Made by a program: the position numbers and the translations under genes. This document shows positions 1 to 64,000 of a DNA stretch of 64,000 nt, piece after piece. A model generated the notes under the pieces. The model ran no database searches, had not been told where the DNA came from, and saw only the letters and a program-made list of their open reading frames with translations. Source of the stretch: an uncultured Oscillospiraceae bacterium. GTDB taxonomy: Bacteria; Bacillota; Clostridia; Oscillospirales; Oscillospiraceae. The stretch spans positions 41,533-105,532 of the forward strand of contig CATABD010000001.1 in the NCBI GenBank assembly GCA_949494735.1. The letters run 5' to 3'. How positions within the stretch are numbered: position 1 is the first letter of the stretch; each line of letters opens with the position of its first letter.

Positions 1-343
1 CGTCGAAGCCGTCGGAGATGGTCTTGTCGCCCACCATGAAGAAGCCGTCGCCGTCAATCATCATGTCCGTGGCCTTGCCGGTCACGGCGTAGTTGCCCGT
101 GCTCATGTCGATGTCCACCGAGCCCATGTTGGCGCCGTAGCCGATCTGGGAGGGGTTCTTGCCGCCCACGGTGTTGGTGCCGTCGGAGCCGCCGGACAAG
201 GTGGTGTAGATGGAGGTGCGGAACACGGAGCGGCTGGCCTTGTAGCCGTAGGTGTTCACGTTAGCCACGTTGTTGCCGATGACGTTCAGGTTCTGCATAT
301 GGGTCCGCAGACCCGCGATTGCCGCATACATTGCACCAGTCAT
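1..343 (-). CDS. flgE: Flagellar hook protein FlgE, N-terminal part
   Basis: Reads from ATG at 343 to the window edge, giving about 114 residues of the amino end. The start has a GGAG ribosome binding site about ten bases upstream. The opening (MYAAIAGLRTHMQNLNVIGN, then NNVANVNTYGYK) is the conserved first helix and ANVNT motif shared by rod and hook proteins. It continues into a FlgE-type stretch with DGDGFFMVGD near residue 100. It is the last gene seen of the flagellar operon, just after flgD and the TIGR02530 gene, which is the usual hook-gene position in Clostridia. FlgF or FlgG are alternatives, since only the shared amino end is visible, but the order favours hook. Confidence 0.85.
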   Translation of the reverse strand, partial: MTGAMYAAIAGLRTHMQNLNVIGNNVANVNTYGYKASRSVFRTSIYTTLSGGSDGTNTVGGKNPSQIGYGANMGSVDIDMSTGNYAVTGKATDMMIDGDGFFMVGDKTISDGFD

Positions 344-444
344 AGTAAGAAAATTAACTCCTTTCGGTGTGGCGCCGCCCGGCCAGCGTCAATCGGACGC
401 GGGCCGAAGGCATCCGAAATTGGTCCTGCCTTCTGTCTATCATA

Positions 445-822
445 TTACAGGAACACGGCGCCGTCAATGTTTGTGAAAATATTTTGTTTCATTTCCTCTT
501 GGGTGATGGCCGTAATGACCCTGGCATTGGGCACATTGATGATAAAAGCCTTCTCGGTGTCCATGGCCAGGATATTGGTGGCCCCTTTGGCCTGGGCCCG
601 GATGACGCTGCCCGCCAGCTGGTCCATCAGATCGGGCGTCACCTCAATGCCCCGCTCCTGCGCCCGGGAGATGGCGTGCTTGGAAAACTCCACGCCCTGG
701 GGCTGCTCCTGTCTGGCCAGCTCCTGCTGGAGCATGGCGCCGAAGCCCCCCGCCGGTCCGCGCTGCTGTACCCGGGCCTGCGGCGCTTCCCTGCGCTCTA
801 GTCCTGATACACGCTGGATCAT
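445..822 (-). CDS. TIGR02530-type flagellar operon protein
   Basis: A 125-residue protein between flgD and flgE. It matches what I know of the TIGR02530 flagellar family: an FSKHAISRAQERGI segment near residues 46-60, a middle reading LAGSVIRAQAKGA, and a C-terminal FTNIDGAVFL. The family occurs in Firmicutes and spirochaete flagellar operons between the hook-cap and hook genes. Its molecular role is not established to my knowledge; a hook-assembly accessory role is an inference from position. A GAGGTG ribosome binding site lies about seven bases before ATG at 822. The gap from the flgD stop is 21 bases, so the genes are very likely co-transcribed. Confidence 0.85.
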   Translation of the reverse strand: MIQRVSGLERREAPQARVQQRGPAGGFGAMLQQELARQEQPQGVEFSKHAISRAQERGIEVTPDLMDQLAGSVIRAQAKGATNILAMDTEKAFIINVPNARVITAITQEEMKQNIFTNIDGAVFL

Positions 823-843
823 CTCATGTCACCTCATTTTTCC

Positions 844-1476
844 TCAGTCGGTGGGTGCGCCCTGCTCACCCTGGTATTCGGGATTGGTTCCGGCCTCGCC
901 GGCGCCGTCCGTGGGGGGAGTGGGCTGGCCGCCCTCGGGCTTGTCGGCGCCCTCGCCCTCACCGGGGCCATCCACGCCGCCTTCGCCCTCGCCCTCGCCT
1001 TCACCGGGCTCTTCGCCCTCGCCGGGCTTTTCAATGGGCGGAAGCTGGCCGACCGCCATAATCTGGTTGAGGCCATAGGTCTCCACCTTACCATTGGCGT
1101 CCTTGCCGAAGATCACCTGCTGGCCGTTCATCACGCCGGTGCCGGTGACCAGGACTTCCCGCTCCTCCAGGCCCTTGTCGGTCACAATGCCGATGGTGAC
1201 CACCTTGCCCACCAGGGAGCTGGCATAGCTCTGGACGCTGGTTTCAGTCATATTGGAGATAGCTGTAACCATCTGCATCTGGATCATCTGGTTCATCATC
1301 TCGCTGGTGTCCATGGTGTCGTCAATGGTCTGGTTTTGGAGCTGTACGATCATCAGCTGGAGGAAATCCTGCATATCCAGCTCGGTGTTGTTTTTGCGGC
1401 TGGTGCTGTTTTCGGGACGCAGTCCCGCGCCGGCGCCCATCAAGCCCGCAATATCCGCCATAGAATTGCTGCCCAT
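844..1476 (-). CDS. flgD: Flagellar hook assembly (capping) protein FlgD
   Basis: 210 residues. The amino half has the FlgD signature: LDMQDFLQLMIVQLQNQ near residues 33-49, then a Met-rich helix (MMNQMIQMQMVTAISNM) and SSLVGKVVT. FlgD caps the growing hook so that FlgE subunits can polymerise; it is exported and later discarded. The usual C-terminal fibronectin/tudor-like domain is reduced to a short segment (VLVTGTGVMNGQQVIFG). From about residue 150 the protein ends in a low-complexity tail of Gly, Glu and Pro. Similar short FlgD proteins are common in Firmicutes, but the acidic repeat is striking. Ribosome binding site AAAGGAG before ATG 1476. Lies between fliK and the TIGR02530 gene. Confidence 0.92.
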   Translation of the reverse strand: MGSNSMADIAGLMGAGAGLRPENSTSRKNNTELDMQDFLQLMIVQLQNQTIDDTMDTSEMMNQMIQMQMVTAISNMTETSVQSYASSLVGKVVTIGIVTDKGLEEREVLVTGTGVMNGQQVIFGKDANGKVETYGLNQIMAVGQLPPIEKPGEGEEPGEGEGEGEGGVDGPGEGEGADKPEGGQPTPPTDGAGEAGTNPEYQGEQGAPTD

Positions 1477-1496
1477 AGCATTTGCTCCTTTCTGTG

Positions 1497-2648
1497 TTAT
1501 TCTTCTCCGGGAACCAGTCCCAGCCGAAGCTGCTGCATGAAGTCCTGGGAGCTGGTATGCTCCTGATTCCGCCGGCGGCGCTCCTGGCCGTCCTGGGCGT
1601 GGCCGTTGTGGCCGTCGTAGCTCTGGTGCTGCTGGTTCTGGCCCTGCTGGCTCTCCGGCTGGCGCTGGATGTCCACCTGGACCTCCTGGCCGCGGCTGCT
1701 GAGCATTCCCTGCAAATCGCCCGCGTGCCGCTCCAGCAGTCCGCGGGTCTCGGCGCTGTGGGCGCTGAGGGCCACCCGCAAAATGCCGTCGGCGCTCTGG
1801 CTGATCTCCACGGTGACGCTGCCCAGATGCTCCGGGGTGAGCTGGATGCGCACCAGGGATTCGCCCTTCTGCAAGGCCTGGGCCAGCTGGGTGTCGATCT
1901 GCCTGGCCACGTCCGGCTCCTGGGCCTGCTGGGCGTCATATGCCTCGCCCACCTTCACCGGGGCGGCCTCCACGTCGCGGAAGAGCTGCCTGGGGGCCTG
2001 CTGGGCGTCCAGAAGCTCCATCTGGGGATCGTCCTCCCCCTCCTGGGGCTGGACTTCCTCCGCCACCTGCTTGACTTCCTTGCCGAACTGCTCCGCCGTC
2101 ACCTTTTCCAGCAGCTGGGCGGGGCCGTGCTCCACGGTGGGGTCGGTGGCCTCCAGCATGGCGTCCGCCTCGGGGTCGGACACATCGTACAGAGCGGGAT
2201 CAACCACCTGCTTGCCGTACATCCTGGCCGCCTCGTTGGCCCCCATCAGGATCGGGATGTCCTCGCCGTTCGCGCCGGTACGTACCCCGATGCACACGAT
2301 GGGTTCGCCCTCTTCCAGGTTTTGGGGCAGCCACTCCGCGGGGTACTGGGCCAGCTGCTCGGGGCTGACCGGGGCCAGGTACACCTGCATCCGCTTGGAC
2401 GCCTCCACCGGGTCCTCCTCCTTCTGGCCGGGGGACTTTTCCGGCTTCCGGGTGGCAGGCTTTTCGGCCTTGGGCTGCTCAACCTCGCTGTCCGGTTGGC
2501 CGGACGCGGCCTTCTCGATGAGCTTCTGGAAGTCGTCATTTTTGGCGCCGGAGGCATCCTTGCCGATATCCGATATCAAGCCCGTCGTGTCGTAGGTCGC
2601 TACGCAGGCAGCCAGCATGTTCAGCTTCTGGTAACCTAAACTGTCCAT
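1497..2648 (-). CDS. fliK: Flagellar hook-length control protein FliK
   Basis: 383 residues with a variable, Pro/Glu/Gln-rich body and the conserved FliK C-terminal domain. That domain is seen as VRIQLTPEHLGSVTVEIS at about residues 285-302, followed by a second strand pair and LSSRGQEVQVDI. FliK acts as a molecular ruler and switches export specificity from hook to filament through FlhB. The last 45 residues are rich in Gln, His, Asn and Arg, a common feature of FliK tails. Start ATG 2648 has an AAGGAGG site eight bases upstream. It lies between fliJ and flgD as in other Clostridia. Confidence 0.9.
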   Translation of the reverse strand: MDSLGYQKLNMLAACVATYDTTGLISDIGKDASGAKNDDFQKLIEKAASGQPDSEVEQPKAEKPATRKPEKSPGQKEEDPVEASKRMQVYLAPVSPEQLAQYPAEWLPQNLEEGEPIVCIGVRTGANGEDIPILMGANEAARMYGKQVVDPALYDVSDPEADAMLEATDPTVEHGPAQLLEKVTAEQFGKEVKQVAEEVQPQEGEDDPQMELLDAQQAPRQLFRDVEAAPVKVGEAYDAQQAQEPDVARQIDTQLAQALQKGESLVRIQLTPEHLGSVTVEISQSADGILRVALSAHSAETRGLLERHAGDLQGMLSSRGQEVQVDIQRQPESQQGQNQQHQSYDGHNGHAQDGQERRRRNQEHTSSQDFMQQLRLGLVPGEE

Positions 2649-2713
2649 TTTGTTTTCCTCCTTTCTTCTAAAAGATATTTATTTCCAAACGGCGCAAGCC
2701 GTTCAGAACAAAA

Positions 2714-3166
2714 TCATGCGCCGATGCCGGCGCGGGCCCGGGCGGAGCTGACAAACTCGTCGATGAGGTTTTCCTCCGCCTTCTGTACCGCCTTGTTATA
2801 GTCCTCCAGCTTGTGCTCCTTGAGCTTCTCAATGGAGGAGGTGTCGATTTTGGCGTCCACCACCTGTTGGCGCTTAGCCTCCTCCTCCTTGCGCAGCTCC
2901 TCCAGCCTGGCGGTCTCCCGTTCAATCTCCGCCTCCAGCACCCGCAGGCCGTTCTGGTAGAACATGGCGTCGGCCACGGTAATCCCCTCCAGCTTGCGCC
3001 GGCGGTACTCCTCGTTGCAGTCCCGGTAATCCCGCCAGACTGCCTCCAGCACATCCTCCTGCTCCCGGACCCGGGCCAGGATGGCGGCGTGCTCCCCCTT
3101 CAGGGAGTCCAGCACCTGCTGCTTGTAGGACAGTACCGAGTCTAAAGAGAATTTGAATTTCTTCAT
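2714..3166 (-). CDS. fliJ: Flagellar export chaperone/stalk protein FliJ
   Basis: 150 residues, nearly all predicted coiled coil, beginning MKKFKFSLDSVLSYKQQ, which is the typical FliJ opening. FliJ is the central stalk of the flagellar export ATPase: it inserts in the FliI hexamer and contacts FlhA. The length fits the family (about 145-150). The gene starts 20 bases after the fliI stop. A GAGGTG site nine bases before ATG 3166 supports the start. Sequence conservation in FliJ is low, so the call rests on length, helical heptads, the amino-end motif and position between fliI and fliK. Confidence 0.9.
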   Translation of the reverse strand: MKKFKFSLDSVLSYKQQVLDSLKGEHAAILARVREQEDVLEAVWRDYRDCNEEYRRRKLEGITVADAMFYQNGLRVLEAEIERETARLEELRKEEEAKRQQVVDAKIDTSSIEKLKEHKLEDYNKAVQKAEENLIDEFVSSARARAGIGA

Positions 3167-3186
3167 CTATCTGTGCACCTCGCGGC

Positions 3187-4497
3187 TTATTTGAGGAGCT
3201 TGCCCATCTCCTCCACACACTGCTCATAGGAAAAGGCTTCGTTCACGTCCTGGGTCAGGAAACCGTTCACCGCGTCGATCTTGGACATGGCGAAGTCCAG
3301 CTTACGGTTGCTCCCCGGCTTATAGGCCCCAATGGCCACCAGGTCGGCGTTCTTCTCATACACGCTCATAATATCCCTTATGCGGGAGGCCAGCTGGCGG
3401 TGTTCCGGCGGGACGATCTCCACCATCAGGCGGGAGATGCTGGCGGACACGTCGATGGCGGGGTAGTGGTTGGAGTTTGCCAGCTGGCGGGAGAGGACGA
3501 TGTGCCCGTCCAGAATGCCGCGCACCGTGTCCGCGATGGGTTCGTTGGTGTCGTCGCCCTCCACCAGCACCGTATATACCCCCGTGATGGAACCCCGGCT
3601 GAAATTGCCGCTGCGCTCCAGCAGCTTGGGCATCTCGGCGTACATGGAGGGGGTGTAGCCCCGGGCCACCGGCGGCTCGCCGATGGCAAGGCCGATCTCC
3701 CGCTGGGCCATGGCGAAACGGGTGAGGGAGTCCATCATCAACAGCACGTCGTAGCCCTGGTCCCGGAAATATTCCGCGATGCCGGTGGCCACGCTGGGAC
3801 ACTTCATGCGCAGCATGGCGGGCTGGTCGGAGGTGGCCACCACCAGGATGGAGCGCTTCATCCCCTCGGGGCCCAGGTCTTTCTCCACAAATTCCAAAAC
3901 CTCGCGGCCCCGTTCGCCCACCAGGGCGATGACGTTGATATCGGCGGTGACGTTCTTGGCGATCATGCCCATCAGGGTGGATTTGCCCACGCCGGAACCG
4001 GCGAATATGCCGATACGCTGGCCTTTGCCGATAGTGATGAGCCCGTCGATGGCCTTCACGCCGAACTGGATGCGCTCCCGGATAGGGGGACGCTGGAGGG
4101 GGTTTATGTAATTGCCGCCCACGCAGTAGGGGGTGCCCCCCTCAAAGGGGCCCTTGCCGTCGATGGGCTGGCCCAGGGCGTTGATGATGCGCCCCCGGAG
4201 GAACTCGCCCACCTGCAAGGTGAGCTGCGCGCCGGTATTGCGCACGAAATTGCCCGCCGAGATGCCGCTCATATCGGAATAGGGCATAAGCAGGATGTGG
4301 TCGTTCTTGAAGCCCACCACCTCGGCGGTGACCTGCCCGCCCGAGTCGCCGTTGTAGATGCGGCAGATGTCGCCCACGGCGGCCCGGCCGCCGCTGGCCT
4401 CGATGGACATGCCCACAATATTCTCGATTTTCCCCGTCAGGCTGTAGGGCTCCGCGTTATAGACCTGACGGGTCATTTGTTGAAATACGGAAGGCAT
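3187..4497 (-). CDS. fliI: Flagellum-specific export ATPase FliI
   Basis: 436 residues, the standard length. The P-loop is GIFAGSGVGKST at residues 163-174 and the Walker B region contains DVLLMMDSLTRFAMAQREIG, characteristic of F1-beta-like export ATPases. FliI forms a hexamer at the base of the flagellum, regulated by FliH, and energises the export of rod, hook and filament subunits. The segment KPGSNRKLDFAMSKIDAVNG near the carboxyl end is also conserved. The gap after fliH is 70 bases. The ribosome binding site at ATG 4497 is weak (GGTGGGG). Confidence 0.97.
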   Translation of the reverse strand: MPSVFQQMTRQVYNAEPYSLTGKIENIVGMSIEASGGRAAVGDICRIYNGDSGGQVTAEVVGFKNDHILLMPYSDMSGISAGNFVRNTGAQLTLQVGEFLRGRIINALGQPIDGKGPFEGGTPYCVGGNYINPLQRPPIRERIQFGVKAIDGLITIGKGQRIGIFAGSGVGKSTLMGMIAKNVTADINVIALVGERGREVLEFVEKDLGPEGMKRSILVVATSDQPAMLRMKCPSVATGIAEYFRDQGYDVLLMMDSLTRFAMAQREIGLAIGEPPVARGYTPSMYAEMPKLLERSGNFSRGSITGVYTVLVEGDDTNEPIADTVRGILDGHIVLSRQLANSNHYPAIDVSASISRLMVEIVPPEHRQLASRIRDIMSVYEKNADLVAIGAYKPGSNRKLDFAMSKIDAVNGFLTQDVNEAFSYEQCVEEMGKLLK

Positions 4498-4567
4498 ATC
4501 TTCACCCCACCGGCCTGTGCCTCACGGCCCCGTTCCCGGCCTGGGAGAAAGGGGGCCTTGCGATATA

Positions 4568-5434
4568 TCAGTGAAACAGGTTCATCCCCGACGCGCTGTT
4601 GGCGGTGTCCATGAGGATGGTCCGCAGGTTGTTGAGCTGGGTGGCCGCGCTGGCGTCCACGATCTCGTCCGGCATTTCGATGATACAGGTGCCCGACTCG
4701 TCGTCGGACATGGGGATGAGCCGCACCCGGTCCGACAGGGCGCTGAGCGCGGCGGACAAGGAAGCGGGGATCTGGGTGAGCCGCTTGGCGTCGCACTCGG
4801 ATATGTATATGTGCACCCATTCCTTTTTCTTCCGCTTGTCGATGGCGGTCTGGATCATCCGGCTGATGACGTCGCCGCTGCTCTTCAGGCTGACGCACAC
4901 CACCTTCTCCGCCACCGCCAGGGCCAGGTCCCGCAGGTCGTCCACGCTCTGGTCCATCTGCCGGTCCAGGGCCACGCCCGCCTGCTCCATGAAGCGGTGG
5001 ACCTCTTCCTCCAGGCGCCTGGCCTGCTCCTCCCGGAGCTGCCTGGACTCCTGGGACGCCTCCGCCATCCCCTGGACATAACCCTCCTGGCGTCCGTCCT
5101 CCCGGGCCTTGGCAAAAACCTCCTCCGCCTCGCGCCGGGCGTCCTCCCGGACCCTGGCCATCAGCTCCTCGGCCTCACGCCGGGCGTCGGCCAGGATCAC
5201 CTCGGCCTGGAGCTGGGCGAAGCTCACCGGGTTCTCTTCCGGCTCCGGCTCCGCTGCAACCTCCGGCTCCGGATCGGCCACCCTCACATCCAGTCCCCCC
5301 GCCTCCTCCGGCGGGCTGTCCTCCGGGGCGGGCGGCGCCTCCTCGGGCTCCGGCTCCACCACCAGCTCCGCCGCGTCAGGGAACTGGTAGGGCTCGGCCT
5401 TCGCCCTGGAAAAGGCTTTGAATATATTAGGCAA
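4568..5434 (-). CDS. fliH: Flagellar assembly protein FliH
   Basis: 288 residues: an acidic, Pro/Glu-rich amino third (to about residue 70), a long Ala/Glu/Arg coiled coil rich in small-residue repeats, and a globular carboxyl domain with VHIYISECDAKRLTQIPASL. This is the FliH/HrpE layout. FliH is the peripheral stalk and negative regulator of FliI and tethers it to the export gate and C-ring. Translation seems to begin at a TTG (5432-5434) overlapping the end of fliG by eight bases, so the genes are probably translationally coupled. An in-frame ATG just downstream is not obvious. Confidence 0.9.
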   Translation of the reverse strand: MPNIFKAFSRAKAEPYQFPDAAELVVEPEPEEAPPAPEDSPPEEAGGLDVRVADPEPEVAAEPEPEENPVSFAQLQAEVILADARREAEELMARVREDARREAEEVFAKAREDGRQEGYVQGMAEASQESRQLREEQARRLEEEVHRFMEQAGVALDRQMDQSVDDLRDLALAVAEKVVCVSLKSSGDVISRMIQTAIDKRKKKEWVHIYISECDAKRLTQIPASLSAALSALSDRVRLIPMSDDESGTCIIEMPDEIVDASAATQLNNLRTILMDTANSASGMNLFH

Positions 5435-6512
5435 TGATATCGTCCTTTCCGCCCTTCGCTATGATGATCTCGTTTTTCTCCTCCAGGTCGCGGATGATAT
5501 CCACAATGCGCTGCTGGGCGTCCTCCACGTCCTTCAGCTTGACGTTGGTTGTAATCTCCAGGTCGTCCCGGATGTTCTGGGCCATACGGGTGGACATGTT
5601 GCTGAGCAGCTTCTTGGAGACCTCCTCGTTGGCGGTCTTGAGGGCCAGCACCAGATCCCGCGGGTCGCAGTCCCGGACAAAGCGCTGGACGGAGCGGTCG
5701 TCCATGGTGATAATATCCTCGAACACGAACATCCGCTTGCGGATCTCGTCGGCCAGCTCCTGGTCATAGGCGGACAGGCCGTCGAAAATGTTTTTCTCGC
5801 TGGCGCGGTCGATGTTGTTCATCACGTCGGCCACGTAGTCGATGCCGCCCACCTTGACGTTGGCATTGGTGACGATGTTGGAGAACTTCTTGCGCATCTC
5901 CGCCTCGATGATCTTGACGGCCACGGGGGACACGCTCTCGATCTTGGCCATGCTCTCCACCACCTGGATCTGGCGCTTCTCGTCCAGCTGGGAGATGACG
6001 CCGGCGGCCTTGTCCGGCTCCACATAGGACAGCACCAGCGCGATGGTCTGGGGCCGCTCGTTTTGCAGCGCGGAGTACAGCGACTTGTCGTCCGCCTTCT
6101 CCATGAAGGAGAAGTTGCGGTTTTGCAGGGATTTTGTGACCTTGCCCAGCAGCTCGTCCGCCGTCTGGGGCCCGTATGCCTTTTCCAGCACCGTGCGGGC
6201 GTACTCCAGGCCGCCCTCGGTCACCGCCCGGTTGGTGCGGCACAGCTGGTAGAACTCATATAAAATTTCCTCGGTCTGCTCCGACCCCAGGAAGCCCATT
6301 TTCGCGACCTCCAGGGTGAGCTGCTCCACGTCATCCGGCTCCATATGCTTGTAGAGGGCGGACGCCCGCTCCACGCCCAGGGCGATGATGACGGTGGCGG
6401 CCCGCTGCGCGCCGGTGAGGGGGACCTCGTTGGCAATCTTCTTCCGGCCCGCGGGGGCCTTGGGCTCCGCGGGTGCGGCGGTCTTCTGTTCCGCCACGGC
6501 GGCGTCAGCCAT
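5427..6512 (-). CDS. fliG: Flagellar motor switch protein FliG
   Basis: 361 residues from ATG 6512, chosen because AGGAGG lies nine bases upstream; an ATG at 6521 abuts the Shine-Dalgarno. FliG has the usual layout: an amino-terminal FliF-binding domain (PLTGAQRAATVIIALGVERA), a middle armadillo domain with an EHPQ-like position (QNERPQTIALVLSY), and a carboxyl torque domain with the charged helix DDRSVQRFVRDCDPRDLVLA that faces the stator. Length (about 335-345 in most species) is slightly extended by an Ala/Pro/Lys-rich amino end. It overlaps the fliF stop by eight bases and the fliH start by eight. Confidence 0.95.
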   Translation of the reverse strand: MADAAVAEQKTAAPAEPKAPAGRKKIANEVPLTGAQRAATVIIALGVERASALYKHMEPDDVEQLTLEVAKMGFLGSEQTEEILYEFYQLCRTNRAVTEGGLEYARTVLEKAYGPQTADELLGKVTKSLQNRNFSFMEKADDKSLYSALQNERPQTIALVLSYVEPDKAAGVISQLDEKRQIQVVESMAKIESVSPVAVKIIEAEMRKKFSNIVTNANVKVGGIDYVADVMNNIDRASEKNIFDGLSAYDQELADEIRKRMFVFEDIITMDDRSVQRFVRDCDPRDLVLALKTANEEVSKKLLSNMSTRMAQNIRDDLEITTNVKLKDVEDAQQRIVDIIRDLEEKNEIIIAKGGKDDIIA

Positions 6513-8184
6513 TGTCTCCATCCTCCTTCAGCCAGCTCTTGATCAGCAGCGCCGCGACCTCCATATTCTCGTCCACATAGTCCCGGATGCTCTGGCGCAG
6601 CTCCATGCTCCGTTCCGTATGCAGGTCCATCACGTCGGCCCCCACAGGCTCGCCGTTCTCGTCCACCTGCACGCCGTCCTCCGTCTGCTGGGGCATTGCC
6701 ACCGCCAGCAGCTCCTCCACGGCCCGCTGCTCCGCCTCCTGCTTCTTGCGCTTCTTGCTGCGCAGCAGCAGGATGATGGTCAGCACGATGGCGAACACCA
6801 GCAGGCCGGCGCCCGCGGCGATGACCACCCACAGCGGGATGCCCAGGGCCTCCCAGCCGGAGGGCTCGGGCTCGGGTACAGGCCTCTCGTAGTACTCCTC
6901 GTGGAGGACGGAAATGTACCGGGACAGGTACTCCGCCTCGGTCATGCCATCCTCCATCTCCAGAGGCGCCACGATACCGCAGGCCTTGGCCACCGCGTTG
7001 CGGACCTCGTCCACCTTGGCGTTGGGAGCGGTGCGGGCGTTGACGCTCACCGCCACGCTCACGTTCTTGATGGTGCCCGCGGTGATCACCATCTGGGTCT
7101 GGGTCTTGGAATTGTCGTACTCGGTCTCATGCCGCTCCTCCAGGATGCCCTGGAGCTCCGCCGCCGCATCCCCCGGCTCCACATAGGTGGGCAGCTCGGC
7201 ATTGGACGGGGTGCCCACCACGCCGCCCACGGCGGCCTCGTCGGGCGTGAGGAACTGATAGAAATACACCTGCTTGCCGACAATGCCCCTGCCGTTGGTG
7301 TCGCCCTCCTCGGCGAACTTGGGCAGGGTGACCTTGTAGTCGTTGATGGTCTTGTCGCCCAGCTCCACCTCCACGTTGACCCCGGCGGTGATGTTTTCCT
7401 TCCCGTAGATGGGGGCCAGGAGCTCAACGATGGAGTCCTCCATCTGTTTCTTGATCTGCCGCTCCAGCTGGAGCTTCAGCGCCGAGCTGGCCGCCGCACT
7501 GGTGCCCGTGCCGCCCATACCGGAGTAGTCGTGGCCGTCGGTGTCCTCGATGGAGACCGACTCCACCGTCAGCCCCGCCACGCTGTGGGCCACATAGTTG
7601 CGGATAGCGTTGACCTGCCCGTCGGTGAGCACCTTGCCCTTCTGCATGGTGAGGATTACGCCGGCGGACGCCTCCACCACGTTGTTGGTGTCCAGCACAT
7701 AGGCCCGGTCCTCGCCCAGGTTGATGGTCACCGTGGCGGAGCGCACCTCGGGGAACTGGCAGATGGTGCGCTCCATCCGGCTTTGCAGGTCCACCAGCCA
7801 GGCCCGGTTCCGGTCCGCCTGGGTGGACAGGGCGCTGACCTGTTCAAAATACCCGGTGGGGGTGGAATTGGCCTGGGAGTACTGGTCCACCAGCAGCCGG
7901 GCCTTCAGGCTGCTGACCTGGCTCTCCGGCACCTTGACCGTCCCTGTGCCCTCCACCCGGTAGTTGGTGACCCCCTGCTCCTGGAGCCAGGTGAGCACCG
8001 CCCCGGTCTCCTCGCTGGTCGCGCCCGCGATCAGGGGGGCATAGGGCCTGGTATTCAGGAAAATGACGATGCCGATGGCCAGGGCGGCCACCGTGACACC
8101 GATAATAATCCATATTTTCTTGGATATCTTCCCCAGGGCTGTCTTTGCCTTTTCAAAATAGCCCTGCAGCTTTTCCTTGTTCAA
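6505..8184 (-). CDS. fliF: Flagellar MS-ring protein FliF
   Basis: 559 residues. Two membrane segments flank the periplasmic ring-building region: about residues 25-45 (IWIIIGVTVAALAIGIVIFL) and about 455-478. Family motifs include DRNRAWLVDLQSRMERTICQ, VRSATVTINL and VNAIRNYVAHSVAGL. The carboxyl tail after the second helix holds the FliG-binding segment (IRDYVDENMEVAALLIKSWL). FliF forms the MS-ring on which the motor and export gate assemble. The start appears to be TTG (8182-8184), as no in-frame ATG lies near it; GGAG lies about 13 bases upstream. Confidence 0.95.
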   Translation of the reverse strand: MNKEKLQGYFEKAKTALGKISKKIWIIIGVTVAALAIGIVIFLNTRPYAPLIAGATSEETGAVLTWLQEQGVTNYRVEGTGTVKVPESQVSSLKARLLVDQYSQANSTPTGYFEQVSALSTQADRNRAWLVDLQSRMERTICQFPEVRSATVTINLGEDRAYVLDTNNVVEASAGVILTMQKGKVLTDGQVNAIRNYVAHSVAGLTVESVSIEDTDGHDYSGMGGTGTSAAASSALKLQLERQIKKQMEDSIVELLAPIYGKENITAGVNVEVELGDKTINDYKVTLPKFAEEGDTNGRGIVGKQVYFYQFLTPDEAAVGGVVGTPSNAELPTYVEPGDAAAELQGILEERHETEYDNSKTQTQMVITAGTIKNVSVAVSVNARTAPNAKVDEVRNAVAKACGIVAPLEMEDGMTEAEYLSRYISVLHEEYYERPVPEPEPSGWEALGIPLWVVIAAGAGLLVFAIVLTIILLLRSKKRKKQEAEQRAVEELLAVAMPQQTEDGVQVDENGEPVGADVMDLHTERSMELRQSIRDYVDENMEVAALLIKSWLKEDGDNG

Positions 8185-8226
8185 GCCCTATCAACTCCGC
8201 TCTCCGCGTTCTTTCCCTTGCAGGTT

Positions 8227-8586
8227 TTAGACGCTCATGTTTTTCAGTTCGTTATAAGCGTCCAGCGCCTTGTTGCGCATCTGGATCAGCAGGTCCACCG
8301 CGATCTCGTTTTTATAGGCGGCGATGCCCAGCTGCACAGGGTTCTCCAGCTGGCCGGTGGCCAGCAGATACTGGGCCTGGGTGAACTCGGCGTCGGTGTC
8401 CTTCACGTTCTGGATGAGCCCGGTGAACAGCGATCCAAAGGCGCTGTCCTTCACCTGGCTCAATTCGGTGGCCTTCTCCTCCTGCCCGGGCCGGACGGGG
8501 GGGGTAATTGCCTGGATGGTATTGGTAATGCCCGTAATGCCCGCGGGGGGGGCAATGTTTGGGATGCCGTCAATCATGGCGCTCAT
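8227..8586 (-). CDS. fliE: Flagellar hook-basal body complex protein FliE
   Basis: 119 residues, slightly longer than the usual 100-110. The carboxyl half is typical: FGSLFTGLIQNVKDTDAEF, YLLATGQLENPVQLGIAAYK and VDLLIQMRNKALDAYNELKN. FliE is the adaptor between the MS-ring and the rod and is an early export substrate. The GGAGAGG site before ATG 8586 is well placed. The gene sits between flgC and fliF, the canonical flgB-flgC-fliE-fliF order. Confidence 0.93.
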   Translation of the reverse strand: MSAMIDGIPNIAPPAGITGITNTIQAITPPVRPGQEEKATELSQVKDSAFGSLFTGLIQNVKDTDAEFTQAQYLLATGQLENPVQLGIAAYKNEIAVDLLIQMRNKALDAYNELKNMSV

Positions 8587-8626
8587 GGCAGTTCCTCTCC
8601 TTTATACAATAATGGAAGCCGCGCCC

Positions 8627-9094
8627 TTACCGGCCGACCTCCAGCCCGCTGGAAATCACAGATTTCAGCGTGTTGAACGCGGTGACGTCGGAGGCGAAGG
8701 CCCGGGTGGCCGCCATAGCGTCCGCCATTTCCTTCACCATGTCCACGTTGGGGAGTTCCAGGTATCCGTCCTCATCCGCATCGGGATGGGTGGGGTCATA
8801 GACGATTTTCATGGGGGACTCATCCTCCACAATCTCGGTCACCCGCACGCCGCCGGCGGTGGGGCTGACATCCTTGTTGGACACCGCGCCGCTCATGGCG
8901 CGGGCCATGGCCTCCCGGAAGCTGTCGCGCCCGCTCACCGCCTCGAACACCACCATTTTCCGGCGGTAGGCGCCCTCGCCGTTCTCCACCCGCGTGGTCT
9001 GGGAATTGGTCACGTTCTCCGCCACGATATCCAGCCGCAGCTGCTGGGCGGTGAGGCCGGAACCAATGATATTGATAGAATTCATGAAGCCCAT
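8627..9094 (-). CDS. flgC: Flagellar basal-body rod protein FlgC
   Basis: 155 residues. The amino helix (INIIGSGLTAQQLRLDIVAE followed by NVTNSQTTR) and the carboxyl segment (ELPNVDMVKEMADAMAATRA followed by FASDVTAFNTLKSVISSGL) are the diagnostic rod-protein motifs. FlgC is one of the proximal rod proteins, assembled with FlgB and FlgF beyond the cell membrane. A GGGGG-type Shine-Dalgarno lies eight bases before ATG 9094. The gap from flgB is 59 bases. Confidence 0.95.
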   Translation of the reverse strand: MGFMNSINIIGSGLTAQQLRLDIVAENVTNSQTTRVENGEGAYRRKMVVFEAVSGRDSFREAMARAMSGAVSNKDVSPTAGGVRVTEIVEDESPMKIVYDPTHPDADEDGYLELPNVDMVKEMADAMAATRAFASDVTAFNTLKSVISSGLEVGR

Positions 9095-9153
9095 CGTTCA
9101 TTACCCCCTTGTTTTGTCGCGTCCCGCCTGCGGGCCGCAGGGCTCACGCGCTT

Positions 9154-9543
9154 TTACTGGCCCTTGACGGCCATGCGCAGAATGGCATAGTGCTTGTTGA
9201 TGGCCTGGTAGACATACTGCTGCTGGTACGCGTTGCGGATCAGCTCCACCATCTGCTCCGTGGTATCCACCCCGTTGTCGTCCATGCGCTTTTGCTCCCG
9301 GGCCTCAAACACGGTGACCTCCGGGTCCTCCAGGATATCCCGCACCGACTTCTCTGCCTCCCCGGGGTGGGCGGCGGCCTGCTCCAGCTTGCTCCGAATG
9401 CTCTCCTCGAACGTGACGACCTTGGCCTTATAGTTGGGTGTCTCCGCGTTGGCAATATTATCCAGGATCGCGGCCTGCTTCGTCCAAAGGAAGCCTACAG
9501 ATTTTTCTAGCAGCAAAGCGGAATTGCTCGTTAAAATATCCAT
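9154..9543 (-). CDS. flgB: Flagellar basal-body rod protein FlgB
   Basis: 129 residues from ATG 9543, which has a GGAGGG site eight bases upstream. The frame stays open further upstream, but that extension has no family resemblance and lacks a ribosome binding site. The motif DILTSNSALLLEKSVGFLWT followed by KQAAILDNIANAETPNYKAK is the FlgB rod signature, and VELIRNAYQQQYVYQAINKH ends the protein. FlgB is a proximal rod component. It is the first gene of the operon. Confidence 0.95.
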   Translation of the reverse strand: MDILTSNSALLLEKSVGFLWTKQAAILDNIANAETPNYKAKVVTFEESIRSKLEQAAAHPGEAEKSVRDILEDPEVTVFEAREQKRMDDNGVDTTEQMVELIRNAYQQQYVYQAINKHYAILRMAVKGQ

Positions 9544-9769
9544 ACCTGAACCCTCCCTCGTGCGTGGCCGCAGCCTGCCCGCGGCACACATCATGAATAC
9601 TATGAAACGGCGTTTCGGAACATGCGAAAAAATGGGGACCACCCAGACCGGTCAATCTCCGCCCACCGGCGGTTCCCGCTCAAATGGCCCACAAGATCAA
9701 TGCGGGAACCAATACAGCCCCCTTCCGCTGCACCGAACACTTTTATACACCACATCATAGCGGCAGTTA

Positions 9770-9798
9770 ATTATAGCATGGCACGGAAAAAAACGCAA
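9770..9798 (-). promoter_or_regulatory. Candidate sigma-A promoter of the flagellar operon
   Basis: Reading the minus strand, TTGCGT (9793-9798) is followed after 17 bases by a perfect TATAAT (9770-9775). This predicts a start near 9763 and a leader of about 220 bases before flgB. A second weaker TATAAA-like box lies near 9742-9747. No sigma-28 consensus was noticed. The 677-base interval 9544-10220 has no gene that I can support; besides this promoter it holds a structured segment at 9963-10034 and the terminator at 10175-10209. Confidence 0.55.
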
Positions 9799-9962
9799 CA
9801 TGTTTTTGCCCTTTTGGGCAATGAAACCTAGTGCCAAAGTGCTGGTAAAATATTCCGAATACTCCTTATTTTCCAGATTCTTCAAGGTGTTTCCACCTGA
9901 CGGATTGCCTGCCCACAATATATAGTATGCGTGGTCTGCCCACCCCAATCCCTACCCCTCAG

Positions 9963-10034
9963 CGGGTGAAAGCTGGAGGCAAAACCACTCCGCAGGCACA
10001 AAGCCGAACCCTTGCCACAGCCTTTTTTCACCCG
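9963..10034. other. Candidate structured RNA or palindromic element upstream of the flagellar operon
   Basis: A 9-bp perfect inverted pair (CGGGTGAAA at 9963-9971, TTTCACCCG at 10026-10034) is extended by GCTG/CAGC (9972-9975 with 10018-10021). It encloses two smaller hairpins: GGAG/CTCC (9975-9978 with 9988-9991) and GGCA/TGCC (9995-9998 with 10013-10016). The result is a possible three-way junction. It lies about 420 bases upstream of flgB in the divergent gap between the flagellar and hexuronate operons. I could not match it to a known riboswitch, and the transcribed strand is unknown. Confidence 0.35.
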
Positions 10035-10174
10035 GAACCCCCCATCAATTGATGTCCATCCCTCAGCTTACTCGTGTACGTTACAGGGACTTGCAAAACC
10101 TCTGCACATGTCCCCGCATGTTTACCCGGAGCCATATATTCTTTGTCACACTCCATGAGATGTAAAGACATGTG

Positions 10175-10209
10175 AAAAAGCCTGCCGAACAAATTTCAGC
10201 AGGCTTTTT
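10175..10209 (-). terminator. Intrinsic terminator of the hexuronate (uxaA) operon
   Basis: Eleven-base perfect stem AAAAAGCCTGC / GCAGGCTTTTT around a 13-base loop, ending in a T-run on the minus strand. It lies just after the uxaA stop codon at 10221. The A-run on the other side means it may also terminate plus-strand transcripts. Confidence 0.85.
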
Positions 10210-10220
10210 CCCGGCTTGTT

Positions 10221-11699
10221 TCAGAGCACCACGCCGTCCTTGAAAATGGAAATCTCCCGGAAGCCCTGTTCCTCCGCGCGGGTGGGCTTGCCGCTTGCCA
10301 CCTCCAGCACAAAGTCCAGCAGCCGGTCCCCGGCGCCGTCCAGGCTCTCCCCTTGGGCCACGGTTCCGGCGTTAAAGTCGATCCAGTTCCCCTTTTTCTC
10401 AAACAGGGGGGTGTTGGTGGAAATCTTCACCGTGGGGGCGGGGGCCCCGAAGGGCGTCCCCCGGCCTGTGGTGAACAGGATCAGGTGGGCCCCCGCCGCC
10501 GTCAGGGCGGTGGCGGACACCAGGTCGTTGCCCGGGCCGGACAGCAGGTTGAGGCCCTTTTTCACCACTGCCCCGCCGTAGTCCAGCACGTCCACAATCT
10601 GGGCGCTGCCCCCCTTCTGGACGCAGCCGCAGGATTTGTCCTCCAGCGTGGTAATGCCCCCGGCCTTGTTGCCGGGGCTGGGGTTCTCGTACACCACCTG
10701 GTTGTGGGAGGTGAAGTAGCCCTTGAAGTCCTCAATCATCTTCACCGCCTTGCGGAACACCGCTTCGTCCCGGCACCGCTCAAAGAGGATGGACTCCGCG
10801 CCGAACATCTCGGGCACCTCGGTGAGCACCGTAGAGCCCCCCAGGGCGATGAGCCGGTCGGAGAACCGGCCTACGGTGGGGTTGGCGGTGATGCCGGACA
10901 GGCCGTCCGACCCGCCACACTTCATGCCCACCACCAGCTCCGACGCGGGGAGTTCCTCCCTTCGGAAGCCCCCGGCGTAGTCCGCCAGCTCCTTCAGCAG
11001 CGCGGAGCCCGCCGCGATCTCGTCGGGGACCTCCTGGCAGACCAGGAACTTCACCCGGTTTTCGTCATAGGGCCCCAGCTCCGCCTTGAACTGCTCCTGG
11101 GTCAGGTTCTCGCACCCCAGGCCCAGCACCAGCACGCCCCCGGCGTTGGGGTGGCGGGCTAGGGCGGCCAGCAGCCTGCGGGTCTGGGCATGGTCATCCC
11201 CCATCTGGCTGCACCCGAAGGGATGGGGAAAGGTGTAAAGCCCTTCCACCGTACCCTGAACCAGGTGCTGGTTTTCCCGCACCAGCCGCTGGGCAATGGA
11301 ATTGACGCAACCCACGGTGGGGATAATCCACAGCTCGTTGCGGATGGCCGCCCGGCCATCCAGCCGCCGGTAGCCCCGGAAGGTTCGGGGCTTTACACTG
11401 GACAGCTCATAGGTTTTGTGGTCATAGCGGTATTCCCCGCCCTCGGACAGCCCCGTGCGCACATTGTGGACGTGGACCCAGGCCCCGGGGGCGATATCCG
11501 CCTTAGCCGTGCCAATGGCGCAGCCGTACTTCATGACCGCTTCCCCGGCGGAGATGGGGGTCAGGGCAATTTTATGGCCCCGCTGGATATCCTCGGCAGC
11601 GGCAAACTCCAGTCCGTCCACGGACAGTCCCTCGCCCTGGGCCACGTCCTCCAGGGCCACCGCCACGTTATCCCGGGGGTGAAGGCGGATGACTTTCAT
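10221..11699 (-). CDS. uxaA: Altronate dehydratase UxaA
   Basis: 492 residues, the normal length of full UxaA with both parts fused: an amino-terminal SAF-type domain (about 1-95, including GHKIALTPISAGEAVMKYG) and the dehydratase body from YRRLDGRAAIRNELWIIPTV onward. Conserved features include HPFGCSQMGDD, MKCGGSDGLSGITANPTVG and the carboxyl GRGTPFGAPAPTVKISTN. The enzyme converts D-altronate to 2-keto-3-deoxygluconate in the galacturonate branch. It is the last gene of the minus hexuronate operon, 12 bases after uxaB and just before an intrinsic terminator. A GGGGGAACGGAG stretch precedes ATG 11699. Confidence 0.96.
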   Translation of the reverse strand: MKVIRLHPRDNVAVALEDVAQGEGLSVDGLEFAAAEDIQRGHKIALTPISAGEAVMKYGCAIGTAKADIAPGAWVHVHNVRTGLSEGGEYRYDHKTYELSSVKPRTFRGYRRLDGRAAIRNELWIIPTVGCVNSIAQRLVRENQHLVQGTVEGLYTFPHPFGCSQMGDDHAQTRRLLAALARHPNAGGVLVLGLGCENLTQEQFKAELGPYDENRVKFLVCQEVPDEIAAGSALLKELADYAGGFRREELPASELVVGMKCGGSDGLSGITANPTVGRFSDRLIALGGSTVLTEVPEMFGAESILFERCRDEAVFRKAVKMIEDFKGYFTSHNQVVYENPSPGNKAGGITTLEDKSCGCVQKGGSAQIVDVLDYGGAVVKKGLNLLSGPGNDLVSATALTAAGAHLILFTTGRGTPFGAPAPTVKISTNTPLFEKKGNWIDFNAGTVAQGESLDGAGDRLLDFVLEVASGKPTRAEEQGFREISIFKDGVVL

Positions 11700-11711
11700 C
11701 TCCGTTCCCCC

Positions 11712-13205
11712 TCACAGGCAGGCGGCAAAGGCCGCCTTGGCCCCCTGCTCCCGGATGAGCTTCAGCCCCGAGACAACCGCTGCCTCAAAGCCGTCCACCT
11801 CCGTCAGGTCCCGACCCCACATCCGCTCATTGGTCATCACGGCATGAACCAGCTCCTCCGGGCTGTCACCCCGGTGCTCATAATAGAACTCCAGCACCCA
11901 GCGGTCATCGGAGCAGACGTACTCGTTCCCCTTGGGGCGGCGGCACACCAGCCCCTTGTCGTCCAGCCTCTGGACATCGCCGGAGAAGAAGGCGATGTAG
12001 GCGGCGAAGCTCATGGTAAGGCAGGGGGGCAGCTCCCCCTTGGCCTCCATATACTCTAAGAAGGAGGGCATGTTCCGCGACCGCCACTTGGAGGTGGAGT
12101 TCAGGGAGATGGACATCAGCTCGTGATCCACAAAGGGGTTGTTGAATCGGTCCTGGACGGCGCCGGCGAAGTCCTCCAGATCCTTTTTATCCAGGGGAAG
12201 GGTGGGGATGACCTCCTCATAGAGCATTTTGTTCATAAAGTCCCGCAGCGTATCGTCCTGCATACAGTCCCGCACAATGTCGAAGCCCGCCAGGTAGGCC
12301 CCCAGCACAAAGCCGGTGTGGGCGCCGTTCAGGATGCGCACCTTGCGCTTTTTATAGGGGGTCACATCGGGCACCACCGGGCAGTTGAGCCCCGCCTTTT
12401 TGAAGGGGAGCTTTTCCTCCAGCCACGCCGGCCCCTCGATATTCCACACGCCAAAGATCTCGCCCACGTCGATGAGCTGGTCGCGGTAGCCGTTGGCCTC
12501 CTCCATTTTGGCCGCCTCGGCGGGGTCCTTCACCCGGCCGGGGACAATACGGTCCACCAGGGTGGAGCAGAAGGTGCAGTCCTCGTTGACGTACTTTTTG
12601 AAGCCGTCCCCCAGCCCCCACTGGTCCACATACTGGTTGACGCACTTGAGCAGCTCCATTCCGTTGTTGTCAATGAGCTCGCAGGACAGGATGACCAGCC
12701 CCGGCTTGCCAGCCTGCCAGCGCTTATATAGTACCTGGGTGAGCTTGCCGGGGAAGGAGGAGGCGGGCACGTCGTCCAATTGGCAGGCGCTCTCGTAGAC
12801 GATGCCCGCCTCGGTGGTGTTGGACACCACGTACTCCAGGCTGTCCGAGACAGCCACCTCCATCATGGCGTCGAAGTCCGCCTTCTCGTAGGGGTTGAGG
12901 CAGCGGGACACGGAAGAAATGACCCGCTTTTTGTCCACCCGCCCGCCGTTCTCCCTGCCCCGGAGGTAGAGGGTGTACAGCCCCTGCTGGTCGTTGATGA
13001 GCCCCGACAGGCCGGGGGCAATGGGCTGCACCAGCACGCACTTGCCGTTCCACCCCGCCTTCTCGTTGGACACATCGAACCAGTAATTCACAAAGGCCCG
13101 CAGAAAGTTCCCCTCGCCGAACTGGAGCACCTTTTCCGGCGCGTCCTTCAGCAAATATCCCTGATAGCCCAGCTTCTCCAGGGTCTCGTAGCTCAGTTTT
13201 TCCAT
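11712..13205 (-). CDS. uxaB: Tagaturonate reductase UxaB
   Basis: 497 residues of the long-chain mannitol dehydrogenase family. The nucleotide-binding opening is VLQFGEGNFLRAFVNYWFD near residues 27-45, and the catalytic region reads KVRILNGAHTGFVLGAYLAG. These match the UxaB subfamily rather than mannitol dehydrogenase or UxuB. It reduces D-tagaturonate to D-altronate with NADH. Position between an MFS transporter and uxaA supports the assignment. A separate paralogue of the same superfamily (UxuB) lies at 22138-23757, so the two reductions have separate enzymes. GGGAG site before ATG 13205. Confidence 0.94.
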   Translation of the reverse strand: MEKLSYETLEKLGYQGYLLKDAPEKVLQFGEGNFLRAFVNYWFDVSNEKAGWNGKCVLVQPIAPGLSGLINDQQGLYTLYLRGRENGGRVDKKRVISSVSRCLNPYEKADFDAMMEVAVSDSLEYVVSNTTEAGIVYESACQLDDVPASSFPGKLTQVLYKRWQAGKPGLVILSCELIDNNGMELLKCVNQYVDQWGLGDGFKKYVNEDCTFCSTLVDRIVPGRVKDPAEAAKMEEANGYRDQLIDVGEIFGVWNIEGPAWLEEKLPFKKAGLNCPVVPDVTPYKKRKVRILNGAHTGFVLGAYLAGFDIVRDCMQDDTLRDFMNKMLYEEVIPTLPLDKKDLEDFAGAVQDRFNNPFVDHELMSISLNSTSKWRSRNMPSFLEYMEAKGELPPCLTMSFAAYIAFFSGDVQRLDDKGLVCRRPKGNEYVCSDDRWVLEFYYEHRGDSPEELVHAVMTNERMWGRDLTEVDGFEAAVVSGLKLIREQGAKAAFAACL

Positions 13206-13223
13206 ACTTGCTCTCCCTTTCGG

Positions 13224-14435
13224 TCAATTCGTTTTATTTTCCCGTGCGTCCATCCGCTTTACGCTGAGTACGCTGAGCACGATGCTCAGCAGCAGCAGCG
13301 CGGTGAGCACGGCCACCAGGCCCATACCCGCCTGGATGCCCGCCCGCTCGGCCACCTGGCCCACCAGGAAGGGGGTGATGATGCCCCCCACGCTGCCGGT
13401 GAAGATCATGATGCTGCACCCCAGGTCGTTGCCCCGGATGCAGTCGCTGCCGAAGGCGAAGGCAGTGGGGTAGATGGTAGCCATAAACAGGCCCACCCCC
13501 ACCAGGCCCAGGATGATGGGCGCCGGAGTGCGGCTGAAGAACATCACCAGGAAGCAGGCAAAGAAGCCCGCCCCGTCCAGCAGCAGCAGCTTATTCCGGG
13601 ATACCTTGCCGGTGATGGCCGCGCCGATCATCCGCCCGATGAAGATGACCAGCCACAAAAGGCTGTTCATCAGCTGGGACCAGCTGGCGTCCAGGATGCC
13701 CATGTCCTGGAAGTAGGTCACCAGCCAGCCCACAATGGCGTACTCCGCCGAGATGTAGAACAGCAGCATGGCGCTGCCCAGCCAGAACTGCTTCACCTTG
13801 AGGAAGCTGCGATCCGCGGAACGCACCCCCTTCCGGGGGGGCTCGGCGGGCAGGGGCATTCTGGCGTATACGATAAGCTGGCTCAGACACACCAGGCACA
13901 AAAGCCCCGCCATCAGCCGCCAGCCGAAGCCGGGCCACCGCCCCGCGCAGAATACCAGCAGCAGCGGCGAGAGCAGCGCCCCCACCGCGAAGCAGCCGTG
14001 GAGCAGGTTATACCCCCGGGTGGCCTTGTCACCGGGGAGGGTGGAGATCATGGTGTTGGCGAAGTTGGAATTTCCCCCCCGGGCCACCCCCGTCATCAGG
14101 AAGGCGGCCACCAGCAGCGGCGCGGCCCCCAGCCCGGCGGCAAAGATGAGGTAGGCCACCATCATCCACACCGCCGTGGCCAGCACCGCCCGCCGCCGCC
14201 CCAGCCACAGGGGCAGGAACCCCGCCAGCAGCACCGAGATCAGGTTCCCCACCGACTGGCAGCTGAGCAGCACGCCCGACAGGTCGTAGCTGAAGCCGTA
14301 GGTCTCCCGCAGGAAGGGGATGAAGGACCCCAGGGGCTGGGACGCCGCCCCGCTGACAAAAAAGCTGAACAGGACGCAGCACAGCAGCTGGTCCTGCCGC
14401 CGCTCCGCCTGGGTCTTTGCCGCCGCCGCGCTCAC
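13224..14435 (-). CDS. Major facilitator transporter, probably for hexuronates
   Basis: 403 residues with about 12 hydrophobic helices, the MFS pattern. The first helix opens with LLCCVLFSFFVSGAASQPLG and the central loop is near residue 200. GTG at 14433-14435 overlaps the uxaC stop in a GTGA arrangement, so the two are translationally coupled. Embedded among uxaC, uxaB and uxaA, it most likely imports galacturonate, glucuronate or a related uronate; the substrate is an inference from context. It does not look like the E. coli ExuT anion:cation symporter subfamily by eye. A TRAP system in the divergent operon (18990-22064) may serve an overlapping substrate. Confidence 0.8.
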   Translation of the reverse strand: MSAAAAKTQAERRQDQLLCCVLFSFFVSGAASQPLGSFIPFLRETYGFSYDLSGVLLSCQSVGNLISVLLAGFLPLWLGRRRAVLATAVWMMVAYLIFAAGLGAAPLLVAAFLMTGVARGGNSNFANTMISTLPGDKATRGYNLLHGCFAVGALLSPLLLVFCAGRWPGFGWRLMAGLLCLVCLSQLIVYARMPLPAEPPRKGVRSADRSFLKVKQFWLGSAMLLFYISAEYAIVGWLVTYFQDMGILDASWSQLMNSLLWLVIFIGRMIGAAITGKVSRNKLLLLDGAGFFACFLVMFFSRTPAPIILGLVGVGLFMATIYPTAFAFGSDCIRGNDLGCSIMIFTGSVGGIITPFLVGQVAERAGIQAGMGLVAVLTALLLLSIVLSVLSVKRMDARENKTN

Positions 14436-15865
14436 AGGGCGAAGTACCGGGCGGCGTTGTTGTAGCAGATGCCCTCCACGATCTTCTTCAGGGGCGCCTC
14501 ACAGTTGGGGTACTCGCCGTTTTCCACCCACTCGCCGATGAGATTGCACAGAATGCGGCGGAAGTAGTCGTGCCGGGCATAGGAGAGGAAGGAACGGGAG
14601 TCGGTGAGCATGCCCACGAAATTGCCCAGCAGCCCCAGGTTGGCCAGCGACTTCATCTGGGCCTCCATTCCGGACCTGGTGTCGTTAAACCACCAGGCGG
14701 AGCCGTGCTGGAGCTTGCCGGGCAGCTCGTCGGACTGGAAGCAGCCCAAGATGGTGCCCAGCTGCTCGTTGTCGGCGGGGTTCAGGGAGTAGAGGATGGT
14801 CTTGGGGCAGCGGCCCTCGGCGTCCAGGGCGGAGAGCAGACGGGCCACGGCCTCGCCGCAGGTGTTCTGGGAGATGGCGTCGAAGCCGGTGTCCGGCCCC
14901 ATCTTGGCGTACATCCGCTCGTTCATGTTGCGCATGCAGGAGTAGTGCAGCTGCATGGCGATGTTCAGCCGGTGGTACTCCCGGCCCAGGTGGAGCAGAA
15001 TGGCGGTCTGGTAGCGCTCGGCGTCCTTGGTGCCCAGCTCTTCGCCCGCCATGGCCTTTTGGAACGCCTCGTTGGCCTTCTTGGGGGACGCGGGCCGGAA
15101 GGGCACATAGTCCAGGCCGTGGTCGCTGGCCCGGCAGCCCAGCTTGTGGAAAAACTCCAGGCGCTGGGTCAGGGCGGCGCAAACGTCCTCCACGCTGTCC
15201 AGGCTGTCCTTGCCCACGCTGGCGGCCAGCTTGCCGATATACTCCGCGAAGCCGGGCTTGTTGATGTTGATGGCCTTGTCCGGGCGGAAGGAGGGGCACA
15301 CCTTCACGCTGATGGTGGGGTCTGCGGCGATTTTCTCATGCCACTCCAGGGAATCGACGGGGTCGTCGGTGGTGCCCACCATGGCCACGTTGGCCTTTTT
15401 GATGATGCCGCGGACGGTGAGGTCCGGGTCGTGGCGCAGCTTTTCGTTGCAGAAATCCCAGCACTCCCGGGCGGTCTCCGGGGTGAGGGGCTTGTCATAG
15501 CCGAAGAACTGCCGCAGCTCCAGGTTACACCAGTGGTACATGGGGTTGCCGATGGCCATCTCCAGGGTCTCGGCAAACTTCACGAACCGCTCAAAGCCGG
15601 GCTTGGAGCCGGTGACATACTCCTCGCCCACGCCGTTGGAGCGCATAAGGCGCCACTTGTAATGGTCGCCGAAGTAGGTGCCGTCCGGATTCTCCCCACC
15701 CAGCCACACCTGGGCCAGGTCGTCGAACCGGCGGTCCTCATAGATCTCCCTGGGGGAGATATGGCAGTGGTAGTCCACCAGGGACATATGTTCCGCGTAG
15801 TCGTGGAACAGGCGCCGGGCGGTCTCGGTGCCCAGCAGGAAATCCTTGTCCATAAATTCCTTCAT
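14432..15865 (-). CDS. uxaC: Glucuronate isomerase (uronate isomerase) UxaC
   Basis: 477 residues from ATG 15865, supported by GGGAGGAAACGTC upstream. The frame continues open upstream but without family resemblance. The opening MKEFMDKDFLLGTETARRLF and the metal-binding DYHCHISPREI (His33, His35) are typical of UxaC, an amidohydrolase-fold enzyme. It interconverts D-glucuronate with D-fructuronate and D-galacturonate with D-tagaturonate, feeding UxuB and UxaB. The 148 bases between kdgK and this gene (15866-16013) carry GC-rich partial inverted repeats but no clear terminator. Confidence 0.97.
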   Translation of the reverse strand: MKEFMDKDFLLGTETARRLFHDYAEHMSLVDYHCHISPREIYEDRRFDDLAQVWLGGENPDGTYFGDHYKWRLMRSNGVGEEYVTGSKPGFERFVKFAETLEMAIGNPMYHWCNLELRQFFGYDKPLTPETARECWDFCNEKLRHDPDLTVRGIIKKANVAMVGTTDDPVDSLEWHEKIAADPTISVKVCPSFRPDKAININKPGFAEYIGKLAASVGKDSLDSVEDVCAALTQRLEFFHKLGCRASDHGLDYVPFRPASPKKANEAFQKAMAGEELGTKDAERYQTAILLHLGREYHRLNIAMQLHYSCMRNMNERMYAKMGPDTGFDAISQNTCGEAVARLLSALDAEGRCPKTILYSLNPADNEQLGTILGCFQSDELPGKLQHGSAWWFNDTRSGMEAQMKSLANLGLLGNFVGMLTDSRSFLSYARHDYFRRILCNLIGEWVENGEYPNCEAPLKKIVEGICYNNAARYFAL

Positions 15866-16013
15866 GACGTTTCCTCCCATTATAAAAATACGGCGGCCGC
15901 CCGCCCTGTCAGGAACGGACGGCCTCCCTTTTGGTTCGGCGTTTGTGATTGCCTGGTTTATGTATTGAGCGCGCTCCGACCCACCCGGGCCTGCGCGCCT
16001 GCCCTCGCGCTTC

Positions 16014-17042
16014 TTACCGCTGAATCCGCCCGGAGCCGTCTCCGCCGGCCAGCTTCTCCACCTCGGCCACGGTGACCATGTTGTAGTCGCCCTCAATGGA
16101 GTGCTTCAGGGCGGAGGCCGCCACCGCGAACTCCACCGCCGCCTGGGTGGACTTGCCGGTGAGCAGGGAGTAGATCAGCCCGCCGCCGAAGCTGTCGCCG
16201 CCGCCCACCCGGTCGATGATGTGCAGCTCGTACTTCTTGGAGAAGCAATACTCATTGGACGCCACGTCGTACAGCATGGCGCTCCAGCCGTTGTCAAAAG
16301 CGGAGTGGGACTCCCGGAGGGTGATGGCCACCTTCTCGAAGCCGAACTTGTCCGCCAGCTGCTTGGCCACGGACTTGTAGCCCTCGTGGTTGAGCTCGCC
16401 GCCGTAGATATCCGTGTTCTCCGCCTCGATGCCGAACACGTCCTTGGCGTCCTCCTCGTTGGAGATGCACACGTCCACGTACTGGCACAGCTCAGTCATG
16501 GCGGCCCGGGCCTGCTCCCGGGTCCACAGCTTGCCCCGGTAGTTCAGGTCGCAGGAGATCTTGACGTTGTGGGCCTTCGCCGCCTTGCAGGCCTCCTTGC
16601 AGATCTCCACCACGTTGGGCCCCAGGGCCGGGGTGATGCCGGTAAAGTGGAACCAGTCCACGCCCTCAAAAATCTTGTCCCAGTCGAAGTCGGCGGCAGT
16701 GGCCTCCTGGATGGCGGAGTGGGCCCGGTCGTAGATGCAGACGGAGCCGCGCTGGGAGGCGCCCTTCTCGTTGAAATAAATCCCCACCCGGTCGCCGCCC
16801 CGGACGATCATGCTGGTGTCCACGCCGTAGCGGCGCAGGGAGTTCACCGCCGCCTGCCCGATGGCATGGGCGGGCAGCTTGGTGACATAGGCTGCGTCCA
16901 GGCCGTAGTTGGCCAGGGATACGGCCACGTTGGCCTCGCCGCCGCCGAAGGTGAATTCCAGGTGGTCGGCCTGGACAAAGCGCTCATAGTTGTAGGGCTG
17001 AAGCCGGATCATCAGCTCGCCGAAGGTGACTACTTTAGACAT
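16014..17042 (-). CDS. kdgK: 2-keto-3-deoxygluconate kinase KdgK
   Basis: 342 residues of the PfkB/ribokinase family. The start is ATG 17042 (MSKVVTFGELMIRLQP), with GGAGG eight bases upstream; an upstream in-frame TTG lies on the wrong side of that site. FGGGEANVAVSLANYGLDAA near residues 32-51 and the catalytic GGGDSF (280-285, Asp283) are the family signatures. It phosphorylates 2-keto-3-deoxygluconate to KDPG for the aldolase encoded immediately upstream (gap 39 bases). Other PfkB sugar kinases are possible in principle, but the pathway context is strong. Confidence 0.93.
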   Translation of the reverse strand: MSKVVTFGELMIRLQPYNYERFVQADHLEFTFGGGEANVAVSLANYGLDAAYVTKLPAHAIGQAAVNSLRRYGVDTSMIVRGGDRVGIYFNEKGASQRGSVCIYDRAHSAIQEATAADFDWDKIFEGVDWFHFTGITPALGPNVVEICKEACKAAKAHNVKISCDLNYRGKLWTREQARAAMTELCQYVDVCISNEEDAKDVFGIEAENTDIYGGELNHEGYKSVAKQLADKFGFEKVAITLRESHSAFDNGWSAMLYDVASNEYCFSKKYELHIIDRVGGGDSFGGGLIYSLLTGKSTQAAVEFAVAASALKHSIEGDYNMVTVAEVEKLAGGDGSGRIQR

Positions 17043-17081
17043 TTTATGTTCCTCCAATTACTTTAATTATAGTGGCCCGCT

Positions 17082-18044
17082 TTATTTTTGTACGAGATGG
17101 ATCGCAAAGCCGGACAGCTCCTGCTTGATGTAAATGGCCTTGGTCTTGCCCTTGGCGTCCGTCACGCGGCTTTCCTCAATGAACTCCACCCCCTGGCGGC
17201 CCAGGTGGTAGACGGCCCGGTCCACGCTGTTGGTGGCGATGGCGATATGTCCGTTGGCCCCCCGGCCGGGCTTCTTCATGCACTCCACCGCCTTGCCCGC
17301 GAAGATGGAGGAATTGCCCGCCTTGTACTCCAGGCCGAACAGGGCGCACAGGGTCTTGGCGGTCTGCCCCGCCTCGGCCTCATTCCCGCAGTTCACGCCG
17401 ATGTGGCCCAGCTGGAAGCCCAGCATGGTCTTGACCGCCTCCTTGCAGATGGCGGTGATCTCGTCCCACTTCCCGGCCTTGATGAGCTCGCTCTTACACA
17501 TCCAGGTGCCGCCCACCGCCGCGATCTGGTCGTAGCCCAGGTAATCGTTGACATTCTTGGCGTTTACGCCGCCGGTGCACATCCACTTGGCGGTCTTGAG
17601 GGCCGCGCCGATGTTCTTCAACATGGACACGCCGCCGTTGGCCTCGGCGGGGAAGAACTTGAGCATCTCGCAGCCCTGATTCATGGCCTGCTGCATCTCC
17701 CCGGCGGTGGCGGTGCCTGGCATCATGATGCCGCCCTTGTCCATGACGTGCCGGGTGACGTTGGGGTCGTAGCCGGGGGCCACAATAAAACTGGCCCCGG
17801 CGGCCATGGCCCGGTCCGCCTGCTCGCAGGTGAGTACCGTGCCCGCCCCCACCAGCATCTCGGGCACCTCCTTGACGATGGCGCGGATGGCGTCCTCGGC
17901 GGCGGCGGTGCGGAAGGTGACCTCGGCGGCGGGCAGGCCACCGTCGGCCAGGGCCCTTGCCAGGGGCACCGCCTGGGCGGCGTCCTCAATGGCGATGACG
18001 GGGATAATGCCGATCTCGTAGACCTTTTGAAGCGTGCTGTTCAT
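17082..18044 (-). CDS. eda: KDPG/KHG aldolase fused to a VOC (glyoxalase-like) domain
   Basis: 320 residues from ATG 18044, with GGAGGG seven bases upstream. Residues 1-205 are a class I KDPG aldolase: EVTFRT with Glu41, GAGTV at 67-71, MLKFFPAE with Schiff-base Lys129, and TGGV at 157-160. It cleaves KDPG to pyruvate and glyceraldehyde-3-phosphate. Residues 211-318 form a separate VOC-type domain: LGHIGVNC opens it, GHIAIATNSVDRAVYHLGRQ lies in the middle and GFAIHLVQK ends it. Stand-alone Eda is about 210 residues, so the addition is real. The VOC role is unknown; substrate trapping or regulation are guesses. First gene of the minus hexuronate operon. Confidence 0.92.
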   Translation of the reverse strand: MNSTLQKVYEIGIIPVIAIEDAAQAVPLARALADGGLPAAEVTFRTAAAEDAIRAIVKEVPEMLVGAGTVLTCEQADRAMAAGASFIVAPGYDPNVTRHVMDKGGIMMPGTATAGEMQQAMNQGCEMLKFFPAEANGGVSMLKNIGAALKTAKWMCTGGVNAKNVNDYLGYDQIAAVGGTWMCKSELIKAGKWDEITAICKEAVKTMLGFQLGHIGVNCGNEAEAGQTAKTLCALFGLEYKAGNSSIFAGKAVECMKKPGRGANGHIAIATNSVDRAVYHLGRQGVEFIEESRVTDAKGKTKAIYIKQELSGFAIHLVQK

Positions 18045-18131
18045 ATCTGCATCCCTCCATAAAATAATGTACTGGGTTGTTTTGGACGGGCTCACGCGGG
18101 GCAATCCGCTGGTGGAGGCCTTCTATCCCCT

Positions 18132-18159
18132 ATTATACATCTTGTATACTAGAATGCAA
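18132..18159 (-). promoter_or_regulatory. Promoter of the eda-kdgK-uxaC-uxaB-uxaA operon with a palindromic operator in its spacer
   Basis: On the minus strand, TTGCAT (18154-18159), a 16-base spacer and TATAAT (18132-18137). The spacer holds the near-palindrome CTTGTATACTAG (18141-18152, plus strand). Its GTATAC core resembles operators of FadR-type GntR regulators such as UxuR/ExuR. A repressor bound here would block RNA polymerase. The GntR/FCD gene at 23857 is the obvious candidate. The remainder of 18045-18226 holds nothing else I can support. Confidence 0.65.
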
Positions 18160-18226
18160 TTAGAGGAACCACCCAAATTGCCCCTTCTTTTTTGTGCAAT
18201 ATCGCCATTCTCCTCTGGGAAGCCCC

Positions 18227-18748
18227 TCAGCCCCGGGTCTTCCCGGGCAGGTGGGCGGTGAGGAACGTCCAAATCCGTTCGCCCTGCTCCTCGTCCCGCG
18301 GGGGAAGCAGATAGGCCCGCCGTTCATCCACGTAGACGCACAGGCACCGCCTGAGCCGCCAGGCCCCCGCCACCTGCTCCCAGGGACAGCGCTCCTCCTT
18401 CTCCCCCTGGCGGGCGCTCAGCCCCCCCTCGTCCAGCCGGATATGGTAGGCCACCGGGCTCCCCGCCGCCTTCAGCGCCTTTTCCCTGCGGCGCACCGAC
18501 AGATAAAAGGACAGCACATAGGCCGCCGGGAGCCCCAGCCCCACCACCAGCAGCACCGTGCCGATGAGCGCCGCCTGCTCCCTGCTTCCCCGCAGGGCAA
18601 AGCACACGGCGGCAAATCCCCCCATAATGAGGGCAAACAGCACCGGCCCCTTCCAGCGCTTCTGGCGGCGGAAGGTGTCGAAAAAGGCGAACTCCCGGAA
18701 CACCTCGGGGGTGACCCTGGCCTCCAGGGCCAGCGGCTCTGACTTCAT
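18227..18748 (-). CDS. YcxB-like membrane protein
   Basis: 173 residues. A short soluble amino end is followed by two hydrophobic helices (about 36-52 and 60-83) and a basic loop, then a beta-rich cytoplasmic domain with YHIRLDEGGLSARQGEKEER and a Trp-rich strand (PWEQVAGAWRLRRCLCVYVD). This is the layout of YcxB-like proteins, whose function is unknown to me. It ends about 70 bases before the -35 box of the hexuronate operon and diverges from dctP. No functional link to uronate metabolism is evident. Purine-rich GGGAGGAGGGG precedes ATG 18748. Confidence 0.6.
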   Translation of the reverse strand: MKSEPLALEARVTPEVFREFAFFDTFRRQKRWKGPVLFALIMGGFAAVCFALRGSREQAALIGTVLLVVGLGLPAAYVLSFYLSVRRREKALKAAGSPVAYHIRLDEGGLSARQGEKEERCPWEQVAGAWRLRRCLCVYVDERRAYLLPPRDEEQGERIWTFLTAHLPGKTRG

Positions 18749-18891
18749 AACGCGCCCCTCCTCCCGTTCAAACGGCCCCGCGTGCCTGTCTGCCGGCGCC
18801 CTTTCTTACATCTTTACCATTTAGCTGAGCTTTTTGCAAGATGCTCCTGCTATTTTTGACGTTGTGCACAAAAAGAGGGTCGCTTTTTTTA

Positions 18892-18932
18892 CTAGTACAC
18901 TAGTGGACAAAACCCATTCTTTGTGGTACAGT
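18892..18932 (+). promoter_or_regulatory. Operator and promoter of the dctPQM-uxuB operon
   Basis: CTAGTACACTAG (18892-18903) matches the pattern CTnGTAyACnAG seen in the eda promoter. It directly abuts a -35 box TGGACA (18904-18909), followed by a 17-base spacer and TACAGT (18927-18932). The predicted leader is about 50 bases to dctP at 18990. The site suggests shared control with the divergent hexuronate operon. Confidence 0.6.
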
Positions 18933-18989
18933 GGGTGTCGGAAGGCGAAACCCCTAAGATGCCACAATGATTTTAAGGAGGATTTCAAA

Positions 18990-20063
18990 ATGAAGATGAA
19001 GAAGCTCTTGTCTGCCGTTCTGGCTGCGCTCATGATCATGAGCCTGGCCGCCTGCGGCGGCCAGCCCGGCGGTGAGGCCAGCAAGGCCCCCGGGAACAAC
19101 AATGAACCCGCCAGCATGGACGATGTGGCTAACGATCCCAAGGTGACCCTGGTGTACGCCGAGGTCAACCCCCTGGACACCATTGTGGGCCAGACCGCAT
19201 CTGAGTTCAAGCGTCTGGTGGAGGAGAAGTCCGGCGGCTCCATCACCATCGACGTGCGCGCCAGCGGCGTGCTGGGCTCTGAGAACGACGTGCTGGACGC
19301 CATCATCGGCGGCGACGACTCCATCGACATGAGCCGTATCTCCGCCTTCGCCCTGACCAGCTACGGCGCCGAGAAGTCCGTGCTGCTCTCCCTCCCCTTC
19401 GCTTTTGAGAGCCGCGACCACTGGTGGGCCTTCGCCAACAGCGAGCTGGCCGCCGAGTTCCTCAACGAGCCCCAGGAGATCGGCCTGCCCCTGCGGGGCA
19501 TTTTCTACGGCGAGGAGGGCTTCCGCCACTTCTTCGCCAACAAGCCCGTCAGCTCCATTGAGGATCTGAAGGGCATGAAGATCCGTGTGTCCAACGACCC
19601 CATCATGAACGGCATGGTGGAGAGCCTGGGTGCCTCCCCCACGGTGGTGTCCTTCGGTGAACTCTACTCCGCCCTGAATACCGGCGTGTGCGACGCCGCC
19701 GAGCAGCCCATCGCCAACTACAAGTCCAACGCCTTCCCCGAGGTGGCCAATAACCTGATCCTGGACGGCCACACCCTGGGCGCCATCCAGTGCGTCATCA
19801 CCGACACCGCCTGGGCCAAGCTCACCCCCGCCCAGCAGGCCGTCATCATGGAGGCCGGCAAGGAGGTCCAGAAGTTCAACCAGGAGCTGTCCCAGTCCGC
19901 TGAGGACGAGGTCCTCCAGCAGCTGCGGGACGAAGGCTGCAACGTGGTGGATGTTACCGACAAGGGCCCCTGGCAGGAGGCCTGCTCCAGCGCCCCCGCC
20001 ATCAAGGAGGCCATCGACAAGCAGGCCGACCTGTATCAGAAGATTCTGGACATGAAGCCCTGA
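18990..20063 (+). CDS. dctP: TRAP transporter substrate-binding lipoprotein (DctP family)
   Basis: 357 residues from ATG 18990, with AAGGAGG eight bases upstream. A lipoprotein signal peptide ends in LAAC (Cys22), fitting a Gram-positive tethered receptor. The body is DctP-like: TASEFKRLVEEKSGGSITID, VLGSENDVLDAIIGG, and FANKPVSSIEDLKGMKIRVS followed by NDPIMNGMVESLGASP. It captures an organic anion and hands it to the DctQM membrane complex. The uronate genes around it suggest glucuronate, galacturonate or a related sugar acid; several solute receptors of this family are known to bind uronates. First gene of the plus operon. Confidence 0.93.
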   Translation: MKMKKLLSAVLAALMIMSLAACGGQPGGEASKAPGNNNEPASMDDVANDPKVTLVYAEVNPLDTIVGQTASEFKRLVEEKSGGSITIDVRASGVLGSENDVLDAIIGGDDSIDMSRISAFALTSYGAEKSVLLSLPFAFESRDHWWAFANSELAAEFLNEPQEIGLPLRGIFYGEEGFRHFFANKPVSSIEDLKGMKIRVSNDPIMNGMVESLGASPTVVSFGELYSALNTGVCDAAEQPIANYKSNAFPEVANNLILDGHTLGAIQCVITDTAWAKLTPAQQAVIMEAGKEVQKFNQELSQSAEDEVLQQLRDEGCNVVDVTDKGPWQEACSSAPAIKEAIDKQADLYQKILDMKP

Positions 20064-20092
20064 GGCAGCTTGTAGCGCACACCGTCCAATCA

Positions 20093-20127
20093 AAGCGGGG
20101 ACGCGGGTTAGTCCCGCGTCCCCGCTT
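20093..20127 (+). terminator. Strong intercistronic hairpin between dctP and dctQ
   Basis: Fifteen-base perfect stem (20093-20107 with 20113-20127) and five-base loop, followed by GTTATAT. It is likely a partial terminator or 3'-end stabiliser that makes more binding protein than membrane subunits. Confidence 0.65.
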
Positions 20128-20151
20128 GTTATATGAGAGGGAGGGAACCCC

Positions 20152-20724
20152 ATGCCAAAAATTTTCACGACCCTGGATAAAATCCGCCCCGCTTACGACA
20201 TGACCTACCAAATCGTCATGCTCCTGTGCAAGCTGTTGCTGATCGCGGACATCCTCATCACCTCCTATGCGGTGCTGGGCCGTTACTGCCAGCAGCTGGC
20301 CAACGACTACCCCGACATACTCAGCTGGCTGGCCGTGGTCAAGGACCCTGCCTGGACCGAGCAGATCGTGCTGACGTGCATGTCCTACATGGCGGTGCTG
20401 TCCGCCGCCCTGGCTATCCGCACCGGGGCCCACATCCGTATGACCGCCTTTGACACCATACTGCCCAAGACTGTGGTGAAGGTGTCCAATATCATCGCCG
20501 ACATCGGTGTGATGGCGCTGGCCGTCATTATGCTGGTAGTGGGCTGGGAATACGCCAGCACCCTGGGCAGCAAGGGCTTTTACGAGTCCATCCCCTGGCT
20601 GAGCCGGTTCTGGATGTACTTCCCCGTCCCCCTGGCGGGCATCGCCATGATCGTGTTTGAGCTGGAAGCGCTCTACGAGCACATCAAAGCGTTCTTTATC
20701 AAAGAAGAGGAGGCGACGGCGTAA
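20152..20724 (+). CDS. dctQ: TRAP transporter small membrane subunit DctQ
   Basis: 190 residues with four predicted hydrophobic helices, the DctQ pattern. A conserved stretch is SAALAIRTGAHIRMTAFDTI near residues 83-102. DctQ pairs with DctM and is needed for transport. It is preceded by GGGAGGG close to ATG 20152. Its TAA overlaps the dctM ATG by one base, so translation is coupled. Confidence 0.92.
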   Translation: MPKIFTTLDKIRPAYDMTYQIVMLLCKLLLIADILITSYAVLGRYCQQLANDYPDILSWLAVVKDPAWTEQIVLTCMSYMAVLSAALAIRTGAHIRMTAFDTILPKTVVKVSNIIADIGVMALAVIMLVVGWEYASTLGSKGFYESIPWLSRFWMYFPVPLAGIAMIVFELEALYEHIKAFFIKEEEATA

Positions 20725-22064
20725 TGGACCCCAATACACTTGCTATCATCGTCCTGCTGGGCAGCTTCGCCCTTATGATCTTCCTGCGCTTCCCAATCGC
20801 CTACGCTGTGGGCCTGTCCTCCGTGCTGTGCCTGCTCACCATGGGCAACAGCTTGAACGCCATCTGCCGCCTGATGGTGAAGGGCATCTCCTCCTTCCCC
20901 CTGATGGCGGTGCCCTTCTTCATCACCATGGGCGTGCTCATGGGCAAGGGCGGCATCTCGGATAAGCTCATCGCCCTGGCCAACGCCTGCGTAGGCTGGA
21001 TGCGGGGCGGCCTGGCCATGGTAAACATCGTGGCCTCCTACTTCTTCGGCGGTATCTCCGGCTCCGCCGCGGCGGACACCGCCTCCATCGGCTCCATCAT
21101 GATCCCCATGATGGTGGACCAGGGGTACGATGCTGACTTCTCCACCGCCGTCACCATCACCTCCTCCTGCGAGGGGCTGCTGGTGCCCCCCAGCCACAAC
21201 ATGGTCATCTACGCCACCACCGCGGGCGGCATCTCGGTGGGCTCCCTCTTCCTGGCGGGCTACCTGCCCGGGGCCCTGCTGGCCGGTTCCCTGATGGTGG
21301 GCTCCTACATCATCTCCGTCAAGCGCAACTACCCCAAGGGCGAGCCCTTCCACATCATCAACTTCCTCAAGCAGCTGTGGATCTCTATCTGGGCGCTGCT
21401 GGCCATTATCATCGTGGTGGTCGGCGTGGTGGGCGGCGCGTTTACCGCCACCGAGTCCGCTGCCATCGCCGTCATCTACTCCCTGATCGTGTCCGTGTTC
21501 GTGTACAAGGGCGTGAACTGGAAGGGCGTGTGGAAGGCGCTGGACGAGTGCGTCAACACCCTGGCCATCGTGATGATCCTCATCGCCACCTCCGCGGTGT
21601 TCGGCGACTGCCTCACCAAGCTGCACGTGCCCGACCTGGCCGCCCAGGCCATTGTGGGCATCACCGACAACAAGATCATCCTCATCCTGCTGCTCAATGT
21701 GATCCTGCTGGTGCTGGGCATGATTATGGACATGGCCCCCATCATCCTCATTGCCACCCCCATCCTGCTGCCGGTGGCCACCCAGTACTGCGAGCTGGAT
21801 CCCATCCAGTTTGGCATCATGGTGGTGCTCAACTGCGGCATCGGCCTGCTGACCCCGCCTGTGGGCGCGGTGCTGTTTATCGGCTCCGCCGTGGCCAAGC
21901 GGCCCATGGAAAAGGTGGTCAAGGCCACCCTTCCCTTCTACCTGTGCATGGTTATCACCCTGCTGCTGGTGTCCTACTGGCAGGACGTGTCCCTCATCAT
22001 CCCCAAAATTTTTGACGACTATAAGCCTGTTGTGGCTGGTTTGGCAAGCATTTTGCTCAGATAA
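20724..22064 (+). CDS. dctM: TRAP transporter large permease DctM
   Basis: 446 residues, about 12 hydrophobic helices. Typical family segments are visible: SSFPLMAVPFFITMGVLMGK, SYFFGGISGSAAADTASIGS followed by IMIPMM, ITSSCEGLLVPPSHNMVIYA, and GIMVVLNCGIGLLTPPVGAV. DctM forms the ion-coupled translocation channel of the TRAP system. The length is standard (about 425-445). It is followed by a GC-rich hairpin and then uxuB. Confidence 0.95.
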   Translation: MDPNTLAIIVLLGSFALMIFLRFPIAYAVGLSSVLCLLTMGNSLNAICRLMVKGISSFPLMAVPFFITMGVLMGKGGISDKLIALANACVGWMRGGLAMVNIVASYFFGGISGSAAADTASIGSIMIPMMVDQGYDADFSTAVTITSSCEGLLVPPSHNMVIYATTAGGISVGSLFLAGYLPGALLAGSLMVGSYIISVKRNYPKGEPFHIINFLKQLWISIWALLAIIIVVVGVVGGAFTATESAAIAVIYSLIVSVFVYKGVNWKGVWKALDECVNTLAIVMILIATSAVFGDCLTKLHVPDLAAQAIVGITDNKIILILLLNVILLVLGMIMDMAPIILIATPILLPVATQYCELDPIQFGIMVVLNCGIGLLTPPVGAVLFIGSAVAKRPMEKVVKATLPFYLCMVITLLLVSYWQDVSLIIPKIFDDYKPVVAGLASILLR

Positions 22065-22074
22065 CATCAAACAG

Positions 22075-22111
22075 CAGGGCGCGCCGCCGTTTTACGGTCT
22101 GGCGCGCCCTG
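22075..22111 (+). terminator. Intercistronic hairpin between dctM and uxuB
   Basis: Eleven-base perfect stem CAGGGCGCGCC / GGCGCGCCCTG (22075-22085 with 22101-22111). No T-run follows, so it is more likely an mRNA processing or stability element than a full terminator. Confidence 0.5.
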
Positions 22112-22137
22112 TCCTGAAAACCAGGAGGGAGCAGACC

Positions 22138-23757
22138 ATGAAATTGTGTCATCAGGGCATCCAAAACCGGGCTGCCTGGGAGCAGGCGGGAATCAGGCTG
22201 CCTGCGTTCGACTGGAAGGCCATGCGCACCGAAACGGATCGTAACCCTGTTTGGGTCCACTTCGGCGCGGGCAACATCTTCCGGGGCTTTATCGCCAAAC
22301 TCCAGCAGGACCTGCTGGAGCAGGGGCTGGTAAACAGCGGCATCACCGCCGCCGATACTTTTGACTACGGCATTATCGACCAAATTTATACCCCCTTCGA
22401 CAGCATGACCCTGATGGTATCCCTGCTGCCCGATGGCTCCATGGATAAGGAGGTCATCGCCTCCGTGGCCCAAGGGCTGCGGGCCGGATCGGCGTATCCC
22501 GGGGACATGGAGCGGCTGAAGGAGATCTTCCGCAGCCCGTCCCTCCAGATGGTGAGCTACACCATCACCGAAAAGGGCTATGCCCTCACCAACATTCATG
22601 GGGAGTATTTTCCCTTTGTCCAGGCCGACTTTGAGAAGGGCCCTGGGAGCTGTTCCCACGCCATGAGCATGACCACCGCCCTGTTGTGGGAGCGCTTCCG
22701 GGCGGGCGGCGCGCCCATCGCCGTGGTGAGCATGGATAACTGCTCCCACAACGGGGAGAAGCTGCGCACCGGCGTCATGGCTGTGGTGGAACAGTGGCTG
22801 GACCGGGGCCATGTCACCCCCGAGTTCGCCGTTTGGGTGGCAAACGAGAACAAGGTATCCTTCCCCTGGTCCATGATCGACAAGATTACCCCCCGCCCTG
22901 CCAAGGTGGTAGAGGAGGCGCTGGCGGGGCTGGGCGTGGAGGATATGGCCCCCATCGTCACCGAAAAGGGCACCTTCATCGCCCCCTTCGTCAACGCTGA
23001 GCGGCCCCAATACCTGGTGGTGGAAGACCGCTTCCCCAACGGCAGGCCGCCCCTGGAAAAGGCGGGCGTCTATATGACCGACCGGGACACGGTGAACAAG
23101 ACGGAAAAGATGAAGGTGACCACCTGTCTCAACCCGCTGCACACCGCCCTGGCGGTGTACGGATGCCTGCTGGGGTATGAATCCATCGCCGCCGAGATGA
23201 AGGACCCCCAGCTCAAGGCGCTGGTGGAGAAAATCGGCTACGGCGAGGGCATCCCCGTGGTTGTAGACCCAAAAATCCTCAGCCCCATGGACTTCATCCA
23301 CGAGGTCATCGACCAGCGGCTCCCCAACCCCTTCATCCCGGACGTGCCCCAGCGCATCGCCACCGACACCAGCCAGAAGGTGCCCATCCGCTTCGGCGAG
23401 ACCATCAAGAGCTACGCCGCCCGGCCCGACCTGGACGTGACCGGCCTGACCTATATCCCCCTGGCCATCGCCGGGTGGCTGCGCTACCTGCTGGCGGTGG
23501 ACGATGAGGGCAAGCCCATGGAGTGCAGCAGCGACCCCATGCTGGATACGCTCCAGGCCCAGCTTTCCGGCGTGAAGCTGGGCGACCCTGACAGCGCGTC
23601 CGACGAGGCGCTCTCGCCCATCCTGTCCAACACCGCCCTCTTCGCTGAAAACCTGTGCCGGGCCGGCCTTGCGGGCAAGATCGGCGGAATGCTGCGGGAA
23701 ATGCTGGCGGGTCCCGGCGCCGTCCGGGCCACGCTGGAAAAATACCTGGGCTGCTGA
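22138..23757 (+). CDS. uxuB: Fructuronate reductase (mannonate oxidoreductase) UxuB
   Basis: 539 residues from ATG 22138, supported by AGGAGGG nearby; the frame is open upstream into dctM. Member of the mannitol dehydrogenase family: VWVHFGAGNIFRGFIAKLQQ near residues 37-56 is the nucleotide-binding opening and KVTTCLNPLHTALAVYGCLL the catalytic region (Lys...Asn...His). It reduces D-fructuronate to D-mannonate. It is longer than the paralogue UxaB and divergent from it. The next step would need mannonate dehydratase (UxuA), not found in the window. Confidence 0.88.
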   Translation: MKLCHQGIQNRAAWEQAGIRLPAFDWKAMRTETDRNPVWVHFGAGNIFRGFIAKLQQDLLEQGLVNSGITAADTFDYGIIDQIYTPFDSMTLMVSLLPDGSMDKEVIASVAQGLRAGSAYPGDMERLKEIFRSPSLQMVSYTITEKGYALTNIHGEYFPFVQADFEKGPGSCSHAMSMTTALLWERFRAGGAPIAVVSMDNCSHNGEKLRTGVMAVVEQWLDRGHVTPEFAVWVANENKVSFPWSMIDKITPRPAKVVEEALAGLGVEDMAPIVTEKGTFIAPFVNAERPQYLVVEDRFPNGRPPLEKAGVYMTDRDTVNKTEKMKVTTCLNPLHTALAVYGCLLGYESIAAEMKDPQLKALVEKIGYGEGIPVVVDPKILSPMDFIHEVIDQRLPNPFIPDVPQRIATDTSQKVPIRFGETIKSYAARPDLDVTGLTYIPLAIAGWLRYLLAVDDEGKPMECSSDPMLDTLQAQLSGVKLGDPDSASDEALSPILSNTALFAENLCRAGLAGKIGGMLREMLAGPGAVRATLEKYLGC

Positions 23758-23780
23758 AACGGCCCGCCCTGCCACAGAAT

Positions 23781-23801
23781 TTGTATCCTCCGGTATACAA
23801 G
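23781..23801 (+). promoter_or_regulatory. Candidate operator upstream of the GntR gene
   Basis: TTGTAT (23781-23786) and ATACAA (23795-23800) form an inverted repeat. Within it CCGGTATACAAG (23790-23801) resembles the palindromes at 18141-18152 and 18892-18903. It lies 56 bases before the regulator start and suggests autoregulation. Confidence 0.5.
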
Positions 23802-23856
23802 TCTCGGCGCCTGGGCAAATATTCTGGATACTGGAGATGCAATGGAGGCGAGCCCA

Positions 23857-24531
23857 ATGAAATTACTGGAGCGGCTTCCCCGGGAGTCCGGCGGAGACTA
23901 CGCCCTGCGTACCATCAAGGAAAACATCATCAATCTGGAGCTTCCCCCCGGCAGCCAGATCAGCGAGAACGAGCTGGCCGCCGAGATGGGCCTGTCCCGC
24001 ACCCCCGTGCGGGAGGCCCTCATCGAACTGTCCAAGGTGAAAATCGTGGACATACAGCCCCAGAAAAAGAGCACCATCCCCCTCATCGACTACGACATGG
24101 TGGACGAGTCCCGCTTTATGCGCAGCCTTCTGGAGTGCGCCGTGGTGGAACTGGACTGCGAAATGGCCACCTCCCTGGATCTGGAGCGGCTGAACCAGAA
24201 TATCCGCCTCCAGGACCTTTACCAGGACAATTTCTATTCCGGCCAGCTTTTGGAGTTGGACAACCAATTCCACGGCATCCTGTTTGAGATCGCCAAAAAG
24301 CCCCAGATTTACGCGCTGATGCAGAATATCTCCATCCACTTTGACCGGGTGCGCAGCATGGCCCTGTCCTCGGTCAAAAACCTGAAGATCATCCAGGACC
24401 ACAAGCAGATCACCGCCGCCATCGCCCGCCGGGACCCCAAATCCGCCCGCATTTTGATGGAGGAGCACCTCAACCGCTACAAGATCGACGCGGCCGCCAT
24501 CCGGGCCGCCTATCCCCAGTACTTCAAATAA
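23857..24531 (+). CDS. GntR-family transcriptional regulator (FadR/FCD subfamily)
   Basis: 224 residues from ATG 23857, chosen because GGAGG ends eight bases upstream; an ATG at 23842 lacks such a site. Residues 15-75 form the GntR winged helix (ALRTIKENIINLELPPGSQI, then ENELAAEMGLSRTPVREALI). The remainder is an all-helical FCD effector domain with an FHGILFEIAKKPQIYALMQN segment. FCD regulators bind small organic acids, often uronates or their products. Its position in the hexuronate cluster and the GTATAC-type sites in three upstream regions suggest it represses the cluster until a uronate intermediate appears. Confidence 0.9.
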   Translation: MKLLERLPRESGGDYALRTIKENIINLELPPGSQISENELAAEMGLSRTPVREALIELSKVKIVDIQPQKKSTIPLIDYDMVDESRFMRSLLECAVVELDCEMATSLDLERLNQNIRLQDLYQDNFYSGQLLELDNQFHGILFEIAKKPQIYALMQNISIHFDRVRSMALSSVKNLKIIQDHKQITAAIARRDPKSARILMEEHLNRYKIDAAAIRAAYPQYFK

Positions 24532-24552
24532 CCGCCGTGAGGAGGTCAACCT

Positions 24553-24903
24553 ATGTTCACCAAGCAGGACCAACGCTGGGTTTTTCACAAGGACACCCTG
24601 GCCCAGGACGCCGGCCCGGGCGTCACCCGCCGGGTGCTGGCCTTTAACAGCCAGCTCATGTGCGTGGAAAACCGCTTCGAGCAGGGCGCCGTGGGCCCCG
24701 CCCACAGCCACCCCCACACCCAGATCACCTATGTGGCCAGCGGCCGCTTCTCCTTCACCATCGGCGGGGAGACCCACGAGGTCGGCCCCGGGGACACCCT
24801 GCTGAAAACCGACGGCGTGATCCACGGCTGCGCCTGCCTGGAGGCGGGCGTACTGTTGGACATCTTCAACCCCATGCGGGAGGATTTCCTCCCCCAGGAG
24901 TAA
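24553..24903 (+). CDS. kdgF: Cupin protein, probably KdgF-like
   Basis: 116 residues, a single cupin barrel. Metal ligands are seen in AHSHPHTQITY (His51, His53, His55, Gln57) and His91. Length and motif resemble KdgF, which promotes linearisation of unsaturated uronates released from pectin or alginate, feeding the KDG pathway. Such a role would fit downstream of the uronate regulator and upstream of KdgK and Eda. Small cupins are numerous and hard to tell apart by eye, so the symbol is a best inference. AGGAGG is seven bases before ATG 24553. Last gene of the plus operon. Confidence 0.65.
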   Translation: MFTKQDQRWVFHKDTLAQDAGPGVTRRVLAFNSQLMCVENRFEQGAVGPAHSHPHTQITYVASGRFSFTIGGETHEVGPGDTLLKTDGVIHGCACLEAGVLLDIFNPMREDFLPQE

Positions 24904-24918
24904 CAAACAAGCCCGCGT

Positions 24919-24960
24919 AAGCAAGAGACAGGAGGCCGCCCGGCCTCCTGTCTCTTGCTT
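24919..24960. terminator. Bidirectional terminator between convergent operons
   Basis: Nineteen-base perfect stem (24919-24937 with 24942-24960) and tetraloop GCCC. It separates the plus uronate operon from the converging minus sugar-sensor genes. T-richness is limited (GCTTATAT on the plus side). Confidence 0.8.
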
Positions 24961-24993
24961 ATATGGACTTGGGCCCCGGTACGCGCCGCCCGC

Positions 24994-26055
24994 TCACCCT
25001 TCCAGCTCCCGGACTATCTCCTCCAGGTTGTCCCGGTCCACCCTGCGGTAGGGCAGCCATACATAGTGGCCTTCCTGGAGCTCCACAACCCCGCCCGGGT
25101 CTCTGCCGTCCGCCAGGGCCAGGGCCAGATCCACCATGGCCTGAGCCTGCCCCCGGGCGTCGTTGAGCACGGTGCCGTACAAATCACCCGCAGCCACCGC
25201 CTCCCGGGCGGGGGCGGTGGCGTCCACCCCCACCACCAGGGGCATGGGGCCGCCCCACTCCCGCAGCGCGTCGATGGCCCCCAGCGCCATGTCGTCGTTG
25301 TTGGAGAACACCACCTCAATCCGCTCCCCGTACTCCTTGATCCACTGGTTCATCCGGGCTGCCCCCTGGCCCCGGTTCCAGTTGGCCGGGGCGTTGGCCA
25401 GCTTTTCCACCTCAATACCCGCCCCGGTCACCGCCTCAATGGAGTATTCCGTGCGCAGCAGGCTGTCCTGGTGGCCCGGCTCCCCCTCCAGCATCACGTA
25501 TTGGAGCACGCCGTCCCCGTTGCGGTCCAACCCCTCCTCCTTCCACGCCTGGGCCACCAGCTCGCCCTGGAGCCGTCCGCTCTCCTCCGCGCTGGCCCCC
25601 ACATAGAACACCCTTCCCCGGTAATTGATATCCTCCGCCACCGGCTGGCGGTTGAAGAAGACCAGCGGCACACCCGCCTCCTGCGCCTTGTCCACAATGA
25701 CCGCCGCCGCCGTGCGGTCCACGATGTTGACGAACAGCACGTCGCACCCCCGTTCCAGCAGGCGGTCCACCTGGCCCATCTGGGCGGTCTGGTTGTTGGC
25801 CGCGTCCATCACGGACAGGTTGATCCTCTGGCCCCGCTCCACCTCCGCCTCCTGTACCAGCCGCTCCAGGTCCTGGGTGAGGGAGGCAATGAAGGTGTCG
25901 TCCTGGGCGTAGAGGATCACACCCCACCGAAGGGTATCGGTGTCCTCCCCTCCCTGGGCGCACCCCCCCGCCCCCAGCAGCACGGCCAGCGCCAGTCCCA
26001 GGGCGGCCGTCCGCTCAAGAAACCGGGAACAGCAGCTTCTGATATTTCGGCTCAT
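24994..26055 (-). CDS. Galactose-type sugar-binding lipoprotein (second MglB-like protein)
   Basis: 353 residues from ATG 26055, with GGGGGGAGG upstream. The amino end is basic, then hydrophobic, then LGAGGC (Cys32), a likely lipoprotein signal. The fold is Peripla_BP_4; it carries the calcium-binding loop DRNGDGVLQYVMLEGEPGHQ that is characteristic of galactose/glucose-binding proteins, and NNDDMALGAIDALREWGG. It resembles MglB at 33395 in order and motifs but sits with a two-component system and not with the transporter. It may deliver the sugar signal to the kinase, or feed the same permease. It overlaps the preceding gene by 41 bases in a different frame. Confidence 0.85.
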   Translation of the reverse strand: MSRNIRSCCSRFLERTAALGLALAVLLGAGGCAQGGEDTDTLRWGVILYAQDDTFIASLTQDLERLVQEAEVERGQRINLSVMDAANNQTAQMGQVDRLLERGCDVLFVNIVDRTAAAVIVDKAQEAGVPLVFFNRQPVAEDINYRGRVFYVGASAEESGRLQGELVAQAWKEEGLDRNGDGVLQYVMLEGEPGHQDSLLRTEYSIEAVTGAGIEVEKLANAPANWNRGQGAARMNQWIKEYGERIEVVFSNNDDMALGAIDALREWGGPMPLVVGVDATAPAREAVAAGDLYGTVLNDARGQAQAMVDLALALADGRDPGGVVELQEGHYVWLPYRRVDRDNLEEIVRELEG

Positions 26056-26944
26056 AGATATCCTCCCCCCGCAGAATGAAAAAGGGCAGCGGGTCGGCCT
26101 GGCGCTGCGTCCCCCGGGCCAGCGCCGCCGCCCCCTCCACCGCCAGGTAGCCCGCGGCAAAGTCGCTCCAGGCCGCGGCGGCGGTCACCGTGCCACGCTC
26201 CAGCCCGGCGGCCACATTGGCCGTCACCCCCGCGCCGTACAGGGGTACGTCCAGCCCCATGCCCTCCTTCAGCGCCAGCGCCCGCTCGGTCAGCGCGGGC
26301 TCAAAGACCATCACAGCGGCCCACTCTCCGTCCAGCAGCCCTTCCAGCTGCCCCTCTTCCTCCAACCGAACCTCCAGCCCCGCCTCCTCCAGCGCCTGCC
26401 GGGCGCCCCGGACCCGCTGGGTCACTCCCGTACTGTCCGGCGAGGCGTTTGCCAGCAGCACCGGCCCCCGGCATCCGTCGTCCAACGCCGCCTGGGCCAG
26501 CGCCCGGCCCAGCGCCCCGTTGTCCGGCGCCACCGTCTGGGGCGCCCCGTCCACGGCCGACTCCAGGCTCACCACCGGGCAGCCCAGCTCCCCCTGAATA
26601 AGGGCCAGCCCCAGCTCCACCGGGTCCGCCGGCACCACCACCAGGGCGTCCGCCTTCTGCTCCGCCTCCCGGCGCACAACGCTGAGCTGTCCCTGGGCGT
26701 CGTTTGCCTGGGCCAGGGTGAGCACGCGCAGCTCCGCCCCCAGCTCTCCGGCGGCCTGCTCCATCCCCAGCCGGGCGGTGGCCCATAATGTGCTGTCCGC
26801 CTCCCGGAGCACCACCGAGATCTCCAGCGGCTCCACCGCCTTGCGGCCCTCCGCCTGCCTCGGCAGCAAAATAGTGAGCAGCACCGCCGCCCCCAGCGCC
26901 ACCAGGATGGCCAGCTGGATCAGTGCCTGTCTGCTGTTTTTCAT
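26015..26944 (-). CDS. Membrane-anchored sugar-binding (sensor) protein
   Basis: 309 residues from ATG 26944 (the ATG at 26950 touches the GGGGGG site). A single uncleaved-looking helix at about residues 8-27 with no lipobox cysteine is followed by a Peripla_BP_4-type receptor fold: DSTLWATARLGMEQAAGELG, EQKADALVVVPADPVELGLA and AAGLERGTVTAAAAWSDFAA. Receptors anchored in this way beside LytS/YesM-type kinases are known from the XylFII-LytS xylose sensor in clostridia. The same job here, presenting sugar to the kinase encoded just upstream (gap 12 bases), is an inference. Highly Ala/Leu-rich composition. Confidence 0.75.
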   Translation of the reverse strand: MKNSRQALIQLAILVALGAAVLLTILLPRQAEGRKAVEPLEISVVLREADSTLWATARLGMEQAAGELGAELRVLTLAQANDAQGQLSVVRREAEQKADALVVVPADPVELGLALIQGELGCPVVSLESAVDGAPQTVAPDNGALGRALAQAALDDGCRGPVLLANASPDSTGVTQRVRGARQALEEAGLEVRLEEEGQLEGLLDGEWAAVMVFEPALTERALALKEGMGLDVPLYGAGVTANVAAGLERGTVTAAAAWSDFAAGYLAVEGAAALARGTQRQADPLPFFILRGEDIYEPKYQKLLFPVS

Positions 26945-26956
26945 GGCCATTCCCCC

Positions 26957-28762
26957 CTACTGGTACCGGGCCGCCGCCCCTTCATCCAGAACAGGCAGGC
27001 GCACCCGCACGGTGGTCCCCTCGTCCGGCTCACTGAAAATGGTCAGGCCATACCCCTCCCCGAAGGTGAGGCATACCCGCCGGTGGACATTCCGCACCCC
27101 GATGCCCGAACCGCTGCCGCCGGACTCCGGCCCGTGTTCCTCCAACAGGCAGGCCGCCTTTTCCGGCGGCATCCCCACCCCGTTGTCCATCACATCAATC
27201 ACCAGGTCGTCCCCCTCCCGGTAGGCGTCCACCCGGATCAGCCCGTCCTCCTCCGCCCCGGCCATGCCGTGGTAAATGGCGTTTTCCAGCAGCGGCTGGA
27301 CGGTGAGCTTCAAGGTATACAGCCCCTGCGTCCCCGGCCGGGCCTCCACCTGGGCGTCAAACCGGTTCCGGTAGCGGATCTGCTGGATGTTCAGGTAGTG
27401 GCGGGCGTGCTCCAGCTCGTCGGCCAGGGGGATCATCCGCCTGCCGCCGCTCAAGGAGATACGGAACAGCCGCGCCAGCGACGTGACCATCTGCACCGCC
27501 TCCTGGGTGCGTCCGCACTCCGTCATCCAGATGACGGAATCCAGGGTATTGTATAGAAAATGGGGGTTGATCTGGGAGTGGAGCACCTCCAGCTCGCTGC
27601 GGCGCTTCTGCTCCTCCTGCTCGATGATGTCGTCCATCAGGTGGCGCAGGGTGGACACCATGGAGCGGATGGACCGGCTGAGCCGCTGCACCTCGTAGCA
27701 GCCGCCCTCCACGTCCACCTCCACAGTCTCCCCGCCTGCCTCCAACTCCTTCACCGCCTGGTCCAGGCGGCGGATGGGGTCGGCGATGTATGCGGACACC
27801 CGGAAGTTGAGGAAGGCCATCAGGAAGGCGGAGAACAGCAGCAGGGACAGCCCAAAGAGCAATACCGAGTCCGTCTCCCCCCACAGCGGGGCACTGGGCG
27901 CAACCCCCACCAGCTTCCAGCCGGTGTACCCCACCGTCTTGACCGTCACCTCCCGGGCCTTCCCCTGGAAGCTCTCCTCGTGGGTGCCGTCGGAGTAGCC
28001 CGCCGCCGCCACGTTGTTCTCCTCCAGCAGCCCCGCGTAGATGAGCTGCTGCCTGGGGTGATAGATCAGCTCCCCCTCCCGGCTGACCAGATATACGTAC
28101 CCGCCGTTGGGCAGCTCCACCTCCCGGCACACCTGGGCGATGCCGTTGAAGCTCATGTCCACCAGCAGTACGCCGCTCTCGGTGTCCCCGCCCCGGGTGA
28201 GCTGCACCTGACGGCTGAGGGACACCACCCAGCGGTAGCGGTAATCCGGGTCATCAAACAGCTCCTGGATGTGGGGGGTGGAAAAGTGGAGGTTTTCCAT
28301 CCGTTCCGCCGCCGCCCGGAACCAGCGGCTCTGGCTGGGCTCCGCCGACGCCTTCATGCCCGACAGCGGAGCCGCCTCCACCAGCCTCCCCGCCGCGTCG
28401 AACAGGGCGATGGACACCAGCGCGTCCCGGTTCTCCTCATAGAGCAGCCCCATCTCCTCATCCAGGGTGTCCGAGGCCAGGTCGGTATTCTTGATGACCC
28501 GGTAATACATGGTGTCGGACACCCGCATCATCCGGCGCAGATAGCTGTCCAGGTTCAGGTTCACCTGGGCCAGCACCCGCCGGGTGGCCTGCTGGCTCAG
28601 GTTCCGGGCGGAGTCGGAAAAGCGCAGCAGCAGGCTGCCTCCCATGAAAACCACGCCCACCAGGGCCACGGCGGTAAACGAGAGGGAGAGCACCATTTGT
28701 ATGCTCATCCCCTGGTACCGCTTCACCACCCTGCCCGCCAGGCCCTTGAGCAGCCCGCGCAT
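26957..28762 (-). CDS. Sensor histidine kinase, YesM/LytS type
   Basis: 601 residues. Membrane helix about 22-45, an extracytoplasmic Cache-type domain (about 46-290), a second helix about 299-318, a HAMP linker (PIRRLDQAVKELEAGGETVE), then a His_kinase segment with HSQINPHFLYNTLDSVIWMT (phospho-acceptor His401) and a HATPase with QPLLENAIYHG and DNGVGMPPEK. This is the classical YesM architecture paired with AraC-type response regulators. The partner is encoded upstream with a 24-base gap. The neighbouring sugar receptors and mgl genes suggest it senses a monosaccharide. Confidence 0.93.
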   Translation of the reverse strand: MRGLLKGLAGRVVKRYQGMSIQMVLSLSFTAVALVGVVFMGGSLLLRFSDSARNLSQQATRRVLAQVNLNLDSYLRRMMRVSDTMYYRVIKNTDLASDTLDEEMGLLYEENRDALVSIALFDAAGRLVEAAPLSGMKASAEPSQSRWFRAAAERMENLHFSTPHIQELFDDPDYRYRWVVSLSRQVQLTRGGDTESGVLLVDMSFNGIAQVCREVELPNGGYVYLVSREGELIYHPRQQLIYAGLLEENNVAAAGYSDGTHEESFQGKAREVTVKTVGYTGWKLVGVAPSAPLWGETDSVLLFGLSLLLFSAFLMAFLNFRVSAYIADPIRRLDQAVKELEAGGETVEVDVEGGCYEVQRLSRSIRSMVSTLRHLMDDIIEQEEQKRRSELEVLHSQINPHFLYNTLDSVIWMTECGRTQEAVQMVTSLARLFRISLSGGRRMIPLADELEHARHYLNIQQIRYRNRFDAQVEARPGTQGLYTLKLTVQPLLENAIYHGMAGAEEDGLIRVDAYREGDDLVIDVMDNGVGMPPEKAACLLEEHGPESGGSGSGIGVRNVHRRVCLTFGEGYGLTIFSEPDEGTTVRVRLPVLDEGAAARYQ

Positions 28763-28786
28763 ATCCGCTCCCCCTCTCCCCGTCCG

Positions 28787-30397
28787 TCATCCCTGCCGTT
28801 CCCCCGCCCGGTATTTGGACGGTGAAACGCCGAAGTGCCGTTTGAACACATAGCTGAAATAGTTTGGGTCCGCATATCCCGCCCGCTCCGCGATGAGGTA
28901 GGTCTTTTCATCGGTGTCCCGGAGCATTTGGGCCGCGTGATCCATGCGCAGGTCGGTGACATAGGCCGTAAAGCTCTTCTGGGTCTCCCGCTTGAACAAC
29001 GTGGAAAAATAGGCGGGGGACAGGTGGAGGTGGGCGCACAGCGTCTCCACGCTCAGGCCGCTGTCGGCGTAGTGTTCCTCAATAAAGCTCTTGGCCCGCT
29101 CCACCGTTTTCCACGCGGAATCGCTGCGCTGGCGGCCCAGCCGCTCCCACAGCTTGAGCCCGCGCTCCAGCAGCCACCCTTCCGCCTCGTCCAGGCTGCC
29201 GAAGCCCGTGATGTCCACCGTTCCGGCAAAGCCGGGGCCGAACACCTCCTCCAGCTCCACGCCGCTGGCCTGGGCCAGCTGGGTCAGCGCCCGGAGAACT
29301 TCCAAAAAGAACATGCAGCTCTGGGGCAGGGACAGCCGCCGTTCCCGCGCCCGGTCCACCTGGCGGTGGATCAGCCTGGCCACCTCTTCCCTTCCCCCCA
29401 GCTTGACGGCTGCGGCCAGCGCCCGCCGGTCCTCCTCCCCCAAGGCAAGCCCGGCGGAGCGGTCCGGCTCCAGATCCCCGATATACAGCACCTGGGCGCC
29501 CCCCATCAGCACCCGGTAATCCGCCGCCGCGGCCGCCCCCTCCGCCGACTGGTGGAGGCGCTCCGGTCCCCGGCAGGGGCGGCCCACCCCGGCGAACAGC
29601 GTCAGCCCCAGCAGGCTGGCCGCCAGCCTGCACAGCCGCCCCAGCTCTTCAATGAGGGGGTAGACCTGCTCCTCCCCCTCCAGGCGGAAGAGCAGGGCGG
29701 CGGTGTCGTTATACAGCACCGTGTGCAGCGTACACCCGGGCAGGGCGAAATGGCCCTGGAAGAAGGACTGGATGGAGGGCAGCAGCAGCTCGTCACAGCC
29801 CCCCTCCCCATCTTGGCCGGAGACATCCGCCGACATCAGCGCCGCCGCCCACCAGCCGCCGGGCAGCTCGAGCTCATACCGCGCCGCCCGGTCCCGCACC
29901 TGTCCGGCGGGGATGCGCCCGTCCAGCAGCCGGGTGAAAAACAGCTCCCGCAGGATGGGCAGGCTGTCCTCATACCGGCGGCGGAGAGCCTCCATATCCC
30001 GGCGCTCCAGCCGCTCCTGGTCCAGCTGCGCGCGCAGCCGCCCCAGCACCTCCCCCAGCTCCGGGGCGTTGATGGGCTTCAGGATATACTCATAGACGTT
30101 CATCCCCACCGCCTGACGGGCATACTCGAAGTCGTCAAACCCGGAAAACACCACCATTTTGGACGCGGGCAGCATCTGCCGCAGCCTCCGGCACAGCTCC
30201 AGCCCATCCATATAGGGCATTTTGATGTCGGTGAGCACCACGTCCGGCCTCACCTGTTCCGCCAGCTCCAGCGCGTCCATGCCGTTTGCCGCCGCGCCGC
30301 ACAGCTCAAAGCCCAGCCCCTCCCAGCCGATTTTCCGGCGGATACCCTCCCGGATCTCCTCCTCGTCGTCCACCAGCAGCACTCGGTACAGTTCCAT
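28787..30397 (-). CDS. Response regulator with AraC-type DNA-binding domain, YesN type
   Basis: 536 residues from ATG 30397, preceded by GGGAGG. Receiver domain at 1-120: acidic pair Asp10/Asp11 and phospho-acceptor Asp57 in VLTDIKMPYMDG. A long linker domain lies in the middle. The carboxyl 100 residues are two AraC helix-turn-helix motifs (LSVETLCAHLHLSPAYFSTL, then FKRETQKSFTAYVTDLRMDH; YADPNYFSYVFKRHFGVSPS). It forms a two-component pair with the next gene. The likely target is the mglBAC promoter just upstream in the locus; this is inferred from proximity. Confidence 0.93.
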   Translation of the reverse strand: MELYRVLLVDDEEEIREGIRRKIGWEGLGFELCGAAANGMDALELAEQVRPDVVLTDIKMPYMDGLELCRRLRQMLPASKMVVFSGFDDFEYARQAVGMNVYEYILKPINAPELGEVLGRLRAQLDQERLERRDMEALRRRYEDSLPILRELFFTRLLDGRIPAGQVRDRAARYELELPGGWWAAALMSADVSGQDGEGGCDELLLPSIQSFFQGHFALPGCTLHTVLYNDTAALLFRLEGEEQVYPLIEELGRLCRLAASLLGLTLFAGVGRPCRGPERLHQSAEGAAAAADYRVLMGGAQVLYIGDLEPDRSAGLALGEEDRRALAAAVKLGGREEVARLIHRQVDRARERRLSLPQSCMFFLEVLRALTQLAQASGVELEEVFGPGFAGTVDITGFGSLDEAEGWLLERGLKLWERLGRQRSDSAWKTVERAKSFIEEHYADSGLSVETLCAHLHLSPAYFSTLFKRETQKSFTAYVTDLRMDHAAQMLRDTDEKTYLIAERAGYADPNYFSYVFKRHFGVSPSKYRAGERQG

Positions 30398-30454
30398 CCC
30401 GCGCCTCCCTCCGCCGCCCGGAGGGCAGCGTTTATCCTTTCCCCATGGGGGAAA

Positions 30455-30480
30455 GGGACCGGCGCCGCGGCGCCGGTCCC
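30455..30480 (-). terminator. Hairpin after the mgl operon
   Basis: Eleven-base stem GGGACCGGCGC / GCGCCGGTCCC (30455-30465 with 30470-30480), between the small membrane gene and the response regulator. The T-run is weak, so termination may be partial and some transcript may reach the two-component genes. Confidence 0.55.
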
Positions 30481-30492
30481 TGTTGCGTTGTC

Positions 30493-30714
30493 CTATAGGA
30501 TTCCTCTTGCCTTGAGCACGCCTGCCGCCACCACAATCACCAGGGCGGCCACGCACAGCCAGATAAAGATGTCCAGGTATCTCACCGGCACCCTCCGAAA
30601 GTGCTCGTACACGCGCTCAAGGGCATTGAGCTGGCCGGAGTCGGGGCGCTGGGGCCCGTTTTGCTCCGAACCCTGGTCCAGCCCCTGGTTTTCCCTCTCG
30701 TTCCGCCGGTCCAT
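30493..30714 (-). CDS. Small single-pass membrane protein downstream of mglC
   Basis: 73 residues from ATG 30714. The hydrophilic amino half is rich in Gln, Asn, Arg and Glu; a single hydrophobic helix (about residues 49-68, DIFIWLCVAALVIVVAAGVL) ends two basic residues from the carboxyl terminus. The mglC stop (30716-30718) is one base from the start, so the two are almost certainly translationally coupled. I do not recognise a family. Tight linkage suggests an accessory subunit of the sugar transporter. Confidence 0.65.
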   Translation of the reverse strand: MDRRNERENQGLDQGSEQNGPQRPDSGQLNALERVYEHFRRVPVRYLDIFIWLCVAALVIVVAAGVLKARGIL

Positions 30715-30715
30715 C

Positions 30716-31777
30716 TTACTTCTTGGCCAGGTACTTGCGCAGGTCGAGGGCCACAGCGATGATGATGACCAGGCCCTGGGCCACAAAGGTGTAGGCCGGG
30801 TCCACGCCCAGGAATTGCAGGCAGATCTTCAACGCCTCAAACACCAGCACGCCCACCAGGATGCCGGACACCTTGCCCACGCCGCCGTTGGTGGACACGC
30901 CGCCGATGGTACACGCGGCAATGGCCTCCAGCTCATAGCCGAAGCCGGTGGCCGTGGACGCGCCGCCCGCCTTGGCGCCCACCAGGAAACCGCCCAGGCC
31001 GTACATGACGGCGGCCAGGATGTAGATGCGGATGAGGGTGGCCGCCACATTGACGCCCGCCACCTGGGCTGCGCTCTCGTTGCCGCCGATGGCGTACATG
31101 TACTTGCCGTGCCGGGTTTTATTATACAGGAACCAGAAGAAAATGCCAACAATCACCGCAAAAATTGCCAGGTACGGGATCTCCCGGACGCCGGGGATGG
31201 GGTCGAAGGGCTTCATATCCCCAATGGCGAAGTCGCGCAGGCGGCCGCTGGCCACGCCCCGGTAGGTATCCTTATAGCCGCCCATGGGCTGGTTGCCGGT
31301 GATGATGGAGCACAGGCCGTACACGATGGTCTGCATACCCAGAGTGGCGATGAAGGGGGGAACCTTCAGGAAGGCCACCACGCAGCCGTTCACCGCGCCG
31401 AACAGCGCCATGATCGCCATGACGATGAGCATGGCCACGCCCCAGGGGATGTCGGGCAGCCAGGGCAGCATCCGGGCGGAGTAGTCCAGCTGCTGGAGCA
31501 GCATGGCGGCCAGGCAGGCGGCCAGACCCACCTGCCGGCCCGCAGACAGGTCGGTGCCCTTGGTAATCAGGCAGCCGGATACGCCGCAGGCGATGATAAA
31601 CCGGGGGGACATGTTGACCACCAGGTTGCTGAAGTTGCCAAAGGTCAGGAAGGTGTTCTGCCCCCGGGTCCACCAAGTCCACGACGCGGTGAACACGGCC
31701 AGCAGGAAGATCAGAATGATGATGGCGTTATTGGAAAGGAATTTCGTCACGCTTTTGACGCCCAGTTTTTTATCCAT
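30716..31777 (-). CDS. mglC: Sugar ABC transporter permease MglC
   Basis: 353 residues with eight to ten hydrophobic helices, BPD_transp_2 family. Signatures include IIACGVSGCLITKGTDLSAG followed by RQVGLAA, GCVVAFLKVPPFIATLGMQT, and YAIGGNESAAQVAGVNV, the typical MglC/RbsC loop. A galactose/methyl-galactoside assignment follows from MglA and the calcium-loop MglB. AGGAGAG before ATG 31777. The gap from mglA is 18 bases. Confidence 0.93.
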   Translation of the reverse strand: MDKKLGVKSVTKFLSNNAIIILIFLLAVFTASWTWWTRGQNTFLTFGNFSNLVVNMSPRFIIACGVSGCLITKGTDLSAGRQVGLAACLAAMLLQQLDYSARMLPWLPDIPWGVAMLIVMAIMALFGAVNGCVVAFLKVPPFIATLGMQTIVYGLCSIITGNQPMGGYKDTYRGVASGRLRDFAIGDMKPFDPIPGVREIPYLAIFAVIVGIFFWFLYNKTRHGKYMYAIGGNESAAQVAGVNVAATLIRIYILAAVMYGLGGFLVGAKAGGASTATGFGYELEAIAACTIGGVSTNGGVGKVSGILVGVLVFEALKICLQFLGVDPAYTFVAQGLVIIIAVALDLRKYLAKK

Positions 31778-31795
31778 GGTTCTCTCTCCTCTCGC

Positions 31796-33304
31796 TTATT
31801 CAAATTGGGTGGCCAGGGCCATGATGTTCTCCTGATTGGCCTCCTTGCCGTCGATGAAGCCGGTGACCCGCCCGTCGCACATGACCATCACGCGGTCGGA
31901 CATGCCGATCAGCTCGCCCATTTCGGAGGAGATCATGATGACGCTCTTGCCCTGCCTGGCCAGCTCCGCGATGATGCAGTATATCTCATACTTTGCGCCC
32001 ACGTCTATGCCCCGGGTGGGTTCGTCCAGAATAAAGACTTCCGGGTCGTTGGCCAGCCAGCGGCTGATGAGCACCTTCTGCTGGTTGCCGCCGGAGAGAG
32101 ACTGGATCAGCGTCTTGGAGGAGGGGGTTTTGATGGACAGCTTGGCCACGTTGTCCTGCACCAGCTGCTCGATCTTCTTGTCGTCCAGCATGATGCCGCC
32201 GATGAGGTATTGCTTCAGGGAGGCAATGGACACATTGTCCGCTATGGACAGCACCCCCAGGATGCCGGTGGCCCGGCGGTCCTCGGTGAGCATGGCGATT
32301 CCGTTGTCGATGGCCTGCTTGGGCTGGTTGATCTTCAGCTCCTCGCCCTTGTAGGTTATCTTGCCCGTATCGTGGCAGCGCAGGCCGAACAGGCCCTCCA
32401 TCAGCTCGGTGCGCTGGGCCCCCACCAGGCCGGCCACACCCAAAATCTCCCCCTTGCGCACGTTGAAGCTCACGTGCCGGAAGCTCTTGGGGTTGATGGA
32501 GGTGAAGTCCTCCACCTCGAACACCACCTCCCCGGGCACGTTCTGCCGCTGGGGATAGAGGTTGGACAGCTCCCGGCCCACCATTTTGGTAATGATGAAA
32601 TCGGTGGTCAGCGATTTGGCCTCCCAGGTGCCGATGTACTGGCCGTCCCGCATGATGGTGACCTCGTCGCTGATGCGCAGGATCTCATCCATCTTGTGGG
32701 AGATATACACGATGGACACGCCCTTGCCGCGCAGCTCGTTTACAATGGTAAACAGCGCCTCCACCTCCCGGGCCGTCAGGGAGGAGGTGGGCTCGTCAAG
32801 GATGAGCACCTTACAGTCGGCGGACACCGCCTTGGCGATCTCCACCAGCTGCATCTGGGATACGCTCAGGCTGCCCAGCTTGGCCCTGGGGTTGAAGTCC
32901 AGGTGGACTTCCTCCAGCACCTTGGCCGCATCCTCATACATTTTCTCGTGGTCGATGGTCACCACGGGGCCGAACCGCTTGACTGGGTAGCGGCCCACGT
33001 AGATGTTCTCGCCAATACTGCGCTCAGGGATAGGCTGGAGCTCCTGGTGCACCATGGCGATCCCCTTGTTCAACGCGTCCAGGGGGCCGTTGATCTTCAC
33101 CGGTTCCCCCTCGTAGAACATCTCCCCCTCGTCCATATGGTAGATGCCGAACATGCACTTCATCAGCGTGGATTTGCCCGCGCCGTTCTCCCCCATCAGG
33201 GCATGGACGGTGCCCGGGCGAAGCTTGAGCTGGGCGTGGTCCAGCGCCTTGACGCCGGGGAAGGTTTTCACCACGCCGCGCATTTCCAAACGATAATCAG
33301 ACAA
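31796..33304 (-). CDS. mglA: Sugar ABC transporter ATP-binding protein MglA
   Basis: 502 residues, two fused ATPase domains as in MglA/RbsA. The first has Walker A GENGAGKSTLM near residue 38 and signature LSVSQMQLVEIAKAVSAD; the second has signature SLSGGNQQKVLISRWLANDP and DEPTRGIDVGAKYEIY. As usual for this family, the second nucleotide site is degenerate. Start appears to be TTG (33302-33304) with AGGGGGG eight bases upstream. It lies between mglB and mglC. Confidence 0.94.
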   Translation of the reverse strand: MSDYRLEMRGVVKTFPGVKALDHAQLKLRPGTVHALMGENGAGKSTLMKCMFGIYHMDEGEMFYEGEPVKINGPLDALNKGIAMVHQELQPIPERSIGENIYVGRYPVKRFGPVVTIDHEKMYEDAAKVLEEVHLDFNPRAKLGSLSVSQMQLVEIAKAVSADCKVLILDEPTSSLTAREVEALFTIVNELRGKGVSIVYISHKMDEILRISDEVTIMRDGQYIGTWEAKSLTTDFIITKMVGRELSNLYPQRQNVPGEVVFEVEDFTSINPKSFRHVSFNVRKGEILGVAGLVGAQRTELMEGLFGLRCHDTGKITYKGEELKINQPKQAIDNGIAMLTEDRRATGILGVLSIADNVSIASLKQYLIGGIMLDDKKIEQLVQDNVAKLSIKTPSSKTLIQSLSGGNQQKVLISRWLANDPEVFILDEPTRGIDVGAKYEIYCIIAELARQGKSVIMISSEMGELIGMSDRVMVMCDGRVTGFIDGKEANQENIMALATQFE

Positions 33305-33332
33305 TTTTCGGTCCCCCCTTGTGATGACAGGA

Positions 33333-33364
33333 ACGGGTGCGTGCGCACACGCGCACGCACCCGT
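33333..33364 (-). terminator. Intercistronic hairpin between mglB and mglA
   Basis: Fourteen-base perfect stem (33333-33346 with 33351-33364) and four-base loop. There is no clear T-run; it probably stabilises the mglB mRNA or reduces read-through so that receptor exceeds ATPase. Confidence 0.6.
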
Positions 33365-33394
33365 CTGAAAGCTCTGCGGTTGTCCTGCGTCAGA

Positions 33395-34399
33395 TTACTT
33401 GAAGTCCTTCACGTTGTCGGGCGTCACCTTCACGTAGTCCACGTACACGCTCTGCTCGCCGGAGGCATAGGTCTTGCCGCCCAGCAGCTCTTCCATGCAC
33501 TCCACAGCCTTGGTGGCCTGGCCCTTGGCGTCGTTGAGCACGGTGCCGGTCATGTTGCCCTGCTCCACCTCGTTCAGGGCCGCGTCCAGCGCGTCCACGC
33601 CCACCAGATAGATGTCCTTGTTCACCGTGCGGCCAGCGGCCTGGATGGACTGCAGGGCGCCGATGGCCATGTCGTCGTTGTTGCAGAACACGACCTCAAT
33701 CTGGTCGCCGAACTTCGCCAGGTCGTTCTGGGCGATCTCCTGGCCCTTGTTGCGGTCCCAGTCGCCGCGCTGGAGGTCCAGCTCCTCCACCTCAATGCCC
33801 GCGTCCTTCAGCGCCTTGACGGAGTACTCGGTGCGGAGCTGGGCGTCGATGTTCTCGGGGTCGCCCTGGATCATGATGTAGGATACCTTGCCGTCGCCGT
33901 TGATGTCGCCCTTGTTGGGGGTGTCCAGAATCAGCTCGCCCTGGAAGGTGCCGGACTGGGCGGCGTCGCAGCCCACGTACACCAGCTTGTCGTAGGCGGA
34001 CATCTGCTCGGCGGTGGGCTCACGGTTGATGAGCACGGTGGGGATGTTGGCGTTCTTCACCTTGTCGATGATGGAGTCCGCCGCAGAGGTCATGACGGGG
34101 TTGATGATGAGGGCCTTCACGCCCTGGGTGATGAAGGTGTCGATCTGCTCGTTCTGCTTGTTCTGGTCGTTGTTGCCGTCCACCACGGAGACCTTGTAGC
34201 CCTTGGACTTCAGGATCTCTTCCAGGTTGTTCCGGTAGGTGGTCATAAAGGCGTCGTCGAACTTGTAGATGCACACGCCGATGGTGCCCTTGTCGCCGTC
34301 GGCGCCGCCCTTGTTGTCGTCGGCGGGCTTGCCGGCGCAGCCGGCGAACAGCGCCATGACCATAATGGCGGAGAGAAGGAGCGCAATGATCTTTTTCAT
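33395..34399 (-). CDS. mglB: Galactose-type sugar-binding lipoprotein MglB
   Basis: 334 residues with lipoprotein signal ending FAGC (Cys21). Peripla_BP_4 fold with IGVCIYKFDDAFMTTYRNNL at the amino end of the mature protein, the calcium loop GDINGDGKVSYIMIQGDPEN, and VVFCNNDDMAIGALQSIQAA. These are the hallmarks of galactose/glucose receptors; another hexose is possible. AGGAGG precedes ATG 34399. The 200 bases upstream (34400-34599) are AT-rich relative to the region and should hold the promoter, but I could not settle on boxes. Confidence 0.93.
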   Translation of the reverse strand: MKKIIALLLSAIMVMALFAGCAGKPADDNKGGADGDKGTIGVCIYKFDDAFMTTYRNNLEEILKSKGYKVSVVDGNNDQNKQNEQIDTFITQGVKALIINPVMTSAADSIIDKVKNANIPTVLINREPTAEQMSAYDKLVYVGCDAAQSGTFQGELILDTPNKGDINGDGKVSYIMIQGDPENIDAQLRTEYSVKALKDAGIEVEELDLQRGDWDRNKGQEIAQNDLAKFGDQIEVVFCNNDDMAIGALQSIQAAGRTVNKDIYLVGVDALDAALNEVEQGNMTGTVLNDAKGQATKAVECMEELLGGKTYASGEQSVYVDYVKVTPDNVKDFK

Positions 34400-34599
34400 C
34401 CTAAAATTCCTCCTGTTTCAAAGTTGGGCGCCGTGCCGCCCTCCTCTGGGCGGCCTGCCGCGCCGTTTGAATTCTGCCGGCAGCTTCCCCTGACGGCACA
34501 CCTATTTTCTTCCTTTTCTTTTAAAAAGTCGATAGAAAATTCTTTGCACATCTATGAAAAAACTTCGCTCTTCCCCCACCCCTTAATCCCAAAGCATAA

Positions 34600-34641
34600 A
34601 CCGGCCCCTCCCTTCCGCTAGCGCGGAAGGGAGGGGCCGGT
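34600..34641 (-). terminator. Intrinsic terminator after the Opp-type operon
   Basis: Nineteen-base perfect stem (34600-34618 with 34623-34641) and loop TAGC, then TTTATGCTTT on the minus strand. It separates the peptide-type ABC operon from mglB. Confidence 0.85.
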
Positions 34642-34656
34642 CATAATTTCATTTCC

Positions 34657-34857
34657 TCACAGCAGGCCGAACAGCCAGCACGCCAGCAGGGACAGCCCGA
34701 TGAGCACCAGCAGGCAGGGCAGGACAATTACCACATAGGCGGTGAGCACCATGACAAGCCGCTCCCGGAAGCTGACGTGAAGCCCGTCCCGTTCCTCCTC
34801 CGAGGGCTGCTTTTCCTCCTGCTCGCCGGCATATTTTTTCAGACGCCTCCAGATCAT
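34657..34857 (-). CDS. Small membrane protein at the end of the Opp-type operon
   Basis: 66 residues. A charged amino half (WRRLKKYAGEQEEKQPSEEE) is followed by one long or two short hydrophobic helices covering about residues 34-66, which ends at the stop codon. The start lies 15 bases after the stop of the ATPase gene with GAGG upstream, so it belongs to the same transcript, and a strong terminator follows. I recognise no family. Position suggests an accessory protein of the unusual transporter. Confidence 0.55.
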   Translation of the reverse strand: MIWRRLKKYAGEQEEKQPSEEERDGLHVSFRERLVMVLTAYVVIVLPCLLVLIGLSLLACWLFGLL

Positions 34858-34872
34858 TCCCGGCCTCGCAGA

Positions 34873-36477
34873 TTATTCCGCCGCCTCGGCGGAACCACGG
34901 CTGGACTTGCGCTCCATCTTGGGCAGCTCAAAGAGGTAATTGCCCTGGGCATCCAGCTTGGGCTGGGGGAAGTGGCAGGCCAGGAAGTGGCCCGGCTCAA
35001 TCTCTTGCAGAGGGGGCGGCACCCGCTTGCACTTGTCGCAGGCCATATAACAACGGGTATGGAACTTGCAGCCGGAGGGTGGCCTGATGGGGCTGGGGAT
35101 ATTGCCCTCCAGCAGAATGCGCTCCTTCTCCAGGCTCTCCGGGTCGGTGGTGGGGATGGAGGAGAGCAGCGCCACCGTGTAGGGGTGTCTGGGATCCTTG
35201 AAGATGGTCTCGGCATCGGCCAGCTCTACAATGTTGCCCAGGTACATCACGCAGATCCGATCGGAGATATAACGCACCACCGACAGGTCATGGGAGATGA
35301 ACATATAGGTCAGGTTCTGCTTCTCCTTCAGCTCCTGGAGCAGGTTGATGATCTGGGACTGGATGGACACGTCCAGCGCGGAGACACACTCATCGCACAC
35401 GATGAACTTGGGCTTCACCACCAGCGCCCGGGCGATGGCCACGCGCTGGCGCTGGCCGCCGGAAAACTGGTGGGGATAGCGGTTGACCATATAGTCCTGG
35501 AGGCCGCACTCGTCCATGGTGGACAGGATATGCTCCTCCATCTGCTTGGAGCCCTTGCGGTAGAAATTATGGGTGAGCAGGCCCTCCTCAATGATCTGGC
35601 CGATGGTCATCCGGGGGTTTAGGCTGGAATAGGGGTCCTGGAAGATGATCTGCAAATCCTTGCGCAGCAGGCGCATCTCGCTGTACTGCAGGCGGGCCAG
35701 GTCAATGCCGCTGTCCCGCATGGCCTCGTATTTGGCAAACTCCGGGTTAGCCGCGTTCCGGGCGCGCAGGTCGTCCAGCTCCCTCTGGCAGGCGGCGGTG
35801 CTTCGGTCATAGACGGCGATCTGGCTGTCCAGCTCGTCCAGCTTGGCCTTCAGCCCGGCGGCTTTTCCGCTGTCTCCCTTGCCCACACTCAGCTCGTACT
35901 CCGCGTTGATATCCGTCCGCTTTTCCAGCAGCTTGTTGCGCTTCACATTCTCATAGTAGACCTTTTCCATCAGCTCCCGGCCCTTGCCGCCCTCGTCCTT
36001 GGCGAAAAAGCCGCCCAGGATGGTGACGATGTGCATCAGGCAGGTCTGCTCGTCGCACAGCGCCAGGTTGCGCTCCTGGAGCAGGTAGAAGTCCGCGTTC
36101 TCCTCACCGCCCGCGTCCATCACCTTTTTGCTTAGCTCGGCGGCCTTCTCACTGGCCTTTTCCAGCCTGGCCTTGTAGCGGTCCAGGTGGTGCAGGGTGT
36201 CGATCACGTACTTGGGGGTGGTGGAGTCCAGGGTGGCGCCGTAGTACATGGTGGTGCCGGCGGTCTGGGGGTAGAGCTGGAGGAGCACGCGGCCCAGGGT
36301 GGACTTGCCGCAGCCGCTCTCGCCCACCACGCCCACGGTCTCGCCCTCGTAGATGTCAATGGAGATATCCTCGTTGGCCCGGACGTACAGCTGCTCCTTC
36401 TGGAAGATGGAACTCTTAGCCACGGGGAAATATTTTTTCAGATTACTGATGGACAGTAATTTTTTGGTGCTCTTCAC
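34873..36477 (-). CDS. Peptide-type ABC transporter ATPase (OppF/DppF family) with a long helical insertion
   Basis: 534 residues versus about 320-335 for the family. Walker A is GESGCGKST (52-60). The Q-loop KDLQIIFQDPYSSLNPR begins at residue 273 where about residue 100 is expected, so some 175 residues (about 84-258) are inserted. The insert is charged and helical, with coiled-coil heptads (RYKARLEKASEKAAELSKKV; GLKAKLDELDSQIAVYDRST). Signature FSGGQRQRVAIARAL, Walker B FIVCDECVSALD and the carboxyl oligopeptide motif with four Cys (CKFHTRCYMACDKC) are intact, so the ATPase should work. GTG start at 36477 overlaps the previous gene by 35 bases. Confidence 0.92.
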   Translation of the reverse strand: MKSTKKLLSISNLKKYFPVAKSSIFQKEQLYVRANEDISIDIYEGETVGVVGESGCGKSTLGRVLLQLYPQTAGTTMYYGATLDSTTPKYVIDTLHHLDRYKARLEKASEKAAELSKKVMDAGGEENADFYLLQERNLALCDEQTCLMHIVTILGGFFAKDEGGKGRELMEKVYYENVKRNKLLEKRTDINAEYELSVGKGDSGKAAGLKAKLDELDSQIAVYDRSTAACQRELDDLRARNAANPEFAKYEAMRDSGIDLARLQYSEMRLLRKDLQIIFQDPYSSLNPRMTIGQIIEEGLLTHNFYRKGSKQMEEHILSTMDECGLQDYMVNRYPHQFSGGQRQRVAIARALVVKPKFIVCDECVSALDVSIQSQIINLLQELKEKQNLTYMFISHDLSVVRYISDRICVMYLGNIVELADAETIFKDPRHPYTVALLSSIPTTDPESLEKERILLEGNIPSPIRPPSGCKFHTRCYMACDKCKRVPPPLQEIEPGHFLACHFPQPKLDAQGNYLFELPKMERKSSRGSAEAAE

Positions 36478-37462
36478 TGCGCCTCACCTCCTTTTCGGGA
36501 TAGAAGCAGCGGATGAGCTGGCCTCCGCCCACATCTTCCAGGCCTGGCTCCTCCTCAATACACTTCTGCGTGCAGTATTTGCACCGCGGGGCGAACTTAC
36601 ACCCCTTGGGCAGATCCAGCGGGTGGGGCACAGCCCCGGGGATGGGCTCGATCCGGGTGTGGATGGCATCCAGCCGGGGGATGGAGAACATCAGCCCCTC
36701 GGTGTAGGGGTGGCTCATGGCGCAGTCGGCAAAGATAAGCCGGGCGCTGGCCTTTTCCACCACCTGCCCACAGTACATAACGGCCACATCGTCCGCCATC
36801 TCGTTGATGACGCCCAGGTCATGTGTGATAAAGATGATGGAGGTGCCGTTCTCCTCCTGGAGCTCATTCATCAGGCGGAGGATCTGGGCCTGGATGGTCA
36901 CGTCCAGGGCGGTGGTGGGCTCGTCGGCAATGAGGATCTTGGGCCGGCAGGCCAGAGCCATGGCGATCATCACCCGCTGGCGCATTCCGCCGGACAGCTG
37001 GTGGGGGTACTGGTTGAGCACCGCCTCGGGGTTGGGGATCTGCACCGCGCGGAGCATCTCCAGGCTCTTTTCCGCCGCCTGCTTCTTGTTCATGCCCTGG
37101 TGGATCATAAAGGGCTCGGACAGCTGGCGCTTGACGGTGAACACCGGGTTCAGGCTGGTCATGGGCTCCTGGAAGATGACGGAAATGGCGTTGCCCCGGA
37201 TGTGGTACATATCGTCCATGGGCAGCTTGGTCAGGTCCCTGCCCTCAAAGAGGATCTCCCCCGAGTCGATATAGCCGTTGGCGTCCAGCAGGCGCAGGAT
37301 GCTCATGGCGGACACGGACTTGCCCGAGCCGGACTCGCCCACAATGCCGATGGTCTTGCCCGGCTCCAGGCTGTAGGACACGTCGTTCACTGCCTTGACG
37401 GTGCCGTTCCTGGTCCTGAAATAGGTGTGGAGGTTCTTGACCTCAAGGAGCATATCCGCCAT
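36443..37462 (-). CDS. Peptide-type ABC transporter ATPase (OppD/DppD family)
   Basis: 339 residues, normal length. Walker A GESGSGKSVSAMSIL near residue 42, Q-loop VIFQEPMTSLNPVF, signature LSGGMRQRVMIAMALACRPK and Walker B ILIADEPTTALDV. The carboxyl oligo_HPY extension has the Cys-rich CKFAPRCKYCTQKC segment, which may hold an iron-sulphur cluster as in some Dpp ATPases. The ATG overlaps the TAA of the permease gene by one base. It pairs with the atypical OppF-like ATPase next door. Confidence 0.94.
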   Translation of the reverse strand: MADMLLEVKNLHTYFRTRNGTVKAVNDVSYSLEPGKTIGIVGESGSGKSVSAMSILRLLDANGYIDSGEILFEGRDLTKLPMDDMYHIRGNAISVIFQEPMTSLNPVFTVKRQLSEPFMIHQGMNKKQAAEKSLEMLRAVQIPNPEAVLNQYPHQLSGGMRQRVMIAMALACRPKILIADEPTTALDVTIQAQILRLMNELQEENGTSIIFITHDLGVINEMADDVAVMYCGQVVEKASARLIFADCAMSHPYTEGLMFSIPRLDAIHTRIEPIPGAVPHPLDLPKGCKFAPRCKYCTQKCIEEEPGLEDVGGGQLIRCFYPEKEVRRSEEHQKITVHQ

Positions 37463-39405
37463 TATTTCTCCACCTCCGATTTCGGGTCAAGTACATCGCG
37501 CAGGGTGTCGCCGATGGTGTTGATGCAGATGACGACGATGGACAGGAACAGGGCCGGGAACAGCCAGCGCCACCAATAGGACTCGATGACCAGCGCGCTG
37601 CGGGAGCCGTTGAGCATATTGCCCCAGGTGGGCCGGGGCAGCTGCACGCCGAAGCCCAGGTAGGACAGCTGGGACTCGGTGAGCATGCAGGTGGCGAAAT
37701 CCAGGGTGACCGTCACCAAAATGACGGACACAATGTTGGGCAGGATGTGCCAGAAGGCGATGCGCCCCTCCTTTACGCCCATGGACCGGGCGGCGGTGAC
37801 GAATTCCTTCTCGCGCTCGGCCAGGATCTGGCCGCGGACCAGCCGCGCCAGCCCCGCCCAGCTCAAGACGCCCAGAATAATCATGATGATGAAGATCCGG
37901 GTGTCCTCATGGATGTCGGTGGACTGGAAGATGGCCGACAGGCACAAAGCGAAGGGCAGGAAGGGGATGGCGCCCACGATCTCGCACAGGCGCATGAGCA
38001 GCATATCCACGATGCCGCCGAAATAGCCGGAGATGCAGCCCACAATGACGCCGATGACGGTGGAGATGATGACGGCCACCGCGCCGATGGTCATGGTCAT
38101 CTTGCCGCCGTTTACAATGCGGTTGAACACGTCGCGGCCCATCTCATCGGTGCCCATGATATAGCCCTTCAGCCCCCAGCTGTCCACGAATTTCCCGTCC
38201 TTGAAGGCGTAGTTCTGGAAGCCGCTGGTGATGACGGTGTCCGCCGCCCCCTCCTGCTTCAGGCTGTCGGGTACATTGCACTGGTTGCGGTAGTTCTGGC
38301 CCCAGGCGTATACCCGCCCCTTGTCGGTGAGTAGGGAGAAGTGCCGGGTGCCGCCGCTGACGGCGATGGCGTCCTCATCGTCCATGAGCTGGGGCATGGG
38401 GTCCTTCATGCCGGACATGATAATCTCGCCGTCGTCGGTGACCAGGGCCAGGGCGCCGCCGGTGGCGGCAATGTCCACCAGCTTGCGCTCCCCCAGGTAC
38501 TCAAACAGGTCCATGGTCACGTTTTTGCCGTTCTCGTCCTGGACGGTGACGATATTGTACTTGGTGCTCTTGCCGTAGACGAAATCGCCGAACTCATCGA
38601 TGCCGTAGATGCCGTCGTTAGTAAACACGATCTTCTCCAGCTTGCCCACCTGCTTGCCGTGCTTGATGACGGAGGACAGGTTGGTGGCGGCCAGGCCGTC
38701 GTTGCCCCAGGCGTAGACGGTGCCGTCCTCCATGAGGATGGCGGTGACCTGGTTGCCGCAGATGAGCTGGCGCACGGCGGAGGCGTCGATGGTGTTATCC
38801 CCCATCAGCTCCTCCGGCTGTTTGCGGGCGGACATAATCATGGAGCCGTCATGGCCGTACTGGCCGTTGTCCATCTCGCCCCAGCAGTACACGTGGCCGT
38901 CCTCCGAGATGGCCACGCAATGGTCGGAGCCGGCGGCCACATGGATAATTTTGCTGTTCTTCACCGCCTCGGGGATGTTCATCACGTCCCGGGCGGGGTC
39001 GCCGGAGGTATTGAAATAGTACCCCCACATGGATACCTGTCCCTCGGTGTCCACGCCGATGGTGAAGGTGCCCCGGGAGGAAATGTCCAGCGCGCCGTCC
39101 TTCATGCCCTCGGGCAGCTTCATCAGGCTCTGGGTGGGGGCCATGTTGGTGTGCAGCATCTCGCTGCCCGTCTCGGTCAGGTCCACCGGCGCGATGGCCG
39201 AGCCGATGAACACGAACAGGAACATCCCCACCAGCACGATCACCGAGCCGGTGGCCAGCGGCTTGCGGAAAAACCGCTTCACCGCCTGCTTGGAGGGGCT
39301 GTCGTAGCGGTCGTCCTTCACCTCGCCGTAGGAACCCATAAACATGCGCTTCATCCAGCGCAGGGGGGTGCCCCCCTTCTTCGCGGAACCATTCTTTTCA
39401 CTCAT
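37462..39405 (-). CDS. Peptide-type ABC permease (OppC/DppC family) carrying an RCC1-like repeat domain
   Basis: 647 residues, about twice the family length. The amino OppC-N part (about 40-75) contains the first membrane helix. From about residue 95 to 415 there is a repeat region with RCC1-type motifs: AAGSDHCVAISEDGHVYCWG (157-176), CGNQVTAILMEDGTVYAWG (216-234), ATGGALALVTDDGEIIMSG (314-332), GGTRHFSLLTDKGRVYAWG (351-369), and weaker units near 110-128, 258-279 and 393-411, about seven in all. Then the normal permease resumes at GTDEMGRDVFNRIVNGG with five helices and the EAA loop (EFVTAARSMGVKEGRIAFWH). By topology the propeller lies outside the cell membrane. No frameshift or internal start is seen. 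Confidence 0.93.
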   Translation of the reverse strand: MSEKNGSAKKGGTPLRWMKRMFMGSYGEVKDDRYDSPSKQAVKRFFRKPLATGSVIVLVGMFLFVFIGSAIAPVDLTETGSEMLHTNMAPTQSLMKLPEGMKDGALDISSRGTFTIGVDTEGQVSMWGYYFNTSGDPARDVMNIPEAVKNSKIIHVAAGSDHCVAISEDGHVYCWGEMDNGQYGHDGSMIMSARKQPEELMGDNTIDASAVRQLICGNQVTAILMEDGTVYAWGNDGLAATNLSSVIKHGKQVGKLEKIVFTNDGIYGIDEFGDFVYGKSTKYNIVTVQDENGKNVTMDLFEYLGERKLVDIAATGGALALVTDDGEIIMSGMKDPMPQLMDDEDAIAVSGGTRHFSLLTDKGRVYAWGQNYRNQCNVPDSLKQEGAADTVITSGFQNYAFKDGKFVDSWGLKGYIMGTDEMGRDVFNRIVNGGKMTMTIGAVAVIISTVIGVIVGCISGYFGGIVDMLLMRLCEIVGAIPFLPFALCLSAIFQSTDIHEDTRIFIIMIILGVLSWAGLARLVRGQILAEREKEFVTAARSMGVKEGRIAFWHILPNIVSVILVTVTLDFATCMLTESQLSYLGFGVQLPRPTWGNMLNGSRSALVIESYWWRWLFPALFLSIVVICINTIGDTLRDVLDPKSEVEK

Positions 39406-39419
39406 ATTGTCCCGCCCCC

Positions 39420-40448
39420 TTACTTGTTTACGCGCACACGCGGGTCGGCCAGGCCATAGGCCAGGTCCACCACCAGGTTGCCCACAAGCCCCAGGATCAC
39501 GTAGAACATCTGGAGCAGCAGCACAACCTCGAAATCCTTTTTGCTCAGGCTCTCGATATAAATGCGGCCCACGCCGTTCAGGCCGAAAATATTCTCAATT
39601 ACGATGGAACCGCTGAAAATCCCCGTAAACCAGCCGATTACCAGCGTGATAATGGGGATCAGCGCGTTGCGGAAGGCGTGGCTGTACACCACCACCCGCT
39701 CCCGCAGGCCCTTGGCCCGGGCGGTGCGGATGCAGTCCAGGCTCAGCGCCTCGCTCATGGCGGCGCGGGTGTACCGCGTCATGCCGCCCAGGGAGGCAAA
39801 GGTCATGGCGATCAGGGGCAGGGCCATATAATACAGCCGGTCCTGCAGCTCCTGTAGTCCCGTATAGTTGGATCCCGGCGTCTTCATGCCCGACACCGGG
39901 AACCACCCCAGCTTGATGGCGAACACCCAGATGAACACAATGGCGATGATGAAGCTGGGGATGCTGTAGCCCACGATGGTTGCCACCTGTACGCCGGTGT
40001 CCAACCGGCTGCCCCGCTTGGTGGCGCACAGGATGCCCAGGGGTATGGTGATGCCCAAACCCAGTATGGTGGCGAAAATGTTGATGAACACGGTGTTCTG
40101 CATGGGCCGGACCAGCACATCGGTGACGGGCCGGTTATACTCGTAGCTGTAGCCGAAATTGCCCTGCAAAATGCCGTTATACTTGCCGTTGATCGGCCCC
40201 AGGCCGATCCAGCCCAGGTAGCGCACAAATACGTTCTGGTCGGTGCCCAGCTCCCGGCGCAGCTGTTCGATCTTCGCCGCGTACAGCTGCGGGGCGTTGG
40301 GGTTGTTTTTCAAGCTCTGCTTATAGGTGTCCGCCTCCGCCACAGCCCGGTCAAAGGGGATGATGGAGTACACTAAGAACATGATAAAGGAGAGGATCAT
40401 CAGCACGACCAGCATATACGCCAAACGCTTTATTATATATTTTCCCAT
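39420..40448 (-). CDS. Peptide-type ABC permease (OppB/DppB family)
   Basis: 342 residues from ATG 40448 (MGKYIIKRLAYMLVVLMILS). Six helices; an external loop after helix 1 is enlarged (about residues 30-100) with FVRYLGWIGLGPINGKYNGI and NFGYSYEYNRPVTDVL. The EAA loop is YTRAAMSEALSLDCIRTARA followed by KGLRERVVVYSHAFRNALIP. GGGAAG before the start is a modest ribosome binding site. It follows the receptor gene after a 13-bp hairpin and pairs with the RCC1-bearing permease. Confidence 0.93.
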   Translation of the reverse strand: MGKYIIKRLAYMLVVLMILSFIMFLVYSIIPFDRAVAEADTYKQSLKNNPNAPQLYAAKIEQLRRELGTDQNVFVRYLGWIGLGPINGKYNGILQGNFGYSYEYNRPVTDVLVRPMQNTVFINIFATILGLGITIPLGILCATKRGSRLDTGVQVATIVGYSIPSFIIAIVFIWVFAIKLGWFPVSGMKTPGSNYTGLQELQDRLYYMALPLIAMTFASLGGMTRYTRAAMSEALSLDCIRTARAKGLRERVVVYSHAFRNALIPIITLVIGWFTGIFSGSIVIENIFGLNGVGRIYIESLSKKDFEVVLLLQMFYVILGLVGNLVVDLAYGLADPRVRVNK

Positions 40449-40483
40449 ATCGCACTTCCCTTCTTGCTGCGGCGCGGGAACGG

Positions 40484-40522
40484 GGATGGGGCAGCCGAAC
40501 CCTGCGGCTGGCTGCCCCATCC
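40484..40522 (-). terminator. Intercistronic hairpin between the receptor and permease genes
   Basis: Thirteen-base perfect stem (40484-40496 with 40510-40522) and 13-base loop, without a T-run on the minus strand. It likely sets receptor:permease expression or protects the receptor mRNA. Confidence 0.6.
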
Positions 40523-40562
40523 ATTGTCTTGCCTATTCCCTGCTAAGCAAATTTTTAGCGGC

Positions 40563-42707
40563 TTAGAAGCCCTTCACGTTGGCGTAAAGGATGGCGCGGT
40601 GCTGGCCGAAGAACGGAGAGGTGTGGAAGTTCTCGATCTTGGCGTTGTACACGTCATAGTAGTAGTTGGAGTACAGGGGGATGTCGGGCATGAGCTCGTT
40701 CCAGCGCTCAATATAGCCCATCCACCAGTGGTTGTACTCGTCCTCGGTGGTGGCGTTGAAGATCATGGCCATGGACAGGTAGTCCATACCCAGCTTGTCG
40801 CCGGAAGCCTCCACGGCCTCCTCATAGGTCAGCTTCTCCGCCTTCAGGTCATAGGGGAACGCCTTGTCGTACTCATCAAACACCTTGTTGGCGGAGTAGG
40901 GGAAGTACATGGGATCCAGGGACCAGTTGTAGGAGTAGTCATACACGGCGCTGGGCCAGCCGGTGGCCAGGTTGTACATGCCGTAGGTGGGAGTGCCCTC
41001 GTAGCCGTAGGACGCCTCGCGGTAGATGTTGCCCTGGAGCAGGGTGAAGTCGCCGCGGGTGGAGCGGATGACCATGCCCGCCTCGGTCACCTGGCTGCCG
41101 TTGGCCAGGGAGGTGGTCAGCATGTCGGTGACGGTGTTCTCGTCGGTGCCGAACCAGTTGATGGCCAGGGGCATATAGTACTCGCCGTTGATCTCCACGG
41201 TCTTGTAGGTCACGCCGTCGGTGTTGGCCACGGAGGCGTAGTTCTTGTTGATGTCGGCGGTGCCGTCGCCGGAGGCGGCGTTGGCCTCCTCGGCGGTGAG
41301 CTTCTTGTAGCGCACAGCGTCCACGCCGGTCTGGCCGGGCTCATAGGGCTCGCCCTTGGAGTTATAGATCCAGCCGCCCTCCTCCAGCACCTTCACGGCG
41401 GTGTCGGGGGAGTAGGAGTAGTCGGTCAGCTCGATCTCGTCCTGCACGCCCTGCCACATGGAGAAATCGGGGCTGTAGGGGCCGTCCACCACCACGCCGT
41501 AGCCGCCGGTGAAGGTCTGGCAGAACTCGTTGCGGTTGAGCAGGTAGGCCACGGCCTGGCGGACTTCCTTAAACATGGTGGGGCCAAAGTCGCAGTCGAA
41601 CTGGATCTTGCCGTAGCCGGCCCGCTGGTAGTGGGTCTCCACGAATTTCTCGCCGTCCACCACGGCCAGGGCGGCCTTGGTGTCGTCGCCGCCGGTGATG
41701 CTGGACAGGACGTCCATCTCGCCGCCGGTCAGCTGGGCAATCTGGGTCTCGGAGATGATGCGGCCGTAGACAACGGTCTCAATGGAGGGCTTCTGGCCCT
41801 CGAAGTTGCCCTTAAACTCGGGGTTGATGGTCAAGACCGCCTGACTGGTGCCCTCGTCCCACTCGGAGACCACATAGGCGCCGCTGTAGGGGATGTCCAG
41901 GTTGTAGCGGTTGCCCAGAATCTCGGCGGCCTTGACGTAGTCGTCGCCGTTCTTCTCATAGTAGTTGTCGGTGAGGTAGCAGCCGTTGCCGTCGTCCATG
42001 ATATCCACGTCCTTGCCCAGCCACTGCTCCATGACGTAGGGCTGCACAGCGGCGTTGGTGTAGGCAAAGTAAGAGGGATAGTACTCGCTGGACACGGTCA
42101 GGGAGAAGGTGTAGTCGTCCAGCAGGCGCACACCGGAGAACTCCTTGGTGCCGGTCTCGGAGCCGGGGCCGGTGTAGGCGTTGAAGTCCTCAAAGCCCAC
42201 CAGGGCCTGGCCATTCATGCCGGAGTGGTTGGTGCCCTGGGCCACGGGGGTGGAGAAGCTCAGAACGTAGGCCAGGTAGTTCTTGGCGGTGACGGGGCTG
42301 CCGTCGCTGAACTTCAGGTCGTCATAAATCTCAATGGTGTAGGTGCAGGTGCTGTCGTCGTTCTCGGTCTCCTCATGGCTTTTGACCACGGTCTGGCTCC
42401 ACTGGTAGGCGCCGCCCTGGTCGGACTCCATGGTGGACAGGCCGCTGGTCAGGAACCAGACTCCCTGGTCGGACGCGCCCACGGAGCTGGAGCCCCAGCC
42501 GGGATAACGGAAATCGCCGGACAGCTCGGTGACGTCGCCCAGGATCACCTTGTTCTCAAAGACCTCCTGAGACCCAGATGGAGCCTCCGAGGGGGCCGTG
42601 CTGTTGTCGGCGGGGGGATTGCTCTCGCCGGTTTCCTTGGGACCGCAGCCGGCCAGAAGGCCAAGACACATCACGGCCGCCAGCAGAAGCGCAAGAAACT
42701 TCTTCAT
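40563..42707 (-). CDS. Extracellular solute-binding lipoprotein, family 5 (peptide type)
   Basis: 714 residues, longer than the usual 500-600. A lipoprotein signal ends LLAGC (Cys21), then a Ser/Pro/Thr linker to about residue 45. SBP_bac_5 features: TYTIEIYDDLKFSDGSPVTA, KNYLAYVLS, FKEVRQAVAYLLNRNEFCQT. Several extra aromatic-rich loops (YGYEGTPTYGMYNLATGWPS; NWSLDPMYFPYSANKVFDEY) account for the length. The ligand cannot be told; a peptide or another large solute is possible. First gene of the operon, AAGGAGG before ATG 42707. Confidence 0.92.
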   Translation of the reverse strand: MKKFLALLLAAVMCLGLLAGCGPKETGESNPPADNSTAPSEAPSGSQEVFENKVILGDVTELSGDFRYPGWGSSSVGASDQGVWFLTSGLSTMESDQGGAYQWSQTVVKSHEETENDDSTCTYTIEIYDDLKFSDGSPVTAKNYLAYVLSFSTPVAQGTNHSGMNGQALVGFEDFNAYTGPGSETGTKEFSGVRLLDDYTFSLTVSSEYYPSYFAYTNAAVQPYVMEQWLGKDVDIMDDGNGCYLTDNYYEKNGDDYVKAAEILGNRYNLDIPYSGAYVVSEWDEGTSQAVLTINPEFKGNFEGQKPSIETVVYGRIISETQIAQLTGGEMDVLSSITGGDDTKAALAVVDGEKFVETHYQRAGYGKIQFDCDFGPTMFKEVRQAVAYLLNRNEFCQTFTGGYGVVVDGPYSPDFSMWQGVQDEIELTDYSYSPDTAVKVLEEGGWIYNSKGEPYEPGQTGVDAVRYKKLTAEEANAASGDGTADINKNYASVANTDGVTYKTVEINGEYYMPLAINWFGTDENTVTDMLTTSLANGSQVTEAGMVIRSTRGDFTLLQGNIYREASYGYEGTPTYGMYNLATGWPSAVYDYSYNWSLDPMYFPYSANKVFDEYDKAFPYDLKAEKLTYEEAVEASGDKLGMDYLSMAMIFNATTEDEYNHWWMGYIERWNELMPDIPLYSNYYYDVYNAKIENFHTSPFFGQHRAILYANVKGF

Positions 42708-42860
42708 ATTTACTCTTCCTCCTTGAAATATTTATCCATAACCGCCCTCCGGCCTTCCCTGCTGGAAAGGACTGCGGCGGCTATCGACCGTAAACCAGGC
42801 CCCGACGCGGGGCGGGCGGGGCGCTTTTGCACTTTGCTCGAATAAACCCCGGCTATCTGG

Positions 42861-42951
42861 AAAAAGGGAGCTCCGCTTCTGATGGGAATAGTGAAGCGTG
42901 CTCCCCTTTTGGGGCAGCCAAAAGGGGGCGCAAGGGCCGGCCCTTGCGCCC
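42861..42951 (-). promoter_or_regulatory. Leader hairpins upstream of the receptor gene, possible attenuator
   Basis: On the minus strand an imperfect stem (about 42894-42910 pairing with 42861-42878) ends in CTTTTT, like an intrinsic terminator. Just upstream of it is a 26-base perfect palindrome (42926-42951, GGGCGCAAGGGCC followed by its complement). With the promoter at 43015-43043 this lies inside a 300-base leader. It could be regulated attenuation, or a terminator protecting the operon from blaR1-type read-through. No T-box sequence was found. Confidence 0.45.
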
Positions 42952-43014
42952 GACCGATTTTGCGTTGGACCCAGGGCCGGAGAACCACGAAACCCCCGGT
43001 TGAACTTACCGATT

Positions 43015-43043
43015 ATTTTAGTATAATCCGCGCAACTTTTCAA
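43015..43043 (-). promoter_or_regulatory. Candidate promoter of the Opp-type operon
   Basis: Minus strand TTGAAA (43038-43043), 17-base spacer, TAAAAT (43015-43020). It lies in a locally AT-rich stretch of the 634-base gap 42708-43341, which otherwise holds the leader hairpins and, at 43227-43256, a GC-rich stem-loop after the blaR1-like gene. Confidence 0.5.
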
Positions 43044-43341
43044 TGAGAAGCCTGCATTTTTTCTTTTTTCTGTAAAATCGCTAAAAAGACACGCTGTTTT
43101 TTCGGCTCCAATTAGTGAATTTGTTTGTTTTCTTCCACAGCCTTCCAATCTTTTTGGGGCTGAGCGCCCGCCCGGCGCATACATTCGTTTCTCTCGGGCG
43201 GTCTTTTGTTTCGGGCGGGACATGGGAGGGCCGCCGGAGCCATTCTCCGGCGGTCCTGACCCGCGAAAAGCGCCCTGGGCTGTCCGTGTCTGAAAGTGTG
43301 AGAATTTTAAATTCATTTTCCCCGGCGGCCCGTCCGGTTAT

Positions 43342-46300
43342 TCAATAGGAGGCGTCCAGCTCCCACTCCTCCTTCCCGATCTGGAAGCCGCCGCCGGTGA
43401 AGTCCAGCCTTACCCTGATGTAGCGCAGCTCATGGAGGTCCGCGCCGGTGAGCTCCATGCTCATCCAGCAAAACACGTTTCCGTCCTCGACGCTGTAGCG
43501 GGCGTGTTCCCCCACGCTGACGGCCTCGACCTCCCCCTTCCTGATCACCATCGGCCCATACGTGCCCGGGCCCTCCAGATAGAACCGGGTCCCCTCCTCG
43601 GTGCATTTGAACTGGCCCGCCACGCCCTCCCTGAGCCCGGACAGGTCGTACTCCTCCAGCGTCTGGGCGTCGAAGGCATGCAGCTCCTGGGCGGGCTCCC
43701 CGGCAAAGCTCAGGTAGTCGAATACGCACACGATCTCGTCCCTGCCGTCGCCGTTCAGGTCCAGCACCTTCACATAGGGCTGGTCCTGGGAGCGCCAATT
43801 GGCGAAAAAGTCCGCCGTCCGGTCCTGGTAGCGCAGCCGCGCCGACCGCAGGCAGCCGCTCCCCGCCTCCCCCATGTCCATTATCTCCGGCTCGACGGCG
43901 TACCACCGCGCCTCCATGGCCGTCTGGTAATCTTTCAGGTTTTCCAGCAGGGATTTGCCCGGGTCGCGGGTGAAGCCCTCCTCGGGGAAGGCGTCCAGCC
44001 ACCACAGGCTGTCGTACAGCCGCCCCTCCTTTTCAAAGGCGCCCAGCAGATCCTGGTCGGTGTTGAGCAGCTGGACGCTGTTTTCCAGCAGGCTGTTCAC
44101 CTTCTCCATGAAGTCGGCGATGGCCTCCGGGTCAAAGTTCTGGTGGAGCATGGGCTGGAAGTTTATGTCGAACTCCACCCGGCCCTCCCGTACCGTCATC
44201 TCCTCCCCGGCGCGGGACAGGGTGAACAGCTCAAAGGTATAGGAGCACACGCCCTGGTACATGGTGGGGTGGTAGCGCAGCAGGCAGTCCTCCCCGTCCA
44301 CCGTGCACAGAAACAGGGCGTTCCAGCCCGCGTGGGCGTAGTAGCCCTCCTCGGAGAAGAGCAGCTTCTCCCCCTCCCAGATCTCCACCCGGCGGCCCAC
44401 CGGCGTGCCGCCCGCCACGATGTCGCACATCTGGACCCGCTCGGCCACGCCGTCCCCGTCCAAGTTGGTGGCACGGGCCTCGCCGTTGGCGTGGTAAAGG
44501 CCTTCCGCGTTTTCATAGCGCTCGACGGAACTCAGCCCCGCCCCTTGCAGGGCGTCCAGCAGGTCGTTGCGGAAGCCCACCGACCCGAACTCGGCCTGGG
44601 TCAGAAAGCGCGTCATCGTTCTGTCCTCTTCGCCGGTGACAGCCACGTAGTTGAAGCCGTTTGTAAAGTTCATCCAGCCCTCGTCGTCCAGGGTCATGCC
44701 GCCGGCCAGCAGGTTTTGGGCAAACTCCGGCACGGTGGTGTGGTACTCGAAGGCCACCTTCCACAGCTCCGCCACCACGTCCTCCCCATCGGCCTGCACT
44801 GTGTAAAGGAAGGGGCCTTCCATGCTCTTGATACGCACCCGGTCGAAGGGCACCGCCTTGGCCAGCAGGACCGGCTCCCACGCCCCTGTCTCATCGTTGT
44901 AGCTCTCGCCCCAGCTGGTGAGCACGCCCCCCGGCACGTCGGCCTGGAACTGGGCGGCCACATAGGCCTTGGCGGCGTTCAGCACGTCCGCCGGGACGGC
45001 GAAGCTGGAAACCGGGTTGTTTCCCGTGTACTGGAAGGCGATTTCCACCACCGGGGTCTTGTGGTTGTTATACCACTCCTCCGCCGCGGTCAGCAGCCGG
45101 GCGGCGATGCGGGCCGCGCGGATGGCCTCCTCGTCGGAGATCGTCTCGGGATAGAGCTGTAACGGGGTGTCCAAGCTGGCACGAGAGGACATGCCTTCCA
45201 CGGGAACCATCTCCGTGACCTGCGCGCCGTGTATTCCGTACAGCTCCACAGTAAATATCCAAAAGATCTCAGGAGGGCCGCTGAACCGCGCGTCCACTCT
45301 GGTGCGCAGGTCCACCGTCCCGCTGTCCGCCCAGTACGCCTCCATGATAACGCCCTCGGGCGCGCCCTCAAAGGGATAGGACATCGTAAGGGTTTTGGCG
45401 GGGGCGCCTGACGGCTGCCAATAGGTCCCCTCTCTCAGCGTCAGGCCGTCCACCTCGCCCTCAATGACCACAAGATCGTTCTCATCCAGGGAAAAGCGCA
45501 GATCGTCCGTCCGGCGGGAGAACCGCTCCCCGTCCTTCACGTCCACGTACATGAATTTCGCGGACTTCTCCGCCTGGAAGACCAAATTGCCGTCCTCAAC
45601 CGTGAAATAGTAACGCTGTATTCCGGCGCTGCCCTCCAGCCCCTCGTCGGCCAGGCAGACCACGCCGTCCTCCTGGGTCCAGGTCCCCATGCCGATGTAG
45701 CTGCTCAAAAGTCCGGCGTAGTAGGAAAACGTGCCGTCCTGGTTCAGGGTCACCGCGAAGTCCCCGCCGAAGCCGCCCGCGTCCCGGATATACGTCATCC
45801 GGCTCACGCCGTAGGGCCAAAGCAGCGCGTCCACCTCTTCCTCCGGCTCGGCCTGTCCGAAGGCGCACGCGCAGGCCAGCGCCGTGGCCAGCACCACGGC
45901 CACCGCCGCCCACAGCCACCGCCTGGGGGCCTGGGCGATGCGGGTGATGCGCTCCTTCAGGCTCCTCTTGTCCCCCGCCATGGTGGTGGTGCACCGGAAC
46001 AGGTCGCCCGGGCCGGGCTTGGCGGTGACCAAGGCCAACAGGGTGTTCCCGTAGGCGGCCCGTTCGCCGTCGCCCAGCCGCCGGAGCGCCCCCTCGTCGC
46101 AGGCCAGCTCGCCGTCCCTCCGGCTCAGCCCCACCGCCAGCCACACCAGCGGGTTCCACCAGTGGACGGCCAGGGCGGCGCACCGCAGGAGGCTCCAGAT
46201 GTGGTCGCCCTGGCGGAAGTGGGTGTACTCGTGGGCCAGCACATGGCGCAGCATGTCCGGGTCCGCCGCCGTCTCGGGGGCGACGTACACCGCCGGGCGG

Positions 46301-46869
46301 ACAATGCCGAACAGGCACGGGGAGGGCAGTCCCCCTGCCTCATACACCGCCAGCGGGCAGTCCGCCCCCTCCAGCGGGACGCGCCCCTTCCGCAGCCGCG
46401 CATAAAACCGCAGGTTGGACGCCAACAGCACCAGCGCCGCCAGCCCGGTCCCCGCCAGCCACGCCCGGCCCAGCCAGGGGGCCAGTGCGCTCAAATCAGG
46501 GGCGGCTGGGGGCTCCGGCGCATCCGGCGCCGCAGGAGAGCCGGGGAGGGTTGGCACACTTCCCGGCTTCACGTCCGTCACAGGCAGGCCGGTTATCCCC
46601 GCCGCCGGGGGCTCAGGCAGACTGGGGGCGGTCATCGCCGGGGGCGGAGCAACCGCGTTCCATTCGGTGCGCGCCTCCGTCAGCGCCCACGTCCCGGCGA
46701 TGGGGGATTCAAACAGCTGCACCGGCACCAGCAGCCGCAGCAGCACCACCGCCCACAGGGCGTAGCGCATACGGGCGCTGATGCGCCTGCCCAGCGCGGC
46801 GCGCAGGGCCAATACCACTAAAATAAGGAATACGGAGGTAAAAACCCACTCCAGCAGCGTCCGCGTCAT
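43342..46869 (-). CDS. BlaR1-like M56 membrane protease with a very large non-penicillin ectodomain
   Basis: 1175 residues. The amino 330 are a BlaR1/MecR1 M56 unit: membrane helices near 8-25, 36-52 and 137-153, zinc motif HEYTH (213-217), ELACDE (254-259), then a fourth helix (about 313-333, WLWAAVAVVLATALACACAF). Family sensors then have a 250-residue penicillin-binding domain; here about 840 residues follow with no SxxK/SxN pattern that I can see. Two calcium/FG-GAP-like loops occur: NLDGDGVAERVQMCD and DLNGDGRDEIVCVFD. The role is presumably to sense an extracellular signal and cleave the BlaI-type repressor. Start overlaps the repressor stop (ATGA). Confidence 0.88.
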   Translation of the reverse strand: MTRTLLEWVFTSVFLILVVLALRAALGRRISARMRYALWAVVLLRLLVPVQLFESPIAGTWALTEARTEWNAVAPPPAMTAPSLPEPPAAGITGLPVTDVKPGSVPTLPGSPAAPDAPEPPAAPDLSALAPWLGRAWLAGTGLAALVLLASNLRFYARLRKGRVPLEGADCPLAVYEAGGLPSPCLFGIVRPAVYVAPETAADPDMLRHVLAHEYTHFRQGDHIWSLLRCAALAVHWWNPLVWLAVGLSRRDGELACDEGALRRLGDGERAAYGNTLLALVTAKPGPGDLFRCTTTMAGDKRSLKERITRIAQAPRRWLWAAVAVVLATALACACAFGQAEPEEEVDALLWPYGVSRMTYIRDAGGFGGDFAVTLNQDGTFSYYAGLLSSYIGMGTWTQEDGVVCLADEGLEGSAGIQRYYFTVEDGNLVFQAEKSAKFMYVDVKDGERFSRRTDDLRFSLDENDLVVIEGEVDGLTLREGTYWQPSGAPAKTLTMSYPFEGAPEGVIMEAYWADSGTVDLRTRVDARFSGPPEIFWIFTVELYGIHGAQVTEMVPVEGMSSRASLDTPLQLYPETISDEEAIRAARIAARLLTAAEEWYNNHKTPVVEIAFQYTGNNPVSSFAVPADVLNAAKAYVAAQFQADVPGGVLTSWGESYNDETGAWEPVLLAKAVPFDRVRIKSMEGPFLYTVQADGEDVVAELWKVAFEYHTTVPEFAQNLLAGGMTLDDEGWMNFTNGFNYVAVTGEEDRTMTRFLTQAEFGSVGFRNDLLDALQGAGLSSVERYENAEGLYHANGEARATNLDGDGVAERVQMCDIVAGGTPVGRRVEIWEGEKLLFSEEGYYAHAGWNALFLCTVDGEDCLLRYHPTMYQGVCSYTFELFTLSRAGEEMTVREGRVEFDINFQPMLHQNFDPEAIADFMEKVNSLLENSVQLLNTDQDLLGAFEKEGRLYDSLWWLDAFPEEGFTRDPGKSLLENLKDYQTAMEARWYAVEPEIMDMGEAGSGCLRSARLRYQDRTADFFANWRSQDQPYVKVLDLNGDGRDEIVCVFDYLSFAGEPAQELHAFDAQTLEEYDLSGLREGVAGQFKCTEEGTRFYLEGPGTYGPMVIRKGEVEAVSVGEHARYSVEDGNVFCWMSMELTGADLHELRYIRVRLDFTGGGFQIGKEEWELDASY

Positions 46870-47267
46870 GCCTTTCCACCCCCTTCAATCCGGTCCAGGA
46901 TGGCGCGCAGCTCCGCCACCTCATCGCCGGACAGCTCCTGGCGCCTGGCCATGGCGCTCATCATCAATCCCACGCTGCCCTGGTACACCCGGTCTAAAAA
47001 GCTGTGGGTCTCGGCGGTGACGGCCTGTTCCCGCTCCACCGCCGGGGTATACAGCTTGCCCCGCGCGCCCTGCTCCGCCCGGACCAGCCCCTTTTCCTCC
47101 ATCCGCCGCAGGGTGGTGATGGTGGTGCTCTTGGCCCACCCCACCTGTCCCCCCAGCGCCGCCACCAGCTGCATCACCGTGCGGGGGCTGTCCTCCCACA
47201 GGCAGCTGAGCACGCTCCACTCGCTGGCGGTGAGCTTGACGCCGCCCATATCCTTTTTGGCCTCCAT
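46866..47267 (-). CDS. BlaI/MecI-family transcriptional repressor
   Basis: 133 residues. Winged helix at about 10-80: LTASEWSVLSCLWEDSPRTV, WAKSTTITTLRRMEEKGLVR. The helical dimer domain follows; the usual cleavage region lies near residue 100 and is short. It should bind the two TACnTTGTn-type palindromes in its own promoter and be inactivated by the protease encoded next. Good GGGAGG site before ATG 47267. No beta-lactamase gene is linked in the window, so the regulated output is unknown. Confidence 0.92.
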   Translation of the reverse strand: MEAKKDMGGVKLTASEWSVLSCLWEDSPRTVMQLVAALGGQVGWAKSTTITTLRRMEEKGLVRAEQGARGKLYTPAVEREQAVTAETHSFLDRVYQGSVGLMMSAMARRQELSGDEVAELRAILDRIEGGGKA

Positions 47268-47287
47268 ATCCGCTTCCTCCCGTTTGG

Positions 47288-47333
47288 TTTACGTTGTAGC
47301 CCTATCATAGCACAGAAGGTTTACATTGTCAAC
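47288..47333 (-). promoter_or_regulatory. Promoter of the BlaI/BlaR1 operon with two operators
   Basis: Minus strand TTGACA (47327-47332), 17-base spacer, TATGAT (47304-47309). Similar palindromic words TTTACATTGTCAA and TTTACGTTGTAG (plus strand, 47320-47332 and 47288-47299) lie over the -35 box and just downstream of the -10. This is the arrangement of autoregulated BlaI operators (TACA-N-TGTA type). Confidence 0.75.
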
Positions 47334-47394
47334 CAATATTGGGAGAAAAAACACCCCAAGGCGGAGGCGAACGCTTTTAGAAGCCCCACACGGC

Positions 47395-47451
47395 GCTGAT
47401 GCGCCGTACATTCGCAGCCGCCGCAGGCGGCGGAGAATTGCGCAGGGGCGG
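47395..47451. repeat. GC-rich double-hairpin repeat
   Basis: Two adjacent stem-loops (GCCGCC GCA GGCGGC and GGGGCGGC TTT GCCGCCCC) joined by CGGAGAATTGCGCA. A similar linker and hairpin (CGGAGAATTTTGCAGGGCGG) occurs at 58314-58333 between the duplicated uvrB ends, so this may be an interspersed repeat family. It lies in the 363-base gap 47268-47630, which also contains the BlaI promoter and a terminator. Confidence 0.45.
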
Positions 47452-47552
47452 CTTTGCCGCCCCTGGCATTCCAATTCCCGGAGGATAAGCGGCCAAAGGG
47501 AGCGGAACCCAAAAGAAAGACACGCCTTTGGGGCAGCTCCCGTAAGGAAGCT

Positions 47553-47590
47553 AATACCCGCTGAAAAACGCTTGTTTTTCAGCGGGTATT
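47553..47590 (+). terminator. Terminator-like hairpin upstream of the orphan gene
   Basis: Seventeen-base perfect stem (47553-47569 with 47574-47590), loop GCTT, followed by GTTTTATAATT on the plus strand. It could terminate plus-strand read-through or act as a leader structure for the gene at 47631. Confidence 0.7.
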
Positions 47591-47630
47591 GTTTTATAAT
47601 TGTTCAGACGGCAAAGGGAGGTTATTCCAT

Positions 47631-48221
47631 ATGGATTTTTTTAAGCATAGGCGGCGTCAGAAAACCGGCGTTCGTCCCCGCCAAATTATCTTTGAGAAAG
47701 AGAATCCTGAAAATACATACATCACCTGGGAAGACAAGATGAAGCCGCGCATTGATCTGGACGACGGTATTACCCGGGAGGAGTATCAGTCCCTGGCTTC
47801 CCGCTGGGATGAGATGATATCCCTGGCTGAGGAGATTATCTGGCGGAACTATCTGAACCCCAACAGTGATGACCTCATGTCCGAGGTAGACTCTTTCCCT
47901 GATATCCGATTCCTTACCGGGAATTACTACGTGGGGGATGTGTCCTATGGCTATGTCTATCGGGATAAAAAACATCGGCCCTACCACATCAAGGAGGGTC
48001 GGCTGCGCCATAAGCACCACAACGGAACGGAATGGATATCGGAATGGCTCTCTCTGGACAGCCCGGAGATTACCCGATATTATCAGATCCTTCTCTCACT
48101 CCGCCTCACCGGCGATGAGAGCGGGAAGGAAGATGACTATATGGGCCTGGATCTGGAGACGGAATTTTTAAAACTGGACGATCCCATAGAATTTGGGATA
48201 CTCTCCCATGACGTAATTTAA
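47631..48221 (+). CDS. Hypothetical protein, orphan gene of lower GC
   Basis: 196 residues from ATG 47631 (MDFFKHRRRQKTGVRPRQII), with GGGAGG ten bases upstream. Soluble, rich in Asp, Glu, Tyr and Arg, with no membrane helix or signal peptide. Central segment FLTGNYYVGDVSYGYVYRDK and a long acidic end. I recognise no family. Base composition is visibly less GC-biased than its neighbours, and it stands alone between two strong hairpins, on the strand opposite to the BlaI/BlaR1 pair; these fit a horizontally acquired cargo gene. Confidence 0.7.
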   Translation: MDFFKHRRRQKTGVRPRQIIFEKENPENTYITWEDKMKPRIDLDDGITREEYQSLASRWDEMISLAEEIIWRNYLNPNSDDLMSEVDSFPDIRFLTGNYYVGDVSYGYVYRDKKHRPYHIKEGRLRHKHHNGTEWISEWLSLDSPEITRYYQILLSLRLTGDESGKEDDYMGLDLETEFLKLDDPIEFGILSHDVI

Positions 48222-48293
48222 TTTGTCAGCCACATTTTTCGTTCTCTCCCACAACACTTTCCCCGAAAGTGTCATAGTGGGTTATACAGTACG

Positions 48294-48333
48294 AAAAGGA
48301 CAAGGCGAACCGTTTGTGGCTCACCTTGTCCTT
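48294..48333 (+). terminator. Hairpin after the orphan gene
   Basis: Ten-base stem AAGGACAAGG / CCTTGTCCTT (48294-48303 with 48324-48333) around a 20-base loop, 72 bases after the stop codon. T-run weak. The rest of 48222-48490 shows nothing else I can support. Confidence 0.5.
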
Positions 48334-48491
48334 AACTTCTTTATGAAGACTTACCCTTCAGCGTGTCTTTCTTTTGGGTTCATGTGGCAAAACCACTATC
48401 CACAGGTCAGATAAAACGGGACCCCTATGAAAGCCCCCCTCAGCTTTCGTGGGGATAAGGAGCCGCAGCAGAATGAGCGGGCGGTGACCTT

Positions 48492-48528
48492 AAAAAAATC
48501 GCCGCAAGCGATATGACGCTTGCGGCGA
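48492..48528 (-). terminator. Terminator of tRNA-Leu(CAG)
   Basis: Twelve-base stem TCGCCGCAAGCG / CGCTTGCGGCGA (48499-48510 with 48517-48528) followed on the minus strand by seven T (48492-48498). It sits three bases from the encoded CCA end. Confidence 0.9.
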
Positions 48529-48530
48529 CG

Positions 48531-48617
48531 TGGTGCGCGAGGCGGGAGTCGAACCCGCACGCCCTTGCGAGCACTGGCACCTGAAGCCAGCGAGTCTACC
48601 AATTCCACCACTCGCGC
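48531..48617 (-). tRNA. tRNA-Leu, anticodon CAG
   Basis: 87 bases including encoded CCA. Acceptor GCGCGAG (48611-48617) pairs with CTCGCGC; anticodon arm CTGGC-TTCAGGT-GCCAG gives CAG; the long variable arm typical of leucine tRNAs is present; the T-arm reads GCGGG-TTCGACT-CCCGC. Own promoter (48649-48677) and terminator (48492-48528). Confidence 0.97.
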
Positions 48618-48648
48618 ATCTGGGCGCTTGACGTTCAGCGCGAAATAA

Positions 48649-48677
48649 ATAGTACCATGCCGGACGCCGGTTGTCAA
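48649..48677 (-). promoter_or_regulatory. Promoter of tRNA-Leu(CAG)
   Basis: Minus strand TTGACA (48672-48677), 17-base spacer, TACTAT (48649-48654), about 32 bases before the mature 5' end. Divergent from the promoter of the other tRNA-Leu gene. Confidence 0.85.
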
Positions 48678-48691
48678 CAGTTTTTTTACTC

Positions 48692-48720
48692 TTGACAAAA
48701 AAGTTTTTGCGCATTATAAT
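48692..48720 (+). promoter_or_regulatory. Consensus promoter of tRNA-Leu(GAG)
   Basis: Perfect TTGACA (48692-48697), 17-base spacer, perfect TATAAT (48715-48720), 43 bases before the mature tRNA. Its -35 lies 14 bases from the -35 of the divergent tRNA promoter. Confidence 0.92.
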
Positions 48721-48763
48721 CTGCTTATTCCCGTCGGAGGGAAACCCTCCCGGCGCGTGCGAC

Positions 48764-48849
48764 GCGGATGTGCTGGAACTGGTAGACTGGCTAGCTTGAG
48801 GTGCTAGTGGCCCACGGCCGTACGGGTTCGAGTCCCGTCATCCGCACCA
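48764..48849 (+). tRNA. tRNA-Leu, anticodon GAG
   Basis: 86 bases including encoded CCA. Acceptor GCGGATG pairs with CATCCGC (48839-48845); anticodon arm CTAGC-TTGAGGT-GCTAG gives GAG; long variable arm; T-arm ACGGG-TTCGAGT-CCCGT. Immediately followed by an inverted-repeat structure at 48855-48915. Confidence 0.97.
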
Positions 48850-48854
48850 GTTCA

Positions 48855-48915
48855 GAAATTCCCACCACCGTTCCGTTTCCGGCTTCGCCGAAAACTATAC
48901 TCTGGTGGGAATTTC
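48855..48915. repeat. Inverted-repeat hairpin directly after tRNA-Leu(GAG)
   Basis: Thirteen-base perfect arms GAAATTCCCACCA (48855-48867) and TGGTGGGAATTTC (48903-48915), with an inner hairpin CGGC-TTC-GCCG. It starts five bases after the tRNA CCA. No T-run; it could be a 3' processing structure or a small palindromic repeat placed at a tRNA end. Confidence 0.6.
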
Positions 48916-49020
48916 TTCGCTTCCACCCAAGACCCGCTGCGCTGGGTTCTCGGTGGGGCCGCCCTGCGGGCGGCTGCCGCATCAAATTCCGGATAGCGGT
49001 TTTGCCACACCACGCCAACT

Positions 49021-49055
49021 GAGAGAGACACGCCGTTGGCGTGCCTCTCTTTTTT
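49021..49055 (+). terminator. Terminator downstream of tRNA-Leu(GAG)
   Basis: Stem of about 13 pairs (49021-49034 with 49038-49051), loop GTT, then a run of T. It ends the tRNA transcript before the activase gene cluster at 49106. Confidence 0.8.
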
Positions 49056-49105
49056 GTCTCCCGGCGGCCCTGCCGCCCATCCCAACAACACAGAGGATTG
49101 CCAAC

Positions 49106-50035
49106 ATGGAAAAACAGACCATAACCATCGGCCTGCCCCGGGCCCTGCTGTATTACCGTTATTATGCCCTCTGGCGCACCTTTTTCCAGGAGCTGGGCAT
49201 CGAGGTGGCGGTCAGCACCCCCACCGACCGGGATATTCTGGACCGGGGTACAGCCCTGGCCATCGACGAGGCCTGCCTGTCGCTGAAAATCTACCTGGGC
49301 CACGTGGCCGCGCTGGTCGGGAAGTGCGACTACATCCTGGTCCCCCGGGTGAGCAATTTCGGGCGGCATCGGAACATGTGCACCCGGTTTGAGTCCACCC
49401 CCGACCTGGTGCGCAGCGTATTCCGGGATTCCGGCCAGAGCTTCCTCTCCTACGAGGTGGACGAGGAGCAGAAAAAGACGGAGGAGGACGCTTTCCTGGA
49501 CCTGGGCAAACGCCTGGGCTGCCCGCCCAAGGCCGTGAAGCGGGCCTATAAGCAGGCAAAAAAAGCGGAAGCCGCCCACCACAAGGCCCGCGTGCAGAGA
49601 TACGAGCAGCAGTACAAGCGGGACGGCCTCAAGGTGCTCATCGCCGCCCACAGCTACGTCATGGAGGACCCGTACATGGGCCGGCCGGTCACCGACTACC
49701 TGAAGCGGGTGGGGGTGATCCCCCTGCGGGCGGACATGGTAGACCGGGACGGGGCGCTGAAAAAGGGACGGGAGCTGTCCCCCACCTGCAAGTGGGAGAT
49801 CAGCCGGGAAATCCTGGGCGGCATCGCCATGCACCGGGACGATGTGGACGGCATCATCCTGCTCAGCGCCTTCCCCTGCGGGCCCGACGCCATGGTCAAC
49901 GAGCTCATCGCCCGGCGGGTGAAGGGCGTGCCCATGCTGAACCTAGTGCTGGACAGCCAGAGCGGCACCGCCGGGGTGGAGACCCGGCTGGAGAGCTTCA
50001 TCGACATCATCCGCTTTCAGGAGGGCAAATTGTAA
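49106..50035 (+). CDS. Acyl-CoA dehydratase activase-associated protein, DUF2229/COG3580 type
   Basis: 309 residues from ATG 49106 (MEKQTITIGLPRALLYYRYY), which fits the family opening; the frame is open upstream into the tRNA region but the similarity is not. Family traits: PRALLYYRYYALWRTFF, DEACLSLKIYLGHVAALVGK, and LIAAHSYVMEDPYMGRPVTD. Proteins of this type occur as domains of the approximately 1400-residue relatives of the 2-hydroxyglutaryl-CoA dehydratase activases; their reaction is unknown. The first of three overlapping genes. The ribosome binding site is weak (GAGG). Its TAA overlaps the ATG of the next gene by one base. Confidence 0.8.
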   Translation: MEKQTITIGLPRALLYYRYYALWRTFFQELGIEVAVSTPTDRDILDRGTALAIDEACLSLKIYLGHVAALVGKCDYILVPRVSNFGRHRNMCTRFESTPDLVRSVFRDSGQSFLSYEVDEEQKKTEEDAFLDLGKRLGCPPKAVKRAYKQAKKAEAAHHKARVQRYEQQYKRDGLKVLIAAHSYVMEDPYMGRPVTDYLKRVGVIPLRADMVDRDGALKKGRELSPTCKWEISREILGGIAMHRDDVDGIILLSAFPCGPDAMVNELIARRVKGVPMLNLVLDSQSGTAGVETRLESFIDIIRFQEGKL

Positions 50036-51114
50036 TGGCAGAGGTAAAGACCAGAAAGGTGGCTTTCCCCCGGTACGCGGAGTATAGCTGCGCCTTCAAA
50101 TACATTGTGGAGCAGGCCCTGGGCTGCAAGTACGTCATGCCCCCCGCCCTCACCAAGCGCACCATGGAGCTGGGCACCAAGTACAGCCCCGACTTTGTGT
50201 GCACCCCCTTCAAAACCATGCTGGGCAGCATCATCGAGGCGCTGGAGGCCGGGGCGGACACCCTGATGATGACCCATGGGCTGTGCCGGCTGGGGTACTA
50301 CGGGGAACTGCTGGAGCAGATCCTCCGGGATCTGGGCTACCAGTTTGACTTCATCAACCTGTCCGAGTACGACATGTCCAAGAAAAAGGAGTATATCCGC
50401 ATCGTCCGCCGCTTCAACCCCAAGGTGAACTACGCCCGGTTCCTGGTCCAGTTCATGGAGGGCCTGCGGATGACGGAGTACGTGGACGAGATCACCGCCG
50501 AGTATTACAAGGGCTGCGGGTTCGACGCCTCCGGCGGCCAGTATAAGCGGGCCTACCAGGACTTCCTCACCGCCATGTACACCGCCCAGGGCCGCGCCGA
50601 TGTGGAGGCGGGCTACCGCGCCGCCAAGCGCTCCCTCCAATCCATCCCCCTGGACAAGCCCCAGCGGCCCCTGCGGGTGGGCATCCTGGGGGAGTTCTAT
50701 ACCGCCATGGACGCCTTTTCCAACCTGGAGCTGGAGCAGAAGCTGGCGGACATGGGGGTGGAGGTCCACCGCTGGATGAATGTCACCAACCAGTTCCTGC
50801 GCTACGGCAGCGGGCAGAAGAACCTGCGGGTGAAGATTCAGGACCTGTCCCAGTACGACATGGGCCCCACCTCCACCGCCAATATCTGGTATGCCCGGGA
50901 GTGCGCCGAGCGGGGCTATGACGGCCTGGTCCACATCAAGTCCTCCGGGTGCACCCCGGAGATCGACGTGATGCCGGTGCTGCAAACTATCAGCACAGAC
51001 TACAAAATCCCCGTGCTCTACCTCACCTATGACGCCCAGACCAGCGACGTGGGGCTCATGACCCGGCTGGAGGCGTTTTACGACATGATCGACATGAGAA
51101 AGAAGGTACTCTGA
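50035..51114 (+). CDS. Acyl-CoA dehydratase-related protein, COG3581 type
   Basis: 359 residues from ATG 50035, in a TAATG overlap with the previous gene. Contains FVCTPFKTMLGSIIEALEAG, DTLMMTHGLCRLGYYGELLE and LTYDAQTSDVGLMTRLEAFY, as found in the dehydratase-like part of large fused activase proteins (related to the HgdB/BcrB D-subunit family). Conserved Cys in several positions could bind an iron-sulphur cluster. A stop and a TTG start for the activase follow within two bases. Probably acts as a complex with its two neighbours. Confidence 0.8.
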   Translation: MAEVKTRKVAFPRYAEYSCAFKYIVEQALGCKYVMPPALTKRTMELGTKYSPDFVCTPFKTMLGSIIEALEAGADTLMMTHGLCRLGYYGELLEQILRDLGYQFDFINLSEYDMSKKKEYIRIVRRFNPKVNYARFLVQFMEGLRMTEYVDEITAEYYKGCGFDASGGQYKRAYQDFLTAMYTAQGRADVEAGYRAAKRSLQSIPLDKPQRPLRVGILGEFYTAMDAFSNLELEQKLADMGVEVHRWMNVTNQFLRYGSGQKNLRVKIQDLSQYDMGPTSTANIWYARECAERGYDGLVHIKSSGCTPEIDVMPVLQTISTDYKIPVLYLTYDAQTSDVGLMTRLEAFYDMIDMRKKVL

Positions 51115-51115
51115 T

Positions 51116-52066
51116 TTGGAACACGCATATCTGGGCGTCGACGTGGGGTCCATCTCCACCAAGGGCGTCATCATCGACAAGAAGAACCATATTCTGGCCA
51201 GCCGGTATATCTGGACCCAGGGGGACCCCATCGGGGCGGTAAAGGAACTGGTGCGGCTGCTGGAAGAACAGTTCGACAAGGAGAAGTACAAAATCGTGGC
51301 CACCGGCACCACCGGCTCCGCCCGCAAGCTGGTGGGCGCCGTCCTGGGGGCTACCATGGTGAAGAACGAGATCACCGCCCACGCCGTGGGCACCACCACC
51401 TTCTACCCCGACGTGCGCACCATTTTGGAGATCGGCGGCCAGGACTCCAAGATCATCCTGGTGGAAAACGGCGTGGCGGTGGATTACGCCATGAACACCC
51501 TGTGCGCCGCGGGCACCGGGGCTTTCCTGTCCAGCCAGGCCAAGCGGCTGGGCATCGAGGTGGAGGAGATCGGCGAGTACGCCCTTCGCTCCACCCACCC
51601 CACCCCCATCGCCGCCCGGTGCACCGTGTTCGCCGAGTCCGACCTGGTGCACAAAATCCAGATGGGCCACCCCCGGGAGGACATCATCGCGGGGGTTTGC
51701 AACGCGGTGGCGGCCAACTACCTCAACAACGTGGGAAAGGGCAAGAAGATTGTCTCCCCGGTGGTGTTCCAGGGCGGCGTGAGCAAGAACAAGGGTGTGG
51801 TGGCCGCCTTTGAGCGCACCCTGAACTGCCCGGTGATTGTGGACCCCAACGGCCACCTGATGGGCGCCCTGGGGGTTGCCATCCTGGCCCGGCGCGGCAG
51901 CGGGCGGCGGGAGTTCGACTTCGCCGTGGAGGACATGGACTTCCGCACCCGGGAGGCCGGCTGCGGCGGCTGCTCCAACAACTGTGAGATCATCTGCGTC
52001 TACCGGGGCAATGAGCTCATCGACTCCTGGGGCAACCGCTGCGAGCGGGGAGCGCGGGTGCGCTGA
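51116..52066 (+). CDS. HgdC/BadF-type ATP-dependent activase (COG1924)
   Basis: 316 residues; the start seems to be TTG 51116 two bases after the previous stop. An ASKHA ATPase: LGVDVGSISTKGVIIDKK (phosphate 1), GTTGSARK, EIGGQDSKII, CAAGTGAFLSSQ with the Cys that co-ordinates the bridging [4Fe-4S] cluster, and GGVSKNKGVVAAFE. In the known relatives this archerase drives one-electron transfer into a dehydratase or reductase using ATP. The carboxyl CGGCSNNCEIIC motif adds four Cys, as in the longer relatives. Ends just before a terminator. Confidence 0.88.
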   Translation: MEHAYLGVDVGSISTKGVIIDKKNHILASRYIWTQGDPIGAVKELVRLLEEQFDKEKYKIVATGTTGSARKLVGAVLGATMVKNEITAHAVGTTTFYPDVRTILEIGGQDSKIILVENGVAVDYAMNTLCAAGTGAFLSSQAKRLGIEVEEIGEYALRSTHPTPIAARCTVFAESDLVHKIQMGHPREDIIAGVCNAVAANYLNNVGKGKKIVSPVVFQGGVSKNKGVVAAFERTLNCPVIVDPNGHLMGALGVAILARRGSGRREFDFAVEDMDFRTREAGCGGCSNNCEIICVYRGNELIDSWGNRCERGARVR

Positions 52067-52122
52067 GGCAAAAAAAGCGGGCCGGATGCGGTTTCCTCCG
52101 GCCCGGTGCTTTTCTTCATAGG

Positions 52123-52155
52123 AAAGCGCCGCTTCCCAGGGAAGCGGCGCTTTTT
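52123..52155 (+). terminator. Terminator of the activase gene cluster
   Basis: Fourteen-base stem (52123-52136 with 52140-52153) and CAG loop followed by TT. Its A-rich other side makes it able to serve the converging gene at 52183 too. Confidence 0.85.
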
Positions 52156-52182
52156 GCAGGTTTTTACCGGGCCTGGGCCCCT

Positions 52183-52950
52183 TCACATCATCTTCACCGT
52201 GAAGTATACCGCCTGGGCGAACAGCCACCCGGCCAGCACGTACAGCAGGTACTGCCCGGCGGACACCCCCAGGACGAGGGCCAGCACCATCACCACGGCG
52301 GTCACGGCGCAGGTGAGCCAGGTCATAAAGTAGTTGGACTCGGGGGGGAGTACCCGGACGCGGCCCAGCGTACCGTCGTTCCTGCGCAGCAGGAATGACA
52401 GCGCCGCCGCCAGGGCCAGCACCACCAGCCCGCCCACGATACACGCGGTGATGAGCCTGGGGTGGTTCATATAGTACTGCCTATGGAGCCACACCGCCAG
52501 CAGCCCGCCGCAGGTAAGGGCGGCATTGTAAAAGAAGGGGCGCTGGTAGAGGAACAAGATGATGATAAGCACCGCGCCGCCGGCGGGGAACAGCATGAGG
52601 ATGCGCACGCCGTCGGGGTAGATGAAGCGGCACACCAGGGACACCACCCAAAGCACCCCCCCGACCGCGGCCAGGGCGGCGGGCAGCGCCACAGGCTTCC
52701 CGCTGCGGGCGAAAAGCGCCGCCCAGACGGCGCAGCCGGCGAGGATCACCAGCCCGGCGATGTTGAAAATCTTGAAAAAGTCCAGCAGCCCCTTGGCCGC
52801 CACCGCGCCAAACGCCATGTCCACATATGCCTTTTGCAGCAGAAGCAGCAGCAGCTCCAGCACCACCGCGCCCGCAAGCCAGAGGAGCATCCGGTTAAAG
52901 ACCTTGTCGTCCTCATTCTGGCGGCGCGCACGCTTTCCCTTGTCGAACAT
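52183..52950 (-). CDS. Polytopic membrane protein of unknown function
   Basis: 255 residues from ATG 52950 (MFDKGKRARRQNEDDKVFNR), chosen because AAGGA lies nine bases upstream. A basic cytoplasmic start is followed by about seven hydrophobic helices, with an Arg-rich loop (LLRRNDGTLGRVRVLPPESN) before the last two. I recognise no family. It stands alone between the activase terminator and cdd on the opposite strand. Confidence 0.65.
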   Translation of the reverse strand: MFDKGKRARRQNEDDKVFNRMLLWLAGAVVLELLLLLLQKAYVDMAFGAVAAKGLLDFFKIFNIAGLVILAGCAVWAALFARSGKPVALPAALAAVGGVLWVVSLVCRFIYPDGVRILMLFPAGGAVLIIILFLYQRPFFYNAALTCGGLLAVWLHRQYYMNHPRLITACIVGGLVVLALAAALSFLLRRNDGTLGRVRVLPPESNYFMTWLTCAVTAVVMVLALVLGVSAGQYLLYVLAGWLFAQAVYFTVKMM

Positions 52951-53213
52951 TGTCATCCGTCCTTTATCTTTGATGGCCTGCGGGAACGGCCTCTCCACAC
53001 GGCCTGCTTTTGCATTTTAACCGGCCTGGGGCACCCCCCGGCATTGAACGCAGTATAGTATACCAGAAACTTCCCCGCATTGCAACAACAAAAATCGCCC
53101 CGCAGCCCACTTTCCCCCTTCCGCAGGAGGAAAAAAGCTGGTATACTATAGAATCCAGGGGCCGGGCGGCCCCCCGCCTGCCAATAGGCGCAATTTGGAA
53201 AGGAGTTTTTAAT

Positions 53214-53606
53214 ATGACCGATCAAGCCTTGGTAGACCTGGCCTTTTCCATGCTGGAGCGCTCCTACGTGCCCTACTCCCACTTCCCCGTGGGGGCGGCC
53301 CTGTTGTGCGCCGACGGCTCGGTGTTCACCGGCTGCAACATCGAAAACGCCGCCTACGGCCCCACCCTGTGCGCCGAGCGCGCCGCCGTGGCCAAGGCCG
53401 TCAGCGAGGGGCGCCGGGAATTCGCCGCCATCGCCATCGCGGGGAAGGGTGCGGACTACTGCTGGCCCTGCGGGGTGTGCCGCCAGGTGCTGTATGAGTT
53501 TGCGCCGGAGCTGACGGTGCTGGTGGCCCGGGGGGACGGGGCCTTCGTGAAGTTCCCCCTGAAGGAGCTTCTCCCCCACGGCTTCGGCCCCAGCTCGCTC
53601 AACTGA
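53214..53606 (+). CDS. cdd: Cytidine deaminase
   Basis: 130 residues from ATG 53214, with AAAGGAG seven bases upstream. It deaminates cytidine and deoxycytidine to uridine for pyrimidine salvage. Zinc and catalytic residues: TLCAERAAV with Cys53 and Glu55, and PCGVCRQ with Cys86 and Cys89. Length and the NIENAAYGP substrate loop match the homotetrameric bacterial class. The rest of the upstream gap (52951-53213) has no other clear gene. Confidence 0.96.
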   Translation: MTDQALVDLAFSMLERSYVPYSHFPVGAALLCADGSVFTGCNIENAAYGPTLCAERAAVAKAVSEGRREFAAIAIAGKGADYCWPCGVCRQVLYEFAPELTVLVARGDGAFVKFPLKELLPHGFGPSSLN

Positions 53607-53610
53607 AACC

Positions 53611-53646
53611 AGAAGGGCCTCTGCCGGCGCAGGGGCCCTCTGTTTT
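53611..53646 (+). terminator. Terminator of cdd
   Basis: Stem of about 12 pairs (53612-53624 with 53629-53641), loop CGGC, then TGTTTT. Confidence 0.8.
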
Positions 53647-53710
53647 GCCTGAAAAAAGCGCTGGTTCAATATGCCTGGGGCATCCTGCCGGTTTAATCAG
53701 CCCTTCCTTA
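53647..53710. repeat. Short non-coding element related to the 55570-55895 repeat
   Basis: The right end GGTTTAATCAGCCCTTCCTTAA is close to the inner right end of the larger element (ATTTAATCAGTCCTTCCTTAA, 55777-55797), and the left part AAAGCGCTGGTTCAATATGCC resembles its inner left end. The centre is replaced by a short hairpin. It abuts the stop codon of the gene at 53708. Probably a deleted copy of the same palindromic element. Confidence 0.55.
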
Positions 53711-54136
53711 AAGGAACCGCTTCATTTCCTCAATGTTGGCCTGCTCGGTTTTGAGCAGCCTGTCCGCCAGGCGGCGGATGCCCTCGTCCCGCAAATCGCA
53801 CTCCCGGATGGTGCGCAGGCTCTTGGTCACCCCCATGGTGGAGCCCTGGATCACCATCTCGGCGATGTTGGCCGGGGAGCGGTCCGCCATGGCTTTCACC
53901 GTGCTCATCACCTCGGAGGAGGCCTTGGTCACCGGGCCCAGCCCCTTGGGGGGCTCCCCCCGGGCGTGGAGCAGGGACCCGGCGGCGTTTTGCAGCTTTT
54001 CATACTCGGCCAGCTGGCTGTTCAGGGCGGACACCAGCTTTGGCTCCCCGGCGTATTTCAGCACCGACCGGATGCCCTCCTGTCCCATTTCGGCGGTCTG
54101 GTAGATGTGGTTGAGCAGTTGGTTTTCGCTGAGCAT
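53708..54136 (-). CDS. Helical ferritin-like protein of unknown function
   Basis: 142 residues from ATG 54136 (MLSENQLLNHIYQTAEMGQE), with GAGGT seven bases upstream; the longer frame has no support. Almost wholly helical, with four amphipathic segments: QTAEMGQEGIRSVLKYAGEP, SALNSQLAEYEKLQNAAGSL, NIAEMVIQGSTMGVTKSLRT and LADRLLKTEQANIEEMKRFL. Glu residues at regular spacing suggest a ferritin-like or DUF2383-type four-helix bundle, but metal ligands are not certain. No signal peptide. Confidence 0.6.
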   Translation of the reverse strand: MLSENQLLNHIYQTAEMGQEGIRSVLKYAGEPKLVSALNSQLAEYEKLQNAAGSLLHARGEPPKGLGPVTKASSEVMSTVKAMADRSPANIAEMVIQGSTMGVTKSLRTIRECDLRDEGIRRLADRLLKTEQANIEEMKRFL

Positions 54137-54198
54137 TGTCATCACCTCAGCGCTAGTATGCCCGAAACGCCGGGAGAAAACCCCGCCGCGCGGACAGC

Positions 54199-54225
54199 AA
54201 AGCCTTCCCACCGGGGGAAGGCTTT
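54199..54225 (-). terminator. Hairpin after the antiporter gene
   Basis: Eleven-base stem AAAGCCTTCCC / GGGAAGGCTTT (54199-54209 with 54215-54225) just after the stop at 54236. It lacks a clear T-run on the minus strand. Confidence 0.5.
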
Positions 54226-54235
54226 GGAAGGGCCT

Positions 54236-55525
54236 CTATTTGTCCAGCTGTACCGGGGCCTTGGGCTCGTTCTTTTTCCGGGCGCTGGTCCGTCCCGCCT
54301 CGTGGATCTCCCCGGCGGCCACCAGGGAGCGTTTGGTCAGCGCCGGGCCCACCAGCTCGTACACCAGCACGGAGAACAGCACCACGCTGCGCACCACCGC
54401 GCCGTCGGCCAGCTGCTGGGCGGTGAGGGCCATGCCCAGCGCCACCCCCGCCTGGGGCAGGAGGGTGACGCCCAGATGCTTTTTGATGCTGTCGCTGCAC
54501 CCGGTGAGGGCGCAGCTCCCATAGGCCCCAAGGTACTTGCCCAGGGAGCGGAACACGATATATACCAGCCCGATGAGCAGCACCATGGGGTTGGACAAAA
54601 TTTTCAAATTCAGTTCCGCGCCGCTCAACACAAAGAACAGCACAAACAGCGGGGCGGTCCAGCCGTCCACGCGGCTCATCAGCTCCTCGGAGAAGTCGCA
54701 GATGTTGCAGAAGATGGTGCCGGTCATCATGCACACCAGCAGCAGGCTGAAGCCGAAGTGGATGCCGCCCAGCTCGAACTCCACCATGGACAGCCCCACG
54801 GTGAGCAGCACGAAGCCGATGGAGATGGACAGGCGCTTGCTGCGGGAGTGGAAAAACTTCTCCACCCAGAACAGCACCCCGCCCGCCACCGCCCCCAGGG
54901 CCAGGGACAGCACGATCTCGATCACCGGCTCCACCAGCACGGTGACCAGGCTGATGGAGCCGCTCTCCAGTGCCGTGGCCACCCCGAAGGAGGCGGAAAA
55001 CAGCACCAGCCCCACCGCGTCGTCGATGGCTACCACCAGCAGCAGCAGCCGGGTGAGCGGGCCGTCCGCCTTGTACTGCCGCACCACCATCAGCGTGGCG
55101 GCGGGGGCGGTGGCGGCGGCGATGGCGCCCAGGGTAATGGCGGAGGAGATGGAGATCAGCTCCGGGTTGATGAAGTGCAGGGCCACCAGGGCCGCGTCCA
55201 CCAAAGCGGTGGTGGCCACCGCCTGGAGAATGCCCACGGCAATGGCTTGCCTGCCCATGTGCTTGAGTTGCTCCAGCCGGAACTCATTGCCGATGGTGAA
55301 AGCGATAAAGCCAAGCGCCACCTGGGAGATAATATCCAGATGGGCCACCGCCTCGGAGCTGGTAAAGCCCAGGGAGGTGAGGTGCAGCGCCCCCAGGCAA
55401 TAGGGGCCCAGCAGCAGCCCGGTCACCAGGTAGGCGGTGACGGCGGGGAGGTTGAGCAGCTTGGCCACACGGGACATCAGCAGCCCGCCCACCAGGGAAA
55501 AGGACAGTTGGATCAGAATTTCCAT
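54236..55525 (-). CDS. Cation:proton antiporter, CPA2 family
   Basis: 429 residues from ATG 55525 (MEILIQLSFSLVGGLLMSRV), with GAGGTG six bases upstream. About 12-13 hydrophobic helices. The Na_H_Exchanger family pattern is visible: LNLPAVTAYLVTGLLLGPYC, GFIAFTIGNEFRL, and the ion-binding pair in LLLLVVAIDDAVGLVLFSAS. It exchanges Na+ or K+ for protons across the cell membrane. No KTN/TrkA regulatory domain is attached; the carboxyl tail after the last helix is basic and only about 35 residues. A relation to the adjacent helical protein (gap 99 bases, same strand) is possible. Confidence 0.88.
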   Translation of the reverse strand: MEILIQLSFSLVGGLLMSRVAKLLNLPAVTAYLVTGLLLGPYCLGALHLTSLGFTSSEAVAHLDIISQVALGFIAFTIGNEFRLEQLKHMGRQAIAVGILQAVATTALVDAALVALHFINPELISISSAITLGAIAAATAPAATLMVVRQYKADGPLTRLLLLVVAIDDAVGLVLFSASFGVATALESGSISLVTVLVEPVIEIVLSLALGAVAGGVLFWVEKFFHSRSKRLSISIGFVLLTVGLSMVEFELGGIHFGFSLLLVCMMTGTIFCNICDFSEELMSRVDGWTAPLFVLFFVLSGAELNLKILSNPMVLLIGLVYIVFRSLGKYLGAYGSCALTGCSDSIKKHLGVTLLPQAGVALGMALTAQQLADGAVVRSVVLFSVLVYELVGPALTKRSLVAAGEIHEAGRTSARKKNEPKAPVQLDK

Positions 55526-55569
55526 GAGAGACACCTCGGTTTTCATAGAGAAACGGGCCCACGTCTCTT

Positions 55570-55895
55570 AGAACCTGTATTCACAGCCTCAAACGCCGTC
55601 CGGGCGGGTCCTTACCCGCCACACTGCGTTTAAGGAAACGCTGATTAAATACGCCTGCGGCGCTTTGCAGATATTTTGCACCAGAATTTTGTTGCAATTT
55701 CTTGAAATAAACACAATTATTCCTGCGAAATTGCGCCGCATTCTGGCGCAAAATCTCTCGCAAATCGCTCTTGTCGATTTAATCAGTCCTTCCTTAATTT
55801 TCTTGAGATACACAAAGTATTCCAGCGGAAATTCGCCTTGACTGGTGGGGAAAGCCCTCGCCCACCCGACATCTTCGGCTGTGAATACAGGTTCT
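55570..55895. mobile_element. MITE-like non-autonomous element with nested inverted repeats
   Basis: Perfect 19-base terminal inverted repeats AGAACCTGTATTCACAGCC (55570-55588) and its complement (55877-55895) bound a 326-base AT-rich, non-coding segment. A second, inner pair (about 55630-55652 beginning TTAAGGAAACGCTGATTAAA, and 55775-55797 ending TTTAATCAGTCCTTCCTTAA) lies inside. A target duplication is not clear (flanks CTT and TTA). No transposase is present. It lies 45 bases upstream of the antiporter start, where it could influence expression. Short open frames within have no coding character. Confidence 0.75.
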
Positions 55896-56190
55896 TTAGT
55901 CAGCGCGCTTTTTCAGCTGCACCGACTATCCCGACAGGCCCGCACATCTTTTGAGCGGTACAAATCATAGCACCTCACATGAAAAATCGCAAGGAACAAA
56001 ACAACGAAAATCCGTCCTTTTCCCCGCCCGGTTTTGGAGGGGTATACCGAGCGCGGGGCGTTTGAAAGCCTGTATCTTAAGCGAATCTAAATATTTTTCA
56101 AAGAAAACCGCCTTGTCCCTATTCTGCTGCTATGGTATAATAATATGCTCAATTTTTAGGCCGCCATCGAAAATTTGTCCAACTACAGGG

Positions 56191-56219
56191 TTGACATATT
56201 AAAACCGATGTTCTATTAT
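56191..56219 (+). promoter_or_regulatory. uvrB promoter with a LexA-like operator in the spacer
   Basis: TTGACA (56191-56196), 17-base spacer, TATTAT (56214-56219). The spacer contains AAACCGATGTTC (56202-56213), seven of eight fixed positions of the Gram-positive LexA box GAAC-N4-GTTC. uvrB is a classical SOS gene in Firmicutes. The rest of 55896-56190 shows no gene. Confidence 0.7.
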
Positions 56220-56278
56220 AAAGCTGTTCATCATAAAAGGCCGCCCTATCATCACACAAGGTCACGGGGGGATCACTT

Positions 56279-58249
<1,971 letters not shown>

Positions 58250-58468
58250 CCGCCTCCTGGGGCCCCGCCTTGGGCGGGGCGGCGCAAGCGCCGCAAATTC
58301 GGAGCGAAGCGGAGAATTTTGCAGGGCGGATTCATTCCGCCCTGCGGGGAATCAAACCGGGGCCCCCGCGCGGCTTGCCCCGTGGGGCGCGGCCAAGACG
58401 CTGGAGTTCGAGGTTGCCGCCGCTTTGCGGGACCAGATCATCAAACTGAGAGGGGAAGCGTAACCGCC

Positions 58469-58882
58469 ATGTGGGTACTGTTCGCAATTTTGTCCGCGGT
58501 GTTCGCGGCGCTGACATCTATCCTGGCCAAAATCGGCATTGAGAATGTAGACTCCACCCTGGCCACCGCCATCCGTACCGCAGTAGTGCTGGTGATGGCC
58601 TGGGGCATGGTGCTGCTGACCGGGAAAGCCGGGGGCATCTCACATATCGCCGGCCGGAGCTGGCTGTTCCTGGCCCTGTCCGGCCTTGCCACCGGGGCTT
58701 CCTGGCTGTGCTATTATTACGCCCTCCAGCAGGGCCCCGCCAGCAAGGTCATCCCCATCGACAAGCTCAGCGTGGTCATCTCGCTGGTGCTGGCCTTCGC
58801 GGTGCTCCACGAAAAGGTGGACGCAAAGGCCATTGCCGGCGGCGCGCTCATCACTGTGGGCACGCTGGTGATGGTGCTGTAA
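58469..58882 (+). CDS. EamA/DMT-type small membrane transporter
   Basis: 137 residues from ATG 58469. Four or five hydrophobic helices: WVLFAILSAVFAALTSILAK at the start, AIRTAVVLVMAWGMVLLTGK, LFLALSGLATGASWLCYYYA and VVISLVLAFAVLHEK. This is half the size of a normal EamA transporter, as in the four-helix EamA/SMR-like proteins that must dimerise. The substrate is unknown. The ribosome binding site (AGGGG) lies in the duplicated uvrB tail about 13 bases upstream, so the duplication preserves its expression signals. Confidence 0.8.
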   Translation: MWVLFAILSAVFAALTSILAKIGIENVDSTLATAIRTAVVLVMAWGMVLLTGKAGGISHIAGRSWLFLALSGLATGASWLCYYYALQQGPASKVIPIDKLSVVISLVLAFAVLHEKVDAKAIAGGALITVGTLVMVL

Positions 58883-58892
58883 GGAGTGCGGC

Positions 58893-59384
58893 ATGGCAAA
58901 ACAGAAGGACGAAAAAACCAACGTCATGCGCGTATTGGACCAGAAAAAGGTCCCCTACACCCCCCACGCCTACCCCGTGGGGGATACCGCCCCCGACGGC
59001 GTGACGGTGGCCCGGCTGCTGGGCCAAAATCCGGCGGCGGTGTTCAAAACCCTGGTAGCCAAGGGGGCGTCCGGGGGGTGTTACGTGTTCGGCATCCCCG
59101 TGGAGGCCACCCTGGATTTGAAAAAGGCCGCAAAGGCGGCGGGGGAAAAGTCGGTGGCCATGCTGCCCGCGCGGGAGCTGCTGCCCCTGACGGGCTACGT
59201 CCACGGGGGCTGTTCCCCGGTGGGGATGAAAAAGCGCTTCCCCACCCTGTTCCACGAGAGCTGCCTGGAACTGGAGACCATGTGCGTGTCCGCCGGGAAG
59301 GTGGGATATCAGGTGGAGCTGAACCCGGCAGAGTTGATCGCCCTGGCGGGCGCAGCCACGGCGGATCTGATTGCGGAGGGATGA
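58893..59384 (+). CDS. ybaK: Cys-tRNA(Pro)/Cys-tRNA(Cys) deacylase YbaK-type
   Basis: 163 residues. YbaK/EbsC motifs: MRVLDQKKVPYTPHAYPVGD at the start, FKTLVAKG with the conserved catalytic Lys, and LPLTGYVHGGCSPVGMKKRF. Such proteins hydrolyse Cys-tRNA(Pro) formed by error of ProRS. Good AAGGAG site before ATG 58893. The next gene starts three bases after its stop. Other YbaK-fold editing factors (ProX) are shorter-motif alternatives. Confidence 0.9.
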   Translation: MAKQKDEKTNVMRVLDQKKVPYTPHAYPVGDTAPDGVTVARLLGQNPAAVFKTLVAKGASGGCYVFGIPVEATLDLKKAAKAAGEKSVAMLPARELLPLTGYVHGGCSPVGMKKRFPTLFHESCLELETMCVSAGKVGYQVELNPAELIALAGAATADLIAEG

Positions 59385-59387
59385 GAG

Positions 59388-60320
59388 ATGACGGAGCAGT
59401 CTAAAAAAGTCCTGGACGGGATGCAGGTGCGCAAGTCCAAAAAAGAGAAGGAAGCCTTCCGTTCCTGGCTTTGCGGCGAGCTGGAAGCGGCGGGGTACGC
59501 CCCCACCATAGAGAAGGGCTTTGCCGCCCAAAATGTGGTGGTGGGCGGCCCGGAGGGCGCCAAGGTGCTGCTCACCGCCCACTATGACACCCAGGCCGTG
59601 CTGCCCGTCCCCAACTTCATCACCCCCCGCAACCCGGTTTTCTTTGTTCTCTACCAGGTGCTCATCGTCCTCCCCCTGTTCCTGGTAGTGGGGCTGACCA
59701 GCGGCCTCATCCTCGCCTTCGCCCCGGAGGCGGTGGCCTGGTGGCTGGGCCCCCTGTCCTCCATCGCCATCTGCGGCTTTTTCATGTGGTGGCTGATAGA
59801 CGGCAAGGCCAACAAGCACACCGCCAACGACAACACCAGCGGCGTGCTCACCCTCATCGAAACTGCCCTGGCCCTCCCCCCCGAGCAGCGGGGGCGGGTG
59901 TGCTTCGTGTTCTTCGACAACGAGGAAAAGGGGATGTTCGGCTCCGCCGCCTTTGCCAAGCGGCACAAAAGCGTAAAGAAAAACACCCCCGTGCTCAACT
60001 TCGACTGCGTGGGGGACGGGGACTCCATCCAGTTCTTCCCCCGGCGCAGGCTGAAAAAGGACGGGGACGCCATGGCGCGTATGGAGGCCGCCTTCCTCCC
60101 CAGCCGCGGCAAGGACGTGCAGATGGTGCGGGGCTTCGGCTTCTATCCCTCGGACAACGCCAATTTCAAGAAGGGCGCGGGGGTGTGCGCGCTGAAGCGC
60201 AAGCCCGTCGTCGGCTACTACATGGACCGCATCCACACCAGCAAGGATACGTCCCTGGACGAGGCCAACATCGCCCTGCTCCGGGACGGGGCCCTGCGGT
60301 ATATCGCCGCCCTGGGCTGA
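59388..60320 (+). CDS. M28-family metallopeptidase with membrane helices inserted in the catalytic domain
   Basis: 310 residues. Zinc ligands in M28 order: TAHYDT (His65, Asp67), NDNTSGV (Asp148), FDNEEKGMFGS (Glu179/Glu180), DCVGDGD and a carboxyl HTSKD. Between the first and second ligand there are two or three hydrophobic stretches (about residues 83-111 and 120-136), so the peptidase seems anchored through an internal hairpin. No signal peptide. It has the aminopeptidase-type ligand set, but the substrate is unknown. Three bases after the ybaK stop and one base before the next start, suggesting an operon. Confidence 0.82.
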   Translation: MTEQSKKVLDGMQVRKSKKEKEAFRSWLCGELEAAGYAPTIEKGFAAQNVVVGGPEGAKVLLTAHYDTQAVLPVPNFITPRNPVFFVLYQVLIVLPLFLVVGLTSGLILAFAPEAVAWWLGPLSSIAICGFFMWWLIDGKANKHTANDNTSGVLTLIETALALPPEQRGRVCFVFFDNEEKGMFGSAAFAKRHKSVKKNTPVLNFDCVGDGDSIQFFPRRRLKKDGDAMARMEAAFLPSRGKDVQMVRGFGFYPSDNANFKKGAGVCALKRKPVVGYYMDRIHTSKDTSLDEANIALLRDGALRYIAALG

Positions 60321-60321
60321 T

Positions 60322-61098
60322 ATGGCCAGCTGGAATCCCTGGCACGGCTGCCACAAGGCCTCCCCCGGCTGCGCCAACTGCTACGTCTACCGGGGGGATC
60401 AGCGCCGGGGGCTGGACGCCTCGAAGGTATACCGCACCAAATCCTACGACCTGCCCCTGCGCCAGAAGCGGAACGGGGACTGGACAATCCCGCCCGGCGA
60501 CATGGTGTGGACCTGCTTCTCGTCGGATTTCCTGCTGGAGGACGCGGACGAGTGGCGGCCCTGGGCCTGGGCCATGATGAAGGTGCGCACCGACCTCAAT
60601 TTCTTCTTTATCACCAAGCGCATCCACCGCCTGGCGGACCATCTCCCCCCGGACTGGGGGGACGGCTATGACAACGTGGCCATCTGCTCCACGGCGGAGG
60701 ACCAGCAGCGGGCCGGTTTCCGCCTGCCCATCCTGAAGGCCGCCCCGGTCAAGCACAAGTCCATCACCTGCGAGCCCCTCTTGGGCCCCGTTGACCTGAC
60801 CCCCTGGCTGGGCGGGGACATCACCCAGGTGGTGGCGGGGGGCGAATCCGGGCCGGACGCGCGGCCCTGCCGGTACGAGTGGGTTCTGGACCTGCGCCGC
60901 CAGTGCGTGGAGGCCGGGGTGCCCTTCCTGTTCAAGCAGACCGGGGCCAGGCTCATCAAGGACGGGAAGCTCTACCAGATCCCCCGCAGGCTCCAGCACA
61001 TCCAGGCCCGGAGGGCCGGCATCAACTACCGCTGCCAGACCTTCCGCCCCAAGCACGACGGGCGGGAGTGGTCGGTATCACACGGAGAAGTCTTTTGA
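60322..61098 (+). CDS. DUF5131 (phage Gp37/Gp68-like) family protein
   Basis: 258 residues. The opening WNPWHGCHKASPGCANCYVY has three Cys (10, 17, 20) in a radical-SAM-like loop; FFFITKRIHRLADHLPPDWG, ICSTAEDQQRAGFRLPIL and VVAGGESGPDARPCRYEW follow, as in DUF5131 proteins. The family was named from phage proteins but is common in bacterial chromosomes. Its reaction is not known; the cysteine loop suggests an iron-sulphur cluster. It starts one base after the peptidase stop. Confidence 0.85.
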   Translation: MASWNPWHGCHKASPGCANCYVYRGDQRRGLDASKVYRTKSYDLPLRQKRNGDWTIPPGDMVWTCFSSDFLLEDADEWRPWAWAMMKVRTDLNFFFITKRIHRLADHLPPDWGDGYDNVAICSTAEDQQRAGFRLPILKAAPVKHKSITCEPLLGPVDLTPWLGGDITQVVAGGESGPDARPCRYEWVLDLRRQCVEAGVPFLFKQTGARLIKDGKLYQIPRRLQHIQARRAGINYRCQTFRPKHDGREWSVSHGEVF

Positions 61099-61111
61099 GG
61101 AGGAAAAGGGC

Positions 61112-61495
61112 ATGAAATATGAATGGCTGGACGAATATCTGCTGGAAAAGCCCGGCGTGGAGAAGGATTTCAAGCTGGAGTGGGGCTGGCACCGCTATAT
61201 GGTGCGGGGCAAGCTGTTCGCCGCCGTGTGCTCCCCAAAGGGGATGAAGGACGAGCGGTATAACGACCACGACCTGGTGAACCTCAAATGCGACCCCCGG
61301 CTGGCCGAGGCGTTCCGGGAGCAGTACCCGGAGATTCTCCCCGGCTTCTACTGCGACAAAAAGCTGTGGGTGGCCGCGCTGCTGGACGGGGAGCTGCCCG
61401 ACCTTGTGCTCAAGGATCTGTGCGACATGTCCTACCAGCTGGTGGTGTCCAAGCTGCCCAAGTATGTCCAAAAAGAGCTGGCCGGTGGCGGCTGA
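61112..61495 (+). CDS. MmcQ/YjbR-family protein
   Basis: 127 residues. A YjbR/CyaY-like fold with KDFKLEWGWHRYMVRGKLFA, VNLKCDPRLAEAFREQYPEI and a C-terminal DMSYQLVVSKLPKYVQKEL. The family is often called DNA-binding, without firm biochemical proof. AGGAGG before ATG 61112. Last gene of the small co-directional cluster before uvrA. Confidence 0.85.
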   Translation: MKYEWLDEYLLEKPGVEKDFKLEWGWHRYMVRGKLFAAVCSPKGMKDERYNDHDLVNLKCDPRLAEAFREQYPEILPGFYCDKKLWVAALLDGELPDLVLKDLCDMSYQLVVSKLPKYVQKELAGGG

Positions 61496-61545
61496 GCCTC
61501 GCGCAGTTTGTGGGATATTCCCGAATAATCCATCAAAAATGGGGC

Positions 61546-61574
61546 TTGACATTAAAAATTCGTTTCATTATCCT
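61546..61574 (+). promoter_or_regulatory. Candidate uvrA promoter
   Basis: TTGACA (61546-61551), 17-base spacer, TATCCT (61569-61574; TATATC two bases on is an alternative). Lies in an AT-rich stretch 40-70 bases before uvrA. No LexA box matching GAAC-N4-GTTC was seen, unlike uvrB. Confidence 0.55.
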
Positions 61575-61616
61575 TATATCCGGGCCCAAATTTAAAGAAA
61601 ACTGAGGAGAACACCC

Positions 61617-64000
61617 ATGCAGGACAAGATCGTCATCAAAGGCGCGCGAGAAAACAACCTGAAAAACATCGACGTGGAGATACCCCGGGACAAGCTGGTG
61701 GTGCTCACCGGCCTGTCCGGGTCGGGGAAGTCCTCCCTGGCCTTTGAGACGCTGTACGCCGAGGGCCAGCGGCGGTATGTGGAGTCCCTGTCCTCCTACG
61801 CCCGGATGTTTTTGGGCCAGATGGAGAAGCCCGACGTGGACTACATCGAGGGGCTGTCCCCCGCCATCTCCATCGACCAGAAGACCACCTCCAAAAACCC
61901 CCGGTCCACTGTGGGCACCGTCACCGAGATTTACGACTACCTGCGCCTGCTGTGGGCCCGGGTGGGCACCCCCCACTGCCCCAAGTGCGGCAAGGAGATC
62001 AAGCAGCAGACCATCGACCAGATCATCGACCAGGTGATGACCCTCCCCGAGGCCACCCGCATCCAGGTGCTCTCCCCCGTCATCCGGGGCAAAAAGGGTG
62101 AGCACGCCAAAATCTTTGAGGACGCCCGGAAGTCGGGCTACGTCCGGGTGCGGGCAGACGGCTCGCTCTACGACCTCACCGAGGAGATCAAGCTGGACAA
62201 GAACCGCAAGCATTCCATTGAGATCGTGGTGGACCGGCTGGTGATCCGGGAGGACGTGGCCCGGCGGCTCACCGACAGCGTGGAGACCGCCTCCAACCTG
62301 TCCGGCGGCATCGTTGTCATCAACGTCCTGGGGGAGGAGGAGCGGGACATCACCTTCTCCCAGAACTACGCCTGCGAGGACTGCGGCGTGTCCATTGAGG
62401 AGCTGTCCCCCCGGATGTTCTCCTTCAACAACCCCTTTGGGGCCTGCCCCGCCTGCACCGGCCTGGGTGCGCAGCTGAAGGTGGACCCTGACCGAATCCT
62501 GCCCAACCGCTCCCTGTCTATCCTGGAGGGGGCCATCACCGCCTCCGGCTGGAACCACATCAAGTCGGACGGCATCTCCCGGATGTACTTCGACGCCTTG
62601 GCGAAAAAATACAAGTTCAAGCTCACCGACCCGGTGGAAAAGCTGTCCGGCGAGGTGCTGGACATCATCCTCTACGGCACCCGCGGGGAAAAGCTCACCC
62701 TCAACTACGACCAGCCCCGGGGCAAGGGCACCCTGTACCAGCCCTTCGAGGGGATTATCAACAACCTGGAGCGCCGCTACCGGGAGACCCAGTCGGACGC
62801 CATGAAGCGGGAGATCGAGGAGTGCATGAGCGAGTGCCCCTGCCCCGAGTGCCAGGGCAAACGCCTTAAGCGTGAGGCCCTGGCGGTGACGGTAGGCGGC
62901 AGCTCCATCCACCAGTTCTGCGAGAAGCCGGTGGACGAGGCCCTGGCCTTTCTGGACACCATCACCCTCACCGACACCCAGGCCATGATCGCCGACCAGA
63001 TTTTGAAGGAAATCCGGGCGCGGCTGGGCTTTTTGAAGTCGGTGGGCCTGCAATACCTTACCCTCACCCGGCAGGCGGGCACCCTGTCCGGCGGCGAGAG
63101 CCAGCGCATCCGGCTGGCCACCCAGATCGGCTCCTCCCTCATGGGGGTGCTGTATATCCTGGACGAGCCGTCCATCGGCCTGCACCAGCGGGACAACGAT
63201 TTGCTGCTGGGCACCTTGAAGCACCTGCGGGACCTGGGCAATACCCTGATTGTTGTCGAGCACGACGAGGACACCATGCGGGCCGCCGACTACATTGTGG
63301 ATATCGGCCCCGGCGCGGGGGTCCACGGCGGGCAGGTGGTGGCCTGCGGCACCGCCGAGGAAGTCATGAATACCCCCGGCTCCGTCACCGGCGACTACCT
63401 GGCGGGGCGGAAGAAGGTCCCCGTCCCCACCCAGCGCCGGGCGGGCAACGGCCACCTGCTCACCGTGCGCGGCGCGGCGGAGAACAACCTGCGCCACATC
63501 GACGTGAGCTTCCCCTTGGGGACGTTTATCGCCGTCACCGGGGTGTCCGGCTCAGGCAAGTCGTCCCTGGTGAACGAAATCCTCTATAAGCGGCTGGGGG
63601 CGGAGCTCAACCGCACCAAGGCCCGGCCGGGGAAGCACGACGGCATGGAGGGCATTGAGCATCTGGATAAAGTAATCGCCATCGACCAGTCCCCCATCGG
63701 CCGCACCCCCCGCTCCAACCCCGCCACCTACACGGGGCTGTTCAACGACATCCGGGAGCTGTTCGCCTCCACCCAGGACGCCAAGGCCAGGGGCTACGGC
63801 CCCGGCCGGTTCTCCTTCAACGTCCGGGGCGGGCGGTGCGAGGCCTGCTCCGGCGACGGCCTGCTGAAAATCGAGATGCACTTCCTGCCCGACATCTACG
63901 TGCCCTGCGAGGTGTGCAAGGGCAAGCGCTACAACCGGGAGACGCTGGAGGTGCGCTACAAGGGCAAGAACATCCACGAGGTGCTGGAGATGACGGTGGA
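61617..64000 (+). CDS. uvrA: Excinuclease ABC subunit A (UvrA), 5' part
   Basis: About 794 residues to the window edge, of some 940 expected. The first ATPase has [20 protein letters not shown]; a zinc-finger (CPKCGKE, about residue 120) and the DNA-binding insertion follow, then signature [19 protein letters not shown] and [12 protein letters not shown]. The second P-loop is [17 protein letters not shown], followed by the second zinc module (CEACSGDG...CEVC). It scans DNA for damage and loads UvrB. Start ATG 61617 has GAGGAGA upstream. Continues beyond the window. Confidence 0.97.

Follow-up and report, generated by a model that had tools for sequence, protein, structure and literature searches.

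A BlaR1-type M56 protease carrying a modular ectodomain in place of the penicillin sensor in an uncultured Oscillospiraceae bacterium

The window, a 64,000-nucleotide stretch of DNA from an uncultured Oscillospiraceae bacterium, carries on its reverse strand a blaI-type repressor gene that overlaps a blaR1-like gene by ATGA. The open reading frame at 43342-46869(-) was confirmed to encode a blaR1-like protein of 1175 aa (P0001; the repressor is P0002). Features of the locus are given by window coordinates.

47319..47330, minus strand: operator box 1, GACAATGTAAAC, overlapping the -35 element (TTGACA, 47327-47332)
47287..47298, minus strand: operator box 2, TACAACGTAAAC, just downstream of the -10 element (TATGAT, 47304-47309)
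46866..47267, minus strand: blaI-type repressor, 133 aa, Penicillinase_R (PF03965)
43342..46869, minus strand: blaR1-like gene, 1175 aa, M56 protease plus mosaic ectodomain
45922..46869, minus strand: M56 core, residues 1-316, TM1-3 and gluzincin domain (Pfam match 5-310; hydrophobicity)
46219..46233, minus strand: HEYTH zinc motif, residues 213-217 (alignment, motif search)
45967..46023, minus strand: predicted autocleavage loop, residues 283-301 (site inferred by alignment)
45847..45921, minus strand: TM4, residues 317-341, approximately (hydropathy)
45490..45852, minus strand: module A, residues 340-460, at best weakly NlpE/lipocalin-like
45184..45489, minus strand: module B, residues 461-562 as tabulated here (about 456-570), beta-rich (profile searches, model)
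44515..45177, minus strand: module C, residues 565-785, alpha/beta (profile searches, model)
43915..44514, minus strand: module D, residues 786-985, beta meander and helices, NLDGDG loop at 802-807 (profiles, model)
43345..43914, minus strand: module E, residues 986-1175, DLNGDG loop at 1037-1042 (profiles, model, motif search)
34873..42707, minus strand: downstream oligopeptide ABC transporter (opp) operon (SBP_bac_5, permeases, two ATPases)

The N-terminal part of P0001 matched Peptidase_M56 (PF05569) at residues 5-310 with 143.1 bits against a cut-off of 31 (Pfam, E 1.3e-41), and the HExxH motif and downstream Glu zinc ligand of that family are present: H213, H217 and E254 align with H201, H205 and E242 of Staphylococcus aureus BlaR1. 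The HEYTH residues, E214 among them, together with E254, C257 and D258, were unchanged in 75/75 relatives. P0002 scored 105 bits against the Penicillinase_R cut-off of 22.6 (Pfam) and matched MecI (1sd6, E 3.2e-11), in keeping with a winged helix and dimer domain. The locus thus resembles the S. aureus BlaR1/BlaI and MecR1/MecI systems (PDB 8exp/8exs; PMC9834060) in its M56 gluzincin core, four TM helices and autocleavage loop, in the equivalents of the alpha9 Arg and Asp246 (R307 and D258), and in the paired winged-helix repressor and autoregulated operon. A sequence-only reading of this DNA had described the M56 core and BlaI partner as intact, which was borne out, the protease and repressor residues being kept. 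Up to the ligand step, the window receptor is of BlaR1 type and a member of M56.

In S. aureus, BlaR1 cleaves itself at S283/F284 and BlaI at N101/F102, and the P1' Phe of BlaI is almost invariant (PMC9834060). In the alignments these sites correspond to T296/M297 of P0001 and A105/M106 of P0002, so that in contrast to S. aureus P1' is Met, not Phe, at both predicted cut sites. Met occupied both predicted P1' positions in 47 single-pair loci, most of which share one ancestry and therefore count as few events. The remaining BlaI proteins of the set have Leu or Phe at P1', with a less certain loop alignment, and one other pair of the source genome (C36) combines a Met in the loop with a Leu in BlaI. 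The match between loop and repressor suggests a co-evolved specificity, as judged from the alignments, and the predicted specificity of the protease would have changed in one clade. Given the matching P1' residues, P0001 may cleave its cognate BlaI.

BlaR1 has been studied almost only as the staphylococcal penicillin sensor. In P0001 the part fused after TM4 (residues ∼336-1175) comprises 840 residues, compared with about 254 (residues 332-585) for the penicillin sensor of S. aureus BlaR1 (PMC9834060), in agreement with the threefold length noted in the sequence-only reading. No transpeptidase or beta-lactamase domain was matched in P0001 by Pfam, and no Pfam or NCBIfam domain exceeded its cut-off across the 840 residues. 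The NCBIfam model blaR1_generic had its best match over the protease alone, at 88.6 bits where its cut-off is 400. Motif search found zero SxxK or K[ST]G motifs in the whole 1175-residue protein; these penicillin-binding motifs had indeed been reported as missing. Structure prediction of the ectodomain had been proposed in the same reading, together with a transpeptidase fold as the counter-evidence to look for; the PDB matches listed for the ectodomain models included no fold of that kind. With Pfam, NCBIfam, motif and fold searches all negative, a class-D-like penicillin-binding sensor was rejected, and the view that this is not a penicillin sensor of the known type is supported. Since a search for the defining sensor domain did not find it, we place the window receptor outside the beta-lactam-sensor BlaR1 family; an 840-residue mosaic ectodomain stands where S. 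aureus has the class-D-like sensor. The Mycobacterium tuberculosis BlaR1 homologue is likewise an M56 protease without a penicillin-binding sensor, but it lacks any equivalent sensor domain, whereas that of the window receptor is very large (PMC9834060).

The ectodomain had also been read as carrying two loops, DxDGDG and DxNGDG, like those of calcium-binding FG-GAP repeats. The second loop stands as DLNGDG (D1037, residues 1037-1042, module E); the first reads NLDGDG (N802, residues 802-807, module D) and so departs from the pattern. In relatives this loop reads DL[DN]xDG or similar, across 47 copies of module D it stays at a conserved position and mostly keeps a Dx[DN]x[DN]G-type sequence, and a single D.[DN]G[DN]G motif arises by chance in about 0.6% of shuffled ectodomains. 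The FG-GAP assignment itself was not upheld: the Pfam similarity was sub-threshold (E 0.15, 12.4 bits against 22.1), and although several of the best PDB matches of modules D+E were propellers, their TM-scores were <0.2 and their E-values >1e-3, leaving an FG-GAP/integrin propeller unsupported. The viral library was uninformative on this point. In the open literature (subscription papers being mostly outside the coverage) no paper on FG-GAP with BlaR1 was found.

Searches with pieces of the ectodomain, followed by iterated profiles, divided it into modules whose edges were set by us and are approximate. The locus set came from a tblastn-confirmed scan and consists of 80 loci, mostly from Oscillospiraceae MAGs; an alignment of all modules was dropped, MAFFT having put module B in the wrong place. 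The profiles detected 50 copies of D, 31 of E, 20 of C, 10 of B and 3 of A. The mosaic comprises at least five modules, which are reordered among Oscillospiraceae relatives: the M56 cores are 69-82% identical, yet the architectures behind them are ACDE, BCCD, CD, CCD, BCDE, BBCDE, BDDE, ADE, CDE, DE and D. Module D is also found in M56-free proteins, some with lipoprotein-like N-termini, and its distribution is patchy (13/201 family genomes, absent from both sampled congeners). Modules D+E were modelled with a pLDDT of 91 and a pTM of 0.79 from 46 aligned sequences, as an antiparallel beta meander, helices and a second beta domain. The model gave no PDB match at E<=1e-3 and TM-scores <0.2, although global TM-scores computed on multi-module models underestimate how similar single domains are, which limits any statement of 'no known fold'; the module D profile gave short, weak PDB matches only. 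Modules A-C were modelled at a pLDDT of 72 with NlpE as the best, weak PDB match (E 7e-3), so that an NlpE-like module A, in a low-confidence part of the model, may serve as a lead.

Tracing module D into other genomes led to operons in which the receptor is split. The arrangement was found in 10 family genomes (G087, G022, G039, G129, G183, G066, G074, G019, G050 and G144; loci L135, L142-L144, L146 and L149-L155), of which G066 is of the same genus as the window genome. Its layout is blaI, an M56 core of ∼300 aa ending after helix alpha8, and then one to four tail genes; G074 and G019 depart from this order, with one tail gene placed after blaI and before the core. The cores have no TM4 and end before the autocleavage loop, and each tail gene opens with loop-alpha9-TM, mostly ending in a lipobox-like motif (LVAC, LVGC). 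The split point is thus the loop that S. aureus BlaR1 cleaves in itself. An ATGA overlap joins the core to the first tail at all three junctions checked, and the recurrence of tandem copies speaks against a frameshift artefact. Within an operon the tails are 50-93% identical, while the ectodomains mostly have no significant blastp similarity (exceptions are the G129 set and one G022 pair). Since tails are kept and ectodomains change, the ectodomains behave as interchangeable sensor cassettes, and the split operons are the strongest evidence that the ectodomain with TM4 forms a separable unit. They represent a natural separation of core and sensor at the autocleavage loop, and so bear on transmembrane signalling and on the role of autocleavage. 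A literature search found no paper on split BlaR1 among openly available work, subscription papers mostly falling outside it.

In front of blaI, boxes GACAATGTAAAC and TACAACGTAAAC are spaced 32 bp apart around a TTGACA-17-TATGAT promoter, a pair that is also present upstream of blaI in most relatives. These predicted dyad operators at blaI's own promoter are what is looked for in a PF03965 repressor. Under a stricter pattern the pair was detected 38 times, spanning 46 bp in 31 cases and 47 bp in 7. We then carried out the genome-wide operator search that the sequence-only reading had suggested. An exact pair search in 20 whole genomes gave one match in 18, two in one and zero in one; the two-match genome carries two blaI loci of the window type (L014 and L040). 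A relaxed search (<=3 mismatches, 19 genomes) brought in nothing beyond opposite-strand hits to sites already matched and one operator belonging to a further blaI locus (L026). With the reversed control, the exact search returned zero matches and the relaxed search two. Single boxes had 10 exact matches genome-wide beyond the own promoter: nine were without a partner box and apparently intragenic by context, and one lay in another blaI's promoter. Across 19 genomes, and with as many as three mismatches, the tandem operator was seen to precede no genes other than blaI, which by this criterion indicates that the circuit probably regulates only itself, although the source genome is 85% complete and a target missed in it is possible. 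The earlier statement that the target genes are unknown was narrowed to this extent.

A comparable case has been described in Clostridium thermocellum, where DAP-seq showed that a promoter must carry two inverted-repeat pairs to be a BlaI target and that the BlaI_1845 regulon is its own operon only (PMC8457756). The BlaI_1845/BlaI_0696 systems resemble the window system in the two inverted-repeat pairs per promoter and the very small regulon, one system being limited to its own operon, and two blaR1 genes occur in one operon. They differ in having GTCTAT/GACTAT-type boxes, against KACANYGTARAC in the window system, and in being read by their authors as a beta-lactam response.

Our preferred reading, with a probability of about 0.72, is that P0001 acts as a membrane anti-repressor of BlaR1 type in which a mosaic ectodomain has taken the place of the sensor half and senses an extracellular signal other than a beta-lactam. 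The observations behind it are the domain composition, the conserved active site, an operator confined to blaI genes, the shuffled modules, the P1' Met match and the split homologues; we infer ligand sensing, the cleavage sites and the direction of signalling as follows. At rest, BlaI would occupy both boxes, one covering the -35 and the other immediately following the -10, and so repress the blaI-blaR1 promoter. An extracellular ligand or surface state would be sensed by the modular ectodomain, and the signal would pass through TM4 and helix alpha9 so that the autocleavage loop (T296/M297) exits the zinc site. The freed protease would cut BlaI near A105/M106, a site placed by alignment, and the promoter would fire to produce more receptor. 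A conserved output gene was found nowhere, which is odd for a sensor and counts against this scheme.

Alternatively, the receptor itself might be the output, the BlaI circuit setting the amount of a surface protein such as an adhesin or binding protein, with the protease as a feedback device. The confinement of the operator to blaI genes fits this, as do the occurrence of module D in M56-free proteins and the large, fast-changing ectodomain; against it, the active site of the protease is invariant and so is the geometry of the loop, which suggests a signal-gated protease, and we consider the explanation unlikely. A cell-wall or beta-lactam stress sensor, reading peptidoglycan fragments or antibiotic damage indirectly, would keep the biology that of an antibiotic response. 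There are precedents: a peptidoglycan fragment is reported to trigger beta-lactam resistance in Bacillus licheniformis (PMC3305447), and the M. tuberculosis homologue serves a beta-lactam response without an equivalent sensor domain (PMC9834060). Here, however, a transpeptidase fold was not found, the operator lies only at blaI genes in the 19 genomes and not at beta-lactamase or PBP genes (the predicted regulon holds no beta-lactamase or PBP2a gene, unlike S. aureus), and fast module reshuffling does not suggest a single fixed ligand. This leaves the stress sensor with a rather low likelihood.

The receptor might also serve the adjoining transporter, the ectodomain sensing peptides and read-through raising opp expression. 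A family-5 SBP (opp) gene lies downstream of blaR1 on the same strand in eight loci, representing two distinct opp families, with the opp frame opening 394-637 nt past blaR1. The 0.6-kb gap, however, is devoid of BlaI boxes and holds promoter-like sites together with a structured leader that is conserved; in four other relatives feoAB-like genes (by sequence inspection) occupy the place of opp, and others have nothing conserved of such kind there; and opp operons are common, so that the adjacency may be chance. We therefore regard this role as quite improbable, and the opp link to BlaI as a lead. The leader itself (42708-43341, minus strand) has conserved promoter-like sites, GC-rich hairpins, 84% mean column identity to L050 across the gap, a folding z-score of -2.1 and no Rfam match. 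Within the transporter operon, the OppC-type permease gene (37462-39405, minus strand) encodes an RCC1 beta-propeller between OppC_N and the permease domain, an unusual fusion.

A degenerate or broken, functionless fusion, for which the patchy occurrence of module D might speak, is hardly credible given the open frame of 1175 codons, the confident D+E model and the 26-71% identity of module D across 46 other copies.

The source genome (3.18 Mb) contains six M56 genes and six blaI genes, all paired, and none of the five other M56 proteins has a recognisable transpeptidase domain. The other blaI promoters carry different dyads, e.g., AGTCTAT..ATAGACT and AAACTATTG..CAATAGTTT, which suggests that the parallel pathways are insulated from each other. 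In the family, M56 matches were present in 86/121 sampled genomes, with 1-12 each. We tentatively propose, at less than even odds, that in Oscillospiraceae the BlaR1 architecture is a general plug-in platform, in which loop, alpha9 and TM4 form a docking plug that accepts any ectodomain. In split operons one M56 core would serve up to four sensor subunits, giving several inputs per repressor, and each pathway would have its own operator and regulate only itself, the receptor being both sensor and output. The results point to exchangeable ectodomains through which many BlaR1-like proteins in a large gut family would sense something other than penicillin, and annotation of these genes as beta-lactam sensors from the M56 domain alone is unsafe.

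Several minor observations were made. The ectodomain mosaic and its place among six such systems in the source genome had both been overlooked in the sequence-only reading. The five further pairs of the source genome (C36, C33, C62 and C18; L008-L011) have operators unlike that of the window pair where recognisable, none being evident for C18. At L029 and L071, blaI is followed by two or three tandem blaR1-like genes. Two divergent tRNA-Leu genes (CAG, 48531-48617, minus strand; GAG, 48764-48849, plus strand) lie 1.3-1.6 kb from blaI, and given the patchy distribution the pair is a possible insertion hot spot.
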